Shown piece by piece: positions 1 through 64,000 of a stretch of DNA of 64,000 bases. The position numbers and the translations under genes were made by a program. Each line of letters opens with the position of its first letter. The first letter of the stretch is position 1. The notes under the pieces were generated by a model that had not been told where the DNA came from, did no database searches, and saw only the letters and a list, made by a program, of their open reading frames with translations. The DNA lies in NCBI RefSeq assembly GCF_021390325.1, contig NZ_JAJUWU010000007.1, positions 186,001 to 250,000 on the forward strand. Reading direction: 5' to 3'. The stretch is from Jiella avicenniae (GTDB taxonomy: Bacteria; Pseudomonadota; Alphaproteobacteria; Rhizobiales; Rhizobiaceae).

Positions 1-170
1 CGGCGCCGGCTCCAGCGTTCCGGCTTCGATCATCCGGCCTGCGGTCAGTGCGAGGCCGGCGGCGAAGCCGAGCCGGCCGGTTGTCCGCAGGGCGTCGAGG
101 AGGAAAATGGCGCGGCCGTCCCGGCGGGCGGAGGCGCGCGCGAAGGAGAGGGCCGGGCCGGGGCGATCAC
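1..170 (-). CDS. Partial N-terminus, possibly CydD-type ABC exporter subunit
   Basis: Reading the minus strand from a GTG at 170-168, an open frame runs off the left edge of the window. It gives about 56 residues, including a hydrophobic stretch (LGFAAGLALTAGRMI). A stop lies just upstream of the GTG in the same frame. The position, divergent from cydA, and the short basic start followed by a membrane segment would suit a CydD or CydC thiol-exporter subunit, which often neighbours cydAB. The part visible is too short to prove this, and no clear ribosome site precedes the GTG. The identity is an inference from context. Confidence 0.3.
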
Positions 171-210
171 GGGAGGACGTCATGGGCCGGCGACTACCGC
201 TCGCACCGTC

Positions 211-232
211 CTGCCGCATTGCGGCAGATCAA
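211..232. promoter_or_regulatory. 17-bp dyad overlapping an FNR/FixK-like site before cydA
   Basis: Bases 211-227 form a perfect inverted repeat, CTGCCGCA-T-TGCGGCAG. Its right half overlaps TTGCGGCAGATCAA (219-232). Against the FNR/FixK consensus TTGAT-N4-ATCAA, the right half is perfect and the left half keeps only TTG. The site lies about 61 bases before the cydA start, between two divergent genes. Cytochrome bd is commonly controlled by oxygen-sensing regulators of this family, so an operator role is plausible but inferred. Confidence 0.4.
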
Positions 233-292
233 GGCGCCAGGTCGGGGCAGGCATAGACGGGAGGCGACCAACGCGCAAAGGAGCCCGTTATC

Positions 293-1888
293 ATGGTCGA
301 CCCCCTTCTCGTGGAGTTGTCGCGCCTGCAGTTCGCGCTGACGGCGATGTATCACTTCCTGTTCGTACCCCTGACGCTCGGCCTTTCCGTCCTCGTCGCG
401 ATGATGGAGACCGTCTACGTCATGACGCGCCGCAAGATCTGGCGCGACATGACCAAATTCTGGGGACTGCTGTTCGGTATCAATTTCGCCCTCGGCGTCG
501 CCACCGGGCTGACGATGGAATTCCAGTTTGGGATGAACTGGGCATTCTATTCCCACTATGTCGGCGACATCTTCGGCGCGCCGCTGGCGATCGAGGGCCT
601 GATGGCCTTCTTCCTCGAGGCGACGCTGGTCGGGCTGTTCTTCTTCGGCTGGACGAGGTTGAAGCCGGTGACGCACATGGCGGTCACCTGGTTCATGGCG
701 CTCGGCACCAACTTCTCCGCCCTGTGGATCCTGATCGCCAATGGCTGGATGCAGAATCCGGTCGGCGCCTCGTTCAATCCCGACACGATGCGGATGGAGG
801 TCACCGACTTCTTCGCCGTCCTGTTCAATCCGGTGGCGCAGGCGAAGTTCGTCCATACGGTCGCGGCCGGCTACACGATGGGCGCCGTCTTCGTGCTGGC
901 GATCTCGGCCTGGTACATCCTGAAGAACCGGCACGTCGAGCTGGCGAAGCGCTCCTTCGCCATCGCCAGCGCCTTCGGCCTGGCGGCGTCGCTGTCGGTC
1001 GTCGTTCTCGGCGACGAGAGCGGCTATGCCTTGACCGAGCATCAGAAGATGAAGCTCGCCGCCATCGAGGCGATGTGGCAGACCGAGGAGGCGCCCGCCT
1101 CCTTCACCCTGTTCGGTGTGCCGGACATGGCGACGCGTAGCACCGAACACGCGATCCACATCCCCTGGGCGATGGGCCTGATCGGCACCCGCTCCCTCGA
1201 TACGAAAATGCCCGGCATCGAGGACCTCGTCGACCGCGCGAAGACGCGTATCCGCGACGGGCTCGTGGCCTATGACGCGCTGGAAGCGATCAAGTCCGAC
1301 CGGAGCGACCAGGCGGCGCGCGCCACCTTCGAAAGGACCAAGGCCGATCTCGGCTATGCGCTTCTTCTGAAGCAGTATGTCGAAGATCCGCGGACGGCGA
1401 ACGACGACGAGATCGACCGGGCCGCCTGGTCGACGGTGCCCGGCGTCCTGCCGCTGTTCTCGAGCTTCCGGATCATGGTGCTTCTCGGCTTTGCCATGAT
1501 CGCCCTGTTCGCCGTCTCGCTGTTCTACACGATGCGCGAGGCGCGGGCGCCGCGCTGGCTCTTCCGTCTGGCCTTCCTGGCGTTGCCGGCCCCCTGGATC
1601 GCGGTGGAACTCGGCTGGCTCGTCGCCGAGTTCGGCCGGCAGCCCTGGATCATCGAGGGCGTCCTGCCGACCTTCCTCGCCACCTCCGAGCTCGGGGTGG
1701 TCGACCTTCTCGTCACCATCGCCGGCTTCACCCTTCTCTATGGCGGTCTCGCCGTCATCGAGGTGATGCTGATGGTGCGCGCCGTGAAGAAGGGCCCGGA
1801 TCAGGTGATCGACGATCCGAGCGCACTTTTGCCCGGTACCGGAACGAGCGTCGAGGGCTATCGCCCCTTCGCCACGCCCGCCGAGTGA
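293..1888 (+). CDS. cydA: Cytochrome bd ubiquinol oxidase subunit I
   Basis: CydA is the catalytic, quinol-oxidising subunit of the high-affinity cytochrome bd oxidase in the inner membrane, and it carries haems b558, b595 and d. The 531-residue product is a full-length family member. His21, His188 and Met395 sit at the positions of E. coli His19, His186 and Met393, the haem ligands, all shifted by two. The periplasmic Q loop includes WQTEEAP and SFTLFGVPD. Several membrane segments are clear. AAAGGAG lies about ten bases before the ATG. It is followed 28 bases later by cydB and then cydX, the standard operon. The insertion that lengthens the Q loop in E. coli appears short here (not aligned). 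Confidence 0.97.
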   Translation: MVDPLLVELSRLQFALTAMYHFLFVPLTLGLSVLVAMMETVYVMTRRKIWRDMTKFWGLLFGINFALGVATGLTMEFQFGMNWAFYSHYVGDIFGAPLAIEGLMAFFLEATLVGLFFFGWTRLKPVTHMAVTWFMALGTNFSALWILIANGWMQNPVGASFNPDTMRMEVTDFFAVLFNPVAQAKFVHTVAAGYTMGAVFVLAISAWYILKNRHVELAKRSFAIASAFGLAASLSVVVLGDESGYALTEHQKMKLAAIEAMWQTEEAPASFTLFGVPDMATRSTEHAIHIPWAMGLIGTRSLDTKMPGIEDLVDRAKTRIRDGLVAYDALEAIKSDRSDQAARATFERTKADLGYALLLKQYVEDPRTANDDEIDRAAWSTVPGVLPLFSSFRIMVLLGFAMIALFAVSLFYTMREARAPRWLFRLAFLALPAPWIAVELGWLVAEFGRQPWIIEGVLPTFLATSELGVVDLLVTIAGFTLLYGGLAVIEVMLMVRAVKKGPDQVIDDPSALLPGTGTSVEGYRPFATPAE

Positions 1889-1916
1889 CCCCGTTTCAAG
1901 AAGAAGGACAATCGAG

Positions 1917-3071
1917 ATGTTCGACTTTCTCTTCGACTACGCCGTGCTGCGGCTCATCTGGTGGGTGCTGCTCGGCGTGCTCCTGATCGGCTTCGCCGTC
2001 ACCGACGGCTTCGACATGGGGGTGGGTGCGCTCCTGCCCTTCGTCGCCCGGACCGACGTGGAACGGCGGGTGGCGATCAACACCATCGGCCCGGTCTGGG
2101 AGGGCAACCAGGTGTGGTTCATCCTCGGCGGCGGCGCGATCTTCGCGGCCTGGCCGGCGCTCTACGCGCTCAGCTTCTCGGGCTTCTACCTCGCCATGTT
2201 CCTGGTGCTGGCGGCGATGATCCTGCGGCCGGTCGGCTTCAAGTATCGGTCCAAGCGGCCCGAGGCCCGCTGGCGGCGGAACTGGGACATCGCCCTGTTC
2301 GTCGGCGGCGCGGTGCCGGCGCTGATCTTCGGCGTCGCCGTCGGCAACACGCTTCAGGGTGTGCCCTTCCACTTCACCAACGATCTGAGGCCGATCTACG
2401 AGGGAACGCTGTTCGGCCTCTTGAATCCGCTGGCGCTCTATTGCGGCCTCGTATCGCTGGCGATGATCGCCATGCACGGCGCCGCCTGGCTCGCCTTCAA
2501 GGCGGAAGGGCCGGTCGCCGACCGTGCGGCGAAATTCGGCGCCAAGCTCGGACTCGCGACTGCCGTGCTCTTTGCTCTCGGCTGGATCCTCGTCGCCTTC
2601 GGCCTTCTCGGCGGCTATGAAGTCGTCGGCACCCAGGCCGTCGCCGGGCCGTCCAACCCGCTGCTCAAGGACGTGGTCGTCGCGCCGCAGGCGTGGCTCG
2701 CCAACTACGCGGTCCATCCGCTGCTGATCGTCGTGCCGCTGCTCGGCATTGCCGGTCCGCTGCTGGCGGCGCTCGGTTTCGCGACGCGTCGGGACGGGGC
2801 GACCTTCGTCGCCTCGGCGCTCGGCGTCGTCGGCATCGTCTCCACCGTCGGCATCTCGATGTTCCCCGTGATCCTGCCGTCGAGCACCAACCCGGCGCAG
2901 TCGCTGACCGTCTTCGACGCCTCGTCCAGCGAATCCACCCTGCGTATCATGCTGATCGCCACGGTGATCTTCCTGCCGATCATCCTCGCCTATACGAGCT
3001 GGGTCTACAAGGTGCTGTGGGGCAGGGTCCGCGAGGAAGACGTCGAGGCCCCGGGTTCGGCGGCCTACTGA
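1917..3071 (+). CDS. cydB: Cytochrome bd ubiquinol oxidase subunit II
   Basis: CydB pairs with CydA to form the bd oxidase. It is a membrane protein thought mainly to stabilise the complex and haem environment. The 384-residue product has the family start LRLIWWVLLGVLLIGFAVTDGFDMGVG and the conserved WEGNQVWFILGGG motif near residue 60, with about eight hydrophobic segments. Length is normal. An AAGGA ribosome site precedes the ATG. It lies between cydA and cydX in one operon. Confidence 0.97.
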   Translation: MFDFLFDYAVLRLIWWVLLGVLLIGFAVTDGFDMGVGALLPFVARTDVERRVAINTIGPVWEGNQVWFILGGGAIFAAWPALYALSFSGFYLAMFLVLAAMILRPVGFKYRSKRPEARWRRNWDIALFVGGAVPALIFGVAVGNTLQGVPFHFTNDLRPIYEGTLFGLLNPLALYCGLVSLAMIAMHGAAWLAFKAEGPVADRAAKFGAKLGLATAVLFALGWILVAFGLLGGYEVVGTQAVAGPSNPLLKDVVVAPQAWLANYAVHPLLIVVPLLGIAGPLLAALGFATRRDGATFVASALGVVGIVSTVGISMFPVILPSSTNPAQSLTVFDASSSESTLRIMLIATVIFLPIILAYTSWVYKVLWGRVREEDVEAPGSAAY

Positions 3072-3163
3072 GCCGCCGCCCTCAAACCATGCAGCCGGCG
3101 ACGGCGGGACGAGTTCTTCGTCCCGCCCAAGCGCCGGACAGTCCCGATCGAGGAGCTCTTCCC

Positions 3164-3295
3164 ATGTGGTATTTCGCCTGGATTCTCGGCCTTGGTCTTG
3201 CCGCCGCCTTCGGCATTCTCAACGCCCTGTGGTACGAACTGCGCACCCTCCGTCATGCCGACGAAGCGGAAACGCCGCCGCTGCCGACGCCCTGA
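3164..3295 (+). CDS. cydX: Cytochrome bd small subunit CydX
   Basis: This 43-residue protein begins MWYFAWILGLGLA, the signature of CydX/YbgT, a single-pass subunit needed for stable haem binding in the bd oxidase. One membrane helix covers roughly residues 4-22, followed by a short acidic and proline-rich tail. GAGGAG sits eight bases before the ATG. It follows cydB after 92 bases, the usual place. It lies in the frame of a longer upstream open frame, but the family start and ribosome site fix the real start here. Confidence 0.95.
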   Translation: MWYFAWILGLGLAAAFGILNALWYELRTLRHADEAETPPLPTP

Positions 3296-3328
3296 GACGC
3301 GGCATCCGGCAGGCCGGGGCGAGCGGCC

Positions 3329-3357
3329 GGGGCGAGGGGGCGGGGCGAGGGGGCGGG
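3329..3357 (+). repeat. G-rich tract, putative G-quadruplex after cydX
   Basis: Five guanine runs of 4, 5, 4, 5 and 3 bases are separated by loops of 3, 1, 3 and 1 bases (GGGGCGA alternating with GGGGGC). The tract begins 34 bases after the cydX stop, on the cyd coding strand. The short loops fit a stable quadruplex in DNA or in the cyd transcript. No function is shown. Confidence 0.5.
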
Positions 3358-3551
3358 CGCGCCTCGACCCCGGCGGCAAGAAGTCGCGACGCGCCTCTTC
3401 TCGGGCATCAGGCCGGTCGACGGAGCCGCTCGATCAGTGCCGGAAGCTCGGCGACGACGCCGGTGACGGAAAAGAGGAAGCGGGAAGAGGCGCGAGCCTG
3501 AACGTCGGCTCGGAGCCTCGACCATGGCTTGACCGACGAGCCGGACCGTCC

Positions 3552-4388
3552 TCACCCCAAGCGCCTGGCGTGCCAGCGCAGATGGTCTTCCATGAAGGTG
3601 GAGATGAAATAATAGCTGTGGTCGTAACCCGGCTGCATGCGGAGCGTCAGATCGATCCCGGCCCTGGCGCAGGCGGCTTCGAGAAGCTGCGGCTTGAGCT
3701 GCTCGGCGAGGAAGCCGTCCGCCTCGCCCTGGTCGACCAGAAGGGCGTCCACCCTGGCGCCGTCCTCGATCAGGGCCACGGCGTCGTGCTTGCGCCATGC
3801 CGCCTTGTCGTCGCCGAGATAGCCCGGCAGCGCCTTGTGGCCCCACGGCACCTGGCTCGGCGCGACGATGGGCGCAAAGGCCGAGACCGCCTTGTAGCGG
3901 TCCGGGAAGGTCAGGCCGATGGTCAGCGCGCCATGGCCGCCCATGGAATGGCCCATGATCGACTGACGGTCGCTATCGGCGGGAAAGTTCTCGGCGATCA
4001 GTCCGGGAAGCTCGTCGGTGACGTAGCTCCACATGCGGTAATGCCTGGCGAAGGGCTGCTGCGTCGCATCGACGTAGAAGCCGGCGCCGAGCCCGAAGTC
4101 ATAGGCCTTGTCGACGTCGTCGGCGACGTCTTCGCCGCGGGGGCTGGTGTCGGGAGCGACGAAGATCAGGCCGAGTTCGGCGCACAGCCGACGATATTCG
4201 CCCTTCTCCGTGACGTTGGCATGGGTGCAGGTGAGGCCCGACAGATACCACACGACGGGCAGCTTCGCCCCGTCGGCATGGGGCGGCACGAAGACCGAAA
4301 AGGTCATGTCGGTGCCGGTTTCGCGCGAGGCATGTTTGTAGACGCCCTGGATGCCGCCATGGGCGGCATTGGTCGAAACGGTTTCCAT
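3552..4388 (-). CDS. fghA: S-formylglutathione hydrolase
   Basis: It hydrolyses S-formylglutathione to formate and glutathione, the second step of glutathione-dependent formaldehyde oxidation in the cytoplasm. The 278-residue product is an alpha/beta-hydrolase of the esterase D type. Visible motifs are LSGLTCTHAN with the oxyanion region, the nucleophile elbow GHSMGGHG with Ser148, and the C-terminal His in PGYDHSYYF. Start: ATG at 4388 with GGGAG ahead. A longer frame reads upstream through the acetyltransferase region but is not needed. It forms one minus-strand unit after frmA and the elaA-like gene; formaldehyde released by amine demethylation (9.1-13 kb) is a likely substrate source. Confidence 0.95.
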   Translation of the reverse strand: METVSTNAAHGGIQGVYKHASRETGTDMTFSVFVPPHADGAKLPVVWYLSGLTCTHANVTEKGEYRRLCAELGLIFVAPDTSPRGEDVADDVDKAYDFGLGAGFYVDATQQPFARHYRMWSYVTDELPGLIAENFPADSDRQSIMGHSMGGHGALTIGLTFPDRYKAVSAFAPIVAPSQVPWGHKALPGYLGDDKAAWRKHDAVALIEDGARVDALLVDQGEADGFLAEQLKPQLLEAACARAGIDLTLRMQPGYDHSYYFISTFMEDHLRWHARRLG

Positions 4389-4438
4389 CGTGCTGTCTCC
4401 CTCGTGAAGAATTTCGGCGAACGCTGCGCGCGGAGCGT

Positions 4439-4933
4439 TCAGGATCCGGGCGATCCGGCTCGCCTCATGTCGATATGCGCTATGCCGTCCTCGTCGTAAG
4501 GCGCGGAGGCCGCCACGAATCCGTGCCGGCCGTAGAAGGCTTCGAGATGCGCCTGCGCCGACACCACGATGGCGCGGCCCGAAAAGCATTCGGCCGCGTA
4601 GCGCAAGGCCTCGGCCATCATGTCGTGGCCATAGCCACGGCCCCTGTAGGCCGCGGCCGTCGCGACGCGGCCGATCCGGACCGCGTCCTCGTCGCGGAGG
4701 ATGCGCAGGCATCCCGCGAGGTCCTCGCCGACGAACTGGCGCAGATGGATCGCCTGCGGGTCGCACCCGTCGATCTCGGCAAAGACGCAGGCCTGCTCGA
4801 CGACGAAGACCAGGCTGCGCAGCCGCAGGAGATCGTGCACCTCGACGGCCGTCAGTTCCTCGAACGCGCTCCATCGCAACGCGATCTCCGGCCCGGCGGT
4901 TTCAGGCTCTGCGGTCTCCTGGCGGGCCGACAC
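4439..4933 (-). CDS. ElaA-family GNAT acetyltransferase
   Basis: The 164-residue product resembles ElaA, a GNAT-fold N-acetyltransferase of unknown substrate. Family features are RLRSLVFVVEQ near residue 40, the acetyl-CoA loop RGRGYGHDMM (Arg/Gly-rich motif A), SAQAHLEAFYGRHGF and the C-terminal YDEDGIAHIDM. The start is GTG at 4933, two bases after the frmA stop, which suggests translational coupling. Its place between frmA and fghA is notable, but no biochemical link to formaldehyde oxidation is implied by the family. Confidence 0.85.
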   Translation of the reverse strand: MSARQETAEPETAGPEIALRWSAFEELTAVEVHDLLRLRSLVFVVEQACVFAEIDGCDPQAIHLRQFVGEDLAGCLRILRDEDAVRIGRVATAAAYRGRGYGHDMMAEALRYAAECFSGRAIVVSAQAHLEAFYGRHGFVAASAPYDEDGIAHIDMRRAGSPGS

Positions 4934-4935
4934 GT

Positions 4936-6045
<1,110 letters not shown>

Positions 6046-6310
6046 GCGGGCAGACTTCCTCGAACGCGGTGGTTGCCGCTTGGTAGCCGTTTCGAGCCGG
6101 CTTGCAAATCCCTCAGGTGCCGCGCGAATGCATGACCTTCGCGGGGTTCGCTGCCGGATGAGCCGATGAACGGGATTTTGCGCAAATGAGCGGTCCGGCT
6201 GTCAGGTCCGGTCCCTGTCGACAGCGGGCTTGAGCGGTCTCGTTCACGCCGCCTCGGCCGTGACCGCCGCCAACCCCTCGCGCAACCGGCGAGCCGCGCC
6301 GCAGCCCGTC

Positions 6311-7201
6311 TCAGCCGGCGGGGCCTGCCGCCGCCCAGTCGGCGCGGACCCGGCCCTTCTCCGGGTCGTAATGGGGAAAACGCGTGACCGTCGCGCCGAT
6401 CCGCTTCTGCTGCCCGTCGAGCTTGCCGATCTCGACCGCCGTGCCGATCTCGGCCAGCGAGGCGTCGAGCCGGGCGAGGGCGATCGACTTGCCGAGGACC
6501 GGCGAGCGCATGGCGCTGGTCACCACGCCGACGCGCGCCCGGCCGACATGGATGCAGTCGCCGTGGGACACCGCCTCGTTGCCGGCGACGTCGAGACCGA
6601 CGAAGGTCTTCTGCGGCGACGCCCGCCGCCGCTCGGTCGCCGCCTGTCCGACATAGGGGTCGGCGGATTCTCTTGGAATGGTGAAGCCGATTCCCGCCTC
6701 GAACGGGTCGGTCTCGTCGGAAAAGTCGTAGCCGGCAAAAACCAGGCCCGCCTCGATGCGGACCATGTCGAGGGCGGCGAGGCCCAAGGGTTTCAGCCCG
6801 AGCGGGCCACCGGCGGCGAAGACCGCGTCCCAAAGCGCCTCGTCGCTCGAGGGGTGGCACCAGATCTCGAAGCCGAGCTCGCCGGTATAGCCGGTTCGCG
6901 AGACGACGACGGGCCTGTCGGCGATGCGGCCGATGGTGAAGCGGAACCATTTCAGCTCCTCGGCCGAGGGCTGGTGCGGCGGGGTCTTGAGGATCTGCCG
7001 GAGGATCTCGCCGGAGCGCGGGCCCTGCAAAGCGAGATTGTCGAGCTGGGCGGTGGAATTGCGGACGAAGGCCTTGAGGCCGTGCTTGCCGGCGAGTTCC
7101 CGCAGCCAGTGGCCGGAATAGTCGTCGCCGCAGACGAGCCGGAAATTGTCCTGCCCGAGCCGAAAGATCGTGCCGATCGGCGGCGGACCGCCGATCGCGG
7201 A
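6311..7201 (-). pseudogene. 5'-truncated GcvT-like aminomethyltransferase remnant
   Basis: An open frame from 7201 down to the stop at 6311 encodes a GcvT fold from about FRLGQDNFRLVCGDD through LALQGPRSGEIL, SRTGYTGELGFEIWC and DMVRIEAGL to the normal C-terminus. The frame opens right after a TGA at 7204-7202 and has no ATG or GTG before the homologous region; the first possible start is an internal TTG near 7030. Roughly the first hundred residues, which help form the folate pocket, are missing. They are not found in another frame, because the neighbouring gene's stop lies only 18 bases away. It is therefore read as a deletion remnant. Relatives are folate-dependent demethylases, and a complete paralogue lies at 9150-10274. 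Confidence 0.75.
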
Positions 7202-7219
7202 TCATGGCGTCGGGCCGGC

Positions 7220-7396
7220 TCAGCCCTTGCCGTGGAACTTCTCGAAGTCCCGGCTTTCGTGATGGGTGCCGTACCAGATGGCGGCGACCACGACGGCGAC
7301 GGATGCGAGAAGGCAGACCATCGTGCCGAAGCCGGAACCGGCGAAGGTGAAGTAGGTCTCGACGCCGTCCCATTGGGTGATGGGCGATGTGTTCAT
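7220..7396 (-). CDS. 58-residue single-pass membrane protein downstream of amt
   Basis: This small frame begins MNTSPITQWDGVETYF and has one membrane helix at about residues 24-42 (MVCLLASVAVVVAAIW), followed by a charged, His-rich tail (GTHHESRDFEKFHGKG). A good ribosome site (AAGGA, eight bases before the ATG) and a 28-base gap after amt support expression as the second gene of the amt operon. I do not recognise a named family. By position it could be an accessory subunit or regulator of the transporter. This is inference. Confidence 0.75.
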   Translation of the reverse strand: MNTSPITQWDGVETYFTFAGSGFGTMVCLLASVAVVVAAIWYGTHHESRDFEKFHGKG

Positions 7397-7424
7397 GACT
7401 GCGATCCTTGTCTGATGGGAGTTT

Positions 7425-8792
7425 TCACTCGGCGGGAACGGCGGCCGGGGTGCCGGTCGTCACGGGCGACATGACGGGGGTCGCCGGACGCGTCATGCCC
7501 TCCGGATAAGCCTCGATCGGGACCTCGACGAGATCGAGGCCCATGATCTCGACGTCCCGGGGAACGCGCAGATAGCCGGTCGCCTTCATCACGGCGGACA
7601 TCGCATAGCCGGGGATGAAGCCGAGCGCGCCCATGACGATCAGGCCGACCAGCTGGCCGGTGAGCGACACCGGCGGCATGTCGCCGACATTGGGATATCC
7701 GGCAGCGAAGAGGCCGACGGCGAGGACGCCCATGGCGCCGCCGGCGCCGTGGACCGCCACCGCGCCGACCGCATCGTCGATGCCCGCCCGCTCGAGCGCG
7801 TTCGCGATCATCGGCGCGACGAAGCCGGCGACGACGGCGATGACGAAGGCGAGCGGCGGATACCAGACGTCGAGGCCCGACGCCGCCGAGATGATGCCGA
7901 CGAGGCCGCAGGACATCATCCAGAACGGATCGCGGGTCTTCACCCAGCCGCCGATGATGCCGCCGGCAAACGCCATGACGGTGTTGAAGGCGAAGGCGGA
8001 CAGCGTCGCCGGCTGGCCGAAGATGTTGGTCCACTGGGCGCCGGCATTGTAGATGATGCAGCCGCCGAGGAAGCCGAAGAAGCCGACGATGATCAGCATC
8101 AGGCCGACGACGGTCAGCGGTACGGAATGGGCCTTGATGGCGTTCGGCGTGCCGTCGGGATCGTATTTGCCGATGCGGGGGCCGAGATTGATCAGGACGC
8201 CGAGGGTGAAGGCGCCGGCGACGAGATGCACGCAGCCGGCAGCGCCGACGTCGTGGAAGCCGAACTCGGTCGTCAGCCAGCCGGCCGGATGCCAGCCCCA
8301 GGCCGCGGCGAGGATCCAGACCACCGAGCCGAGGACGATCGCCAGGATCAGGAAGGCGGTCAGGCGGATTCGCTCGATCACCGCGCCCGACATGATCGAG
8401 GCCGTCGTCGCCGCGAACAGCGCGAAGGCCGCCCAGAAGACGCCGGTGGCGTTGTCCGAGAGATTCGGGCCCATGGCGCTCGACCAGGGAAGGGCCACCT
8501 CCGATCCCTCCGCGATGGTCAGGCCGCTCGGAAAGGCGTTGTAGATCCACCAGCCGAAGAAGAAGAAGGTCGGCACGACGAAGGCGAAGGCGAGGAGGTT
8601 CTTGGTGCCCGCCGCGAGCACGTTCTTCGCCCGCGAGGCGCCCATCTCATAGGCCAGGAAGCCGGCATGGATGGTGATCATCAGGGCGGTACACCACCAG
8701 TAGAAAATCTCCATGTTGATGGTGTCGGACATCTTGGAGCCGGCTTCGAGCGCCGCCACCTTCTGTCCGAGTTCCATGAGCTGCTGTTCCAT
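7425..8792 (-). CDS. amt: Ammonium/methylammonium transporter Amt
   Basis: It is an Amt/Mep/Rh channel for ammonium, also able to carry methylammonium in many family members. The 455-residue product shows about eleven membrane segments and family signatures such as EMGASRAKNV, FNTVMAFAGGIIGG and the pore-histidine region AVAVHGAGGAMG. Start: ATG at 8792 with AAGGAG ahead; a longer frame upstream is unlikely. Residues 1-25 form a short coiled-coil-like extension before the first helix. No glnK is adjacent, unlike the common glnK-amtB pair. A sigma-54-type promoter lies about 85 bases upstream. Its place within a methylated-amine cluster suggests uptake of methylamine or ammonium. Confidence 0.93.
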   Translation of the reverse strand: MEQQLMELGQKVAALEAGSKMSDTINMEIFYWWCTALMITIHAGFLAYEMGASRAKNVLAAGTKNLLAFAFVVPTFFFFGWWIYNAFPSGLTIAEGSEVALPWSSAMGPNLSDNATGVFWAAFALFAATTASIMSGAVIERIRLTAFLILAIVLGSVVWILAAAWGWHPAGWLTTEFGFHDVGAAGCVHLVAGAFTLGVLINLGPRIGKYDPDGTPNAIKAHSVPLTVVGLMLIIVGFFGFLGGCIIYNAGAQWTNIFGQPATLSAFAFNTVMAFAGGIIGGWVKTRDPFWMMSCGLVGIISAASGLDVWYPPLAFVIAVVAGFVAPMIANALERAGIDDAVGAVAVHGAGGAMGVLAVGLFAAGYPNVGDMPPVSLTGQLVGLIVMGALGFIPGYAMSAVMKATGYLRVPRDVEIMGLDLVEVPIEAYPEGMTRPATPVMSPVTTGTPAAVPAE

Positions 8793-9149
8793 GTCGTTCT
8801 CCTTGGCTCCAGACCCGGGATAGCGGCGCATTCAAGACTTGGCCGCACGTACTCTGAGGAAACAATTTTTATTCATGCGAGAATTGTGCCAACTGCCACG
8901 GCATGGCTTTCGGAAGAAAAATCTCCCGTTTTCGCGCTCATCTGGCGGTGCTTCGGAGAAGGATCGTCCCGCGAAGGCCTGAACGCGGGAACGATCCTCC
9001 CGGCGATGGTGGCGGGCCTCGCCGCGGCGGTCTGCAACGGGCGGAATTTCGGCAACCACTGCACAGTTTTCATCCATCGCGTCGGTTTCGGTCGGGAGGG
9101 CCTTCTGCCCGCCCGCCCGTCGCCCCGGGCGCTGCGGCGACTGCCGAAA
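8793..9149. other. Intergenic region upstream of amt
   Basis: These 357 bases separate the end of the demethylase operon from amt. They hold a sigma-54-like promoter (8877-8891) and a short A/T-rich patch at 8861-8876. I see no convincing gene, hairpin terminator or clear NtrC dyad. Confidence 0.5.
8877..8891 (-). promoter_or_regulatory. Sigma-54-type promoter for amt
   Basis: On the minus strand the sequence reads TGGCAC-AATTC-TCGC. It matches the -24/-12 consensus TGGCAC-N5-TTGC with one mismatch and keeps the GG and GC dinucleotides at the right ten-base spacing. It ends 84 bases before the amt start codon. Nitrogen-controlled transport genes are classic sigma-54/NtrC targets. Confidence 0.55.
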
Positions 9150-10274
9150 TCAGCGCCGTTCGTGCAGGGGATGGGTGCGCAGCCGGAGCGGATCGTAGAA
9201 CGGGGTGCGCACGACGTGAGCCGGCAGCGCGCCGGCCGGCGAGCCGACCTCGAGCGCCGTTCCGATCGCCGCAAGGCCCGGCTCGACGTGGCACAGCGCC
9301 AGGGATTTCATCAGGTAGCGGCTGAAGGTCGAGCTGTTGACGGTGCCGACCTCGCGACCGTCTCGCAAGAGCGCCGTGCCGGGTTCGACGGCCGTCGTCG
9401 CGTCGACCTCGATGCCGATCTGGGCGCAGCGGATCTTGCTCTTTCGCCGGACCAGCGCCGCCTTGCCGTGAAAGTCGGGCTTGTCGAGATCGACCGTCCA
9501 GTCGGCGCCCACCTCCCAGGGCGTCGTGTCGCCCTCCGGCATGTCGAAGGGAAAGAACAACAGCGCGCCCTCCACGCGGACGATGTCGAGGCAGGCCCAG
9601 GAAACCGGGATGACGCCGGACGGCGCGCCGGCTTCGAGGATCAGGTCCCAGATGGCGACGGCATCGCCGCTCCGGCAGAACACCTCGTAGCCGAGCTCGG
9701 CCGAATAGCCGCCCCTGGCGATCGAGACGGGAAAGCCGAAGAGTTTGGTTTCGGCGTGCTGGAAATAGGACAGGCCCGGCAGGTCGAGCGGGGTGTGGGC
9801 ATTGAGGACGGCGAGCGACAGCCGCCCCTGCAGGGAAAGGATGTGGACGTCGTCGTTCTTCGCCCAGGTCGCGTCCCTGCCAGCGAAGAAGCCGCCGATG
9901 ACGTCTTCCAGGGCACCGCCGCCATGGGAGAGGCGGAACCGGTCCGCGGCGTCGCGATAGACCAGGACGTCGTCGATCAGCGAACCGTTGTCGTCGACGA
10001 TGTTGGAAATCGCCGACTGGCCGGGCTCGAGGCCGGCGACGTCGGAGGTCAGCATCCGGTCGAGGACGGCGGCGCTTTCCGATCCCGACACGTCGATCAT
10101 CCGCAGCGCGGTGACGTCGAACAGGCCGGCCTTGCTGCGGACGGCGACGACCTCGTCGTCGGGGTCGCTCGCATAGGTCTGCGGCAGCGCCATTCCGTTC
10201 CATTCGCCGTCGAGCTTAGACCCGAGGGCGCGGTGGCGCTCCTCCAGCGCCGAATGCCGGGTGATCTCCACCAT
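9150..10274 (-). CDS. GcvT-like tetrahydrofolate-binding subunit of dimethylamine N-demethylase
   Basis: The 374-residue product is a GcvT/aminomethyltransferase-fold protein, with VRSKAGLFDVTALRMIDVSG near residue 45, GQSAISNIVDDNGSLIDD near 90 and the C-terminal barrel. The characterised haem-dependent dimethylamine demethylase contains a tetrahydrofolate-binding subunit of this kind, which would trap the released formaldehyde. Here it follows the haem (DUF3445), reductase and zinc-ribbon genes on the same strand. AAGGAGG precedes the ATG at 10274. The 144-base gap after the DUF3445 gene may hold extra control. The assignment to the complex rests on gene order. Confidence 0.85.
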   Translation of the reverse strand: MVEITRHSALEERHRALGSKLDGEWNGMALPQTYASDPDDEVVAVRSKAGLFDVTALRMIDVSGSESAAVLDRMLTSDVAGLEPGQSAISNIVDDNGSLIDDVLVYRDAADRFRLSHGGGALEDVIGGFFAGRDATWAKNDDVHILSLQGRLSLAVLNAHTPLDLPGLSYFQHAETKLFGFPVSIARGGYSAELGYEVFCRSGDAVAIWDLILEAGAPSGVIPVSWACLDIVRVEGALLFFPFDMPEGDTTPWEVGADWTVDLDKPDFHGKAALVRRKSKIRCAQIGIEVDATTAVEPGTALLRDGREVGTVNSSTFSRYLMKSLALCHVEPGLAAIGTALEVGSPAGALPAHVVRTPFYDPLRLRTHPLHERR

Positions 10275-10418
10275 GGTGGGGTTCCTCCTTCGGTTGGCGG
10301 GCCATGGGAGGCGAGGCGGAATCCGGGCAAAACCCGTCCCTTCGCCGCCGGAGTACCGCGCGTCGTCGTTTGGTCGCATATCGGGGGAGGCCGCCGCGTG
10401 ACGCCGGCCCCGCGGTCG

Positions 10419-11486
10419 TCAGTCCGGGAAGAACCCCGGCGAAGTTGGCGCGCCGTCGTCGTATGGCGCCAGCCATTCGAGGGTGGTCGCGCGGTAGTTG
10501 GTCAGGCCCTTGTAGTCGGCGAGATCGGCCGGCAGGTCGCGCAGCACCCGGTGGAAGCGGCGCCCCCATTTCGGCACCGTCACCAGTTCCCGCATCTTGA
10601 TCAGATAGCAGCGGATGGAGAAGACGATCGCGTTGGAGCGTGGCAGCCGCCACAAGGCCTGCAGCTCGACCCTGAGATGCACCTTGTCGCCGACGTTTTC
10701 CGGCGTCACCGTGGTGCGGTCGATGCCCCAGCGGTGGTAGTTCTCCGGGCTGGTGTCGAGGCGGGGATTGATCGTCATCGTCCAGTTCAGGCGGCGGATC
10801 GGGCGGCCGATCTGCAGGTTGAGCAGGAACTTCAGCGCCCGTTCGAAGATGCCCATGTCATGGGCCCGCGGGACCGGCCCGTGCCATTCGATGAAGTTCA
10901 TGCCGAGGTCGAAGTCGAGCGACCAGTCGGCCTGGCTGGTGACGATGCCGGCGTCCAGCCAGAGATTGTCGTCGCGCTGGTCGAGCAGGCAGAAATCGCC
11001 CTGGCACTGGCGGGTGACGTATTCCATCGGGCCGTAGGGAAGCGTCGCCGCGTCGCCGAAGGTGAAGCGCTGGTCGATGCCGAGCGGCCGGTTGACCCAG
11101 TGCCAGCGATCCCCGTCGCGATGCAGCGAAAACCACTGCGGATAATCGCGCGCCATCGAGGTCATCAACAGTTCCAGGAGATCCCATTCCGCCGTGATCA
11201 TGTGCGGCAGCGACTGGCAGCGCAGGGGATCCTCGGCCAGGACCTTGGCCCGGTCGGCCATTTCGGCGACGTAGTGCTCGTCGATGTCGATCGGGAAGGC
11301 GGTGGCCGATTTCGGCGGCCCCGGCATGTGCTGCTCGATGTTCACCGCATACATGTACTGGTCGCGGTCGAAGGGGAACGGGAAGCGGCGGATGGATTCG
11401 GGCGAGTTCTCGAAGGTGAAATCGCCGCGAAACGTCTCGTCGCGGAAGAAGGAGGGCGTCCGGCTGAGGTCGAAGGCGAGGGACAT
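10419..11486 (-). CDS. DUF3445 haem subunit of oxidative N-demethylase (dimethylamine monooxygenase)
   Basis: The 355-residue product belongs to the DUF3445 family. Its characterised member is the haem-binding PAS-fold catalytic subunit of an NADPH-dependent enzyme that converts dimethylamine and oxygen to methylamine and formaldehyde. Conserved-looking blocks are SLPHMITAEWDLLELLM near residue 95, RQCQGDFCLLD near 160, the N-terminal half of the fold, and ENYHRWGIDRTTVTP and RVELQALWRLPRSNAIVF in the C-terminal half. It is cytoplasmic with no signal peptide. It lies 18 bases after the reductase gene, so the two are surely one operon. Subunit letters differ between papers and are not used here. 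Confidence 0.9.
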   Translation of the reverse strand: MSLAFDLSRTPSFFRDETFRGDFTFENSPESIRRFPFPFDRDQYMYAVNIEQHMPGPPKSATAFPIDIDEHYVAEMADRAKVLAEDPLRCQSLPHMITAEWDLLELLMTSMARDYPQWFSLHRDGDRWHWVNRPLGIDQRFTFGDAATLPYGPMEYVTRQCQGDFCLLDQRDDNLWLDAGIVTSQADWSLDFDLGMNFIEWHGPVPRAHDMGIFERALKFLLNLQIGRPIRRLNWTMTINPRLDTSPENYHRWGIDRTTVTPENVGDKVHLRVELQALWRLPRSNAIVFSIRCYLIKMRELVTVPKWGRRFHRVLRDLPADLADYKGLTNYRATTLEWLAPYDDGAPTSPGFFPD

Positions 11487-11504
11487 CGGATCGTCTCCGT
11501 CGGG

Positions 11505-12464
11505 TCAAAGGTCGAGGACGAGCTCGCGCCCCTTCAGGCGCGACATGCAGATCATGATCTTGTCGCCGGCGCGGCGCTCCTCCGGCGAGAGGAAGTGGTC
11601 GCGATGGTCGAGTTCGCCGTCCGCCTCGATGACGTCGCAGATGCATTCGCCGCAGGCGCCGCCCCGGCAGAGATACGGCGCCTCGACGCCGATCCGCTCG
11701 ATCGCCTCGAGCAGGCTCTCGTGCTCCCCGACCGTGGTCGACTTGCCGGATCGGGCGAGACGGACCGCGAACGGATCGCCCCCCGCCGGCGCCTCGAACC
11801 GCTCGGCATGAAGGTTCGCCTCCGGCCAGCCGGCGGCTCTTGCATCGGCGAAGACGGCATCGATCATCCGCTGCGGTCCGCAGACGTAGAGATGGCTGCC
11901 GAGCGGCTGGTGCGGGACGATCTCCCGGACCCGCAGCCGCTCCTGGCGTTCGCTGGAATAAAGCCGCATGCGGGACGCATGGCGCGCCTCGAGGTCCCGG
12001 CAGAAGGCGCCGGCCGCCTCGGAGCGCACCGCGTAATGCAGCTCGTACGAGGCACCGAGCCGCGAAAGCTCCTCGGCCATTGCGGCGATCGGCGTGATCC
12101 CGATGCCGCCGGCGACGAGGACGTGGTGGCGGGCGAGGCGATGGAGCGGAAAGAGATTGACCGGGGCCGAAACGCTCAGCGTGTCGCCTTCGCGAAGCCG
12201 CTCGTGGACGAAGCGCGAGCCGCCGCGCGACGTGGGAGAACGCAGGACGGCAATCTCGTAGGCTCCGCCCGCAAGGCTCGGCGCCGTCAGCGAATAGGAG
12301 TTGCGCAGGGTGCGGCCATTCGCTTCCAGGGTGACGACGGTGTGGGCGCCGGCCGAGGCGGGCGGCAGCGCCGCGCCATCCGCCGGCTCTAGACGAAGCC
12401 GCCTGACATGCGGCGTGACGGCCTCGGCCTCGGTGACGCGGACGGTGTATCGGGTTGCGCTCAT
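11505..12464 (-). CDS. PDR/VanB-type FMN and 2Fe-2S reductase subunit
   Basis: The 319-residue product is a phthalate-dioxygenase-reductase-like protein that passes electrons from NAD(P)H through FMN to a ferredoxin domain. The flavin motif RNSYSLT lies near residue 55, the nucleotide-binding GGIGITPI near 110 and YVCGPQ near 215. A C-terminal plant-type 2Fe-2S domain has Cys266, Cys271, Cys274 and Cys306. It starts at an ATG five bases after the zinc-ribbon gene and would feed electrons to the DUF3445 haem subunit. A much longer open frame upstream is a shadow through the zinc-ribbon gene. Confidence 0.92.
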   Translation of the reverse strand: MSATRYTVRVTEAEAVTPHVRRLRLEPADGAALPPASAGAHTVVTLEANGRTLRNSYSLTAPSLAGGAYEIAVLRSPTSRGGSRFVHERLREGDTLSVSAPVNLFPLHRLARHHVLVAGGIGITPIAAMAEELSRLGASYELHYAVRSEAAGAFCRDLEARHASRMRLYSSERQERLRVREIVPHQPLGSHLYVCGPQRMIDAVFADARAAGWPEANLHAERFEAPAGGDPFAVRLARSGKSTTVGEHESLLEAIERIGVEAPYLCRGGACGECICDVIEADGELDHRDHFLSPEERRAGDKIMICMSRLKGRELVLDL

Positions 12465-12469
12465 CGTCG

Positions 12470-13045
12470 TCAGAACCTCGATGCCGCAGGCAGGACGCCA
12501 GGGGCCTCGGCGTCGGCGCAAACGCCCATGAAAGCCCCGAGGCGGCGGGAATAGTGGTCGCGGACCGTGAGGTTGATCCCGCAATGGCTGCAGGCAAAGG
12601 GGGTGACCGCGACCTCGTCCATCATTCCCTTGCAGTGGACGCACTGGACGCGCCGGGTCGCCGGCCCGGAGAGTTCCGTCGTCAGCCCGTCGCCGACGAT
12701 CCCGCAGGCGACCGCCACCGCGCTCGCCTCGTCGAGGAAGGCTTCGCTCCCGGCGAGATGGACCTGCGTTCCCATCTTCGCCCGGGCGAGGTGAGCCCGA
12801 AAGGCGGTCAGCGCCGTCGCGCGGCTCGGATGCCGATGATAGGCCGCGCCGCCGAGCCCGGCGGGTCGGGCGGCGCCTACCGGCGCCACATGCACCACGG
12901 TCGCCCGCGACAGAAGTCCGTCCCGTCCGGCGAAAGCCGCCACAACGGCCTCGATGCCGTGGCCCTCCGCGCAGACGAGATGCGCCGAGGCCTGGTCGGC
13001 AGGATCGAGCTTGCCCCATATCGGCCGGCTCGTGATCTCGGACAC
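12470..13045 (-). CDS. DmmA-family zinc-ribbon subunit of dimethylamine monooxygenase
   Basis: The 191-residue product has an N-terminal alpha/beta portion and a C-terminal zinc ribbon formed by Cys135, Cys138, Cys152 and Cys155 (CVHC and CSHC). This layout fits the DmmA family found with reductase, DUF3445 and GcvT genes in dimethylamine-degrading bacteria. The start is GTG at 13045 with AAAGG upstream; no ATG serves this frame. It is the first gene of the four-gene demethylase operon and lies behind a recognisable promoter. How it contributes to catalysis is not known to me. Confidence 0.85.
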   Translation of the reverse strand: MSEITSRPIWGKLDPADQASAHLVCAEGHGIEAVVAAFAGRDGLLSRATVVHVAPVGAARPAGLGGAAYHRHPSRATALTAFRAHLARAKMGTQVHLAGSEAFLDEASAVAVACGIVGDGLTTELSGPATRRVQCVHCKGMMDEVAVTPFACSHCGINLTVRDHYSRRLGAFMGVCADAEAPGVLPAASRF

Positions 13046-13081
13046 GGATGACGACCTTTCACCAAAAGGAATATTGCTTTC

Positions 13082-13112
13082 TTGAGAGTACTCAAAATCT
13101 ATCGTCTGTCAA
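13082..13112 (-). promoter_or_regulatory. Promoter with overlapping inverted repeat for the demethylase operon
   Basis: On the minus strand a perfect -35 TTGACA (13112-13107) is followed after 16 bases by TACTCT (13090-13085). An inverted repeat TTGAG-AGTA-CTCAA (13082-13095) covers the -10 region, as expected for a repressor operator. The start codon lies about 40 bases downstream. Confidence 0.5.
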
Positions 13113-13218
13113 AACGATTCCGACGCTTTTCGATGCATTTTTACGGATGCACAGAAACTGATCAAAATGCCGCCGGGGAGGGCGTTCACCCGGATGCCAG
13201 GCGCGGGGGCGCGCTCGA

Positions 13219-13539
13219 TCAGTCGGCCGAAAGGAACCGCAGGCCGATGATTCCCGCGATGATCAGGGCGAGACAGATCAGGCGCGCCGGGCTGGCGGAT
13301 TCGCCGAAGACGGCGATCCCCAGTGCGACCGTGCCCACGGTGCCGATTCCCGTCCAGACGGCGTAGGCCGTGCCGACCGGGAGGGTCTTCAGCGACCAGT
13401 TCAGGAGAACCAGGCTGACGACGATGAGGATGATCGTGACGACGCTGACGAGCGGACGGGTGAAGCCCTCCGACATCTTCATGCCGAGCGCCCAAGCGAC
13501 TTCGAGCAGGCCGGCGACGATCAGCACGATCCAGGCGAT
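13219..13539 (-). CDS. SMR-family small multidrug/quaternary amine transporter (SugE-like)
   Basis: The roughly 106-residue product has the four helices of the small multidrug resistance family. It has the functional Glu of AGLLEVAWA near residue 12 and [17 protein letters not shown] near 55, closest to the SugE/Gdx branch that exports guanidinium or quaternary ammonium ions. Oddly, the codon aligning with the family initiator Met (M-x-W-I) is ATC at 13539, preceded by GAGGAA at good spacing. The nearest conventional alternatives are TTG at 13554 or ATT at 13557. It sits between gmaS and the demethylase operon, suggesting export of an amine or by-product. Confidence 0.85.
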
Positions 13540-13646
13540 GGGACGATTCCTCAAAATAGTCGGATCGCCCCGGGCCGGGGCAGGCGGAGGGACGGCGGTC
13601 GGCCGATGCCCGAAAATCGCTCGTCGCTTTCCGGGTCCGCGAGCTG

Positions 13647-13675
13647 GAGCGGCGAGCGGTACCGCTTCGCCGCTC
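13647..13675. terminator. Hairpin at the end of gmaS
   Basis: The arms GAGCGGCGA and TCGCCGCTC flank the inner palindrome GCGGTACCGC, giving a long stem with one bulged base that overlaps the gmaS stop codon. No T-tract follows on the minus strand, so it may stabilise or process the mRNA rather than terminate it. Confidence 0.4.
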
Positions 13676-14981
13676 AAACGTCGAGGGTATTCTCCCGCTC
13701 CCAGGCGGTGAAATGCCGGCAATAGCCGTTCCACTCGTCGTGCTTCAGCTTCACATAGGCGGCGCAGACGTCCTTTCCGAGCGCGTCGGTGAATTCCTCG
13801 TCGGCGGCAAAGGCGCGCACTGCGTCGAGAAGGTTGAGCGGAAGCTTCGGCGCGTCGGTGAGCATGTGGCCGTCGCGATACATGTCGAGATCGCTGTGCG
13901 GCCCCGGGTCGGCGTCGGTGCGCAGGCCGTCGAGACCGGCGGCGATGATCGCCGCCTGCAGGAGATAGGGGTTCGCCGCGCCGTCGGGCAGGCGGAGTTC
14001 GAAGCGGCCCGGCCCCGGCACGCGCACCATGTGGGTGCGATTGTTGCCGGTCCAGGTGATCGAGTTCGGCGCCCACGTCGCGCCGGAAGTGGTGCGCGGC
14101 GCGTTGATGCGCTTGTAGGAATTGACGGTGGGGTTGGTGACCGCCGGCAGGGCCGGCCCGTGCTTCATGATGCCACCGAGAAAGGCTCTGCCCTTGGCCG
14201 AGAGGCCGAAGGGCTGGCCCTCGTCGGCAAAGGCGTTGACGCTTCCGTCCTCGTTCCAGACCGAGACGTGGCAGTGGCAGCCATTGCCGGTGAGGCCGGC
14301 GAAGGGCTTCGGCATGAAGGTGGCGCGCAGCCCGTGCTTCTCGGCGATCGAGCGGACCATGAACTTGAAGAAGGAATGCTTGTCGGCGGTCTTCAGCGCG
14401 TCGTCGAAGGCCCAGTTCATCTCGAACTGGCCGTTCGCGTCCTCGTGGTCGTTCTGATAGGGCTGCCAGCCGAGCGCCAGCATGTGGTCGCAGATCTCGG
14501 CGACGACGTCGTAGCGGCGCATGAGGGCCTGCTGGTCGTAGCAGGGCTTGGTCGCCGCATCGAAGCGGTCGGAAATTTCGCCGCCCTCGGCATCGAGCAG
14601 GAAGAACTCGGCCTCGACGCCGGTCTTGACCCGGTAACCTTCCCTCGCGGCGTCGTCGACGAGCTTCTTCAGGACGACGCGCGGCGCCTGGGCAAGCGGT
14701 GCGCCGTCCATCACCAGGTCGGCGGCGACCCATGCGACGTCGGGCTTCCAGGGCAGCTGGATGACGCTGCCCGAGTCCGGCATGGCGAAGAGGTCGGGAT
14801 CGGCGGGGGTGAGATCGAGCCATGTCGCAAAGCCGGCAAAGCCCGCGCCATCCCTCTGCATCTCGCCGATCGCCTGGGCCGGCACGAGCTTCGCCCGCTG
14901 TGCCCCGAACAGGTCGGTGAAGGAGATCATGAAGTATTTGACGCCGTTCTCGGCGGCGAAAGATGCCAGATCGCTGCTCAT
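13674..14981 (-). CDS. gmaS: Gamma-glutamylmethylamide synthetase (type III glutamine synthetase-like, GlnT/GmaS)
   Basis: It joins glutamate and methylamine with ATP to give gamma-glutamylmethylamide, the entry step of the N-methylglutamate pathway. The 435-residue product is a glutamine-synthetase-fold enzyme with GVEAEFFLL near residue 125, [14 protein letters not shown] near 190, [11 protein letters not shown] near 245 and [16 protein letters not shown] near 335. The start MSSDLASFA...GVKYFMIS and the overall length agree with the GmaS/GlnT family rather than housekeeping GlnA. It follows the mgsA-mgsB-mgsC genes on the same strand. Function as GmaS rather than a plain GlnT is inferred from the neighbouring mgs and demethylase genes. 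Confidence 0.9.
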
Positions 14982-15182
14982 CGGTCCCCTCGCGGTGCTG
15001 TCGTCATACCGACGGGCAGGACGCCGAAGCCTCCGCCCGTCGCGTTCGATCGCGGTCGCCGGCTCCGGGCCGCAGGCTCGAAGACGATCGCGATGCCGAA
15101 CCGGGAGGCAAGTTCGATGCCTCCCGGTCGCATGTGAAAGGACGCCGCCTCCCCAGGCGTATTCGGTCTCGGCTGCGAGGTC

Positions 15183-16511
15183 TCAGAGCCCCGTCCTGCC
15201 GGGTATCCAGGTCGTTCCCGCCAGCGGAACCTCCGCCATCGCCGCCGCCTCGATGGTCAACGCCACGAGGTCCTCCGGCTCCAGATTGTGCAGATGGTTG
15301 TGGCCGCAGGCCCGCGCGATGGTCTGCGCCTCGAGCGTGATGACCTTCAGATAGTTGGCGAGCCGACGGCCGGCGGCGACCGGATCGAGCCGTGAGGCGA
15401 GTGCCGGATCCTGGGTGGTGATGCCGGCGGGATCCTTACCCTCGTGCCAGTCGTCATAGGCGCCCGCCGTGGTGCCGAGCGCATTGTACTCGGCCTCCCA
15501 GCGCGGATCGTTGTCGCCGAGGGCGACGAGGGCGGCCGTGCCGACGGAGACCGCATCGGCCCCTAGCGCCAGAGCCTTGGCGACGTCGGCGCCGTTGCGG
15601 ATGCCGCCGGAGACGATCAGCTGCACCTTCCGGTGCATGCCGAGATCCTGCAGGGCTTTGACCGCCGGACGGATGCAGGCGAGGGTCGGCAGGCCGACAT
15701 GCTCGATGAAGACGTCCTGGCTCGCTGCGGTGCCGCCCTGCATGCCGTCGATGACGACGACGTCGGCTCCCGCCTTCACGGCGAGCGCGGTGTCGTAATA
15801 GGGCCGCGATCCGCCGACCTTGATGTAGATCGGCTTTTCCCAGTCGGTGATTTCCCGCAGTTCGAGGATCTTGATCTCGAGGTCGTCCGGCCCCGTCCAG
15901 TCGGGATGGCGGCAAGCCGAGCGCTGGTCGATGCCCTTCGGCAGCGTGCGCATCTCGGCGACGCGGTCGGAGATCTTCTGGCCGAGCAGCATGCCGCCGC
16001 CGCCGGGCTTGGCGCCCTGGCCGACGACGATCTCGATCGCGTCGGCGCGGCGAAGATCGCTCGGGTTCATGCCGTAGCGCGAGGGCAGATACTGGTAGAC
16101 CAGAAGCTCGGAATGGCCTCGCTCCTCGTCTGTCATGCCGCCGTCGCCGGTGGTGGTCGAGGTGCCGGCGATGGTCGCGCCGCGTCCGAGCGCCTCCTTG
16201 GCGGGGCCGGACAAGGCGCCGAAGCTCATGCCGGCGATCGTCACCGGGATCTTCAGCTCGATCGGCTTTCTGGCAAAGCGGGTGCCGAGGGTGACGGAGG
16301 TGTCGCAGCGTTCCCGATAGCCCTCCAGCGGATAGCGCGACATCGAGGCGCCGAGGAACAACAGGTCGTCGAAATGCGGCACCTGCCGCTTCGTGCCGCC
16401 GCCGCGGATGTCGTAGATGCCGGTGGCGGCCGCGCGCCGGATCTCGGCCATCGACGCGTCGTCGAAGGTGGCGGACTTGCGCGGCGGGGTCGGCGGGTTG
16501 TGATAGCTCAT
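15183..16511 (-). CDS. mgsC: N-methylglutamate synthase subunit C / FMN-binding glutamate synthase family (GlxD-like)
   Basis: The 442-residue product matches the FMN-binding central domain of glutamate synthase. Visible are MSFGALSGPAKEALGRG near residue 100, the loop GQGAKPGGGGMLLG near 170, KVGGSRPYYDTALAVKAGADVVVIDG and the FMN phosphate site VSGGIRNGADVAKALALGADAV. With MgsA and MgsB it transfers the methylamino group to form N-methylglutamate. The C-terminus has a lone Cys in ACGHNH rather than the Cys cluster of the Fe-S site in GltB. A GGGAG ribosome site precedes the ATG, 17 bases after mgsB. Confidence 0.92.
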   Translation of the reverse strand: MSYHNPPTPPRKSATFDDASMAEIRRAAATGIYDIRGGGTKRQVPHFDDLLFLGASMSRYPLEGYRERCDTSVTLGTRFARKPIELKIPVTIAGMSFGALSGPAKEALGRGATIAGTSTTTGDGGMTDEERGHSELLVYQYLPSRYGMNPSDLRRADAIEIVVGQGAKPGGGGMLLGQKISDRVAEMRTLPKGIDQRSACRHPDWTGPDDLEIKILELREITDWEKPIYIKVGGSRPYYDTALAVKAGADVVVIDGMQGGTAASQDVFIEHVGLPTLACIRPAVKALQDLGMHRKVQLIVSGGIRNGADVAKALALGADAVSVGTAALVALGDNDPRWEAEYNALGTTAGAYDDWHEGKDPAGITTQDPALASRLDPVAAGRRLANYLKVITLEAQTIARACGHNHLHNLEPEDLVALTIEAAAMAEVPLAGTTWIPGRTGL

Positions 16512-16528
16512 GGGCTGAAACTCCCGCC

Positions 16529-17215
16529 TCAATAGGCGTCGGCATTGTCGATGTTGAAGGTGTAGAGTTTTCGGGCCGAGCCGTAGCGGCGGAATTGCGC
16601 CGGCTCGACCTCCGCCATGCCCGCCGCGGCGAGCAGCCGCTCGAGGGTTTGCAGATGCTCCGGCCGCATCTCCTTTTCGACGCAGTCGGCGCCGAGGCTC
16701 TTCACCTTGCCGCGCACGAACAGCTTCGCCTCGTAGAGCGAGTCGCCCAGCGCCTCGCCGGCGTCGCCGCAGACGACCAGGTGGCCGGACTGTCCCATGA
16801 AGGCCGACATGTGGCCGACATTGCCGCCGACGACGATGTCGATGCCCTTCATCGAGATGCCGCAGCGCGAGGAGGCGTTGCCTTTGATGACAAGGAGGCC
16901 GCCGCGCCCTGTGGCGCCGGCATATTGCGAGGCGTCGCCTTCGACGACGACGCGGCCCGACATCATGTTTTCCGCAACGCCCGGGCCGGCCGAGCCGTGG
17001 ATGGTGATGTCGGCGGCCGCATTCATCCCGCCGCAATAATAGCCGACGGAGCCGTGCACCGCGACGGTGACGGGCTCGGAGCAGCCGACCGCGACGGCGT
17101 GGCTGCCGCGCGGATTGCGGATCTCGAAGGCCCGGTCGTTGGTCTTCGGGGTGACGGCGTGAAGCGCATGATTGAGGTCGCGCAGCGGCGTCGCCGCGAG
17201 GTCGAAGGCTGGCAT
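16529..17215 (-). CDS. mgsB: N-methylglutamate synthase subunit B / GltB C-terminal GXGXG domain protein (GlxC-like)
   Basis: The 228-residue product is a stand-alone version of the C-terminal beta-helix domain of glutamate synthase. Repeated Gly-rich turns are obvious (VHGSVGYYCGGMN, IHGSAGPGVAENMMSG, VVGGNVGHMSAFMG). Such subunits pair with the amidotransferase and FMN subunits encoded on either side. The start is ATG at 17215. Neighbours mgsA (38 bases upstream) and mgsC (17 bases downstream) give a tight operon. Confidence 0.92.
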   Translation of the reverse strand: MPAFDLAATPLRDLNHALHAVTPKTNDRAFEIRNPRGSHAVAVGCSEPVTVAVHGSVGYYCGGMNAAADITIHGSAGPGVAENMMSGRVVVEGDASQYAGATGRGGLLVIKGNASSRCGISMKGIDIVVGGNVGHMSAFMGQSGHLVVCGDAGEALGDSLYEAKLFVRGKVKSLGADCVEKEMRPEHLQTLERLLAAAGMAEVEPAQFRRYGSARKLYTFNIDNADAY

Positions 17216-17253
17216 GGCGATCGGATCCCTTGGGGAAAGGCGTGTCGGTCGGA

Positions 17254-18183
17254 TCAGGCGGCGAGCATCGCCTGGCCGGCGGCGCCGTCCCGATCCCAGA
17301 AATAGACCGAGGCGGGCTCGGGCTCCCAGACACGGGCAGCGTCGATGCCGGGCAATCCGACGAGTGCGCGGTATTCGGACCCGAAGGCGACGTAGCGCTC
17401 GGTCTCGGCCATCACCGCGGGCTTGCAGGCGATCGGATCGCGCAACACGCCGAAGCCGGTCTTCGTCCCGACGACGAAGGTGAAGAAGCCGTCGAGGTCG
17501 TCGAGCGCGCTGGTCAGCGCCTCGCCGAGGTTGCTGCCGGCCCGCATGCGGGCGGTGAGATAGGCGGCGGCGACCTCGGAATCGTTTTCGGTCTCGAAGC
17601 CGATGCCCTGCCGGAGGAGGTCGCGCCGCAGATTGTTGTGGTTCGAAAGCGAGCCGTTGTGGACGAGACACTGGTCGTCGCCGGTGGAGAAGGGATGGGC
17701 GCCGAGGGTCGTCACCGCCGATTCCGTCGCCATCCGCGTGTGGCCGATGCCGTGGGTGCCGCGCATCGAGCGGATCGCAAAGCGGGAGACGACGTCCTTG
17801 GGAAGGCCCGTCTCCTTGTAGATCTCCATGGTCTCGCCGACGCTCATGATCCGGAACGTCTGCGGTGCCGCGGCGAAGGCGGCGCGCAGCGCGTCGACCT
17901 TTTCGCGGTCGATCTCGATCACCGCGTGGCTATCCTTGACGGTAATAGGGGCAGACTTGCCCGCCACGTCACGGACGAGAGTTTCGAGGACCGGAAACTC
18001 CGTGCGAGGCGCGTCGGACTGGACGGTGACCTTCATCCGGCCGGGGGTGGCCTTGCCATAGATCGCGATGCCGGCCGAGTCGGGCCCGCGATCGGTCATC
18101 GTGATCAGCATGTCGGACAGCATCTCGCCGAGCCGATCTTCGAGAGCGCGATCCTTCAGAAACAATCCGACGATGCCGCACAT
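17254..18183 (-). CDS. mgsA: N-methylglutamate synthase subunit A / class II glutamine amidotransferase (GlxB-like)
   Basis: It is a class II (Ntn) glutamine amidotransferase domain protein of 309 residues beginning MCGIVGLF, so Cys2 becomes the catalytic N-terminal nucleophile after Met removal. Other family motifs are TDRGPDSAGIAIYG near residue 30, GHTRMATESAV near 148 and VHNGSLSNHNNLR near 172. The start at 18183 is fixed by Cys2, although the frame extends 30 bases further upstream. AGGGAAG lies ahead. It is the first gene of mgsA-mgsB-mgsC-gmaS, with a TTGACG -35-like box near 18240 on the minus strand. Confidence 0.92.
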   Translation of the reverse strand: MCGIVGLFLKDRALEDRLGEMLSDMLITMTDRGPDSAGIAIYGKATPGRMKVTVQSDAPRTEFPVLETLVRDVAGKSAPITVKDSHAVIEIDREKVDALRAAFAAAPQTFRIMSVGETMEIYKETGLPKDVVSRFAIRSMRGTHGIGHTRMATESAVTTLGAHPFSTGDDQCLVHNGSLSNHNNLRRDLLRQGIGFETENDSEVAAAYLTARMRAGSNLGEALTSALDDLDGFFTFVVGTKTGFGVLRDPIACKPAVMAETERYVAFGSEYRALVGLPGIDAARVWEPEPASVYFWDRDGAAGQAMLAA

Positions 18184-18299
18184 GACCACGCTTCCCTGTG
18201 ACTTTCGATGCAAGGAAGCCTGACAGAGCGATTTGCGTTCGTCAACTGTGAAGAAAGAGTTTTTCTCCAGAAGGGTTGTTCAGGCGCGGGGCAGCCCCC

Positions 18300-18995
18300 T
18301 CATTCGATCCGGCCGCGCTGCGGATAGCAGATGATCGAAAGATAGCGCGCCGGCAGCGCGACCAGTTCCTCGGGCCCGTGCGGCGCGTCGGCATCGAAGA
18401 AGAAGCTGTCGCCGGGCCGCATGTGGTAGCGGCTGTCGGCGTGGCGATAGATCACTTCGCCTTCCAGCATGTAGAGGAACTCCATGCCGTCGTGCTGGAA
18501 GGTCGGGAAGACGTCGGAACCGGTGGTGAGGGTGATCAGATAGGGCTCGACGGTGACGCCGCTGGAGTTGTTGTCGATGTGGCCGAGGAGATTGTACTGA
18601 TGGCCGGCCCGGGTGCCGCGCCGCTCCAGCTCGACGCCTTCCCCGGCTTTCACGAAGACCGCGTTGCGGACCTCCTCGAACCGGCGGAAGAAGGCGGTCA
18701 GCGGCACGCCGAGGGCGCGGGACAGCGCCTGCAGCGTCGTCAGCGAGGGCGAGATGTTGCCGTTCTCGATTTTCGACAGCATGCCGAGCGAGATGCCGGT
18801 CGCCGAGGCGAGATCGCTGACCGTGATCCCGAGCGTCTTGCGGAAGGCGCGAACCTCGTGGCCGATTGCCGCCTCGAGGTTGTTCTCCTTGGCCTCACGG
18901 ACGGCATGCGGATCCTGTGTCAGCGCGGGCTGTCCGCCGGTGCTGCCGGAGTCGGCTTGGGCGGATTTCGCGGGCTTGGCGGCGGGTCCGGACAT
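18300..18995 (-). CDS. XRE-family regulator with C-terminal cupin domain
   Basis: The 231-residue product has a disordered N-terminus, a helix-turn-helix domain (about residues 42-96: GITVSDLASATGISLGMLSKIENG) and a C-terminal cupin (about 145-222; HDGMEFLYMLEGEVIYRHADS). This architecture is typical of regulators of amine, amino-acid or sulfur-compound use, where the cupin senses a small ligand. An AGGAG site precedes the ATG. Lying between the mgs operon and the GlxA regulator, it may control either. It ends 117 bases before mgsA on the same strand. Confidence 0.88.
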   Translation of the reverse strand: MSGPAAKPAKSAQADSGSTGGQPALTQDPHAVREAKENNLEAAIGHEVRAFRKTLGITVSDLASATGISLGMLSKIENGNISPSLTTLQALSRALGVPLTAFFRRFEEVRNAVFVKAGEGVELERRGTRAGHQYNLLGHIDNNSSGVTVEPYLITLTTGSDVFPTFQHDGMEFLYMLEGEVIYRHADSRYHMRPGDSFFFDADAPHGPEELVALPARYLSIICYPQRGRIE

Positions 18996-19044
18996 GGGGT
19001 ACTCCTGCTGGTCCTCCCGCAGTTATCCTCGGGGTGAATGGATT

Positions 19045-20031
19045 TCAACTCTCAGGAAAGCCGGGGCCGCTTTTCCGCAGCTTCGACGGTGAAAGACCGG
19101 TTTCCGCCCGGATCACCCGGGCGAAATGCGAAGGGCTGACGAAGCCCGTCGCCAGAGCGATCTCGGAGATGTCCAGCGGGCTCTGGCGCAGAAGGCGAAT
19201 CGCGTGGCGGACGCGGATCGCCTGGTAGACCTGTGAAAAGCTCCTCCCGAGATGGCCGGCGAAGAGGCGGTCGAGCTGGCGCACCGATACTCCGGCATAG
19301 CGGGCGATCTCGCTTCGCGACAGCGGCGCCTCGATGACCGCCTCCATCCGCTCCAGCGCGGCGAGGAGCGCCGGCCGATGGACGCCGTAGCGTTCGGCCA
19401 GCGCGGCGCGCTGCGGCGCCGAGGCTTCGCCGATCTCGGTGTGGAGGAACCAGTCCGACACGCGCCGGGCGAAGGCCGGCCCCATCCGCTCGCCGATCAG
19501 CGCATGCATCATGTCGAGCGGTGCGACGCCGCCGCCGCAGGTGAGACGGTCCCGGTCGAGCACGTAGCGCGCCGGCCGTGGCTCGAGGTCGGGAAACGCC
19601 TCCTTCAGGGCGGCGGCATGCTCCCAATGGATGGTGAAGTCGCGTCCGGACAAGAGGCCTGCGGTGGCGAGCACATAGGCGCCGCCGGAAATGCCGCCGA
19701 GCCGGGTGCCGCTCCGCGAGAGCCGCCGCAGGGCCGCATGGATCTGCGGCACATTCCAGTCGGCCGGCCGGCCGCCGGCGCAGACGAACAGCATCGAAAG
19801 CTCCGGCGAAGCCATTGCCACCGGGTCGGTCGCGATGCCGATCCCGCCTGAGGATATGACTTCGCCGCTCTCGGCGCCGAAATGGCGGATGCGATAGAGT
19901 TCGCGGCCGGCGAGGAGATTGGCGGCCCGCAACGGCTCGGTCGCGCTCGCAAAGGACATCATCGCAAAGCCCGGCAGGAGCACGAAGCCGATCGACTGGG
20001 CGGCAAGATCCGGAAGTGGCGAATGGGGCAT
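19045..20031 (-). CDS. glxA: GlxA-family AraC-type transcriptional regulator
   Basis: The 328-residue product has an N-terminal DJ-1/PfpI-like domain (QSIGFVLLPGFAMMSFASATEPLRAAN; ISGGAYVLATAGLL) and two C-terminal AraC helix-turn-helix units (about residues 235-320; YAGVSVRQLDRLFAGHLGRS, ISEIALATGFVSPSHFARVI). In Sinorhizobium a gene of this family, glxA, heads the glxABCD set, and the same neighbourhood is seen here. The start is ATG at 20031 with GAGAG ahead; an upstream in-frame extension is unlikely. The usual catalytic Cys of PfpI enzymes is replaced (ISGGAY), as in other GlxA regulators. Confidence 0.88.
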   Translation of the reverse strand: MPHSPLPDLAAQSIGFVLLPGFAMMSFASATEPLRAANLLAGRELYRIRHFGAESGEVISSGGIGIATDPVAMASPELSMLFVCAGGRPADWNVPQIHAALRRLSRSGTRLGGISGGAYVLATAGLLSGRDFTIHWEHAAALKEAFPDLEPRPARYVLDRDRLTCGGGVAPLDMMHALIGERMGPAFARRVSDWFLHTEIGEASAPQRAALAERYGVHRPALLAALERMEAVIEAPLSRSEIARYAGVSVRQLDRLFAGHLGRSFSQVYQAIRVRHAIRLLRQSPLDISEIALATGFVSPSHFARVIRAETGLSPSKLRKSGPGFPES

Positions 20032-20168
20032 CTGTCTCTCACCGACGCTTCGACGCCTCTTACAGACTAGCCCTGCGCGGTGTCGAAGCCCACCCTCCAA
20101 CCCGGAAAACCCGCGTCGCCCGCCGTTCGGCGATGCTGCGGCCGTTTGCAACGAAGGAGAGCCCGATC

Positions 20169-21500
20169 ATGCCCGGACCGACACCCGACCCGGTGGAAAG
20201 CGACGCCACCCTGCCGAAGGAAGTCGACGTCGTCGTCATCGGTGGCGGCATCGTCGGCACCTCGACGGCGCTGGAACTGGTCGAGCGCGGCTTCTCCGTG
20301 GCGCTTCTGGAAAAAGGCGTGATCGCCGGAGAGCAATCCAGCCGCAACTGGGGTTGGGTCCGCATGTCCCGGCGCGATCCGCGCGAGATCGACCTGATGG
20401 CGGCGTCGATCCGCATCTGGGAAACGCTGGGGGAGCGCGTCGGCGCCGATCTCGGCTATCGCCAGTGCGGCATCGTCGTGCCGTTCCACTCCGAGGATTT
20501 CAAGCAGCAGAATCTCGACTGGCTGAAGCACATCGAGGGCAAGCAGATCCGCGTCGGCCCGGTCGATTCGGGAGAGATCCGGGCGATGCTGCCGGAGATG
20601 GAACTCGCCTATGACGGCGGGCTCTACTCGCCGACCGACGGGCGGGCCGAGCCGCAGCGCGCCGCTCCCGCCATCGCCCGCGCCGCCAGGGCCAGGGGCG
20701 CGAGCATCCTCACCAATTGCGCGGTGCGCCGGATCGACGTCGCCGGTGGTCGGATCGCCGGGGTGGTCACGGAAAAGGGGCGGATCGCCGCCGGACGGGT
20801 CGTGGTGGCGGGTGGCGCCTGGTCGCGGCTCCTGCTGCGCGGCATCGACGTGACGCTGCCGCAGCTGAAGGTGCTCAACTCCGTCTGCCGCACCGAGCCG
20901 GTGCCGGACGGCCCGGAGCTGACGGTGCGCGGGCCGGACTTTTCCGTCCGCAAGCGCGCCGACGGCGGCTACACCGTCTCGACGCTCGCCTCCAACGTCT
21001 ACGATCTGACGCCCGACAGCTTCCGCTTCCTCAAGGCGTTCGTGCCGGCCTTGAAGATGGAGTGGTCGGCGCTTTCGCCGCGCATCGGCAAGCGGTTCGT
21101 CCGCGAGTGGCGGGACATGCGCCGCCGGGCGGACGACGAGATCTCGGCCTATGAGGAGACCCGCATCCTCGATCCCGAACCGAACGTCGCCATGACCGAC
21201 GCCGCGCTCGCCCGGCTGGCCGCGGCCTTCCCGGCGTTCCGGGGCGCCAGGATCGCCCAGCGCTGGGCGGGGCTGATCGACGTGACGCCGGACGCCGTGC
21301 CGGTGATCTCGACGGTGGAGAAGCGGCCGGGCCTCGTCGTCGCGACCGGCTTTTCCGGGCACGGCTTCGGTCTCGGTCCGGGGGCAGGGCGGCTCGCCGC
21401 CGATCTCGTCGCCGGGGCGAGCCCGATCGTCGATCCGGCGGCCTTCCGCCTGTCGCGGTTTTCCGACGGCTCGAAGATCGTTCCCCTGACCGGGGTGTGA
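20169..21500 (+). CDS. FAD-dependent oxidoreductase, DAO family
   Basis: The 443-residue product is a flavoprotein of the D-amino-acid oxidase/sarcosine oxidase superfamily. An N-terminal Rossmann motif (VVVIGGGIVGTSTALELVERG, about residues 20-40) is followed by QSSRNWGWVRMSRRD, and the C-terminal FAD motif is GFSGHGFGLGPGAGRLAADL. No membrane segment is seen. AAGGAGA precedes the ATG at 20169. It is divergent from glxA with 137 bases between. Family members oxidise N-methyl or secondary amines, so N-methylglutamate, sarcosine or another amino acid is possible. The substrate cannot be read from sequence. Confidence 0.88.
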   Translation: MPGPTPDPVESDATLPKEVDVVVIGGGIVGTSTALELVERGFSVALLEKGVIAGEQSSRNWGWVRMSRRDPREIDLMAASIRIWETLGERVGADLGYRQCGIVVPFHSEDFKQQNLDWLKHIEGKQIRVGPVDSGEIRAMLPEMELAYDGGLYSPTDGRAEPQRAAPAIARAARARGASILTNCAVRRIDVAGGRIAGVVTEKGRIAAGRVVVAGGAWSRLLLRGIDVTLPQLKVLNSVCRTEPVPDGPELTVRGPDFSVRKRADGGYTVSTLASNVYDLTPDSFRFLKAFVPALKMEWSALSPRIGKRFVREWRDMRRRADDEISAYEETRILDPEPNVAMTDAALARLAAAFPAFRGARIAQRWAGLIDVTPDAVPVISTVEKRPGLVVATGFSGHGFGLGPGAGRLAADLVAGASPIVDPAAFRLSRFSDGSKIVPLTGV

Positions 21501-21630
21501 CGGCCCACGCCCGGAACGCGATGTCCGGGCGCCTGGGTCGACCTGACGCTCATGGCTGCTCGGGGCAGGGGCCACGCCGGCCTCGATGAGGGCTCTGCCG
21601 GTGTGGCGGACGCCTCGAAGAACGGCCCGA

Positions 21631-23529
21631 TCAGGCCTTGCGCTGTTCGCTCGGACCGTCGAGGTCGAGCTCGCCGAGAAGCCGCTTCATCTCTTCCTCG
21701 AGATCGATTTCCTGGGACGCCCGCGCCTGTCTTTGCGGCATCGCCGGAGCGGCGACGGGAGCAGGCGCGCGTTCAGCCGCGGCCGAGGGGCGCCCTGCGC
21801 CGTCGGAAGCGCTCGCCGGTGCGGGAGCGGGGTTTGCCGCGGGCTTGGTGGCGGGGACCTGCGACACGGCAGGCCGAGGCTGCGGCGCTGGACGGGCCTG
21901 CGCAGCCTCGGTCGGCGCCGGGTTGCTTTCGGTCGCGGTGGATGCGGCGGAGGCCTGCGCGGGGGCAGCGGTCGCTTTCGCGTGATCGGGGGCGGCGGGC
22001 GTGCGGGGCTGCGGGGCCTGACGCTGGTCGGCTTCGCGCGGCGGGGCTTTCGGGCCGGTGGGCGCCTGAGCTGCCTCAGGCGGCTCGCCGCCCTTTGCCG
22101 CCGGGGCCTCGGCCGCGTCGGCTTTTGCCGGGCCGCCGGGCGTGGCTTCGCCGGTTCGTTGCGGCGCTGCCGCTGGAGGGGCGGCGGCCGGCGACGGCCG
22201 GGGAGCCTCGGCCGCCGTGGCGGCGGCTTGTTCCGCAAACGCCGCGTCGATGTCCTCGCTCAGCTGCGAGGTGAGATCGGCGGAGAGAAAATCCTCGATG
22301 CTGCGGCTTGCAGCCTCGCGGCTGCCGGCTTCGGCCCTGCTCTCGCCGGGGCGCGCCGATGCCGGCGGTGCAGGCGAAGCCACGGGCGCGCGCGGCGGCG
22401 TATCGGTTCGACCATAGCGCCGCGACTGGATGGCGCTCGCAAAGCTGCGGACGGAGAGCGGCCGCCCGTCCTCGCCGGCGCTTGCCGCCGGGCGCGCCGC
22501 CGCCCTTCGCTCCGCGGCCACTTCGCTCGAGACTTGGCGATCGGCGCCTGCCCCCACCGGCAGGGAGCGGGGGGTGGGATCGATCGTCGGCGCGGCGACC
22601 GGCGTCGGCGTGCCGCCGCCGGGACCGGCATTCCCGTTCCGACGCGGCGCCGGCTCGGCGACCGGGGCAGGCACCGCCAGTTCGGGCTCGATCCCGCTTT
22701 GCGGCCGCATCGCGGGTTCGAGCGAATCGCCGTCCGCCTTCGACCGCAGCGTCGGCGTGGCGCGCGAAAACGCCATGGTCGAGGGATTGAGAGCCGGCGG
22801 CTCGCTCGGCTTCAACGGCACTTCCACCGACGGAACGGGGGCGGGCTGGCGGATGGGGGCGGGCCTGCGTGTCTCGACCGTCTGCGTCTGTCCGGCGCTT
22901 GCCGTCCCGTTGCTTTCCCGTGGTCTGGTTTCGGCAACGGGGAAGTCCTCCGCCGCGCGGGGTGTCGGCTGCGGCGGCGTTTCTGCGCGTGGGCGCTGGG
23001 CCGGCGCCGGGCGCGGCTCGGCGGCGATCACGGGGTCGGCGCGGGGTGCCGCCTGCGGCCAGCGTTCCGAGGGCAAAGGCACCCGTTCCGTGGAAACGGC
23101 CCCATGGTCTCCGTTCTGCCGCGACGCCGTCATGGGCGGCGCCGCGGGTTCACGTCGCCCGGATGCCGGTGCGCCCGCCGCCGGAACGTCGAGCCGCGCG
23201 TCCTCGGAACGGCTCGGCCGCGGCGAGGCGGGAAGGCGGGTGATCGAAGCCTCGACGAGGAGGTCGGTCTGTCCGCCGACGAGAACCAGATGTTCGACGT
23301 CGTCCCGTCGCACCAGCACCAGCTTGCGCTTGTCGTCGACGCGGGTGACGTCGACGATCTGCAACCGCGGCGCCCGCATGCGGGGCCCGAGCGTCGTGCC
23401 GTTGGCCAGGAGACGCTTGGCCAGCAGCATGACGACGATCGCCAGAATGCAGACCATCGCGGCGACGATTGCCACCCAGACGATCGGAGCGAGACTTGCT
23501 CCGAACAGATCGACCATCCATTGCGGCAT
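21631..23529 (-). CDS. fliO: FliO-like membrane protein with long disordered tail
   Basis: The 632-residue product starts with a membrane helix (about residues 14-40) and a short beta domain of FliO type (LQIVDVTRVDDKRKLVLVRR; HLVLVGGQTDLLVEASI, about 55-96). FliO helps assemble the flagellar export gate. The remaining 530 residues are Ala/Pro/Arg/Glu-rich and apparently disordered, ending in a short acidic segment (EIDLEEEMKRLLGELDLDG). E. coli FliO is far shorter. No other flagellar gene is adjacent; it is divergent from cckA. Confidence 0.7.
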   Translation of the reverse strand: MPQWMVDLFGASLAPIVWVAIVAAMVCILAIVVMLLAKRLLANGTTLGPRMRAPRLQIVDVTRVDDKRKLVLVRRDDVEHLVLVGGQTDLLVEASITRLPASPRPSRSEDARLDVPAAGAPASGRREPAAPPMTASRQNGDHGAVSTERVPLPSERWPQAAPRADPVIAAEPRPAPAQRPRAETPPQPTPRAAEDFPVAETRPRESNGTASAGQTQTVETRRPAPIRQPAPVPSVEVPLKPSEPPALNPSTMAFSRATPTLRSKADGDSLEPAMRPQSGIEPELAVPAPVAEPAPRRNGNAGPGGGTPTPVAAPTIDPTPRSLPVGAGADRQVSSEVAAERRAAARPAASAGEDGRPLSVRSFASAIQSRRYGRTDTPPRAPVASPAPPASARPGESRAEAGSREAASRSIEDFLSADLTSQLSEDIDAAFAEQAAATAAEAPRPSPAAAPPAAAPQRTGEATPGGPAKADAAEAPAAKGGEPPEAAQAPTGPKAPPREADQRQAPQPRTPAAPDHAKATAAPAQASAASTATESNPAPTEAAQARPAPQPRPAVSQVPATKPAANPAPAPASASDGAGRPSAAAERAPAPVAAPAMPQRQARASQEIDLEEEMKRLLGELDLDGPSEQRKA

Positions 23530-23817
23530 GGTTGCGATATCTCCTCAACAGGCCGTTCGGCATATGCGGGTCCCGTAAACAGCGGTGACGCATAAATGCA
23601 AGGCGGGCAAGCCTTTTGCCGGTCCGACCCGGCTCTTCGGCCGAGTTGCCGTCCCCGGCGTGCTTTTGGGGAGAGCATCGGATCGGCGCAAGGAACGAAT
23701 GCGAGCCTCGCCCCATCGGCGTCGGCGGCTGCGATGAAAAGGCCGGTCGACGCTCGATTCGTCTGTGGGTATCCTCCACACTCAACCCGAATCGTCGGGC
23801 AAGAGGGGCAGATAGCG

Positions 23818-26364
23818 ATGAACGGAGCGGCTCAGGGGATGATCGACAAACCCTTGATCGACCGAACGGCGGCGGCATCGGGCGTCCGGCGGCTGTTGTT
23901 GCTGGGCGGGGCGTTGATCCTCGCCGGTGCGAGCCTTGCCATGTTCGGCCGCAGCTATGGCGAAGTCGCGGTCTTCGTCATCTTCGGCATTCTGTCGATG
24001 ATCGGGATCGCCGCGATCTTCGCATCGGCGCTCGGTCTCCTGCGGTTTTCCAGCCGGGCGAGCGATGGCGGCATCGCCAAGGACTTCCTCGACACCGCCC
24101 GCACCGGCCTGTTGATTCTCGATCGGCGCGGCCAGGTGGTCTATGCCAACCGCGCCTATGGCGACCTGACGGGGGCGACCCGGCCGGGCGAAGTGCGCAG
24201 CCTCGAACGCCTCCTGGCCCGCGAAGCCGAAGCGACGGAAGCGATCTACCATCTCGCCAATCTGGCGCGGGACGGACGCGCGGGGCAACGGGAGTTTCGC
24301 CTAGCCCACAGTCTCGCGCCTGCGGCGCAGGGCGAGGCCATGCCGTGCTGGTATCGGGTGACGGTGCGCCCGCTGCCGAGCCGCGGCGGCCAGATGCAGG
24401 CCTGGCAGATCCTCGACATCACCGCCGACCGCAAGCACGAGGAATCATCGTTCCAGGACCTCCAGCACGCCATCGACTATCTCGACAAGGCACCGGCCGG
24501 CTTTTTCGCGTCCGATGCGGAGCACCGCATCGCATACATCAACGCGACCCTCGCCGAGTGGCTCGGCCTCGATCTCGCCGACGTCAAACCCTATCAGCGC
24601 TCCTTCGTCGAGTTTCTGGCGCCGTCCTGCCGCTCGCTCTACACCGAACGCTCCAAAGCCAATGCCGAGGGGATCGATGACATCGATCTGATCACCGCCT
24701 CGGGCCGAAGCCTGCCGGTTCGGCTGCTGCGCCGCCCGGTCGGCGACGACAGCGCCGCGCCGGGGATCGTCCGCACCCTGGTTCTCGACCGCAGCGGCGA
24801 AAACGACGCGGCGACGCCGGTCGAACTCGCCGAGGCGCGCTTCACCCGCTTCTTCAACTCCTCGCCCATGGCGATCGCGACGCTCAACCCGGCGGGCCGG
24901 GTGGTCCGCTCGAATCCGGTGTTCCGCAGGCTCTTCGGCGCCGAGGCGGCGGAAGGCGCGGCCGGCTTCGCCTCGGCGATCCGCGAAGCCGGCCATGAAG
25001 AGTTTCGCAAGGCGCTCGCCGAGGCCGAGACCGGCCGCTCCGGCATCGCCCCGGTCGACGCCGAAGTCGCGGAGGAGAGGCCGCGCACGGTCAGGCTCTA
25101 TCTCAGCTCGGTGCCGAGGGTCGGCCCGGACGGCGACGAATGCGCGATCCTCTACGGCGTCGACATCACCGAGCAGCGGGCCCTCGAAGACCAGATCGCC
25201 AAGAGCCAGAAGATGCAGGCGATCGGCAATCTGGCCGGCGGCATCGCCCACGACTTCAACAACGTCCTGACGATCATCACCGCCTCGGTGGATTTCCTGC
25301 TGCTCAACCACCGCACCGGAGACCCGTCCTTCCAGGATCTTCTGCTGATCAAGCAGAGCGCCAACCGGGCCGCCTCGCTGGTGCGCCAGCTGCTCGCCTA
25401 TTCGCGCCGCCAGACGATGCGGCCGAAAATGCTGAACCTGACCGACGTCGTCGCCGACATGCACCTCCTCCTGAAGCGCGTCAGCGGCGACCACGCGCAA
25501 CTGGAGCGCCAGCACGCCCGCGACCTCTGGCCGGTCATGGCCGACATCGGCCAGTTCGAGCAGGTGATCACCAATCTCGTCCAGAACGCCCGAGACGCGA
25601 TGCCGAACGGCGGCAAGATCACCATCGCCACGCGCAACGTCAGCGCCGCGGAGACGGCCCAGTTCGGCTATGCGGAGCTCGTCGACGGAGACTACGTCCT
25701 CGTGGAAGTGGCCGACACCGGCAGCGGCATGCCGCCGGAAGTCGCCGAGCGGATCTTCGAGCCGTTCTTCACCACCAAGGAGATCGGCAAGGGAACCGGC
25801 CTCGGCCTGTCCATGGTCTACGGCATTATCAAGCAGTCGAACGGCTTCATCTACGTCGATTCGACGCCCGGCGAAGGCACGACCTTCCGGATATTCCTGC
25901 CGCGCTTCGTCCCGGAAGAAGCGGTCGGACAGGGTCCCGAGATCGCCGCCGCCGCGGCTGCGGGGGCTGCCGGCGCCAAGATGGATCTGTCCGGCACCGC
26001 GACGATCCTCCTCGTCGAGGACGAGGACAACGTGCGGGCGGTCAATTCCCGCGCGCTGACGATGCGCGGCTACGACGTCAAGGAGGCGGCGTCGGGCGTC
26101 GAGGCGCTGGAGGTGCTGGAGGAACTGGATGGCGAGATCGACATCGTCGTGTCCGACGTGGTGATGCCCGAAATGGACGGGCCGACGCTGCTGCGGGAAA
26201 TGCGCAAGACCCGGCCCGACCTCAAGTTCATCTTCGTCTCCGGCTACGCGGAAGAGGCCTTCGCCAAGAACATGCCCGAGGGGGAGAAGTTCGGCTTCCT
26301 CGCCAAACCCTTCTCGCTGCGCGAACTCGCCGTCGCCGTGAAGACCATGCTGAACGAGGGCTGA
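23818..26364 (+). CDS. cckA: Cell-cycle hybrid histidine kinase CckA
   Basis: It is a membrane hybrid kinase that feeds the ChpT-CtrA phosphorelay controlling the alphaproteobacterial cell cycle. The 848-residue product has two helices (about residues 20-40 and 44-66), PAS domains (about 85-205, 220-330 and 340-455), a HisKA domain with His478 (GGIAHDFNN), an HATPase domain ([26 protein letters not shown]) and a receiver with Asp780 ([10 protein letters not shown]). The start ATG at 23818 has AGAGGGG ahead. A longer open frame upstream lacks support. Confidence 0.95.
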
Positions 26365-26427
26365 GGGCGATTTCCCTCGGGCCGGCCGCGCGGAGCAGGC
26401 CCGTGCAGACCGCGTGAGTGCCGGACT

Positions 26428-27348
26428 TCACCGCGTTGCGAGCGCCACGGCGATCTCGCCGGCGAGTTTCGCATTCGCCTCGATGAGGGCGATGTTGGCT
26501 TCGAGCGAGCGTCCGTCGCTGAGTTCGACGATGCGCCCGAGCAGGAAGGGCGTGACCGCCTTGCCGACGACGCCGGCCGCGGTCGCATCGGCGAGTGCCC
26601 TGTCGATCCAGCCCTCGATGGTGGATCTGGGAATGGCGTGTTCGGCCGAAAGCGGATTGGCGACGAGCATGCCGCCGTCGATGCCGAGATCCGCACGGGC
26701 CTTCTGAAAGCGTGCGATCTCCTCGGCCCGGTCGAGCCGGAGCGGCGCCTTGTGGCCGGATTCGCGCGACCAGAAGGCGGGAAGCTCGTCACTGCCATAG
26801 GCGACGACCGGGACGCCCTTCGTCTCGAGATATTCGAGCGTCAGGCCGATATCGAGGATCGCCTTGGCGCCGGCCGAGACGACGATCACGTCGGTGCGGG
26901 CGAGTTCCTCGAGATCGGCCGAAACGTCGAGGCTCGATGCCCCGCCGCGATGCACACCGCCGATGCCGCCGGTGGCGAAGACCGAAATCCCGGCGGCTCT
27001 GGCGGCGATCATCGTCGCCGCGACGGTGGTCGAGCCGGTCCGGCCGAAGGCGACGGCAAAAGCCAGGTCCGCCCGCGACAGCTTCAGGACCCCGGCGGCT
27101 TCGGCGAGAGCGGCGAGTTCGTCTTCCTCCAGCCCGATCCGTAGCACGCCGTCGAGGACCGCGATGGTCGCCGGCTCGGCGCCGGCCGCCCGCACCGCGG
27201 CCTCGACGGCGAGGGCCGTCCGGAAATTCTGCGGATGCGGCATGCCGTGGGTGACGATCGTCGATTCCAGGGCGACGAGGGGCGCTCCGGCGGCCTTTGC
27301 GGCGGCGACGCGGGGAGACAAAACGAGGGGCGGGGTCTTGGCTGGCAT
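26428..27348 (-). CDS. psuG: Pseudouridine-5'-phosphate glycosidase
   Basis: It splits the C-C glycosidic bond of pseudouridine 5'-phosphate to uracil and ribose 5-phosphate. The 306-residue product shows family motifs ALESTIVTHGMPHPQN near residue 28, GTGGIGGVHRG near 125, VSAGAKAILDIGLTLEYLE near 155 and NPLSAEHAIP near 230. Length is standard. It lies seven bases after psuK on the same strand, forming the usual kinase-glycosidase pair. Confidence 0.95.
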   Translation of the reverse strand: MPAKTPPLVLSPRVAAAKAAGAPLVALESTIVTHGMPHPQNFRTALAVEAAVRAAGAEPATIAVLDGVLRIGLEEDELAALAEAAGVLKLSRADLAFAVAFGRTGSTTVAATMIAARAAGISVFATGGIGGVHRGGASSLDVSADLEELARTDVIVVSAGAKAILDIGLTLEYLETKGVPVVAYGSDELPAFWSRESGHKAPLRLDRAEEIARFQKARADLGIDGGMLVANPLSAEHAIPRSTIEGWIDRALADATAAGVVGKAVTPFLLGRIVELSDGRSLEANIALIEANAKLAGEIAVALATR

Positions 27349-27355
27349 GTCGGCT

Positions 27356-28339
27356 TCACGTCCGTGGCGTCGGGTCGGTCAGATGGTCGTAGAGGCGTTC
27401 GATCTCGGCGGGCAGATCGTCCGGCGGAAACGCCGTGGCGCCGACCCGCAGCGAGGCGGCGGCGATGCCGCGCCGGGCGCTCTCGACAAAGCTCGTTCCG
27501 CCGAGATGCGCCGCGGATGCGACGGCGGCCAGCGTGTCGCCGGCGCCGGTCACGTCCCGCGGGCGAACGATGGGCGGACGCTGAAACACCAGCTTGCCGG
27601 CGTCGAGGACCACCGCCTCCAGCGCCCCGTCGGAGATCACGGCACGGCGTGTCCCGAGTTCGGCGAGCAGTTCGGCGATGAGGCCGAGATTGGTCGCCGC
27701 CGTCACCTCGACGAGAGCGGCTGCCTCGGCGCGGGAGACGAACAGGGCGGAAAGGCGCGGCAGCACGCCGAGAAGTCGCCGGACCTTGGCCGGCGATACG
27801 CCGATGGCCGAAACCGGCCGCTCGCCCGCGGCCTCGACGGCTGCGGCGATGGTCGCGGCGGGCAGATTGGCATCGATGATCAGCGCGTCGGCCGCGGCGA
27901 TCGCGTCCCGGACGTTGCGCCGCTTGAGGAGCTTCGGCCCGAGAAGCTCGTAGAGTGCCATGTCGGCGACGCCGGCGACGAGTTCGCCGTGATCGTCGAG
28001 AACCGCCGTATAGGTCGGCGTCTTGCGATCGAGGAACGTCGCACTCAAATCCCGCAGCCCGCAAGCCTCGATCTCGGCGGCGATCCGCCGGCCGTCGGCG
28101 TCGCCGCCTCGTGCCCCCACAAAGGCCACCGGGCAGCCCATCGCCCGCAGCGCGACGGCGGCGTTGAAGGCGGAGCCACCGGGCGAATCGGCCAGAACGC
28201 CGGGATTGGAGGCGCCGGGATGGAACGGCCCGTCGGCTTTCGCCCGGCGATCGACATGCGCGGCGCCAAGCAGCAGGAACGCGCCACGGTCCGAAGGAGA
28301 AACCGCGCCGGGGTTCATGATTTCTTCACGGATGGACAT
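27356..28339 (-). CDS. psuK: PfkB-family pseudouridine kinase
   Basis: The 327-residue product is a ribokinase-like PfkB kinase, with GGSAFNAAVALRAMG near residue 53 and the catalytic/anion-hole motif DVTGAGDTLAAVA near 262. Pairing with psuG indicates phosphorylation of pseudouridine as the first step of its breakdown. The ATG at 28339 has a weak ribosome site; an ATG seven codons later (28318) is an alternative. It is divergent from recA, sharing a 132-base promoter region. Confidence 0.88.
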   Translation of the reverse strand: MSIREEIMNPGAVSPSDRGAFLLLGAAHVDRRAKADGPFHPGASNPGVLADSPGGSAFNAAVALRAMGCPVAFVGARGGDADGRRIAAEIEACGLRDLSATFLDRKTPTYTAVLDDHGELVAGVADMALYELLGPKLLKRRNVRDAIAAADALIIDANLPAATIAAAVEAAGERPVSAIGVSPAKVRRLLGVLPRLSALFVSRAEAAALVEVTAATNLGLIAELLAELGTRRAVISDGALEAVVLDAGKLVFQRPPIVRPRDVTGAGDTLAAVASAAHLGGTSFVESARRGIAAASLRVGATAFPPDDLPAEIERLYDHLTDPTPRT

Positions 28340-28362
28340 TCGGCGAGGCGATTCGGCGCGCA

Positions 28363-28409
28363 GAACAAAACGCGATCACACGCTTGCACGATGAGAACAA
28401 ATACGGTAC
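28363..28409. promoter_or_regulatory. Candidate LexA (SOS) boxes upstream of recA
   Basis: Two near-matches to the alphaproteobacterial box GAAC-N7-GAAC occur: GAAC-N7-GATC (28363-28377) and GAAC-N7-GTAC (28395-28409), each with one mismatch in the second half. They lie 63-109 bases before the recA start. LexA control of recA is expected; which copy works is uncertain. Confidence 0.4.
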
Positions 28410-28471
28410 GGATGAAGAAAGCTCGTACATGTTGCACCCCTTACCGGCGCGTGAAATAAGGTCTCGTCACC

Positions 28472-29545
<1,074 letters not shown>

Positions 29546-29593
29546 GCGCCGCCGCCGATCCGGCCGTGACCGGAGGTCCGATGGACAGGACGG

Positions 29594-29616
29594 GCCGGCC
29601 TTTGTAAAAGGCCGGC
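29594..29616 (+). terminator. Hairpin between recA and alaS
   Basis: A perfect ten-base stem, GCCGGCCTTT with AAAGGCCGGC, closes on a three-base loop (GTA), 48 bases after the recA stop. No T-run follows, so termination may be weak. Confidence 0.5.
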
Positions 29617-29689
29617 AATCCCGCCCGCCGTCCGAACATCGAGGTCCGTCGGCGCGGTCTTTCCGTCCTGTCTTGCGAAGGTCTCGCTC

Positions 29690-32353
29690 ATGAGTGGCGT
29701 CAACGAAATCCGGTCGGCTTTTCTCGGATATTTCGAGAAGAACGGACACGAGCGGGTTGCCTCGTCGCCGCTGGTGCCGCGCAACGACCCGACGCTGATG
29801 TTCACCAACGCCGGGATGGTGCAGTTCAAGAACGTCTTCACCGGCCTCGAAAAGCGTCCCTACGACCGGGCGACGACGGCCCAGAAGGTGGTTCGGGCCG
29901 GCGGCAAGCACAACGACCTCGACAATGTCGGCTACACCGCGCGACATCACACTTTCTTCGAGATGCTGGGGAATTTTTCCTTCGGCGACTATTTCAAGGA
30001 CCGGGCGATCGAGCTCGCCTGGAACCTGACCACCAAGGAATTCGGTCTTCCGAAGGAGCGACTCCTCGTCACCGTCTTTTCGGAAGACGACGAGGCGGCG
30101 ACCCTGTGGAAGAAGATCGCCGGCCTCTCGGACGAGCGGATCATCCGCATCCCGACGTCGGACAATTTCTGGACGATGGGCGAGACCGGCCCTTGCGGTC
30201 CCTGCTCGGAGATCTTCTTCGACCAGGGCGAGAGCGTCGCCGGCGGCCCTCCGGGGAGCCCCGACGAGGACGGCGACCGGTTCCTGGAGTTCTGGAATCT
30301 CGTCTTCATGCAGTTCGATCAGGTCGACGCGGCGACGCGGCTCGACCTGCCGCGGCCGTCGATCGACACCGGCATGGGTCTCGAACGCATGGCGGCGATC
30401 CTGCAGGGCGTTCATTCGAATTACGAGACCGATCTCTTCAAGGTGCTGATCGGCGCCGTCGAACGGGCGATCGGCTCCGAGGCGGTCGGTGACAGGCTGG
30501 CGAGCCACCGGGTGATCGCCGATCACCTGCGCGCGACGTCCTTCCTCATCGCCGATGGCGTCCTGCCGTCGAACGAGGGCCGCGGCTACGTCCTGCGCCG
30601 GATCATGCGCCGGGCCATGCGCCATGCCCGGATGCTCGGCGCGCAGGAGCCGGTGCTGTTCAAGCTGGTGCCGACGCTGGTCGCCGAGATGGGGCGGGCC
30701 TATCCCGAACTCGGCCGTGCCGAGGCGCTGATCGCGGAGACGCTGAAGCTCGAGGAGAAGCGCTTCCTGCAGACGCTCGATCGCGGTCTGACGCTTCTGG
30801 CCGACGCGACCGAGGGCATGTCGACCGGCGAGCGCCTGTCCGGCGAGACCGCCTTCAAGCTCTACGACACCTACGGCTTTCCGCTCGACCTGACGCAGGA
30901 TGCCCTGCGCCAGCGCGGCATCGAGGTCGACCTCGACAGCTTCAACACCGCGATGGAGCGCCAGAAGGCCGAGGCGCGGGCGAGCTGGGCCGGTTCCGGC
31001 GAGGCCGCGGCCGAGAACGTCTGGTATCCGATCCGCGAGCGCGTCGGCGCGACCGAATTCCTCGGCTACGGCACCGAGCGCGCAGAAGGCGCGGTCGTCG
31101 CTCTGGTCAAGGACGGCGCCGAGGTGCGGGAGGCCGGCGAGGGCGACGAAATCTCGGTGGTCGTCAACCAGACGCCGTTCTATGGCGAATCCGGTGGCCA
31201 GCTCGGCGACACCGGCGTCATGCGCGGCGAGGGCGTCGAGATCGCCGTCACCGATACCCGCAAGTTCGCCGAGGGCCTTTTCGTCCACCGCGCTCGCGTC
31301 ACCCGGGGGCGGGTGACGGTCGGCATGGCGCTCGATCTCGAGGTCGATCACCGCCGGCGCACGCAGATCCGCGCCAACCATTCGGCGACGCATCTGCTGC
31401 ACGAGGCGCTGCGCGAGGTGCTCGGCAGTCACGTGGCGCAGAAAGGCTCGATGGTGGCGCCAGACCGGCTGCGCTTCGACTTTTCTCATCCCAAGCCCAT
31501 CGAGGCGGCGGAGATCGCCGAGGTCGAGCGGCTGGCCAATGGCATCATCCTGCAGAACGCGCCGGTCGAGACACGGCTGATGGCGGTGGACGATGCGATC
31601 GCGTCGGGCGCGATGGCGCTGTTCGGCGAAAAATACGGCGACGAGGTTCGGGTCGTCTCGATGGGCGTCGCCGAAGAGGGCGAGAAGGCCGGCAAGGCCT
31701 ATTCGGTCGAACTCTGCGGCGGCACGCATGTGCGCGCGACCGGCGACATCGGCCTCGTCCACGTCGTCGCCGAAGGCGGCGTCGCGGCCGGCGTGCGCCG
31801 GGTGGAAGCGCTGACCGGCGATGCGGCGCGGGCCCATCTCCTGGAGCAGGACCAGCGCGTCCGCCGGATGGCGGCGGCGCTGAAGGTGTCCCAGGGCGAC
31901 GTGGCGGACCGTCTCGACGCGATCGTCGAGGAACGCCGCCGGCTCGAGCGCGAGTTGGCGGAGGCGAAGAAGAAGCTCGCCCTCGTCGGCGACGGCGGCG
32001 GGTCTTCCTCCGGTGCCGCGCCGCAGGAGGTGGCCGGCGTTTCCTTCGTCGGACGCGTTCTCGAAGGCGTCTCGCCGAAGGACCTGAAGGGCCTCGTCGA
32101 CGAAACCAAAGCTCAGATCGGCTCGGGTGTCGTCACGCTGGTCGCCGTCGCCGACGGCAAGGCCTCGGTCGTCGTCGGCGTGACGGCGGATCTCACGGGC
32201 CGGTTCGATGCCGTCGAACTCGTCAGAGCCGCGAGCGGCGCGATCGGCGGCAAGGGCGGCGGCGGACGGCCCGACATGGCGCAGGCCGGCGGCCCCGAAG
32301 GCGACAACGCCGCGCAGGCGGTCGCCGCGGTCGAGGCGGCGATGGCGGGCTGA
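29690..32353 (+). CDS. alaS: Alanyl-tRNA synthetase
   Basis: It charges tRNA-Ala with alanine and edits mischarged seryl/glycyl-tRNA. The 887-residue product has the class II motif 1-2 region ([36 protein letters not shown]), the editing domain zinc ligands HSATH near residue 565 and CGGTH near 675, and a C-terminal Ala domain with a Gly-rich tail ([16 protein letters not shown]). Length is normal. It is followed by a strong bidirectional terminator shared with icd. Confidence 0.98.
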
Positions 32354-32520
32354 CGCCCGCCAGCCGGTTCCGACGGCTTTCGTTCCGCGGCCGGGTCGAT
32401 CCCGGCTTGGTTCCAGGTGTCCTGGGTGGTCCGTCTCGCTGCCGCCACGGGCCGGGGATGGGCGCGCTGCGGGCGGTCGACGGCCTCGATCAGGATCTGG
32501 ACGCTGCTCCTCGCTTGAAA

Positions 32521-32559
32521 CGAAAGGCCCGCCGCGGATGAACCGCGGCGGGCCTTTCG
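32521..32559. terminator. Strong bidirectional terminator between alaS and icd
   Basis: A perfect 17-base stem (32521-32537 with 32543-32559) surrounds the loop ATGAA. The outer end is AAAGG on one side and CCTTT on the other, giving short T-runs in both directions between two convergent genes. Confidence 0.85.
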
Positions 32560-32581
32560 TTCGCGTTCCGGTTCGGGGAGG

Positions 32582-33799
32582 TTACGAGGCGGCCATCGCC
32601 TTCTTGAGGTTCTCGTCGATCTTGTCGAGGAAGCCGTTGGTCGTCAGCCAGGACTGGTCGGGGCCGATCAGGAGCGCCAGATCCTTGGTCATGAAGCCGC
32701 TCTCGACGGTGTCGATGCAGACCTTTTCCATCTTGGCGGCGAATTCCGCGAGCGCGTCGTTGTCGTCGAGCTTGGCGCGATGGGCGAGGCCCCGCGTCCA
32801 GGCGAAGATCGAGGCGATCGGGTTGGTCGAGGTCTCCTGACCCTTCTGGTGCTGGCGATAGTGCCGGGTCACCGTGCCGTGGGCCGCCTCGGCTTCGACG
32901 GTCTGGCCGTCGGGCGTCATCAGGACGGAGGTCATCAGGCCGAGCGAGCCGAAGCCCTGGGCGACGATGTCCGACTGGACGTCGCCGTCGTAGTTCTTGC
33001 AGGCCCAGACATAGCCGCCCGACCACTTCAGCGCGGCGGCGACCATGTCGTCGATCAGGCGGTGCTCGTAGGTCAGCTTCCTGGCGTCGAATTCGGCCTT
33101 GAACTCGGCGTCGAAGATCTCCTGGAAGATGTCCTTGAAGCGGCCGTCATAGGCCTTCAGGATGGTGTTCTTGGTGGAGAGATAGCAGGGAACGTTGCGC
33201 TGCAGGGCGTAGTTGAACGACGCCCGGGCGAAGTCGCGGATCGACTCGTCGAGGTTGTACATGCCCATGGCGACGCCGGCGGCCGGGGCGTCGAACACCT
33301 CGTGCTCGATCGTCTGGCCGTCCTCGCCGACGAACTTCATCGTCAGCTTGCCCTTGCCGGGGAATCTGAAGTCGGTGGCGCGGTACTGGTCGCCGAAGGC
33401 GTGGCGGCCGACGATGATCGGCTTGGTCCAGCCGGGAACGAGCCGCGGCACGTTCTTCATGATGATCGGCTCGCGGAAGATGACGCCGCCGAGGATGTTG
33501 CGGATCGTGCCGTTCGGCGAGCGCCACATCTTCTTCAGGCCGAATTCCTCGACGCGGGCCTCGTCCGGCGTGATCGTCGCGCATTTGACGCCGACGCCGT
33601 GCTTCTTGATGGCGTTGGCCGCGTCGACGGTGACCTGATCGTCGGTCCCGTCGCGATGCTCCATGCCGAGGTCGTAATATTCAAGGTCGATGTCGAGATA
33701 GGGATGGATCAGCTTGTCCTTGATGAACTGCCAGATGATCCGGGTCATCTCGTCGCCGTCGAGTTCCACGACCGGGTTTGCGACCTTGATCTTCGCCAT
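32582..33799 (-). CDS. icd: NADP-dependent isocitrate dehydrogenase
   Basis: It converts isocitrate to 2-oxoglutarate in the TCA cycle. The 405-residue product is the homodimeric eukaryote-like type common in alphaproteobacteria: [14 protein letters not shown] near residue 9, [19 protein letters not shown] near 94 (substrate loop), [21 protein letters not shown] near 270 and [14 protein letters not shown] near 305. The start is ATG at 33799 with AAGGAAGG ahead; the frame extends upstream without support. It supplies 2-oxoglutarate and NADPH. Confidence 0.97.
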
Positions 33800-33975
33800 G
33801 GGGTGCCTTCCTTGGAGAGTGAGAGGGGCCCGGCATGCGCCGGTGCCGTCAACGGATGGGTGATCCATTGCCCGGCCCTATAACACCCGACATGGCAGAC
33901 GCAAAGCGAGAGGGAGACGGGCAGGGTGCGTCGCAGCATCGTCCGGCGGGGACCGAGCGGATTTCGGGTTGAGCG

Positions 33976-35457
33976 ATGGTAGCCGAAGTGCGGATCGAGG
34001 CGGCTTGCGGCCGTCTCGTCGGGCGGCGGCACGGCGATGTCGTGCGTTTCCTCGGGATCCCCTACGGCGAGCCGCCGATCGGGCAGAGGCGGTTCGCAAG
34101 GCCTGAAGCGAAGGCGGCCTTCGCTCGGCCCTTCGAAGCCTTCTCCTTTGGTGCGGCCGCGCCGCAGCGCCGCGCGATGCCTGCCCCGATCGGCAGGATG
34201 GCGGGCCTCGTCACCGAGTTTTCCGAGGACTGCCTCAGCCTGAACGTCTGGACGCCGGACGTTCGGGGCAAACGGCCGGTGCTGGTGTTCATCCATGGCG
34301 GCGGATTCATCATCGGCGCCGGCAGCCAGTATCCGGGGGACGATCTGGCGGCGCGCGGCGACGTGGTGGTGGTCACCCTGAACTACCGGCTCGGGCTTCT
34401 CGGCTTCAATCCCTTCGCCGAGGTCTTTCCGGGCGACGAGCGCTTCGCGGCGAATGCCGGCCTCCTCGACCAGCGGCTGGCGCTTCAATGGGTGCGGGAG
34501 AACATCGCGGCCTTCGGCGGCGATCCGGGCCGCGTGACGATCGCCGGCGAATCGGCGGGCTCGGTCTCCGTCGCCTGGCATCTGGTGACGAAGGGATCGC
34601 AGCCCTTCTACGCCCGCGCCATCATGCAGTCCGGGACGCTCAGCCTCTTCTATGGCCGGGACCGGGCGCGGCAGATCGGTGCGGAGCTTCGCCGCGGCAT
34701 GGGACTGTCGCACGGTCCGGATCCTTTGTTCGCGCTGTCGCCGAAACGGCTGCACGATGCTGCGGCGGCGGCCGTGGAAAACCACACCGGGGTGATTTCC
34801 CGGCCCCATGTGGATGAATGTGAGCTCGGCTCGGCGCTTCCCGCCGCGCTGGCGAAGGCGGCAAAGCCGGTGCCGTTGATCATCGGCACGACGCGGGACG
34901 AGTTCTCCTTCTTCACCGACCTGCCGCTGCTGCCGATGAAGACGGGAAAGGCCGAGATGACGGCGATGGTGGCGCGCTTTGCCGGGCCGCAAGCGGCAGA
35001 GCAGATCGCCGGGCTCTACGCCGACGATCGGCGCGGGCGCATCGCCTTCGGCACCGATCTGGTCTTCCGCATGCCGACGATCGCCTTTGCGGACAACCAT
35101 GCGGCGGCCGGGAATGCGGTGTTCTCCTATCGCCTCGACTGGGAGGCGAAGGGACCGCTCGCCCGGCTCGGCGCGACCCATTCGGTGGATCTGCCGCTGA
35201 TCTTCGCCGATTTCATGCGGCCGTTCCGCGCCGTCTATCTCGGCCTTCTGCCCGATCCGCGCCGCCACGAGTTGGCCGTGCGGATGCGCGACCACTGGCT
35301 CCGCTTCGTGCGGGACGGCCGGCCCGGCGCCGACTGGCCGGCCTATGCGCCGGAGGCGAGAACGACGATGATCTTCGGCCTGAAGGACCGCATCGTCGCC
35401 GACCCGGAGGCGGCGCGACGGGCGGCGTGGCAGGGGATCGACGGGTTCGCGACGTGA
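33976..35457 (+). CDS. Type-B carboxylesterase/lipase family protein
   Basis: The 493-residue product is an alpha/beta-hydrolase of the carboxylesterase type B family. It shows FLGIPYGEPPIGQRRF near residue 25, EDCLSLNVWTP near 85, the oxyanion hole HGGGFIIG near 112 and the nucleophile Ser193 in GESAGS. A late His in ATHSVDLPLIF near 400 is the likely catalytic base. No signal peptide is seen, so it is probably cytoplasmic. Substrate unknown. It is divergent from icd. Confidence 0.9.
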   Translation: MVAEVRIEAACGRLVGRRHGDVVRFLGIPYGEPPIGQRRFARPEAKAAFARPFEAFSFGAAAPQRRAMPAPIGRMAGLVTEFSEDCLSLNVWTPDVRGKRPVLVFIHGGGFIIGAGSQYPGDDLAARGDVVVVTLNYRLGLLGFNPFAEVFPGDERFAANAGLLDQRLALQWVRENIAAFGGDPGRVTIAGESAGSVSVAWHLVTKGSQPFYARAIMQSGTLSLFYGRDRARQIGAELRRGMGLSHGPDPLFALSPKRLHDAAAAAVENHTGVISRPHVDECELGSALPAALAKAAKPVPLIIGTTRDEFSFFTDLPLLPMKTGKAEMTAMVARFAGPQAAEQIAGLYADDRRGRIAFGTDLVFRMPTIAFADNHAAAGNAVFSYRLDWEAKGPLARLGATHSVDLPLIFADFMRPFRAVYLGLLPDPRRHELAVRMRDHWLRFVRDGRPGADWPAYAPEARTTMIFGLKDRIVADPEAARRAAWQGIDGFAT

Positions 35458-35563
35458 GCGGCGGGGATCGTGCGGCTTGGCTCGTCGGACGCGACACGGT
35501 ATCGAGCGGGCCGAGCGCCGCCATGTTGCCGCGCGATCGCCGCCGATGAAGGAGTTTTCAGTC

Positions 35564-36343
35564 TTGGACGACGAAACGTCCCGCCGCGCCGGTTTTGCCA
35601 TCGTCCTCGTCGAGCCGCAGCTCGGCGAAAACATCGGCATGGTGGCGCGCGCCATGGCGAATTTCGGTCTCGCGGATCTGCGCCTGGTGAACCCGCGCGA
35701 CGGCTGGCCGAGCGAGAAGGCCCGGGCCGCCGCCTCGCGGGCCGATCATGTCATCGATGCCGTCAGCCTCTACGACACCGTCGAGGAAGCGACCGCGGAT
35801 CTCAACTTCGTGCTGGCGACGACGGCGCGGGCGCGCGACAGCTTCAAGCCGGTGCGCGGGCCGGAAGAGGCGGCGGCGGATCTGAGGCGCCGCGCGGCCG
35901 AGGGGCAGGGCACCGGCATCCTGTTCGGCCGCGAGCGCTGGGGCCTCAACAATCATGAGGTCGGCCTTGCCGACGAGATCGTCACCTTTCCGGTCGATCC
36001 GAAATTCGCATCGCTCAACATCGCCCAGGCGGTGCTCCTGATGAGCTATGCCTGGCAGGCGGCGGGCCGGGGCGGCGATCTTTCTCCCCGCTTCGAGGCC
36101 AAGCTGCCGGAGCCGGCGACCAAGGACGACCTCTTCCGGCTGTTCCACCATCTTGAGGCATCGCTGGAGCGGGCCGGTTATTTCTTCCCCGAGCCGAAGC
36201 GGGAGGTGATGACCCAGAATCTGAGGACGATGCTGACCAAGGCCAACCTGTCGGAGCCGGAAGTTCACACCCTGCGCGGCGTCATCAAGGCCTTCGACTA
36301 CGAGGCGGCGCAGCTTCGCAAGAAGCTCGGAGACGCCTCGTGA
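35564..36343 (+). CDS. trmJ: SpoU/TrmH-family tRNA methyltransferase (TrmJ-like)
   Basis: The product of about 259 residues is a SPOUT-fold RNA methyltransferase of the TrmJ group, which 2'-O-methylates position 32 of tRNA in characterised members. Motif 1 is [20 protein letters not shown], motif 2 [11 protein letters not shown] and motif 3 [15 protein letters not shown]; a C-terminal helical region follows. AAGGAG lies nine bases before a TTG at 35564, which I take as the start. An in-frame ATG at 35546 includes that ribosome site in its own codons and is the alternative. It overlaps murI by four bases (GTGA). Confidence 0.9.
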
Positions 36344-37146
36344 ACGCCGAGGCGCCCCGCGGACACAGACCGGTGCTGGTCCTGGACAGCGGAATCGGCG
36401 GGCTGACGGTGCTGCGCGAAGCGCGCGTGCTGATGCCCGAGCGACGCTTCGTCTATGTCGCCGACGACGCCGCCTTCCCGTATGGCAACTGGGAGGAGGC
36501 CGCCCTCAGGCAGCGTCTCGTCGCGCTGTTCGGCGGCCTCATCGCCGAGCACGACCCGGTCGCCTGCGTCATCGCCTGCAACACCGCCTCGACCCTGGCG
36601 CTCGACGCATTGCGCGCCGCCTATCCGCAGATGGCCTTCGTCGGCACCGTGCCGGCGATCAAGCCGGCCGCCGAGCGCACCCGATCGGGCCTCGTCTCGG
36701 TGCTGGCGACGCCCGGCACGGTGAAGCGGCAATATACCCGCGACCTGATCGACCAATGGGCGACGAAATGCGAGGTCCGGCTGGTCGGCAGCTTCCAGCT
36801 CGCCGCTCTCGCCGAGGCCTACATGCGCCAGGGGCTGGTCGAGGAAGAGGCGGTGCGGGCCGAGATCGCACCGTGCTTCGTCGAAAAGGACGGTCGGCGG
36901 ACGGACATCGTGGTGCTCGCCTGCACCCACTATCCCTTCATCGTCAACCGCATGCGCAAGATGGCGCCCTGGCCGGTCGACTGGCTCGATCCGGCCGAGG
37001 CCATCGCCCGGCGCGCACTGTCGATCCTGCCGGTCATTCCGCTCGAAACGCCGATCGAGCGCCATGTCGACGTGGCGGTCTTCACGTCCGGCCACGGCGA
37101 TGCGGTGACGCGCCGACTGATGCAGGGGTTCGGCCTGACGGCATGA
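36340..37146 (+). CDS. murI: Glutamate racemase
   Basis: It interconverts L- and D-glutamate for peptidoglycan. The 268-residue product has the two catalytic Cys regions [13 protein letters not shown] near residue 75 and VLACTHYPF near 190, plus [15 protein letters not shown] at the N-terminus and [11 protein letters not shown] near 45. The start is GTG at 36340, overlapping the trmJ stop, so translation is probably coupled. Confidence 0.95.
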
Positions 37147-37231
37147 GGCTTCCACCCCGAGGCGGCCGGCGTGCCGGAAGTACGGCGGATGGCAGGAGAG
37201 GGAGGCGCAACCCCCGAGCTCGACCGCATGG

Positions 37232-38188
37232 TCAGACCATCGGGACGACCGGCTGCGGCGCCTTCGGGCCGGGACGGGGCCGGCCCATTTCGTCCTGAAG
37301 CCGATGGATGCGCATCCTGATTTCGTCGAGGAAGCTCGCCGCCAGCATTGCCATCGGCTCGCCGCGCGGGGTGATCAGCCACGAGGTCATCTGGACCTGT
37401 TGCCGCAGCCGCCTGAACACCAGCCGGCCGTCCCGTGCCCCGGCCGCGGCGAGGGAGGGCACGACCGAAATGCCCGCCCCTTCCGCCACCATCTCGCAGG
37501 CCGCATCCGCCATCTGCACCTCGGCGACGGGGTTCATCTTCGCCCCGGCGCGGTGGAAGGCCGCCTCGATGACCGGGTAGGAGAGATCCTCCCGGCCGAG
37601 AGCGATCAGGCGTTCGCCATCGAGATCCGCGACGTCCACGCTCTCGTGCCCGGCGAGACGATGGTCGGCCGGCAGAGCGAGAAACAATTCGACCTCGACG
37701 AATTTCTCCGCCTGCAGCGACGCCGAGGCCGAGGGCAAGAGGCCGATGCCGAAATCGGCCTTGCCGGTGACCATCGCGTCCTCGATGCTGCGCGAGGTGC
37801 GGCTGAACAATTGCAACCGCACCTGCGGGCTGCGCGCCAGGATGGTGGCCGCAGCCTGGGGCGCGACATGCATGCTGAGGCCGGGAAAGGTGACGGCCGA
37901 GACCTCGCCGCGCTCCAGATTGCGGATCGATTCGGCGAGCCGCGAGATCCGCAGCATCCCCGCTTCCAGCTTTTCGGTCTCGGCGAACATCTGCCGCGCC
38001 TCGGCGGTCGGCTTCAGCCGTCCCTGTCCGCGCTCGAACAGGCTGAAGCCGCACGCTTCCTCGAAGCCCTTGAGAAGCTTGGTGACGGCGGGCTGGCTGA
38101 CGAACAGCCGCTCTGCCGCTTCGGTGACGGATCCGGCCTTCATGATGGCGTTGAAGGCGCTCAACTGGCGGACGTTCGGCGGTGCCAC
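37232..38188 (-). CDS. LysR-family transcriptional regulator
   Basis: The 318-residue product has an N-terminal winged helix-turn-helix (about residues 6-65; GSVTEAAERLFVSQPAVTKLLKGFE) and a periplasmic-binding-like effector domain. It starts at GTG 38188 with GAGG ahead. It is divergent from the ABC importer at 38301 and probably controls the amino-acid/opine-type catabolic cluster to its right. A near-palindrome in the shared intergenic region fits a LysR operator. Confidence 0.92.
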   Translation of the reverse strand: MAPPNVRQLSAFNAIMKAGSVTEAAERLFVSQPAVTKLLKGFEEACGFSLFERGQGRLKPTAEARQMFAETEKLEAGMLRISRLAESIRNLERGEVSAVTFPGLSMHVAPQAAATILARSPQVRLQLFSRTSRSIEDAMVTGKADFGIGLLPSASASLQAEKFVEVELFLALPADHRLAGHESVDVADLDGERLIALGREDLSYPVIEAAFHRAGAKMNPVAEVQMADAACEMVAEGAGISVVPSLAAAGARDGRLVFRRLRQQVQMTSWLITPRGEPMAMLAASFLDEIRMRIHRLQDEMGRPRPGPKAPQPVVPMV

Positions 38189-38199
38189 CGCGCAACCTC

Positions 38200-38222
38200 A
38201 TAACCCATTGGAATGAGTCTAT
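38200..38222. promoter_or_regulatory. LysR-type operator candidate
   Basis: An imperfect dyad centred on CATT-GG-AATG (38206-38215), with further matching flanks, lies 12 bases from the regulator start and about 80 bases from the transporter start. This placement is typical for LysR-regulated divergent promoters. Confidence 0.4.
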
Positions 38223-38300
38223 CCTTTAATTTCATTTGCGCGGAATGGGAAACGCCTAAACGATAGGCCTGCACGAAAACAGGCAACGGCAGGGGTCCCC

Positions 38301-39335
38301 ATGAAGAAACGCATCCTCATGCTCGCTGCGGCGGGTTCGCTCATCGCGTCCGTCGCCGCCCAGGCGCAGACCAAGACACTGACGGTCGGCGGCTATGGCG
38401 GCTCCTTCGAGACCTTGATGAAGGAACTGATCATTCCGCAATTCGAGAAGACCCACGACGTCACCATCCAGTTCGTCGCCGGCAACTCGACCGAGAATCT
38501 CGCCCGCCTCCAGGCGCAGAAGGGCAACCAGGAACTCGACGTCGTCATCCTCGACGACGGCCCGATGTACCAGGCCGACGCGCTGGGCTTCTGCGCACCG
38601 CTCGACGAGGATGTCGCTTCCGACGACATCTACGACCTCGCCAAGATCGGACCGAACTCGATCGGCGTCGGCTTCGTCGCCACGGGCTTCACCTACAACG
38701 CCGACTGGTTCAAGGAGAAGGGCTGGGAGCCGCCGTCGAGCTGGAAGGATCTGGAAGATCCGAAGTTCGAGCAGATCCTCTCGATCCCGCCGATTTCCAA
38801 CACCTACGGCCTCCACACCCTCGTCATGATGGCGCGCCTCAACGGCGGCGGCGAGAAGGACATCGATCCGGGCTTCACCGCCATGGCCGACGACGTCGCG
38901 CCGAACGTCCTCGTCTTCGAGCCGTCCTCCGGCAAGATGTCGGAACTGTTCCAGTCCAAGGAGATCGCCCTGTCGATCTGGGGCTCGGGCCGAACCAAGT
39001 CGCTGGCCGACACCGGCTTCCCGGCAAAGTTCGCCTATCCGAAGGAAGGTGCCGTGGCGCTGATGCTCGCCGCCTGTCCGGTGGTCGAGAGCGACGCGCC
39101 GGAAGCCGCCCAGGCCTTCGTCAAGTATCTCCTCGATCCGGAGATTCAGGTGAAGCTCGGCGACGCCATGGGCTCCGGCCCGGTCAACAAGAAGACCGAG
39201 CTGCCCGAGGAACTCGCTGCGGCGCTGCCCTACGGCCCCGAGCAGATTTCCAAGCTGGTCAAGGTCGACTGGGACGTGATCAACCCGAACCGGCAGGAGT
39301 GGACCCAGCGCTGGGCGCGCGAGGTCGAGCGCTGA
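38301..39335 (+). CDS. ABC transporter substrate-binding protein, PotD/opine type
   Basis: The 344-residue product carries a signal peptide (MKKRILMLAAAGSLIASVAAQAQ, cut after about residue 22) and a type-1 extracellular solute-binding fold (VGGYGGSFETLMKELIIPQFEK; GVGFVATGFTYNADWF). It would deliver a polyamine, opine or amino-acid-like substrate to the importer encoded downstream. It is the first gene of a long plus-strand operon. Confidence 0.92.
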   Translation: MKKRILMLAAAGSLIASVAAQAQTKTLTVGGYGGSFETLMKELIIPQFEKTHDVTIQFVAGNSTENLARLQAQKGNQELDVVILDDGPMYQADALGFCAPLDEDVASDDIYDLAKIGPNSIGVGFVATGFTYNADWFKEKGWEPPSSWKDLEDPKFEQILSIPPISNTYGLHTLVMMARLNGGGEKDIDPGFTAMADDVAPNVLVFEPSSGKMSELFQSKEIALSIWGSGRTKSLADTGFPAKFAYPKEGAVALMLAACPVVESDAPEAAQAFVKYLLDPEIQVKLGDAMGSGPVNKKTELPEELAAALPYGPEQISKLVKVDWDVINPNRQEWTQRWAREVER

Positions 39336-39418
39336 TCGCGGCAACCGCCTGAACACCGATCGGAGTGGGCTCCGGCCCGCTCCGGTTCCGCGGCGCGATG
39401 GAACGATCGAAACGAGAC

Positions 39419-40480
39419 ATGGCTATTCTGGAACTACGCGATCTGACCAAGCGCTTCGGCGAGACGGTCGCTGTCGATCGCTTCACCCTGTCGGTGGAAA
39501 AGGGCGAGTTCGTCTCGCTGCTCGGGCCGTCCGGCTGCGGCAAGACCACGACGCTGCAGATGATCGCCGGCTTCGAGACCCCGACCGGCGGCTCGATCGC
39601 CCTCAACGGTCGCGACCTCTCGAAGGTGCCGGCGCGGGCGAGAGGCCTCGGCATCGTCTTCCAGACCTATGCCCTGTTCCCTCACATGACGGTCGAGGAA
39701 AACGTCGGCTTCGGCCTGGAAATGCGCAAGGTGCCGGCGGACGAGCGCAAGCGGCGGATCGCCGCGACCCTCGACCTCGTCCACCTGTCGCATCTGGCGA
39801 CCCGCTATCCCCGCCAGATGTCCGGCGGCCAGCGCCAGCGCGTCGCACTGGCGCGGGCGCTGGTCATCGAACCGGAACTCCTGCTCCTCGACGAGCCCTT
39901 GTCCAATCTCGACGCCAAATTGCGCGAGGAAATGCAGCTCGAACTCCGGCGCATCCAGCAGGAGGCCGGCGTCACCACGCTGCTCGTCACCCACGACCAG
40001 TCCGAGGCGATGGCCTTGAGCGACCGGATCGCGGTCATGCAGGGCGGCCGCCTGATCCAGGAGGCGACGCCCTTCGAGGCCTATGACCGGCCGACCAACG
40101 GCTTCGTCTCCTCCTTTCTCGGCAAGAGCAACGCCATCGACGCCCATCTCGAAGCGGGCGGGGCGGGCACGACGCAGCTTCGCTGCGGCGACATCCGTCT
40201 CGACGCTCCGGCGTCGTCGCATGGCCCCGGGGCGGTGCTGGTTTCGCTCAGGCCGGAGCGGATCGAATTTTGCGGGGCGGGCGAGGGGATCGTCTCCGGG
40301 ACGGTCGTCGAGCGCGTCTTTCTCGGCGACCAGTGGCTGTTCAAGGTGAAGACCGGGCTCGGCGAACTCCTCGTCGTGCGCCGCAACAGCGGCCGGCGCG
40401 AGCCCGAAGTCGGCGAGACCGTGCATCTGTCCTGGCAGGCCGAGCATCTGCGCCTCCTCGAGGCGGGGTCGGCGGCATGA
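39419..40480 (+). CDS. ABC transporter ATP-binding protein (PotA-like)
   Basis: The 353-residue product has Walker A GPSGCGKTT near residue 37, the Q-loop YALFPHMT, signature MSGGQRQRVALARAL, Walker B LLLDEPLSNLD and switch His in VTHDQSEAMAL. A C-terminal TOBE domain (about 275-350) marks it as a PotA/spermidine-type importer ATPase. The start is ATG at 39419; an earlier ATG at 39398 is possible. It overlaps the next permease by four bases (ATGA). Confidence 0.93.
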   Translation: MAILELRDLTKRFGETVAVDRFTLSVEKGEFVSLLGPSGCGKTTTLQMIAGFETPTGGSIALNGRDLSKVPARARGLGIVFQTYALFPHMTVEENVGFGLEMRKVPADERKRRIAATLDLVHLSHLATRYPRQMSGGQRQRVALARALVIEPELLLLDEPLSNLDAKLREEMQLELRRIQQEAGVTTLLVTHDQSEAMALSDRIAVMQGGRLIQEATPFEAYDRPTNGFVSSFLGKSNAIDAHLEAGGAGTTQLRCGDIRLDAPASSHGPGAVLVSLRPERIEFCGAGEGIVSGTVVERVFLGDQWLFKVKTGLGELLVVRRNSGRREPEVGETVHLSWQAEHLRLLEAGSAA

Positions 40481-41334
40481 GCGGCGAGCGCGCCCGTCCG
40501 TGGCTGCTGAGCGCCCCGGCACTCCTTCTCTTCGCCGTCATGCTCGTGACGCCGCTCGTCATGACGGCGATCCTGTCCTTCAACAGCTTCGACTTCTATG
40601 GCGGGATCCAGCCGACTTTCGGCCTCGGCAACTACGCCGACGTGCTCGGCGACGGCTATTTCTACGAGATCTTCGGGCGCACCTTCCTGATCGCGCTCGC
40701 CACCACCGTGATCTGCGCCCTGATCGGCACGCCGCAGGCCTATTTCCTCCTGCGCATGCATCCGTTCTGGCGCTCGGTGATGATCCTCGTCGTGCTCGGC
40801 CCGCTGCTGATCTCGGTAGTGGTGCGGACGCTCGGCTGGGCGATCCTCCTCGGCAACAACGGCGTCATCAACGAGGCCCTGCGCAATCTCGGCCTGATCG
40901 AGCGGCCGTTGAAGATGATGTACACCTCCGGCGGCATCGTGCTGGCGCTCGTCCACGTCATGGTGCCGTTCATGATCCTCGCCGTCTGGGCCGCGCTGCA
41001 GCGCCAGGATCCGGCGACGGAGAAGGCGGCCGAATCCCTCGGTGCGAAGCCCATCACCGTGTTCCGGCGGATCGTCCTGCCGCAGGCGATGCCGGGCATC
41101 CTGTCCGGCTCGCTGATCGTCTTCTCGCTGTCGGCGAGCGCCTTCGCGACGCCGGCGATCCTGGGCGGACGCCGCGTCAAGGTGGTCTCGACGACGGTCT
41201 ACGACGAGTTCCTGAACACGTTGAACTGGCCGCTCGGGGCCGCCATCGCCATCATCCTCCTCGTCTCGGTCCTCGCCATCATGGTCGCCTGGAACCGGCT
41301 GGTCGAGAAGCGCTTCGCGGGGGTGTTCCAGTGA
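40477..41334 (+). CDS. ABC transporter permease (PotB-like)
   Basis: The 285-residue product has about six membrane helices and the EAA loop AAESLGAKPITVFRRIVLPQAMPGI (about residues 187-210) that contacts the ATPase. It starts in the stop of the ATPase gene and ends in the start of the next permease, showing tight coupling. Confidence 0.93.
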   Translation: MSGERARPWLLSAPALLLFAVMLVTPLVMTAILSFNSFDFYGGIQPTFGLGNYADVLGDGYFYEIFGRTFLIALATTVICALIGTPQAYFLLRMHPFWRSVMILVVLGPLLISVVVRTLGWAILLGNNGVINEALRNLGLIERPLKMMYTSGGIVLALVHVMVPFMILAVWAALQRQDPATEKAAESLGAKPITVFRRIVLPQAMPGILSGSLIVFSLSASAFATPAILGGRRVKVVSTTVYDEFLNTLNWPLGAAIAIILLVSVLAIMVAWNRLVEKRFAGVFQ

Positions 41335-42131
41335 TCCGGAACGGTCTTCTCGCCAAGCTCTTCAGCCTCGTCTTCGCCGCCTTCATGCTGGCGCCGCTCG
41401 TGGTCGTCGTCGGCGTCGCCTTCACGCCGGAAGGCTTCCTGGAGTTTCCGCCGAGCGGGATCTCGCTGCGCTGGTTCCAGGCGATCCTCGACAATCCGGA
41501 CTTCATCGACGCGGCGATCGTCAGCCTGCAGCTCGGCGCCGCCTCGGCGACGATCGCGACGGCGATCTGCATCCCGGCCGGCCTCGCCATCGGCGGCGGC
41601 CGGTTCGCCGGGCGCGACGCGCTGCAGGCGCTGTTCCTGTCGCCGCTGACGGTGCCGACCGTGGTGCTCGGCATCGCCTTCCTGCGCTTCCTGTCGATGA
41701 TGGGGCTGAACGGCACCTTCGGGGGCCTCGTCTTCTGCCACGTCGTCATCATCGTGCCCTTCGTGCTGCGGCTGGTGCTCGCCTCCGTCACCGGCCTCGA
41801 CCCGTCGATCGCCCGGGCCGCCACCTCGCTCGGCGCCGACGGCTGGACGGTGTTCCGGCGGATCACCCTGCCGGCGATCATCCCAGGCGTCGTCGGCGGC
41901 TGGGTCCTCGCCTTCATCACCAGCTTCGACGAACTCACCGTCACCGTCTTCATCGTCAATCCGGCGACGACGACGCTGCCCGTCAAGCTGTTTTCCCACA
42001 TCACCCAGACCACCGACCCGCTGGTCGCCTCGGTCTCGACGGTCGCCATCCTGTTCACGGTCGCGCTCATGCTGATCGTCGACCGGATCTACGGGCTCGA
42101 CCGTCTGCTCATCGGAGAAGGAACCCGCTGA
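41331..42131 (+). CDS. ABC transporter permease (PotC-like)
   Basis: The 266-residue product has about six helices and the EAA loop RAATSLGADGWTVFRRITLPAIIPG (about residues 163-187). The start is GTG at 41331, overlapping the preceding stop (GTGA). It ends TGATG with the next gene. With the two upstream genes it completes a polyamine/opine-type importer. Confidence 0.93.
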   Translation: MIRNGLLAKLFSLVFAAFMLAPLVVVVGVAFTPEGFLEFPPSGISLRWFQAILDNPDFIDAAIVSLQLGAASATIATAICIPAGLAIGGGRFAGRDALQALFLSPLTVPTVVLGIAFLRFLSMMGLNGTFGGLVFCHVVIIVPFVLRLVLASVTGLDPSIARAATSLGADGWTVFRRITLPAIIPGVVGGWVLAFITSFDELTVTVFIVNPATTTLPVKLFSHITQTTDPLVASVSTVAILFTVALMLIVDRIYGLDRLLIGEGTR

Positions 42132-43240
42132 TGTCGAGCGACGCGCTCGTTCTCGGCGGCGGCCTCGTCGGCGCCGCCACCGCCTATGGTCTGGCCAGAG
42201 AAGGCCTCGAGGTCACCGTGCTCGACGAAGGCGACGTCGCCTTCCGCGCCTCACGGGGCAATTTCGGTCTCGTCTGGGTGCAGTCGAAGGGCGACGGCTA
42301 TCCGGACTACGCCATCTGGACCCGCCGCAGCGCCGATCTCTGGCCGAGCCTCGATGCCATGCTGAAGGAGGAGACCGGCGTCTCCACCTTCTACGAAAAG
42401 CCCGGCGGCCTGCATTTCTGCCTTTCCGACGAAGAGATGGAGAAGCGCAAGGCTCTGATCGCCCGGATGCACAACGTGCATGGCGCGGCCAGTTACGGCG
42501 CCCGCGTCCTCGACCGGCAGGAAGTGCGGGCGATGATGCCCGAGATCGGCCCGGACGTCGTCGGCGGTACCTATTGCGAGCACGACGGCCATGCGAGCCC
42601 GCTCTATCTCCTGCGCGCGCTCCACGACGGGTTGAAGCGCCGCGGCGGCCGGGTCGTCACCGATGCGAGGGCCGAGACGATCGTCCGCGACGGCGAGGGC
42701 TATGCCGTGACGACGCGGGCGGGCACGTTCCGCGCCGGCCGGATCGTGCTCGCTGCCGGTCTCGGCAACAAGGCGCTGGGCAAGGAGGTCGGCCTCGACC
42801 TCGACATCGCGCCGCTGAAGGGTCAGATCCTCGTCACCGAGCGGACGAAGCCGCGCCTTTCCATGCCGACCCACGTCGTCCGCCAGACCGGCGAGGGCTC
42901 GATCATGATCGGCGACAGCCACGAGGACGTCGGCTTCGACGTCTCCTCCTCCTCGGACGTGATGGCGACGCTCGCCGCACGGGCGATCCGCATGTTCCCC
43001 TTCGTCAAGGATCTCAGGATCGTCCGCTCCTGGGCGGCGCTCCGGATCATGAGCCCGGACGGCTACCCGATCTACGAACAGTCCGGGAGCCATCCGGGCG
43101 TGTTCTCGGTCAACTGCCATTCCGGCGTGACGCTCGCCGGCTCCCATGCCCTGGCTTTGGCGCCGATGATCGCGAAAGGCGCGCTCGGCGAGGAGCTCGC
43201 CGCATTTTCTGCAAGGAGGTTCGATGCCCCAGCGAATTGA
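42131..43240 (+). CDS. DAO-family FAD oxidoreductase (HcnC/LhpB/opine oxidase beta-like)
   Basis: The 369-residue product is a D-amino-acid-oxidase-type flavoprotein. It has the Rossmann start ALVLGGGLVGAATAYGLAREG, RASRGNFGLVWVQSKG near residue 40 and a C-terminal FAD motif NCHSGVTLAGSHALALAP. It overlaps the permease stop by one base and the next gene by 17. Next to a small 2Fe-2S protein and a two-domain FAD protein, it fits the catalytic beta subunit of heterotrimeric dehydrogenases such as D-hydroxyproline dehydrogenase or octopine/nopaline oxidase. Confidence 0.88.
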   Translation: MSSDALVLGGGLVGAATAYGLAREGLEVTVLDEGDVAFRASRGNFGLVWVQSKGDGYPDYAIWTRRSADLWPSLDAMLKEETGVSTFYEKPGGLHFCLSDEEMEKRKALIARMHNVHGAASYGARVLDRQEVRAMMPEIGPDVVGGTYCEHDGHASPLYLLRALHDGLKRRGGRVVTDARAETIVRDGEGYAVTTRAGTFRAGRIVLAAGLGNKALGKEVGLDLDIAPLKGQILVTERTKPRLSMPTHVVRQTGEGSIMIGDSHEDVGFDVSSSSDVMATLAARAIRMFPFVKDLRIVRSWAALRIMSPDGYPIYEQSGSHPGVFSVNCHSGVTLAGSHALALAPMIAKGALGEELAAFSARRFDAPAN

Positions 43241-43514
43241 CGGGAGCGGCGAGACGATCCGCTTCACCTTCGAGGGCCGCGAGATCGCGGCGCGGGCCGG
43301 CGAGACGCTGGCCGCCGCGCTGATCGCCGCGGGCGAGACGACGACGCGCGCCTCGGTGGTGTCCGGAGCGCCGCGCGGGCCTTACTGCATGATGGGCGTG
43401 TGCTTCGAATGCCTGGTCGAGATCGACGGCGTGCCGAACCGGCAGGCCTGCATGATCGTCGCGGAGCCCGGCATGTCGGTCAATCGCCAGAAGGCGGACG
43501 AGGTGGCGGCATGA
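43224..43514 (+). CDS. Small 2Fe-2S ferredoxin-like subunit (HcnA/LhpF-like)
   Basis: The 96-residue product carries a plant-type 2Fe-2S motif with Cys55, Cys60, Cys63 and Cys76 (CMMGVCFEC ... RQAC). This matches the gamma subunit of HcnABC/LhpBEF-type dehydrogenases that links the two flavoproteins. It overlaps both neighbours, so the three genes are translated together. Confidence 0.9.
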   Translation: MPQRIDGSGETIRFTFEGREIAARAGETLAAALIAAGETTTRASVVSGAPRGPYCMMGVCFECLVEIDGVPNRQACMIVAEPGMSVNRQKADEVAA

Positions 43515-44893
43515 ACGGCTACGACGTCGTCATCGTCGGCGCCGGGCCGGCGGGCATGGCCTGCGCGAGCGAGGCCTGCAGCGCCGGGCTGTCCACCCTC
43601 GTCCTCGACGAACAGCCGCGCCCGGGCGGCCAGATCTTCCGCGACATCGAGGTATCGGATCGCAAGCGCCGGGCGCTGCTCGGCAAGGACTATGGCGAGG
43701 GCGCACGGATCGCCGGGGCGTTCAGGGCCTCGGGGGCCGAATACGTTCCGGGCGCCGTCGTCTGGAACATCGACAGCGCCAAGCGCATCGACTACTCGGC
43801 CGGCGGGCGCTCCCACAGCGTCGAGGCGAAGAGCCTCGTCGTCGCCACCGGCGCCATCGAGCGGCCGACGCCGATGCCCGGCTGGACGCTGCCGGGCGTC
43901 ACTACCGTCGGCGCCGTGCAGATCCTCTTCAAGACCTCCGGCATCGTCTTCGAGGATGTCGTCCTCGTCGGCTCCGGCCCGCTGCTCTGGCTTGCCGCGA
44001 CGCAGCTGATCGCCGCCGGCTCTCCGCCGAAAGCCATCGTCGAGACCGTGCCGAAAGCCCGCTACCGGGAGGCTGCCCGACACTTCGGCAAGGCGCTGCC
44101 CGCCTGGCGCTATCTCGCCAAGGGTTTCGCGATGATGCGGGCGGTGAAGAAGGCCGGCGTGCCGGTTCACCGTGACGCGACGGACATCGCCATCGAGGGC
44201 GAGACGGTGGCAGCGGCCGTGACTTTTGCGGCCGGCGGCAGGCGGCAAAGGATCGAGACGGCGCATGTCGCGCTGCATCAGGGCGTCGTGCCGAACCAGC
44301 AGATCACCCGGCTTCTCAACTGCCAGCATCGCTTCGACGAGAGCCAGCGCGCCTTCCTGCCCGTCGTCGACGAAAGCTTCGAGACGTCGGTTCCCGGCGT
44401 TTTCGTCGCCGGCGACGGTGCCGGCATCGGCGGCGCGAAATCGGCGGAGATGCGTGGGCGGCTGGTCGCCATGCGGATCGCCGAGAAGGCCGGCCGGCCG
44501 GCCGGGGAAGCTGCGAAACTCCGTGCCGAAATCGCGAAGGACGCTGCCGTGCGGCCGCTGCTCGAAGCGCTGTATGCGCCTTCGGCCGACATCCTTTCGC
44601 CGGCCGATACGACGATGGTCTGCCGATGCGAGGAGATCACCGCCGGGCAGATCCGCGAGGCGGTGGCGCTGGGCGCGCCGGGGCCGAACCAGGTGAAGTC
44701 GTTCCTCAGGGCTGGCATGGGGCCCTGCCAGGGGAGGATGTGCGGCCTCGCCGTCAGCGAGATCATCGCCGCGGCGAAGGGCGAGACGCCTTCCACCACA
44801 GACTACTACCGCATCCGGCCACCCTTGAAGCCGCTGCTCCTTTCGGAACTCGCCGGGCTCGGCGCCGAGGAGCCGCGCGAGGCGGCGGAGTAG
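43511..44893 (+). CDS. FAD/NAD(P)-binding oxidoreductase with C-terminal Fe-S domain (HcnB/LhpE-like)
   Basis: The 460-residue product has an N-terminal FAD fold (DVVIVGAGPAGMACASEAC), EQPRPGGQIFRD near residue 36, LVVATGAIERPTPMPGWTLPGV near 112 and a C-terminal BFD-like Fe-S domain whose Cys residues lie in VCRCEE and GPCQGRMCG. It is the alpha subunit type of heterotrimeric amine/imino-acid dehydrogenases. It starts four bases before the 2Fe-2S gene ends. Confidence 0.9.
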   Translation: MNGYDVVIVGAGPAGMACASEACSAGLSTLVLDEQPRPGGQIFRDIEVSDRKRRALLGKDYGEGARIAGAFRASGAEYVPGAVVWNIDSAKRIDYSAGGRSHSVEAKSLVVATGAIERPTPMPGWTLPGVTTVGAVQILFKTSGIVFEDVVLVGSGPLLWLAATQLIAAGSPPKAIVETVPKARYREAARHFGKALPAWRYLAKGFAMMRAVKKAGVPVHRDATDIAIEGETVAAAVTFAAGGRRQRIETAHVALHQGVVPNQQITRLLNCQHRFDESQRAFLPVVDESFETSVPGVFVAGDGAGIGGAKSAEMRGRLVAMRIAEKAGRPAGEAAKLRAEIAKDAAVRPLLEALYAPSADILSPADTTMVCRCEEITAGQIREAVALGAPGPNQVKSFLRAGMGPCQGRMCGLAVSEIIAAAKGETPSTTDYYRIRPPLKPLLLSELAGLGAEEPREAAE

Positions 44894-44927
44894 CATCCAG
44901 CGCCGAACATCCCGAAAGGCATGGCTC

Positions 44928-46049
44928 ATGACCAATCGCACGGCCGATCTCGTCGTCATCGGCGGGGGCATTCACGGCTGTTCGGCGGCGCTTCAGGCGG
45001 CCATGCGCGGCCTCGAGGTCGTCGTCATCGAGAAGGACACGGTGGCGCGCCACGCCTCGGGCGTGAATGCGGGCGGCGTGCGCCGGCTCGGCCGCGCCTA
45101 TGCCGAGGTGCCGATCTCCCAGCGTTCGATGGAGATCTGGCACCGGATCGAGGAGCTCGTCGACGACGACTGCGGCTTCCAGCGGGCGCCGCAGATCAAG
45201 GTCGCCGAAACCGACGCCGATCTTCGGGACCTGAAGGATCGCGCGGCGCATCTTCGCGCCATGGGCTTCGAGCACGAGGTCGTCCTCGATCGCGACGAAC
45301 TTCGCGCGCATCTGCCGGCGGTCTCCGAGCATTGCGTCGGCGGCCTCGCAAGCCTGGAGGACGGTTTCGCGCTGCCCTATCAGACGACCTTCGCCTTCCA
45401 GCGCAAGGCCCGCTCGCTCGGCGTGCGCTTTGCGGAAAACTGCCGGGCGCAGCAGGTCGAGCGTATCGGCTCCGATTTCAGGGTGACGACCGAGCGCGGC
45501 GTCTTCACCGGGCGGAAGCTCTTGAACTGCGGCGGCGCCTGGGCCGGCGAGATCGCAAGGCAGCTCGGCGAACCGGTCGAGGTCGAGCCGACCGCGCCGA
45601 TGATGCTGGTCACCTCCCGCATGCCGCGCTTCTGCAGCGCCGTCGTCGGCAACCAGAGCCGGCCGCTCTCCTTCAAACAGATGCAGAACGGCACCGTCGT
45701 CATCGGCGGCGGCCGGCGGGGCCGGGCCCTGCCGGACACCAACGTCTCCGAACTGATCTTTTCGGAACTCCGCCAGACCGCCGAGACCGCGATGGCGATC
45801 TTCCCGATCATGCGGCAGGCGACCATCGTCCGCTCCTGGGCCGGCATCGAAGGCCGCATGCCGGACGGCATCCCGGTGATCTCGCCGTCATCGACGGAGG
45901 AGGGCGCCTATCATGCCTTCGGTTTCTCGTCGCACGGCTTCCAACTCGGTCCCGGCGTCGGCGAGATCATGGGCGAGCTGGTCGCCACCGGCGCGACCAA
46001 CGCCCCGATCGCGCCTTTTGCGATCACCCGTTTCACCCCGGGGCCCTGA
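44928..46049 (+). CDS. DAO-family FAD oxidoreductase, second copy
   Basis: The 373-residue product is another D-amino-acid-oxidase/sarcosine-oxidase-type flavoprotein, with DLVVIGGGIHGCSAALQAAMRG at the start, SGVNAGGVRRLGRAYAEVP near residue 45 and SSHGFQLGPGVGEIMGEL near 345. GAAAGG precedes the ATG, 34 bases after the preceding gene. It may act on a substrate related to the heterotrimeric enzyme's, or be a paralogous catalytic subunit. Substrate unknown. Confidence 0.88.
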   Translation: MTNRTADLVVIGGGIHGCSAALQAAMRGLEVVVIEKDTVARHASGVNAGGVRRLGRAYAEVPISQRSMEIWHRIEELVDDDCGFQRAPQIKVAETDADLRDLKDRAAHLRAMGFEHEVVLDRDELRAHLPAVSEHCVGGLASLEDGFALPYQTTFAFQRKARSLGVRFAENCRAQQVERIGSDFRVTTERGVFTGRKLLNCGGAWAGEIARQLGEPVEVEPTAPMMLVTSRMPRFCSAVVGNQSRPLSFKQMQNGTVVIGGGRRGRALPDTNVSELIFSELRQTAETAMAIFPIMRQATIVRSWAGIEGRMPDGIPVISPSSTEEGAYHAFGFSSHGFQLGPGVGEIMGELVATGATNAPIAPFAITRFTPGP

Positions 46050-46089
46050 GGCTTCCGGATAAAACCTCACGCATAAAAGGAATTCCCGC

Positions 46090-46434
46090 GTGATCACCCG
46101 CCACATCCAGACCAAGATCAACCACCGCGTCGTCGAGCACAATGGCGTCCTTTATTTCGGCGGCCTCGTCGCGGACGACAAGTCGAAGGACATGAAGGGC
46201 CAGACCGCCGAGATCTGCGCCAAGATCGACGATCTCCTCGCCAAGGTCGGCTCCTCCAAGGAGAAGCTCCTGACGGCGATGATCTATATCTCCGATTTCG
46301 CGGCGAAGGACGGGATGAACGAGGCGTGGCTCGAATGGCTGCCCGCCGAGCACCTGCCGACGCGAGCCACCATCGGCGTCGCCGAACTCGGCAAGGACGT
46401 CCTCATCGAGGTCGTCGTCTCTGCAGCGAAATAA
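46090..46434 (+). CDS. RidA family enamine/imine deaminase
   Basis: The 114-residue product is a YjgF/YER057c/UK114 (RidA) protein, which hydrolyses reactive enamines and imines left by amino-acid oxidases and PLP enzymes. VLYFGGLVADD near residue 20 and the C-terminal PTRATIGVAEL with its key Arg are typical. The start is GTG at 46090 with AAAGGAA ahead. Its place after two DAO oxidases makes sense, as these release imino acids. A hairpin terminator follows. Confidence 0.9.
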   Translation: MITRHIQTKINHRVVEHNGVLYFGGLVADDKSKDMKGQTAEICAKIDDLLAKVGSSKEKLLTAMIYISDFAAKDGMNEAWLEWLPAEHLPTRATIGVAELGKDVLIEVVVSAAK

Positions 46435-46461
46435 TCTTTGCTGCACCACGGCAGTCGGCGC

Positions 46462-46485
46462 GCCCGGGCGGAAGGATGCCCGGGC
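46462..46485 (+). terminator. Hairpin terminator after the RidA gene
   Basis: Perfect GCCCGGGC arms (46462-46469 and 46478-46485) flank an eight-base loop and are followed by CCGCTTTCGTTT. It ends the long plus-strand operon that starts at 38301. Confidence 0.65.
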
Positions 46486-46685
46486 CCGCTTTCGTTTCTG
46501 CGGTAATTTTGGCGGGCCGGATCGCCGCGGACCCTTTGCTGCAGCCCCGACGGATCCAGGCAAACGTCCGGCGCCCAGCCGTGGCGTCGCCGACGAAGTC
46601 GTCATGCCGCCGGTGAGCCCGATCCCGCGGCGGACCGATGCGTGACACGAGGCAGGAGCGGCCGTGCCGGCCTTCTGCGGGAAGA

Positions 46686-47474
46686 TCAGACCGACTTGAT
46701 CGCGCCGCCGTCGCAGCGGACGACGCTGCCGGTGACGTAGGCGGCCCGTGCACTGACGAGGAACGCCGCGACGGCGGCGAACTCTTCGACCGTGCCGTAG
46801 CGCTTGGCCGGAATGGACTGGCGGGCGCTCTCGCGGATCGCGTCGATCGGCTTGTCCGACCGCTTGGCATTGGCGGCGTCGAGCTCGTCCACCCGGTCCG
46901 TGTGGATGCGGCCCGGCAGCAGCATGTTGACCGTGACGCCGTCCGCCGCGACCTCGTTCGACAGCGACTTGGTCCAGCCGACCAGCGCCGAACGCAGGGT
47001 GTTCGAATAGGCGAGATTGGGGATCGGCTGCACGACCCCCGAAGAGCCGACCGTCAGGATGCGGCCGAAGCCGGCCGATCGCATGGCCGGCAGGGCGCGG
47101 GTCGAGAGGTCGACGACGCGCGCTACCATCATCTGGAACTGGGCCTGCAGCACCTCCACCGACATTTCGGTGGCGCCGCCCGGAGGCGGGCCGCCGGTGT
47201 TGTTGACCAGAATGTCGATGCCGCCGAGAGCCTTGTCCGCCGCCTCGATCATCGTCTCGGCGAAGGCCGGATCGGCGAGGTCGGCGGCGACGCCGTGAGC
47301 CTTGCCGCGACCCTTTGCGTTGATCGCCGCGGCATTGGCTGACAGCCGGTCGGCGCTGCGCCCGCACAGCAGCACGTCGGCACCCTCGGCGGCGAGCGCT
47401 TCGGCGATGCCGAGGCCGAGGCCGCGGGAGGAGGCCAGCACCAGCGCCCGCTTGCCTGCGATCTCAAGATCCAT
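46686..47474 (-). CDS. SDR-family oxidoreductase
   Basis: The 262-residue product is a short-chain dehydrogenase related to FabG. The NAD(P) motif is modified to ASSRGLGLGIAEAL near residue 14 (usual TGxxxGxG), with VNNTGG near 90, and the active-site region shows SSGVVQPIPNLAYSNTLRSALVGW. There Ser is present, but the usual YxxxK is replaced by SNTLR, so it belongs to an atypical SDR group or may lack classical activity. The start at 47474 overlaps the end of the DapA-like gene by 11 bases. Confidence 0.85.
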   Translation of the reverse strand: MDLEIAGKRALVLASSRGLGLGIAEALAAEGADVLLCGRSADRLSANAAAINAKGRGKAHGVAADLADPAFAETMIEAADKALGGIDILVNNTGGPPPGGATEMSVEVLQAQFQMMVARVVDLSTRALPAMRSAGFGRILTVGSSGVVQPIPNLAYSNTLRSALVGWTKSLSNEVAADGVTVNMLLPGRIHTDRVDELDAANAKRSDKPIDAIRESARQSIPAKRYGTVEEFAAVAAFLVSARAAYVTGSVVRCDGGAIKSV

Positions 47475-48405
47475 GGGAAAGCTCCTTCACCTTGTCCTCG
47501 GTGCGGGCGATCAGCCGCATCAGTTCGGCTTCGTCGGTGGCATCGAGCCGCGGCCCCGGCGCGCGCGTTGCCGCACAGGCGATGGCGCCGCGATGCTTCA
47601 GCACCGCCTTGCGCACCGCGAGACCGTAGCCCGGCTGCTGCTCGTATCTGAGGATCGGCAGATAGGCGTCGAAGACGTCCTCGGCCCTCTCCACGTCGCC
47701 GGCCTGGTGGGTGGCGACCACCTCGACCAGCATTTCGGGATAGGCGAAACCGGTCATCGCGCCATCGGCGCCGCGGGCGAGCTCCTGGGGGAGGTACAGA
47801 CCGCCATTGCCGCAGAGGATCGACAGGCGCGGCGTCTCGCTGGTGCCGGATCGATTGCGCACGGCGGAGACCTTTCTCAGGCCCGGTGCATCCTCGTGCT
47901 TCAGCATGACGATCTGCGGACAGTCGCGGGTGAGGGTGAGGATCGTCTCCACCGAGATCGGCACGCCCGTCGTCTGCGGATAGTCCTGGAGGCAGATCGG
48001 GACGTCGGGTCCGAGCGCCTCGCAGACCTGATGGAAATAGCCGCGCACCCGGTCTTCGACGGCAGGGCCGGGGGTCGGCGCGACCATGACGCCGGCGGCA
48101 CCTTCGTCCATGGCGAAGCGGGCGAGGCTCGAAAGGTTGTCGAGGCCGGGGCTCGACACGCCGACGACGACCGGAACCCGCCCGTCGACGCGCTTCAGGA
48201 TCCGGCTGGCGACGGCGCGCGCCTCTTCGCCCGTCAGCTTGTTGGCCTCGCCCATGATGCCGAGGATGGTCATGCCGTCGACGCCGCAGCCGAGATAGAA
48301 GTCGGTGAGGCTGTCGATGCTCGCTTCGTCCACGGCGCCGGTCTCCATGAACGGCGTCGCGGCGATGATGAAGACGCCGCGCGTGTGGCGGTCGATGAAC
48401 GTCAC
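47464..48405 (-). CDS. DapA/NanA-family (dihydrodipicolinate synthase-like) lyase
   Basis: The 313-residue product is a TIM-barrel class I aldolase/lyase. Lys169 (MLKHEDAPG) is the likely Schiff-base residue and Tyr142 (LQDYPQTTG) the partner Tyr; GIMGEANKLTGEE near residue 50 is the keto-acid-binding loop. The start is GTG at 48405 with GAGGGG at ideal spacing. It leads a two-gene minus-strand operon with the SDR. Members act in sialate, hydroxyproline, glucarate or lysine pathways; since a biosynthetic dapA is usually elsewhere, a catabolic role is likely. Confidence 0.85.
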   Translation of the reverse strand: MTFIDRHTRGVFIIAATPFMETGAVDEASIDSLTDFYLGCGVDGMTILGIMGEANKLTGEEARAVASRILKRVDGRVPVVVGVSSPGLDNLSSLARFAMDEGAAGVMVAPTPGPAVEDRVRGYFHQVCEALGPDVPICLQDYPQTTGVPISVETILTLTRDCPQIVMLKHEDAPGLRKVSAVRNRSGTSETPRLSILCGNGGLYLPQELARGADGAMTGFAYPEMLVEVVATHQAGDVERAEDVFDAYLPILRYEQQPGYGLAVRKAVLKHRGAIACAATRAPGPRLDATDEAELMRLIARTEDKVKELSHGS

Positions 48406-48863
48406 TGTGTCATTCCCCTCGTGGAATCTTCGAACCTGTCTTCGGTCGACATAGGCGGAAGAACGGCTTCCGCATCGGCTTCGGAAGAGGATCGGGGCAA
48501 GAAATTCCCACCGTCGAGAGCGGGCGCGCCGCCGTGCGACGCTGGATGGTCCGTTACCACGCCCACGCCGGCCGTTTCGCGTCGCCGCACGCCGCAGGAG
48601 GTGGCCAACGCCGAGCCGATCCCTGCGGGCGCCGAAGCCGCCCATCTCACCCGCCACGTCGTCGGCGGCGGCGGGATGGCGGGTGACCATCGTTCGCCGC
48701 CGGCCAGGCGAAATCGCCTCTTGAGAGAGCGCCAGCAACGGGCGAGGGGCGTCGAGGCCCGGATGCTCGCGAAGGGCGGCACGTCGAGAGCGACCGTGAA
48801 TCGACGCGCGAACGAGAACGCCGGGCAGGACGGCGTCGGACAGGGCCGGACACACTGGAAAAC
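48406..48863. other. Intergenic region between the DapA-like gene and tRNA-Met
   Basis: These 458 bases show no convincing gene. Open frames here are shadows without ribosome sites or family resemblance. The promoter of the minus-strand DapA-SDR pair must lie near 48420-48500, but I see no strong consensus. Confidence 0.4.
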
Positions 48864-48940
48864 TGGTAGCGGGAGAGGGACTTGAACCCCCGACACGCGG
48901 ATTATGATTCCGCTGCTCTAACCAACTGAGCTACCCCGCC
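48864..48940 (-). tRNA. tRNA-Met (anticodon CAT, elongator)
   Basis: The 77-base gene on the minus strand starts GGCGGGGTAGCTCAG, has anticodon loop TCATAAT with CAT, the T-loop GGTTCAAGTCC and an encoded CCA. The acceptor stem pairs at all seven positions (G-U at the first and last), unlike initiator tRNA with its unpaired first base. Confidence 0.95.
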
Positions 48941-49194
48941 GCCGGGCCGCTTCGCTGCGGCGACGCGGCGATATACGAAGCCGAAGCTCCGTGTGTCAAT
49001 GGTCTTTTGCCGGAGCCCAGGCGTTCGCTCGAAACTGTGGCCGGGCTCGCGATTGGCCTGATCTCGGCGGCGCTTGCCTCCAAGCGATTGCCCTGTGCCG
49101 GAGCCGCGCCGGTCCGGTCGGCCGGGCTCCTCCGCCGCGCGAGCGGCCTGGGCGGTGATCGCCGCGTGGCGGACCCACGGGATCGCGAACGGCG

Positions 49195-50088
49195 TTACTC
49201 GACGCTCAGCGGCTGGTCCCAGCGCGTCACCGCGACGGCCCGTTCGATCGGCGACAGAAGCTGCGGGTCGGTCACCAGCTGGCGGACCCCGTGGGCGTGG
49301 CTCTCGTGGAAGACGTTGTCCTTTTCGGCCCAGCGATGGAGCGAGGAAATGTCGAGCCTGGCGCATTGCGGTCGCACGCTCCAGGTGACCTGGAGGGGCG
49401 AACAGGTCGCCTGGTCGTATTTCGGCCCGGTGGTCGAGCCGAGGTAGACCACCGGTGTCCCCGTGCCCTGCGGCAAGGCGGGCGGCTGGTGGTATCCGGC
49501 GCCCTCCTTGCTGTGGGAGGCGAAGGATTCGAAGTCGAGCGCCGCGGGATCGTTGACGACCAGGAAGGTCTGCGCCTCGACCCTGAGGGCCGGGTTCGAA
49601 CAGCTCTTGCTGAGGCAGGAGCCGAGACCTTCGCCGGGGCCGACGTCGCAGGAGGAGAAGACCCAGTGGACCTCGATCGTGTCGCCCGGCTTCACCCCCT
49701 TGAACGGGCCGAAGCCGTGGGCGGGATCCTCGAGTTCGTCGGCGCTCAGCCGGTCGCTGTCGTTGCACTTGTAGCCGCCATGCTCGCCGCCGCCGGCGGA
49801 GATCGAGAAGCCCGACGCCTTGTGTTCGGCATTGGCGTGGAGGTGGAGGTTGCAGAGATTGAGGCTGTCCGCCGCGGGGGCGCGGGCGAACACGCGGGCG
49901 TTCAGCCCCTCGAAGGCGCCGACGTCGCGCGGCGACTGCGGCCCGAAGCCGGTGCAGATCCCGCCTTTCGCGTCGCCTTCGGCGGAGGCGGTCTCGTGCC
50001 TCGCATCGCTCGCGGCAGCGAACGGCACCGATGCCGAACCCGCAACGACCGACAAGCCAAGAACCCAAGCAAAGCTGACGATTTTCAT
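49195..50088 (-). CDS. Delta-class carbonic anhydrase-like secreted protein
   Basis: The 297-residue product has a signal peptide (KIVSFAWVLGLSVVAGSASVPFAAA, about residues 2-26) and a domain with NLCNLHLHANAEHKASGF near residue 76, EVHWVFSSCDVG near 140 and paired Cys residues. The His-x-His and His residues are likely zinc ligands, as in delta-class carbonic anhydrases, first known from diatoms and also found in bacteria. It would hydrate CO2 in the periplasm. Monocistronic between two tRNA genes. Confidence 0.75.
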   Translation of the reverse strand: MKIVSFAWVLGLSVVAGSASVPFAAASDARHETASAEGDAKGGICTGFGPQSPRDVGAFEGLNARVFARAPAADSLNLCNLHLHANAEHKASGFSISAGGGEHGGYKCNDSDRLSADELEDPAHGFGPFKGVKPGDTIEVHWVFSSCDVGPGEGLGSCLSKSCSNPALRVEAQTFLVVNDPAALDFESFASHSKEGAGYHQPPALPQGTGTPVVYLGSTTGPKYDQATCSPLQVTWSVRPQCARLDISSLHRWAEKDNVFHESHAHGVRQLVTDPQLLSPIERAVAVTRWDQPLSVE

Positions 50089-50402
50089 GCAAACGCCCTT
50101 CGATTACGCGTCCCGTGAAGCCGACCGGGACCGGGCTACGGCATCGCCCTTAGAAAACCGTTGAACGGGAGGACGATTCTGTCTCGGTCGACTGATGTTC
50201 TTCCTGGATCGATCTGCCGGCGAAGCTTCGCTTTTGCACGACGACTGTCGCGAGCGCGGCGAAGCACCCGGCCATGGCGGGTGGACCCGACGCTCGCGCT
50301 TCCGCGCAAAGGCGAGAATCACGCCGCGCCCGGCTTTTCCTCAAAGAAGCGACCCGGATGGGGTTGCAAAAAACCCATGCCCGAGCCTATGACAGCGCCA
50401 TC
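50089..50402. other. Intergenic region between carbonic anhydrase and tRNA-Ser
   Basis: These 314 bases hold a 12-base palindrome GCGAAGCTTCGC followed by TTTT (near 50220-50235) and, at the right end, the tRNA-Ser promoter. No gene is seen. Confidence 0.45.
50364..50393 (+). promoter_or_regulatory. Promoter of tRNA-Ser
   Basis: TTGCAA (50364-50369) and TATGAC (50388-50393) are separated by 18 bases, and the -10 ends nine bases before the first tRNA base. Confidence 0.55.
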
Positions 50403-50492
50403 GGAGAGGTGGCCGAGTGGTCGAAGGCGCTCCCCTGCTAAGGGAGTATACCGGAGACGGTATCGAGGGTTCGAATCCCTTCCTCTCCGCCA
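50403..50492 (+). tRNA. tRNA-Ser (anticodon GCT)
   Basis: The 90-base gene has acceptor arms GGAGAGG and CCTCTCC, the anticodon stem CTCCC-CTGCTAA-GGGAG with GCT, a long variable arm (TACCGGAGACGGTA), T-loop GGTTCGAATCC and encoded CCA. It is directly followed by an integrase gene, so its 3' end is the probable attachment site of the island. Confidence 0.97.
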
Positions 50493-50555
50493 ATCAGCTT
50501 CTAAGTCATTGATTTCATTTTACGCCTCATAGCGTAAGGGTTTCGCAATCGCCGC

Positions 50556-50577
50556 GTGGTACACAAAGGTGGTACAC
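50556..50577. repeat. Direct repeat abutting the integrase start
   Basis: GTGGTACAC occurs twice (50556-50564 and 50569-50577) separated by AAAG, a 13-base period. The second copy touches the ATG and the AAAGGTGG overlap serves as ribosome site. It may be an integrase or excisionase arm/autoregulatory site. Confidence 0.4.
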
Positions 50578-52131
50578 ATGGTGTTGCAGATGGCCCGTCC
50601 TTGGAAGCATCCGAACAGCGGCGTCTATTATATTCGCGTCCGCGTGCCGACCGATCTGGTCGGCCTCGTCGGGCGGAGACTCGAGAAGCAGTCGCTTCGG
50701 ACGAAGGACGTCGGCGAAGCGCGGGTGCGCTTTTCGAAGTCGATGGCCGAAATCACCGAACGGTGGTCGAATCTTCGGGCTGGCCTCGTTCGTCCGACTT
50801 ACGAGCAGATGAACGCCTACAGCTCGGACTTCTTCAAGACCTACTGCCAGGAGATCGAGACTGGCCGATGGTCGCCATTCTGGGACGAGGCCTTCGGAGC
50901 GATCGCCGCCCAGTTCATCGAGCAGCCTGACGACGTTGCCGTCCATCAGGAGTTCCGACGGCATTGCGGTGACCAGATCAACACGTACTTCACCAGCCGC
51001 GGCATCCGGATCGCTCCGGAGATGCAGGGTGCTGTTGATCTGCGAATCGCGAAAGCGATTGTCGATGCCATTGGGGTCCGCACGAGACGCATCCTCGAGA
51101 ACGATTATGCGCTCGATCAAACGGAAGCCAAGTATCAGCGTCCCGCGTCAGCCGCCTCGAAGTCGAGCCTGAAGCTCGAACAAGCCTTCGAGACCTATGC
51201 CGACACGGTCAGCCTGTCGGCTGCGACACGAAAGCGCTGGCTGCCGGCACTTCGTACGCTGACCGCACATAGCGGCGTCGACGATCTTGCGCGGATTACC
51301 GACACCCATGTCAGCGGCTGGATCGAATGGCTGCGTTCAGAAGGCAAGGCACAGCGGACGATCAAAGATGTTTATCTCGCCTCGGCCAAGGCGTTGTTCC
51401 GCTACTATGTCGGCGAGCGGAAGCTGTCCGCCAATCCGATCGAGGGCTTCAGCGTCAGGGTCCCGAAGCGGCGGACGCTTCGAGGGCCAGGGCTGACCGA
51501 CGCTGAAGTCGAGATGATCCTCCACGGCACGCGGCAGACGCCGCCGGCCAAGCTCGCACCCTGCCATGTCGATGCCAGGAGATGGGTGCCTTGGCTTGCT
51601 CTCTACACCGGCGCCCGCGTTAACGAGTTGACCCAGCTTCGGAAAGCAGATGTCGCTCTTGTCGACGGCATCTGGTCGCTGACCATCACGCCCGAGGCCG
51701 GTAGTGTGAAGAACTATAAGGTCCGGGTGGTGCCGCTGCACGAGCATCTGATCGACCAAGGGTTCGTCGAGTTCGTGCATAGCTGTCGACGGTCGACGCT
51801 CTTCTATACGAGTGACCACAAGTCCGGGAAAGCGGTGCTCACACCGTACAAGAAGATGGGCGAGAACCTCGCAGCCTGGATCCGCGAGCTCGGCGTTTCT
51901 GATCCAAACGTCGCCCCGAATCATGGCTTCCGCCATCGGTTTAAAACCGTCGCGCGTCGCGTTGGGATGGACGCTGAGGTCCGGGACTATCTCCAAGGTC
52001 ATGCGCCCAGGACTGAGGGCGAACAATACGGCGAGTTTCCGACCACGATCCTGAAGTCCGCGATCGACCTCATTCCGGTTTGTGAAGACGCGGCACCTCT
52101 TGCAGCACGCGAGAATATCGAGACACCCTGA
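50578..52131 (+). CDS. Tyrosine recombinase/phage-type integrase
   Basis: The 517-residue product has an N-terminal DUF6538-like arm-binding part (PWKHPNSGVYYIRVRVPTDL), a core-binding SAM-like domain (about residues 205-300) and a catalytic domain with Arg347 (YTGARVNELTQL), His449-x-x-Arg452 (HGFRHRFK) and nucleophile Tyr484 (EQYGEF). It would integrate and excise the island at tRNA-Ser. The start is taken as ATG 50578; ATG 50590 (MARPWKHP) or GTG 50569 are alternatives. Confidence 0.93.
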   Translation: MVLQMARPWKHPNSGVYYIRVRVPTDLVGLVGRRLEKQSLRTKDVGEARVRFSKSMAEITERWSNLRAGLVRPTYEQMNAYSSDFFKTYCQEIETGRWSPFWDEAFGAIAAQFIEQPDDVAVHQEFRRHCGDQINTYFTSRGIRIAPEMQGAVDLRIAKAIVDAIGVRTRRILENDYALDQTEAKYQRPASAASKSSLKLEQAFETYADTVSLSAATRKRWLPALRTLTAHSGVDDLARITDTHVSGWIEWLRSEGKAQRTIKDVYLASAKALFRYYVGERKLSANPIEGFSVRVPKRRTLRGPGLTDAEVEMILHGTRQTPPAKLAPCHVDARRWVPWLALYTGARVNELTQLRKADVALVDGIWSLTITPEAGSVKNYKVRVVPLHEHLIDQGFVEFVHSCRRSTLFYTSDHKSGKAVLTPYKKMGENLAAWIRELGVSDPNVAPNHGFRHRFKTVARRVGMDAEVRDYLQGHAPRTEGEQYGEFPTTILKSAIDLIPVCEDAAPLAARENIETP

Positions 52132-52327
52132 TCACCAGGTCCTTTCACGAGCTCAACTGCGATCGTGGCGCCGGCCGACAGGAGTCCCACGAAATACCGA
52201 CACGGCCTCTCACGCAGGATTTTCGAGACCCCCCAACTGCCCCGTTAGTCCGACACCAGGTAACACTTTTCCGAAGATAGAAAACACCATTCACGCTTGC
52301 GAAAACAGATTGTAATCAGCTTCCTGC

Positions 52328-52365
52328 GATGACGTCGTCATTGAATTGACAATGACGACGTCATC
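52328..52365. promoter_or_regulatory. 16-bp inverted repeat built of two 13-bp dyads, with promoter elements
   Basis: Perfect 16-base arms (52328-52343 and 52350-52365) enclose AATTGA. Each arm is itself a dyad, ATGACG-T-CGTCAT (52329-52341) and ATGACG-A-CGTCAT (52352-52364), with centres 23 bases apart. TTGACA (52346-52351) lies between them and a weak -10-like TAGGAG (52370-52375) follows, so the second dyad sits in the spacer of a promoter reading to the 52426 gene. It looks like a repressor operator pair; as a hairpin it could also end integrase transcription. Confidence 0.55.
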
Positions 52366-52425
52366 TTCCTAGGAGCAGGAGGACGAACGCTAGAATCGTT
52401 GTTGTCATATGCCGGAGGGGCCAAT

Positions 52426-52770
52426 ATGGACAGGGCAAAAAAGCGAATACGAGAACGGAGCGCCTCATCTCGATACCGTGAAAAGAAGCGTGTGAACGGT
52501 ATTCCGGCTGATAATCGGATTGACCGTGAGATCGCGACGCTATTACTCGGCGACGTCCTCCGGCCTGGTGGCGAAGCAATTGATCAGAGTGTGCTACGCG
52601 AGCTCATCAAAGCAGTGGCGAACAGGTGCACGGCGGCGGCCGAACCGGACGTCGACGAGGCAGCGATAACCACAGCCGTACGTCGACGGATCGACCATTT
52701 GCTCCAAGAGAGGTCGTTTGAGGCGAACGGTTTGACAAAGGAAGTGGAGTCTCCGTCGGAATTCCACTAG
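52426..52770 (+). CDS. Hypothetical small basic protein
   Basis: The 114-residue product has a very basic N-terminus (MDRAKKRIRERSASSRYREKKRV) followed by mostly helical sequence with conserved-looking IDREIATLLLGDVL and AAITTAVRRRIDHLLQ. GGAGGGG lies before the ATG at 52426, downstream of the double-dyad operator. No family recognised. The size, charge and operator would suit a small DNA-binding or regulatory protein. That is inference. Confidence 0.6.
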   Translation: MDRAKKRIRERSASSRYREKKRVNGIPADNRIDREIATLLLGDVLRPGGEAIDQSVLRELIKAVANRCTAAAEPDVDEAAITTAVRRRIDHLLQERSFEANGLTKEVESPSEFH

Positions 52771-53027
52771 CGGCGACTGGATCTCTTATGACCGGCGTAG
52801 GTGAAGCCGTGTTCTAGAATGCTGAGAGTGGCGTAAGGCCAAGAACATGCCTTTCCAGCGCCAGTTCGGAGAGGGCATCGTCGGTTACATTCGATCATGC
52901 ATCCCTGCTTCGGCAAGGATGCGCCCGACGCCATCTACTTCATCAGGCCGCTGCTGCCAGCGGCATGAAACCTGCAGGCGTTCCGCTTATTGGAACCGGC
53001 GAGCCCGTTCAGGCAACCGGCACTACC

Positions 53028-53642
53028 TCAAGTATGCGACGTGACGCCGGAAGCTCCAAGATCGCGAGGTGAGAAGGGCGGGTTAGTTGTCCGCCCCGAT
53101 GCCGGCTCAGGGAGAAAGATCGGCGATGACGGGCCATTGGTAGAGGGGGGCGCCGAATGGGCGACGTTCTCCTCGGAAGCGTTCCGGCTGAGGGCGATTG
53201 CTGGAACCTCTTCTTCGACTATGAGAGAAGGAATACCGTCTGCCTGCCGATGCCTGTCGCGCTTCGTTTCATCCATCCCCTCGACCGTCCCCCCCGAGAC
53301 CTTGGCGGATGCGCGGTTTCGAATGGGGTCGAATTCAGAGGCTTCGTCCGAAGCCCTCACGTGCTGAACTTCGGTCACTTTCTCGGCATTCTCATGGATG
53401 CCGAGCAGGTTTTCGATCATGGTCCGGACGTCTGCGCTTCGGACCTTGATCGATGCCTCCTGAAGGATGGCCTCCGCCGTCGGCACATCGCCCCTCTTCA
53501 GCAGAGAGGTGGTCGCTTTGCCGATTTCCGTGATCGCGCGGATCTGAATTTCGCGGACAGCCTGCGTCAGCTTCGCCGCTGCCGCCCTTGCGCGCCTTTC
53601 ATGCGTGATCTTTTTTTCGGTCAGCGCGGCGATGCTGGTCAT
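53028..53642 (-). CDS. Hypothetical protein, coiled-coil N-terminus and disordered tail
   Basis: The 204-residue product has a helical, basic N-terminal part (about residues 1-90; EKKITHERRARAAAAKLTQ, IQIRAITEIGKATTSLL) and a low-complexity polar C-terminus. AGGAG lies eight bases before the ATG at 53642; a longer start at 53699 is less likely. No family is recognised. It is the last gene of the minus-strand island set, separated from the AAA+/M41 gene by 234 A/T-rich bases that probably contain its own promoter. Confidence 0.6.
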   Translation of the reverse strand: MTSIAALTEKKITHERRARAAAAKLTQAVREIQIRAITEIGKATTSLLKRGDVPTAEAILQEASIKVRSADVRTMIENLLGIHENAEKVTEVQHVRASDEASEFDPIRNRASAKVSGGTVEGMDETKRDRHRQADGIPSLIVEEEVPAIALSRNASEENVAHSAPPSTNGPSSPIFLPEPASGRTTNPPFSPRDLGASGVTSHT

Positions 53643-53876
53643 CAAACGATCTCCTATGCAGTCTCGAATGATGGTTAATGATTCGCTAAGTCGAGTCAAA
53701 AGAATTCTTATCTATCTGATTGTAGTGGATTTTTTTCTCCCTTGGTCCTGTGCAGAGAGCGTCTTTCGTCCTCTTCGAGAGTGTGGTCGATCTACGACCG
53801 AGACGTCGAGCTGGGATCAAAACGCGCGCGATCCGCTGATGCTGTTTGCATCACTGTCCTTTCGTGAGGCAGAAGG

Positions 53877-55832
53877 TCAGGTGCAGAGAAAGCCCTTTCC
53901 GGCCGCGAACCACCGGAGTGTCTCTTTTGGAAGCACCCTCGTCTCAATAGCTAGGCTCGCGAGCGAGAGGATGGCGTCTCGATTCTTGAGGACCAGAATC
54001 GTCGCTTCTCCGTAAAGACGCCGGAGGCGTGCCTCGATGGTCCCGCGTTCGGAGGCGCCCGGCGCGAGAAATGCCCCGAGCCCGAAAGTTCCTTCGATTT
54101 TTCGAAGGATTGTCGCCGCCGCATCGAGATCGCCGTGTGCTCCGGCGGACGGCACCCCCAGAATGATTTCTTCTGCGGCTCGGCCACAAAGGAGCGGCAG
54201 GAGCTGGCGTTCGAAGTCCGTAAGGCAGGCTTCGTCGGAGCCCCTGGCGTAGAGCACGGATCCCGCGATACCATCTCGTGCTACGAGCGACAGGCACTCC
54301 GGCAAAATGCCCGCGAGCATCATCGCGATGGCGTGTCCGGATTCATGAACAGCGATACGCCACACGATAGCAGGACTGCGGTTCTCAGGAGGCAGGGCGA
54401 GGTCAAGAAGATCGCGTGCCGTGACAGAACGCCCCTCGCGTCGCGCGATCCTGTTCGCGTCACGTGCGATCCGGGCGACATCGGCACCGGTCAGGGTGCC
54501 GGCAAGCGCGGTTGCGACCCTGCCTATTTCTGATTCGTCGGCGTCGGGGACATAGTCTCGCAGGATCCCGCCGAGCGCCTCGGTATCGGGCATGCCGATG
54601 AAGAATCTCCGATCCAGGCGCCCAGAGCGCATGACTGCTGGATCGAGTCCGCGATCGTCATTGCAGGCGCCGATCAAGACCACGCCTGAGGTTCGCAGAC
54701 TACCGTCCGCACACTCCAAAAAAGCATTCACGATCGGGCGGAACCAAGCAGCATGGTCGGATCCGGGATATGCATTGCGGCTCGGCATTGAGTCGATCTC
54801 ATCGACGAACAGGATGCACGGCGCGATCTCGACGGCCTTGTCGAAGCTGGCCCGCATCGCCTTGATCAGCGTGCCCATATGCGCTTCACCCGACGCCTGC
54901 CATTGGGCATAAGACGTCGCTATCAAAGGGACCCCGCAGGTCGCAGCGAGAGCAGTTGCAAACCGTGTTTTTCCGGCCCCAGGTGGACCAACTAGCAGCG
55001 CTCCGCGATCGACATCGTCCCAATCGAGCCGGCCCGCCTTATAAGCTTCGATATCCCTAGCGAGATCGAGACCCCATGTAGCCGCATCGCCATAGCCATG
55101 TGTCGTGGACAGATGGGGCTCGGTGGGATGGAGCGGCTCGATGACAGACGGCGTCCGCCAGGTCGTCGCGGAGGATGCCCGCGACGACCGGGCTTCACGC
55201 GCGGCCCTTTCTCGATCTGCGCGATTATGTTGTCTTTCTTCGAGCCAACGCGCCACGCGCAGGCGCCGCAGCCAAGCCACGGCGTCAGCGGGGGTTGAAG
55301 CGCGGCTGACCGCGATCGGGAGAAACGCAGGATCGATCCGCATTGGTCGGAGCGGGCGCGGTTGGCTTGGCCAGATCGCCTGCAACAGGGCCTCTAGATG
55401 CTCCAGCGGACACAGATCAATCCGAACGTCAGCGAGTAGCGCTGCAAGGCCGCCGGTCGCCTCTCCGCCGTCTTCGAAAATCACGACGTGAGACCAAGAA
55501 AGTCTCCTCAGGATGGACGCGGAATTCGCCCGGTGCGCTCGCAGGTCCTGCGCGGTGCGAATTTCGAGGTTCTGACCAAGGAGCGAGGTCGTTGCGGCAC
55601 CAGCCGCGTCGACCCACTCGCTGTCGAGCTTGACGATCGCGCAGATCTTGCGCCCGGTGCGTTCGTGCTGCGCGGCGAAGTCCGACAGCGGCTGAAGCGC
55701 CCTTTCGCAAAGCCACTGTGCGGGTGCCGTGCGTGGATCGGCCTTCACGATGGGCTTCGTCGTCTCGGATAGATCAATGGAGAGATCGTCCAATCCGACC
55801 GAACGCTTGGAAATGCGAGAAAACTTACTCAA
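53877..55832 (-). CDS. AAA+ ATPase fused to M41-type zinc metalloprotease (soluble FtsH-like)
   Basis: The 651-residue product has an uncharacterised N-terminal region (about residues 1-240), an AAA+ module with Walker A GPPGAGKT (Lys288), Walker B CILFVDEIDSMP and arginine-finger region MRSGRLDRRFFIG, then a peptidase domain with the zinc motif HESGH (His496, Glu497, His500) and the later Asp in GDLDAAATIL, as in FtsH. Unlike FtsH it has no membrane helices, so it should be cytoplasmic. It is about the size of FtsH but with a different N-terminus. Probably degrades protein targets in an ATP-driven way; targets unknown. Confidence 0.85.
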   Translation of the reverse strand: MSKFSRISKRSVGLDDLSIDLSETTKPIVKADPRTAPAQWLCERALQPLSDFAAQHERTGRKICAIVKLDSEWVDAAGAATTSLLGQNLEIRTAQDLRAHRANSASILRRLSWSHVVIFEDGGEATGGLAALLADVRIDLCPLEHLEALLQAIWPSQPRPLRPMRIDPAFLPIAVSRASTPADAVAWLRRLRVARWLEERQHNRADRERAAREARSSRASSATTWRTPSVIEPLHPTEPHLSTTHGYGDAATWGLDLARDIEAYKAGRLDWDDVDRGALLVGPPGAGKTRFATALAATCGVPLIATSYAQWQASGEAHMGTLIKAMRASFDKAVEIAPCILFVDEIDSMPSRNAYPGSDHAAWFRPIVNAFLECADGSLRTSGVVLIGACNDDRGLDPAVMRSGRLDRRFFIGMPDTEALGGILRDYVPDADESEIGRVATALAGTLTGADVARIARDANRIARREGRSVTARDLLDLALPPENRSPAIVWRIAVHESGHAIAMMLAGILPECLSLVARDGIAGSVLYARGSDEACLTDFERQLLPLLCGRAAEEIILGVPSAGAHGDLDAAATILRKIEGTFGLGAFLAPGASERGTIEARLRRLYGEATILVLKNRDAILSLASLAIETRVLPKETLRWFAAGKGFLCT

Positions 55833-56041
55833 AACGGCTCCTTCGCTTTGATATTCGGCTTCGCCGTGTATGGCGGACCTCGGTCCCGACCTGTCGGGCG
55901 AGCGTTAATGGCCCGGGCGGTCAGTGATTTCGCTAGCTCTGCGGTTCGCGCAGCCTATTGGTCGACCGCACGGCTGGTGCGCTGCATGTCAGATGAAAAA
56001 CGACGTGATGGCGGACGGACAATGTCGCCATGGCCGCACGG

Positions 56042-56419
56042 TTACCTGTCAACGCCGGATGAGTGGACGCTGCAATTAAGGGATGCGCCGAACTGATCGA
56101 AGCACAAGCCGTCGACGCGCCACAGTCGGGAATACGACCGAACCCATCGAGCTTGCGGATCGATGGCGTAAATCCGCGAGGTCACAGCCCTACCCGGTCC
56201 CACGAGCGGATGCCCGGTTACGATCCCGGCCAGTCGAACCGCGACAGGATCGGCGACGAGAACGACATCGGAGATGAGCGGCGCCGCGGCGAGTTCTTCG
56301 GGCGTCGGACCACGCTCCGCGGCGTACCGGTGGAGATCATCGACGAGGTTCTGGAGCGTCCGCCGATCTTCGGCCTCGGCGCCAAGAAGGATGCCGGGTG
56401 CCTGATATGGTGTAGGCAT
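56042..56419 (-). CDS. DUF6634-like hypothetical protein
   Basis: The 125-residue product contains LQNLVDDLHRYAAERGPTPEELAAAPLI and the block RLAGIVTGHPLVGPGRAVTSRIYAIDPQARWVRSYSRLWRV. This resembles the small DUF6634 family common in alphaproteobacterial mobile elements, judged from memory. AGGAGG lies before ATG 56419, which shares one base with the stop of the upstream gene (TGATG), showing coupling. Function unknown. Confidence 0.6.
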   Translation of the reverse strand: MPTPYQAPGILLGAEAEDRRTLQNLVDDLHRYAAERGPTPEELAAAPLISDVVLVADPVAVRLAGIVTGHPLVGPGRAVTSRIYAIDPQARWVRSYSRLWRVDGLCFDQFGASLNCSVHSSGVDR

Positions 56420-56787
56420 CACTGCTCCTCCTTGACGCTGCTTCCGGCCGTATCGGACGAAGCCAAATCGGCGTCCGAGTCCACACGCAGGTAGTCGAGG
56501 ACAAGCCGGGCGGTCGGATCGCCTTCGTCCGCATAGCCCGCGACGTATCGGATCAGGCGCCAGTGTTCGCCCGGCGAGAGGACGCCGAGGTGGCAGAGGC
56601 GAATGGCTGCACCGATGATGGTGGCTGGATCGAAGGCGAGAATATCTGCGGTCGGGCGATCGTCGTCGAAGTCCTGCTCGAAGGTCTCCGCAGTGGCCGG
56701 GCCGCGCGAGGTGAGACGCGTATGCGCGTTGCGATCGGCCGCACGCACATGGTCGGGTTCGCCGTCGTTGTTGTATCTGCTGGTCAT
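56419..56787 (-). CDS. Hypothetical protein, 122 residues
   Basis: The product is acidic and mostly helical, with FDPATIIGAAIRLCHLGVLSPGEHWRLIRYVAGYADEGD in the centre. The start is ATG at 56787 with GGAAC nearby; the frame is open further upstream through the end of the next gene but loses protein-like composition. It is coupled to the DUF6634-like gene downstream. No family recognised. Confidence 0.6.
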   Translation of the reverse strand: MTSRYNNDGEPDHVRAADRNAHTRLTSRGPATAETFEQDFDDDRPTADILAFDPATIIGAAIRLCHLGVLSPGEHWRLIRYVAGYADEGDPTARLVLDYLRVDSDADLASSDTAGSSVKEEQ

Positions 56788-56980
56788 TTCGTGTGTTCCA
56801 ATGACGAAAAGAGGCTGGTCTGGGCGGGCGCCAGAGGCGATCGGGCTTGGTCCGGTTTCCCTTCGAATAGAAATGCCGGGATCGACCGCCAGGACGGCTT
56901 CACGATCCGGCAGCGAATGCCGGATCGTGGGGCAGAGGTCGTGGAAAGCGCTGTGCGTGGACCGGCGCTTTGACGCCTTG

Positions 56981-58033
56981 CTAGTGCATGCGGCGCAGGC
57001 CGCTCTGGCGTCGGCGCTCGGCGATGCCGATGAAGCGCGAGAGATCGACGGGAGGTAATGAAAGCCCTGCGTTGCAAGCGTCCCGTCCCGTAGTCTTGCG
57101 ATCCTGATCAACGGCGGCGCCGCTCGATGCGCCCCCATCGCGGTCGTCACCTTCGTCCACGTCCGTCGGGCCGGTGTCAGGAGAGAGCGTTGCGGCAAGC
57201 TGGCGGATCGCCGGTCCCATCCGGTGGAGGAGCGCGGCGCGGACGGTCTCATCAAGGTGGTCGAGAAAGCGTCGGGAGGGGACACCGAATGCTGCGTCGA
57301 TCTCGTCGGGCCCCACGGTCATGGTCGGCTCGTGGCCGGTTTTTCCGTAGCGATCGATGACGCTTACAGAGACGCTCGCGACGTCATAGCCTGCGGCCAG
57401 TAGTGCTCGCCTTGCGGTGAGGGCGACGATACGCAGGCGGTTGATGGTCTCCGCGCAACGCGTCCCGGAGAAAACGCAGCCACCACGCTTGACCTCATGG
57501 ATTGACGCGTGTCGCGTGGTCTCGTCGATGACGACGAGATCAGCGGCCCATGTCCCGATCACGTGCAGGTCGTGCGGCAGGGTTGCCACGACATTCCGCC
57601 TGTTTGCCGTGACGAGCTCGGTCGCGGCTTGTGTCATCGGCAACGGATACTCGCGCAGCACGGTCAGCGCCGGATCCTGACGCAGGACTTCGGCGATCAC
57701 GTCCGGGATCACCTTTCCGACGCGGCTGATGACCGAGCGCAGCATGCTCGCCAGAGACGACATCTCGCCGAGCATGGGATCGGGACCGAGGCTTTCACCC
57801 ACCGCGATCGCGGCATTGACGATCTCGAGTGCGGTCGTTTCGACGAAGGCCACGACCGGATCCGTCCCAGCGTTGCCGGGCACGGCACAGTGCCGGAAAG
57901 GCCCGGCGTTGAAGGGGGCGCAAGGATCGACGCGGGAGTGGCCGGTCCCGTCGGTCTGACTGGTTTGAGCCTCGCGATCGCGATCGGCGAAACGATGGGA
58001 GCGGGAAGACGAGGATTTGTGCGTACGAGCCAT
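56981..58033 (-). CDS. Hypothetical protein with possible PD-(D/E)XK nuclease motif
   Basis: The 350-residue product is unrecognised. Its middle contains WAADLVVIDETTRHASIHEVKRGG, with Asp165, Glu180 and Lys182 arranged D-x14-E-V-K at the ends of two predicted strands, as in PD-(D/E)XK nucleases. Upstream helices (about residues 55-130) and a polar, disordered tail surround it. AGGAG precedes the ATG. It lies in the minus-strand island set ahead of the 122-aa and DUF6634-like genes. The nuclease reading is an inference from one motif. Confidence 0.6.
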   Translation of the reverse strand: MARTHKSSSSRSHRFADRDREAQTSQTDGTGHSRVDPCAPFNAGPFRHCAVPGNAGTDPVVAFVETTALEIVNAAIAVGESLGPDPMLGEMSSLASMLRSVISRVGKVIPDVIAEVLRQDPALTVLREYPLPMTQAATELVTANRRNVVATLPHDLHVIGTWAADLVVIDETTRHASIHEVKRGGCVFSGTRCAETINRLRIVALTARRALLAAGYDVASVSVSVIDRYGKTGHEPTMTVGPDEIDAAFGVPSRRFLDHLDETVRAALLHRMGPAIRQLAATLSPDTGPTDVDEGDDRDGGASSGAAVDQDRKTTGRDACNAGLSLPPVDLSRFIGIAERRRQSGLRRMH

Positions 58034-58278
58034 AGGAACTCCTGCCGGCGAGGCCGGACTCTAAGGGAATAGGAGATAGACCACGCCCGTTCGCACAATC
58101 GGTCGCGATCGTGCGGGAGCTGTGTCTGTTGAGGTGGGAAGCGGCGACCGGGGTCGGGTCGCGGACGGCGTCCGTGAGCAGCGCAAGCTACTTCAGCGAA
58201 AGCCCGATTGCCTTCGCTTGGATTTGCGGCTTGGGGGATCGGAAGCCCAAGGGGTGGTTTGATCCTCGCCGCACGGCC

Positions 58279-59091
58279 TTACGGGCGTGTCCGCGTGACC
58301 GTCAGGCCGGAGGCCGTATCGACGAGGCGGACAAGGCCGATTGCCGAGAGCTTGGCGCAGAGCGCGGACAAGTACTCGTCACGCGTCGGACACGTGGCGC
58401 GATCGAGGTCGAGCATACGGTTCCCCGCGGCGTCGCAAGTCCGCGAAAGATCGAGGCGGCACAAGAGCTGCCGGCTATCGCGGATCTCCTCTGGAGAAAA
58501 GACCGGACCGTAGGCCGCCGACGGCAAAGCCGGTACGCTGACCTCAGCAGGTTCTGCGAGGTGCTGCTCCACCGCGGAATCTTCGTCGTCGCGGAGCTGA
58601 AGACGGGCGGTGCAGTGCTGTCCCCTCTGGGACAGGTCGCGCATGTCCGGATTGTCACCGGAGACCAAGGAGCGCGCGTCGGTGGAGGAAGAAGCGCTGT
58701 CGCCGCCGCCGTGCGCGTCCTGCGCCGTGCCCATCAACCACCGCTTCATGTCCTCAGGAAGATCGTCGATCTCGTCGATCCGCCGGATCGGACCGAGGCC
58801 GGTGACGTAAGGGCGCCCGGCGACGACGCGCGTGCCGATCTCCGGCCATTCCGGCTGGATGCGCGAACTGCGGCTGAGGCCGTTTGCGAGGTCGTGGGGG
58901 GTACGGACGCTATCGTTGGACATGAATGTGTCCACGTCTCGCGCGCCGGGATCGCTCGCCGGACCGACAATGGTGTCCGGGGACGAGGCCACGCTGTCGG
59001 AGTGTGCGACCTCCGAACCGTCGATGCAGGGATAGAAGGTGAAATTACGCTTGCACGGTTCGTCCGTGCGCGCCAAAAGGCACTTAGCCAT
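58279..59091 (-). CDS. Hypothetical protein, 270 residues
   Basis: The product has three N-terminal Cys residues (Cys4, Cys13, Cys22), a long polar middle and a C-terminal helical domain (PVFSPEEIRDSRQLLCRLDLS; YLSALCAKLSAIGLVRLVDTASG) that could be a small winged-helix-like fold. GAGAGG precedes ATG 59091; the frame opens 57 bases earlier without a good site. It heads the minus-strand island set and is divergent from mcrB. Function unknown. Confidence 0.6.
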   Translation of the reverse strand: MAKCLLARTDEPCKRNFTFYPCIDGSEVAHSDSVASSPDTIVGPASDPGARDVDTFMSNDSVRTPHDLANGLSRSSRIQPEWPEIGTRVVAGRPYVTGLGPIRRIDEIDDLPEDMKRWLMGTAQDAHGGGDSASSSTDARSLVSGDNPDMRDLSQRGQHCTARLQLRDDEDSAVEQHLAEPAEVSVPALPSAAYGPVFSPEEIRDSRQLLCRLDLSRTCDAAGNRMLDLDRATCPTRDEYLSALCAKLSAIGLVRLVDTASGLTVTRTRP

Positions 59092-59501
59092 GCTGATCCT
59101 CTCATACAGGTCAGTTGTGGTCAGGTCGCTGGCGGGACTGCAATCCATGCCGGCGGCCGCTCCGAGCGGACGCCTGCGACATCACCTATAGTCGGACGCG
59201 GGATTGCGACCGATAATGACAACGTGGGACACGGGCGGCGCAAAGTCTAGTCGCCGCGGCGAGGCGTTGCTAACACGGTTAATGCCACGTCTTCCGATTG
59301 CTTTGGATCCTTGACAGCCCAGCAGGCTATTCACGCCGAAGTTGCCCGAACGGGGCGTAGCAGGTGTTCCAAGGCCGATGGGCACTGCCGTCAGAAGTGT
59401 CGTTCGTAATTTTCACCGAAATCGTAAGACGGGTTCAAGCGGTCGAACAGACGCGACTGGTGCATGAGCGTAGCGAGTTGCCTGAGTTTGGAGACATTTG
59501 A
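59092..59501. other. Divergent promoter region before mcrB
   Basis: These 410 bases separate the 270-aa gene (minus) from mcrB (plus) and should hold both promoters. I see no clear gene or strong hairpin; an open frame reaching into mcrB on the minus strand is a shadow. Confidence 0.4.
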
Positions 59502-62500
59502 ATGTGGGAGAATTTCGAGGCTCGCCTCGATGAAAATGACCGTGACCGGCCTCTGCCGCTGCGCCGGGCGCTTTTCGACGTGTTTCGCGGCTCGGGTCTC
59601 CGCCCGGGTGATGGCGTCACCAAGAAAATGGCTTCCTTTGAATTCAGCGCGGGTAAGCGCCTCCTTTGGGAAATTCAGAACCCGGTCAACGTCTTTCTCC
59701 ACGTAAAGTGGTTCGATCGCGCCGAGGCGAACGGCTTCGTCGGCGAACTGCGGCCGTATCAGAGTGGCATGAAGGACGGCGGGCGGCATTCCGCCCTCAG
59801 CCGCGACTGGTCCTTTGGCGACGCTGACTGCTTCGTCTTGCGGATCGAGAACGCGGAGGCCCTGCGAAGACTGCTGGGGGCGTTATTGGAATTCGACAAT
59901 GCCTTGGTTCTCGATCCGGCGGCGGTCGTGCGCTGGATCGAGCGGCTGCGCCATTTCTTCCCCGCCCTCGATGGTTTCGATCGACCCGATCCGCAGTTCG
60001 ACGAGGCCGAGCGGAGCTATAAGCTTGACGTTGCAGTCGAACTGAAGACCGCGGTCACGCAGTCCAGATCCGATCAGGAGCTGGCTGATGCTGTCAACAC
60101 CGCCCTCGGCAAAAGCAATCTGCTGCAGTGGCGCACCTATTGGCCGATGTCGCCTAAGGGCGATGCCGATCGCGAAAGGCTCTGGCCGGCCTTGCGCGAG
60201 CTCCTCAATGCGGCACTTGGTGCAGCAGACGGTCACCCTGTGGCTCTCGAAGCCTTTGCAAACGTCTGGATCGCATCCGTCCCGGATGCCAAGCCGGATG
60301 CAGCCCGCCAGATCGGCGAATTCCTGTTCCTCCATCTCGCCCCCGACGCGGGCATCTATATCCGCCATTCCGTGCGCCAGGATCTCTGGCTGGAAGCTGT
60401 GGGCAGTCGGTTCCCCGATCATACGTCGATGGCTGACACCTATCGCGACGAATGGCGCTTCATGGAGGCGGTGCGCCGCGCTTTCGCGGCTCAGGGGCTG
60501 GCGCCACGCGACATGATCGATGTGCAAAGCGCGCTTTGGGTCGTCCATAACTACAAGGAGGAGGATGTGGAAGCCTTTTCGCGCGACGCGATCGAGGCGG
60601 CAATGGACGCCTTTGACGGCTATCCCGAGTCAGGCGAGCACGCCGCCATCTTCGGTAGTTTCGGAGAGCCCCGCGATCTTTGGGTGAGGTCGACCAAGGA
60701 TCGTCCGAACCGAGTTTATCCGACGAAGCCGATCGTCGCCTATCTCCTCGGTCACACCGACATTCACGGGGGATGGAACAGGCCAAGCGGGCCGGCCGCC
60801 CGTCTTCATAACTCCGGGTACATCATAACCGATCACGCTGACCGTCCCCGCCCGATCCCGGATCGCGAATTCCTCGTTCGGGGAGCTGATCGTATCCGGT
60901 CGTGCGCTCGCAACTACTATGTCGCACCGGCTCGCGAGAAAGGTGCAGCGGAGGTCGCGATCCGCGCCGGCGACCTTGGGCGCGATATGGCTCTGCACGA
61001 TCGTCATCCAGCGATCTGTAGCGCGCTCGGGAGCGAGGAATTCCAGCGAGATGCCCAGGTGTCGCGGCCGACGCATACATTGCCCAATCCCAGCATTACC
61101 ACCGTCTTCACCTATCAGCTCGCCTCGGCGGAAGGGCAAGAGACTATGACCTTTGAACCCGCTATCGAAATGGCGAACACCACCAACCTCATCCTCTACG
61201 GCCCGCCGGGAACCGGCAAGACCTACGCCACGGCCTGGGAGGCGGTGCGCCTTTGCCTGGGCGACGCCGCGGCCGAACCGCTGCGGGGTGACCGACATGA
61301 CCTGATGACCGAGTACCACCGGCTCGCGAAGGAAGGCCGGATCGAGTTCGTCACCTTTCACCAGTCCTTTTCCTACGAGGATTTTGTCGAGGGGCTACGT
61401 CCAACGACGACAGCCAATCAAGAAGGCGACGATGAGGACGCCAGCACTTCAGGCGGTTTCAGCCTCGATCCCCATGACGGCGTATTCAAGGTCATCAGCG
61501 AGAAAGCACGGCTCGACACCGGCGACGCGCCAGCTAAGCGGCTCGACCGCTCACGCTCGATCTACAAGATCGCGCTCGGCCAACGCGACAGCCAGGAAGA
61601 CCGCATCCGTGAAGGCCTGGACAGCGGTCTAATCCATCTCGGCTGGGGTGGCGATATCAACTGGTCCGACGAACGCTTCGACGATTTCGAAGAGATCCGC
61701 AAGACATGGAACGAGCAAAAGGACGCTCAAGCATCCGGCAAGGATCCCAATATCGAAGTGCTGTACGCCTTCCGATCTGGCCTGCAGATCGGTGACTATG
61801 TGGTCATCTCTGACGGTCGTGACAGCTATCGCGCATTCGGCCGCGTGAGTGGCGAATACTATTTTGACAGCGACGCTGAATTCCACCCGCATCGGCGGAA
61901 GGTCGAATGGATTTGGCGTAACGACGATGGAGCTAAACGCGCGCCTTTTTACAGCCGCAACTTCCGCCGCCAATCGGCCTATCGACTTGATCCGAGTCAG
62001 ATCGACTGGGACGCGGTCGAAGCAGTGGTAATCGATCCGAATGCCGAGCTGCCGATGTCTAGTGCACGGCCACATGTCTTGATCATCGACGAGATAAACC
62101 GGGCCAACATCTCCAAGGTCTTCGGTGAGCTAATCACCCTGCTCGAGGTCGACAAGCGGCTTGGCTGCAAGAACGAGGTCAGGGTCCGGCTTCCCTATTC
62201 GGGAACGAGTTTCGGCGTGCCGGCCAACCTCCACATCATTGGCACGATGAACACGGCGGATCGTTCTATCGCGCTGCTCGACACGGCCCTGCGCCGCCGC
62301 TTTACCTTCCGCGAACTGATGCCAGACGTCGAAGAACTTCGCCAAGCGATGGCGGCTCGCCAGCTCGATGCCACCAATCTCGACGGGATCGATATATGCA
62401 AGCTGCTGCAAACTCTAAACGAGCGGATCGAATATCTCTTCGATCGCGAACACCAGATCGGCCACGCCTACTTTACGGGCTGCACCACACGGGCCGATGT

Positions 62501-62729
62501 CGAAGACGTCATGCGCCATAAAGTCATTCCGCTGCTGGCGGAGTATTTCTATGAAGACTGGTCGAAGGTCGCCGCAGTGCTCGGCGATGGCGATGGGACC
62601 AGAGGTTCGCATTTCCTCGAAGCCAAACGGTTGGTGGCACCAGCCGGCTTCGCCGATGATGAACTGGGTGGGGACAAGCTGCGCTGGAGCGTGAAGGACG
62701 CTTTCGATTTCTCGGACTTCTCGGCCTGA
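59502..62729 (+). CDS. mcrB: McrB-type AAA+ GTPase/ATPase of a modification-dependent restriction system, extended
   Basis: The 1075-residue product combines a long N-terminal region (about 1-555) with a McrB-family AAA+ module: Walker A GPPGTGKT (Lys573), Walker B VLIIDEINRAN (Asp863, Glu864) and the McrB signature GTMNTADRSIALLDTALRRRF. E. coli McrB has under 100 residues between Walker A and B; here there are about 290. The extra part (about 685-806; YKIALGQRDSQEDRIREG, LIHLGWGG, GLQIGDYVVISDG, YRAFGRVSGEYYF) resembles an EVE/PUA-like small beta-barrel. GGAG precedes the ATG. It overlaps mcrC by one base. It powers DNA translocation for the McrC nuclease. Confidence 0.88.
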   Translation: MWENFEARLDENDRDRPLPLRRALFDVFRGSGLRPGDGVTKKMASFEFSAGKRLLWEIQNPVNVFLHVKWFDRAEANGFVGELRPYQSGMKDGGRHSALSRDWSFGDADCFVLRIENAEALRRLLGALLEFDNALVLDPAAVVRWIERLRHFFPALDGFDRPDPQFDEAERSYKLDVAVELKTAVTQSRSDQELADAVNTALGKSNLLQWRTYWPMSPKGDADRERLWPALRELLNAALGAADGHPVALEAFANVWIASVPDAKPDAARQIGEFLFLHLAPDAGIYIRHSVRQDLWLEAVGSRFPDHTSMADTYRDEWRFMEAVRRAFAAQGLAPRDMIDVQSALWVVHNYKEEDVEAFSRDAIEAAMDAFDGYPESGEHAAIFGSFGEPRDLWVRSTKDRPNRVYPTKPIVAYLLGHTDIHGGWNRPSGPAARLHNSGYIITDHADRPRPIPDREFLVRGADRIRSCARNYYVAPAREKGAAEVAIRAGDLGRDMALHDRHPAICSALGSEEFQRDAQVSRPTHTLPNPSITTVFTYQLASAEGQETMTFEPAIEMANTTNLILYGPPGTGKTYATAWEAVRLCLGDAAAEPLRGDRHDLMTEYHRLAKEGRIEFVTFHQSFSYEDFVEGLRPTTTANQEGDDEDASTSGGFSLDPHDGVFKVISEKARLDTGDAPAKRLDRSRSIYKIALGQRDSQEDRIREGLDSGLIHLGWGGDINWSDERFDDFEEIRKTWNEQKDAQASGKDPNIEVLYAFRSGLQIGDYVVISDGRDSYRAFGRVSGEYYFDSDAEFHPHRRKVEWIWRNDDGAKRAPFYSRNFRRQSAYRLDPSQIDWDAVEAVVIDPNAELPMSSARPHVLIIDEINRANISKVFGELITLLEVDKRLGCKNEVRVRLPYSGTSFGVPANLHIIGTMNTADRSIALLDTALRRRFTFRELMPDVEELRQAMAARQLDATNLDGIDICKLLQTLNERIEYLFDREHQIGHAYFTGCTTRADVEDVMRHKVIPLLAEYFYEDWSKVAAVLGDGDGTRGSHFLEAKRLVAPAGFADDELGGDKLRWSVKDAFDFSDFSA

Positions 62730-64000
62730 TGCCGGCCTATACGCTTCGTGAATGGGACAAGCTCGCCCATGGCGAGGGCGAGGGGCAGATCGCGGTTCAC
62801 CATGCCGACCGGCTGGCGGGGCTCGCCGCCCGCTCGAGCTTTGCCGGGCGCGGCGGCAGCGGGGTGCTCGAACATGGCCGGCACGCCTTGCGCGCCGGCG
62901 GCGTGGTCGGGATCCTCGCGGCGGGCGATGCAAGCCTGGAGATCCTGCCGAAGATCGATGCGGCACCCGGCGAGACGACCGATCGCCAGAATGCGGCGAT
63001 CCGCAAGCGCCTGGTGCATATGCTGGCCGTCGCGCTCGATCTGAAGATCGATCTCGGCGTCATTACCGATCTCGCCTGGCAGCGTGAAACCCTGCTGGAA
63101 ATCCTGGTCTGCATTTTTTGCGACAAGCTGACCGAAGCCCTGCGCAAGGGCATGCCGCGCCGATATGTGGGCTGCGACGACGACTTGCCGACCTTGCGTG
63201 GTCAGCTCGACGTGACCCGCCAATTCACCCAGCATGCGGTCAACCCGTCGCGGCTTGCCTGCCATTTCGATCTACTGTCCGACGACATGCCGCTGAACCG
63301 GATCATGAAGGCAGCCGTGTTGCATCTGTCTCGCCTCTCGCGGCGCAGCGCCAACCAGAAACGCCTGCGCGAGCTCGCCTTCGTTTATTCCGACATCGCC
63401 GATATCCCGGTGTCCGCGTTGCGGTGGGATCAGGTCGTCATCGACCGCACCAACCGATCGTGGAAGGAGCTGTTCGCCATGGCGCGGCTCTTCCTTAACG
63501 ACCGCTATCAGACGACGACAGGAGGACGGGGCGAAGGCACCGCCATGCTGTTCGAGATGAACGCGTTGTTCGAAGAGTATGTCGGGCGGCTGATCGTTCG
63601 CGCACTGGCGGGGACCGAGCTGACGGTTTCCCTGCAGGGCGGTCGCCTTTCCTGCCTGAGTGTAGAGAATAGCGAACGCGGCCTATTCCAGACCAAGCCG
63701 GACATCCTGATCCGCCACGGGACACGAGTCGTCCACGTCATCGACACCAAGTGGAAGCGGATATCCTCGCGGATCGACGATCCCAAGCAGGGCGTGTCGC
63801 AGGGCGATGTCTATCAGATGATGGCCTATGCCCAGCTTTACGGCGCACCGCGCCTGACGCTGCTCTACCCCCACCATACGGGGCTGGGTGCCGAAGACAC
63901 GGTCCACGGGCGTTATCGCATCACCGGGCAGGATACGATCCTGGAGACGGCGAGCATCGATGTGGCGAACGGCGCCGGCATGCTGATGCGGCTTCGGCGT
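62729..64000 (+). CDS. mcrC: McrC-type PD-(D/E)XK nuclease subunit, cut by window end
   Basis: The frame is open for 424 codons to the last base of the window, so the stop is not seen; most of the protein should be present. It begins MPAYTLREWDKL and has the McrC nuclease motif TKPDILI ... VIDTKWK with Asp325, Asp339 and Lys341, preceded by LFEMNALFEEYV. McrC cuts DNA when driven by McrB. It starts in the mcrB stop (TGATG), so both are translated together. Confidence 0.9.
   Translation, partial: MPAYTLREWDKLAHGEGEGQIAVHHADRLAGLAARSSFAGRGGSGVLEHGRHALRAGGVVGILAAGDASLEILPKIDAAPGETTDRQNAAIRKRLVHMLAVALDLKIDLGVITDLAWQRETLLEILVCIFCDKLTEALRKGMPRRYVGCDDDLPTLRGQLDVTRQFTQHAVNPSRLACHFDLLSDDMPLNRIMKAAVLHLSRLSRRSANQKRLRELAFVYSDIADIPVSALRWDQVVIDRTNRSWKELFAMARLFLNDRYQTTTGGRGEGTAMLFEMNALFEEYVGRLIVRALAGTELTVSLQGGRLSCLSVENSERGLFQTKPDILIRHGTRVVHVIDTKWKRISSRIDDPKQGVSQGDVYQMMAYAQLYGAPRLTLLYPHHTGLGAEDTVHGRYRITGQDTILETASIDVANGAGMLMRLRR

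Follow-up and report, generated by a model that had tools for sequence, protein, structure and literature searches.

Beside McrBC, on an integrase-bearing island of Jiella avicenniae, six genes run in one direction: which of them belong together, and what might they do? The original prediction treated all six as one candidate system for defence or island maintenance. In the window, the 64,000-nucleotide stretch analyzed here, the six minus-strand open reading frames are present, flanked by tRNA-Ser, an integrase, and McrB/McrC (Table 1). The sizes expected for A, B, and C were recovered, as were the D-x14-E-V-K motif of B and the overlap between the stop codon of C and the start codon of D (TGATG). 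Repeats of the tRNA-Ser end, which would mark an attachment site and the limits of the putative island, were absent from the window, from the rest of the contig, and, for exact matches, from the genome.

Table 1. Features of the module and its surroundings in the window.
Feature	Position	Strand	Evidence
Structured RNA element, three-way junction, 5′ leader	59117..59188	-	Covariance models R1/R2
Gene A, 270 aa, no known family	58279..59091	-	Family scans (as longer ORF 59148-58279)
Gene B, 350 aa, PD-(D/E)XK-like motif D-x14-EVK, putative nuclease	56981..58033	-	
Gene C, 122 aa, small protein	56419..56787	-	Alignment with other loci
Gene D, 125 aa, DUF6634 family	56042..56419	-	PF20339 5.9e-12
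Gene E, 651 aa, AAA+ ATPase fused to M41 zinc metalloprotease	53877..55832	-	PF00004 3.2e-24, PF01434 5.3e-11
Gene F, 204 aa, coiled-coil-like, outside conserved unit	53028..53642	-	No homologue in fetched stretches L029, L091, L198
tRNA-Ser(gct), context	50403..50492	+	
Tyrosine integrase (DUF6538 + Phage_integrase), context	50569..52131	+	
McrB-like GTPase, divergent neighbor, context	59502..62729	+	NCBIfam McrB model 2.2e-34, below cut-off
McrC, continues beyond window end, context	62729..64000	+	PF10117 1.8e-69

Conserved Gene Order in the Genus

The conserved unit consists of the five genes A-B-C-D-E (59091-53877, minus strand) and the structured RNA, and the coiled-coil gene F, the integrase, and McrBC lie outside it. 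The same gene order occurs at three other loci of the genus, one on a second contig of the same genome and two in other species, with gene identities of 27–73% (for A, 47% at L198, about 38% at L029, and about 27% at L091), and all four loci carry the leader RNA. Because z scores against 200 shuffles reached 13.9 for A, 86.2 for B, 15.8 for C, 53.2 for D, and 133.9 for E, the five-gene match between the window and the second locus of this genome exceeds chance. The grouping of all six genes was not confirmed, since tblastn searches of the stretches fetched for the three other loci did not find F; at the second locus, F scored z 1.2 with the nearest ORF. A PADLOC match of F to REase_II (E 0.024) was judged to be chance.

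The assignment of D to DUF6634 proved correct (PF20339, 46.1 bits, cut-off 27), and 26 members of the family were aligned. Among 53 called DUF6634 genes, 48 have an E gene at most 4 kb away on the same strand. Homologues scattered among unrelated neighbors, or lying mostly in operons for conjugation or phage structure, had been named in advance as evidence against a common system; this search, run in part, left the core intact, with the order kept at four loci and E close to nearly all DUF6634 genes. Five additional loci have genes that look C-like on visual inspection in the interval from B to E.

A Structured Leader RNA

The original prediction had not included the structured RNA, which ends 25 nt ahead of the start codon of A. 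The window copy scores 88.3 and 80.4 bits against R1 and R2, its sequence being in both training sets. The covariance model places the same three-way junction ahead of 22 E modules, on the strand of the module; 14 of these supplied training sequences. In a search of 297 genomes, 16 of the 20 leader matches were at E modules. Changes on both sides were seen in 16 of 23 leader base pairs, a level reached by 0 of 500 shuffles in an alignment fitted to the structure; covariation on the four-sequence leader alignment alone was not significant. Single-sequence folding of the window leader was not exceptional (16/200 shuffles folded as well), nor was that of L091 (11/200) and L029 (21/200), while no shuffle out of 200 matched the folds of L198 and L156; the L154 leader (7/200) adopts a different fold.

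No Rfam family reached its curated score for the leader in the loci tested. RF00043 (Plasmid_R1162 antisense RNA) gave 35.9 and 38 bits with the leaders of two orthologous modules, and this identification was rejected because the scores are below the gathering threshold of 55; the other nine module loci scanned had no match at E up to 0.05. RF00043 is an antisense RNA family, whereas the RNA described here leads a protein operon. A hairpin after the junction that would hide the Shine–Dalgarno sequence looked good by eye, yet it beat shuffles at 5% in only one of seven sequences.

The first gene after the RNA differs among modules, being A, small genes followed by B, a GIY-YIG-like gene, or E, and in some modules the RNA lies 241–487 nt from the first called ORF. 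Together with the covarying three-way junction, these features would suit a toxin–antitoxin-like or guide-like system, in which the leader acts in trans and is bound by module proteins, and infection is followed by E-mediated degradation of a labile component. We consider such a system unlikely: the RNA stops 23–28 nt short of the start codon at the A-B-C-D-E loci and in two of the GIY modules, which is the placement expected of a cis leader, and the TnsA-like and metallophosphoesterase modules have no leader match at E up to 0.02. We infer instead that the leader RNA sets the timing of module translation.

The AAA+/M41 Protease and Its Nearest Known Relatives

Gene E encodes the soluble AAA+/M41 protein that had been anticipated, with Walker A at residue 282, HESGH at residue 496, GAHGDLDAA, and the expected third zinc ligand. 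It has no transmembrane-like stretch; the highest 19-residue Kyte–Doolittle mean (1.71, at residue 500) falls inside the protease domain. In a clade of 13 E relatives the HExxH motif is missing, so proteolysis is not always needed.

E resembles FtsH in carrying an AAA domain followed by M41 with HExxH, and differs from it in lacking transmembrane segments and in having its own N-terminal 230 aa and fixed partners. A spare FtsH-like protease with adaptors, serving protein quality control or stress without a conflict role, would agree with these domains, with the score of 147.1 bits against FtsH (TIGR01241), and with the occurrence of E relatives in nine of the ten genomes from the genus. That score is far under the FtsH cut-off of 600, however, and with no membrane anchor, a patchy distribution across the order, and several different nuclease-fold partners, a housekeeping role of this kind appears highly improbable.

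The AAA domain of E also matches the PADLOC model of IetA (2.7e-19), covering only profile positions 125–305 of 374, and E scores 71.9 bits against IetA NF042959 (cut-off 510). IetAS likewise pairs an AAA+ ATPase with a protease, but E has its M41 metalloprotease in cis and the module partners differ; no subtilase IetS was present among nine region proteins scanned. McrC has a PD-(D/E)XK-like fold, and McrBC shares with the module the combination of an NTPase and a PD-(D/E)XK-like protein; in the window, however, McrBC is encoded by separate genes next door, and neither McrB nor McrC was found in L198, L091, or L029. Genes A, B, C, and D matched no PADLOC model at E up to 1. A literature search (DUF6634; M41 in defense islands or anti-phage systems; Tn7-like elements with FtsH cargo; IetAS; GIY-YIG with noncoding RNA) returned no relevant paper, and "FtsH" is absent from the main texts of two Tn7 papers (PMC8649781, PMC10293859).

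Gene B, a Degenerate Putative Nuclease

Across 14 members of the B family, D165 is invariant, the glutamate position is occupied by E, D, N, or S (D, N, or S in 10 of 14), and the lysine is kept in 12. At the four A-B-C-D-E loci the motif reads EVK, EVK, ECR, and ECI, the catalytic lysine thus being lost in two. Single-sequence AlphaFold2 gave a pLDDT of 41.8 for B, too poor to use, and the order of helices and strands is merely compatible with PD-(D/E)XK; D reached 40.3. Searches of PDB sequences with profiles of B and of DUF6634 returned only matches judged to be chance, and no credible relative of known fold was found for B by sequence. TnsA profiles did not match B, and homology to TnsA was rejected.

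Defense Genes Around the Module and a Proposed Function

The module in the window neighbors McrBC, HNH, DISARM/Dpd-like (DrmMI, DpdE), and Druantia-like (DruE-like) genes. Among hand-picked proteins at other loci of the genus, Lamassu, Druantia, and HerA are nearby; elsewhere, CBASS lies beside B, and a Kiwa-like system is also among the neighbors. Of 14 hand-picked plasmid regions, nine contain an annotated defense-type gene and five do not. In the flanks, 243 PADLOC models were matched among 150 of 639 proteins, against 14 among 150 of 360 in the control, a count that is inflated by redundant GajB models and is only a hint. The proposal of a defense locus beside a restriction system stands in part: the module has defense genes close by, both in the window and in several relatives, but McrB and the integrase were not found at the A-B-C-D-E locus L198. 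Such context is weak proof of a defense role, because island genes often sit beside defense genes. It also counts against defense that E relatives are more constant in the genus than most defense genes and that in plasmid region H8 the module adjoins phage terminase and portal genes. Scans of viral contigs (viral_contigs) found no relatives of B or E.

With moderate confidence, we propose that the five genes and their structured 5′ leader RNA form a module of mobile islands that most likely acts against phages or rival mobile elements. Gene order, protein families, relatives, neighboring defense genes, and the shared leader are observed; the roles that follow are proposed. E would assemble into a soluble AAA+ ring able to unfold and degrade proteins. 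The degenerate PD-(D/E)XK-like protein B, with A, C, and D, might recognize a DNA or nucleoprotein target and hand it to E, so that foreign DNA-bound complexes would be stripped and destroyed or a toxic activity released. The leader RNA would control when this occurs at the level of translation. In a more elaborate version, which we hold to be doubtful, the module is a ribonucleoprotein immune system: the conserved three-way-junction RNA, more than a leader, would bind to the module as a sensor or antitoxin and would release or direct the soluble protease, with its exchangeable degenerate nuclease-fold adaptors, so that proteins bound to the DNA of phages or rival transposons are stripped off and degraded.

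If the general proposal is right, Alphaproteobacteria possess an unnamed conflict module that combines one AAA+ metalloprotease with nuclease-fold partners able to replace one another, and many of these modules share a structured RNA. This would tie Tn7-type TnsA domains to defense-island biology and give DUF6634 a context. The leader covariance model would offer a tool to find such modules in any genome, and the RNA makes the question of regulation directly testable.

Exchange of Partners and Links to Tn7-Like Elements

E relatives recur in Alphaproteobacteria beside DUF6634 and an exchangeable partner, which may be B, a GIY-YIG-like protein, a TnsA-like winged-helix protein, or a metallophosphoesterase; in the related modules, the latter three would take the role of B. 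Since E relatives within the genus have quite different partners, some beside Tn7-like genes, element maintenance is a possible but less likely alternative. On this view E, an unfoldase encoded by the element, would take apart or control recombination complexes, much as ClpX acts on those of Mu. TnsA-like, B, or GIY-YIG partners would mark the complex on the DNA, and E would serve transposition or island stability rather than immunity.

Several findings point in this direction. TnsB lies within 5 kb of E at 11 of 32 places and within 10 kb at 13 of 32, where uniform placement predicts about 0.03, an enrichment biased upward because the TnsB query came from an E-adjacent locus. The C-terminal winged-helix domain of TnsA is common to the TnsA-like and five GIY-like upstream partners, B lies near TnsABC-TniQ on a Methylobacterium plasmid, and an integrase adjoins the window module. 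Nevertheless, TnsB occurs in the downstream run of just 12 of 95 E runs examined, and at L198 the integrase does not accompany A-E. The window module resembles Tn7 TnsA/TnsC in that related modules place an AAA+ protein beside TnsA-type winged-helix proteins, but E belongs to a different AAA+ family from TniB/TnsC, and no Tn7-like genes (TnsA, TnsB, TniB, or TniQ) were detected in the module by Pfam scans of the window genes or by a TnsB search of G000 at E up to 1e-20.

The cassette is moreover found beside different Tns cores: in two genomes the TnsA-like-E cassette is 81–93% identical, whereas the adjoining Tns cores are only 39–46% identical. A quick tree pairs E of the C25 copy, as sister (100*), with that of L118, a module with a TnsA-like partner and Tn7-like genes.

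Gene Content of the Module

The six minus-strand ORFs described in the original prediction are present in the window. Family scans were run on the longest ORFs, with upstream-extended starts for A, C, D, and F, and Pfam named only D (PF20339, 5.9e-12) and E (PF00004, 3.2e-24; PF01434, 5.3e-11). At E up to 1 Pfam gave no match for A, C, and F, and the sole match of B, to SUKH-4 (0.12), is under cut-off; NCBIfam and PADLOC scans gave no convincing match for A, B, C, D, or F. A, B, and C fall under no Pfam, NCBIfam, or PADLOC family, and none of the papers in the library covered mentions DUF6634. In the window's E, Walker A (GPPGAGKT), HESGH, and GAHGDLDAA are all preserved, and no transmembrane-like stretch is present.

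Features of the window and of comparison loci
Feature	Location	Strand	Length
A	within 53028-59091	minus	270 aa
B	within 53028-59091	minus	350 aa
C	within 53028-59091	minus	122 aa
D (DUF6634)	within 53028-59091	minus	125 aa
E (AAA+ and M41)	within 53028-59091	minus	651 aa
F	within 53028-59091	minus	204 aa
Leader RNA	59117-59188	minus	
Small gene	52399-52770	plus	
istA/istB-like genes	L029:15697-17852		
Split E	L204:8724-10705 (G399:C4)		
Mixed defence-like cluster	C46:250077-263040 (L158:77-13040)		
E clade without HExxH	L075, L089, L090, L094, L098, L102, L030, L092, L104, L076, L083, L103, L114		

Five of the six predicted genes recur as a set in constant order, A-B-C-D-E, and F does not belong to it. 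A second copy with identical gene order lies on contig C25 of the same genome (locus L029; identity to the window 38% for A, 48% for B, 39% for C, 59% for D, and 44% for E, each far above shuffled scores), where no F was detected (the closest ORF gave z 1.2). The module also occurs in two other species of the genus, in G399 (locus L198; identity 47% for A, 64% for B, 50% for C, 73% for D, and 71% for E) and in G349 (locus L091; 27% for A, 40% for B, 56% for D, and 45% for E, with C recovered by tblastn with the C25 protein only). The integrase, the small gene at 52399-52770, McrB, and F are all absent from the L198 stretch, and L091 shares with the window's neighbours a weak 59-aa integrase match and nothing else. 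By hhalign, this small gene shows weak similarity (E 0.0013, probability 19%) to a family of approximately 111 aa that other genomes carry next to E modules. IS21-type istA/istB-like genes, recognized by eye, lie near the C25 copy.

Within the genus, E was detected in nine of 10 genomes and B in five (E-value up to 1e-50 for E). Fourteen places carry E: four with A-B-C-D, two (L205, L206) in the order B, small gene, E, then D, five (L118, L202, L203, L204, L207) with a TnsA-like partner, and three (L199-L201) with other neighbours. A small gene between B and E, C-like by eye, is found in L205, L206, L208, L035, and L106.

Exchangeable Partners of E

An order-wide survey with DUF6634, E, and B as queries identified DUF6634 in 38 of 397 genomes and B in 11 of 297. 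The E family was taken as the 71 strongest of the 123 E places listed, the 52 weaker ones (<137 bits) being assumed without test to be FtsH, with two of these kept anyway. Genes in the fetched loci were called with a simple caller written for this analysis and then clustered. HExxH is present in 78 of 95 E-cluster genes, and 40 of the 95 have DUF6634 in the same run; 63 share a run with a B, TnsA-like, GIY-YIG-like, metallophosphoesterase, or exonuclease gene, a count that includes runs whose sole such gene is the transposon's own TnsA, downstream. For 48 of the 53 called DUF6634 genes, E lies at most 4 kb away on the same strand. A 13-row clade of ATPase-only E versions lacks HExxH and keeps DUF6634.

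GIY-like genes, named from one sub-cut-off Pfam match (0.0013) and RefSeq names of homologues, precede 20 E genes; another 19 E genes are preceded by TnsA-like genes (15, plus four from a weaker family at 65% probability). A TnsA-type C-terminal winged-helix domain is common to transposon TnsA, TnsA-like partners, and five GIY-like partners; in GIY-YIG-like proteins of L150, L154, L156, and L079, such a domain lies near the N-terminus. In most TnsA-like partners PDF is kept and the catalytic Lys is missing (alignment, by eye). A tree of E built by a quick method requires at least 12 changes of partner class, rows without a class being excluded. It groups the window's E with L029, L091, and L118 (99*), and places L118, which has a TnsA-like partner and Tn7-like genes, as sister to the C25 copy (100*).

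Families f2, f4, f6, and f8 correspond to TnsA, TnsB, TniB, and TniQ, named from PF00665/PF09299, PF05621, and PF06527, with TnsA assigned by position and RefSeq annotation of a similar operon. Among 397 genomes, 11 of 32 TnsB places have E within 5 kb and 13 within 10 kb, against approximately 0.03 expected; this excess is biased upward, the TnsB used as query having been taken from a locus next to E. Between L204 and L118 the TnsA-like-E cassette is 81-93% identical and the Tns core genes 39-46%, so the cassette appears to move independently of the Tns core. In the L204 cassette, beside Tn7-like genes, E is split in two reading frames and its partner is intact.

Leader RNA

The approximately 165 nt located 5′ of A are 83% identical between the window and L198, against 47% for the A protein. 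All four A-B-C-D-E leaders fold as a three-way junction, which clearly beats shuffles in the L198 leader only. R1, a covariance model built on these four leaders with no other module type in training, gave 12 further matches among 138 loci (E up to 0.03): L205, L206, eight upstream of GIY-E modules (L079, where the match overlaps the start of the called GIY ORF, L156, L094, L154, L111, L102, L152, and L146), and two elsewhere (L016 and control L179). In a 14-sequence alignment fitted to the structure, with sequences picked after their positions were known, both sides change in 16 of 23 pairs (43 cells); shuffles averaged 8.2 and 12.9, with 0 of 500 as high, and slid versions reached at most seven pairs. 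Rfam returned only a sub-threshold RF00043 match in two orthologues and a snoRNA match on the opposite strand, which was judged to be chance.

A second model, R2, gave 20 matches in 90 loci (E up to 0.021). On 48 other loci, including 20 chromosomal controls (best match 0.13), it matched L205, L206, and plasmid locus L190, there downstream of E (0.016). With L190 excluded, all 22 matches are on the module strand with the E start 0.5-3.3 kb downstream, and they precede E itself, a GIY-like gene, A, or B, in the last case either immediately or with small ORFs in between; 14 of the 22 are training sequences, and eight (L090, L082, L155, L098, L075, L035, L143, L112) are outside training. Across 297 whole genomes R2 found 20 matches in 14 genomes (E up to 0.001), some being lost because of strict filters: 13 at known modules (nine in training), three at contig ends next to fragments of GIY or E, one at a contig end with unreadable context, and three at long unrelated ORFs. 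TnsA-like and metallophosphoesterase modules gave no leader match at E up to 0.02.

Proposed Mechanism and Genomic Surroundings

Beyond the module composition, gene order, partner exchange, and leader observed here, we propose that E may form a soluble AAA+ ring, that B, A, C, and D would provide a recognition layer, that the module would degrade its targets, and that the leader may control translation. Because the triads are degenerate in B and in TnsA-like partners, binding is favoured over cutting in those modules, and we therefore read the module as a putative DNA-directed unfoldase-protease.

We consider defence the likeliest purpose of the module, at roughly even chances, with element maintenance ranking second. 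The gene set adjoins McrBC as originally described, McrB/McrC facing the module; PADLOC gave no match for the McrC fragment in the window. The 13 kb of contig just past the window encode HNH, DrmMI-like, DpdE/DrmD-like, and DruE-like proteins. This cluster, with a DrmMI-like methyltransferase, a DpdE/DrmD-like SNF2 helicase, and a DruE-like helicase, is mixed DISARM/Dpd/Druantia-like and adjoins McrBC. Among ten hand-picked flank proteins from genus loci, PADLOC identified LmuA and LmuB in L198, DruE2 in L202, HerA in L207, and, weakly, pVip in L203; the other five gave no match.

E also matches 1035 plasmid records. An annotated defence-type gene is present in nine of 14 hand-picked plasmid regions: DNA methyltransferases in four, CBASS beside B with no E there, a Kiwa-like gene and an S8/ATP-binding pair in the same region, and ABC-3C, TIR, and Abi in one each. 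The other five regions have no annotated defence-type gene; in one of them, on the Rhodovastum plasmid of L190, an E relative adjoins phage terminase and portal genes, possibly in a phage-plasmid or prophage. Phage records matching E number 79, every one at <60% identity; among the 20 listed, seven are FtsH-type by name and the others unnamed or unannotated, and the other 59 probably include 14 Rhodobacter capsulatus phage records.
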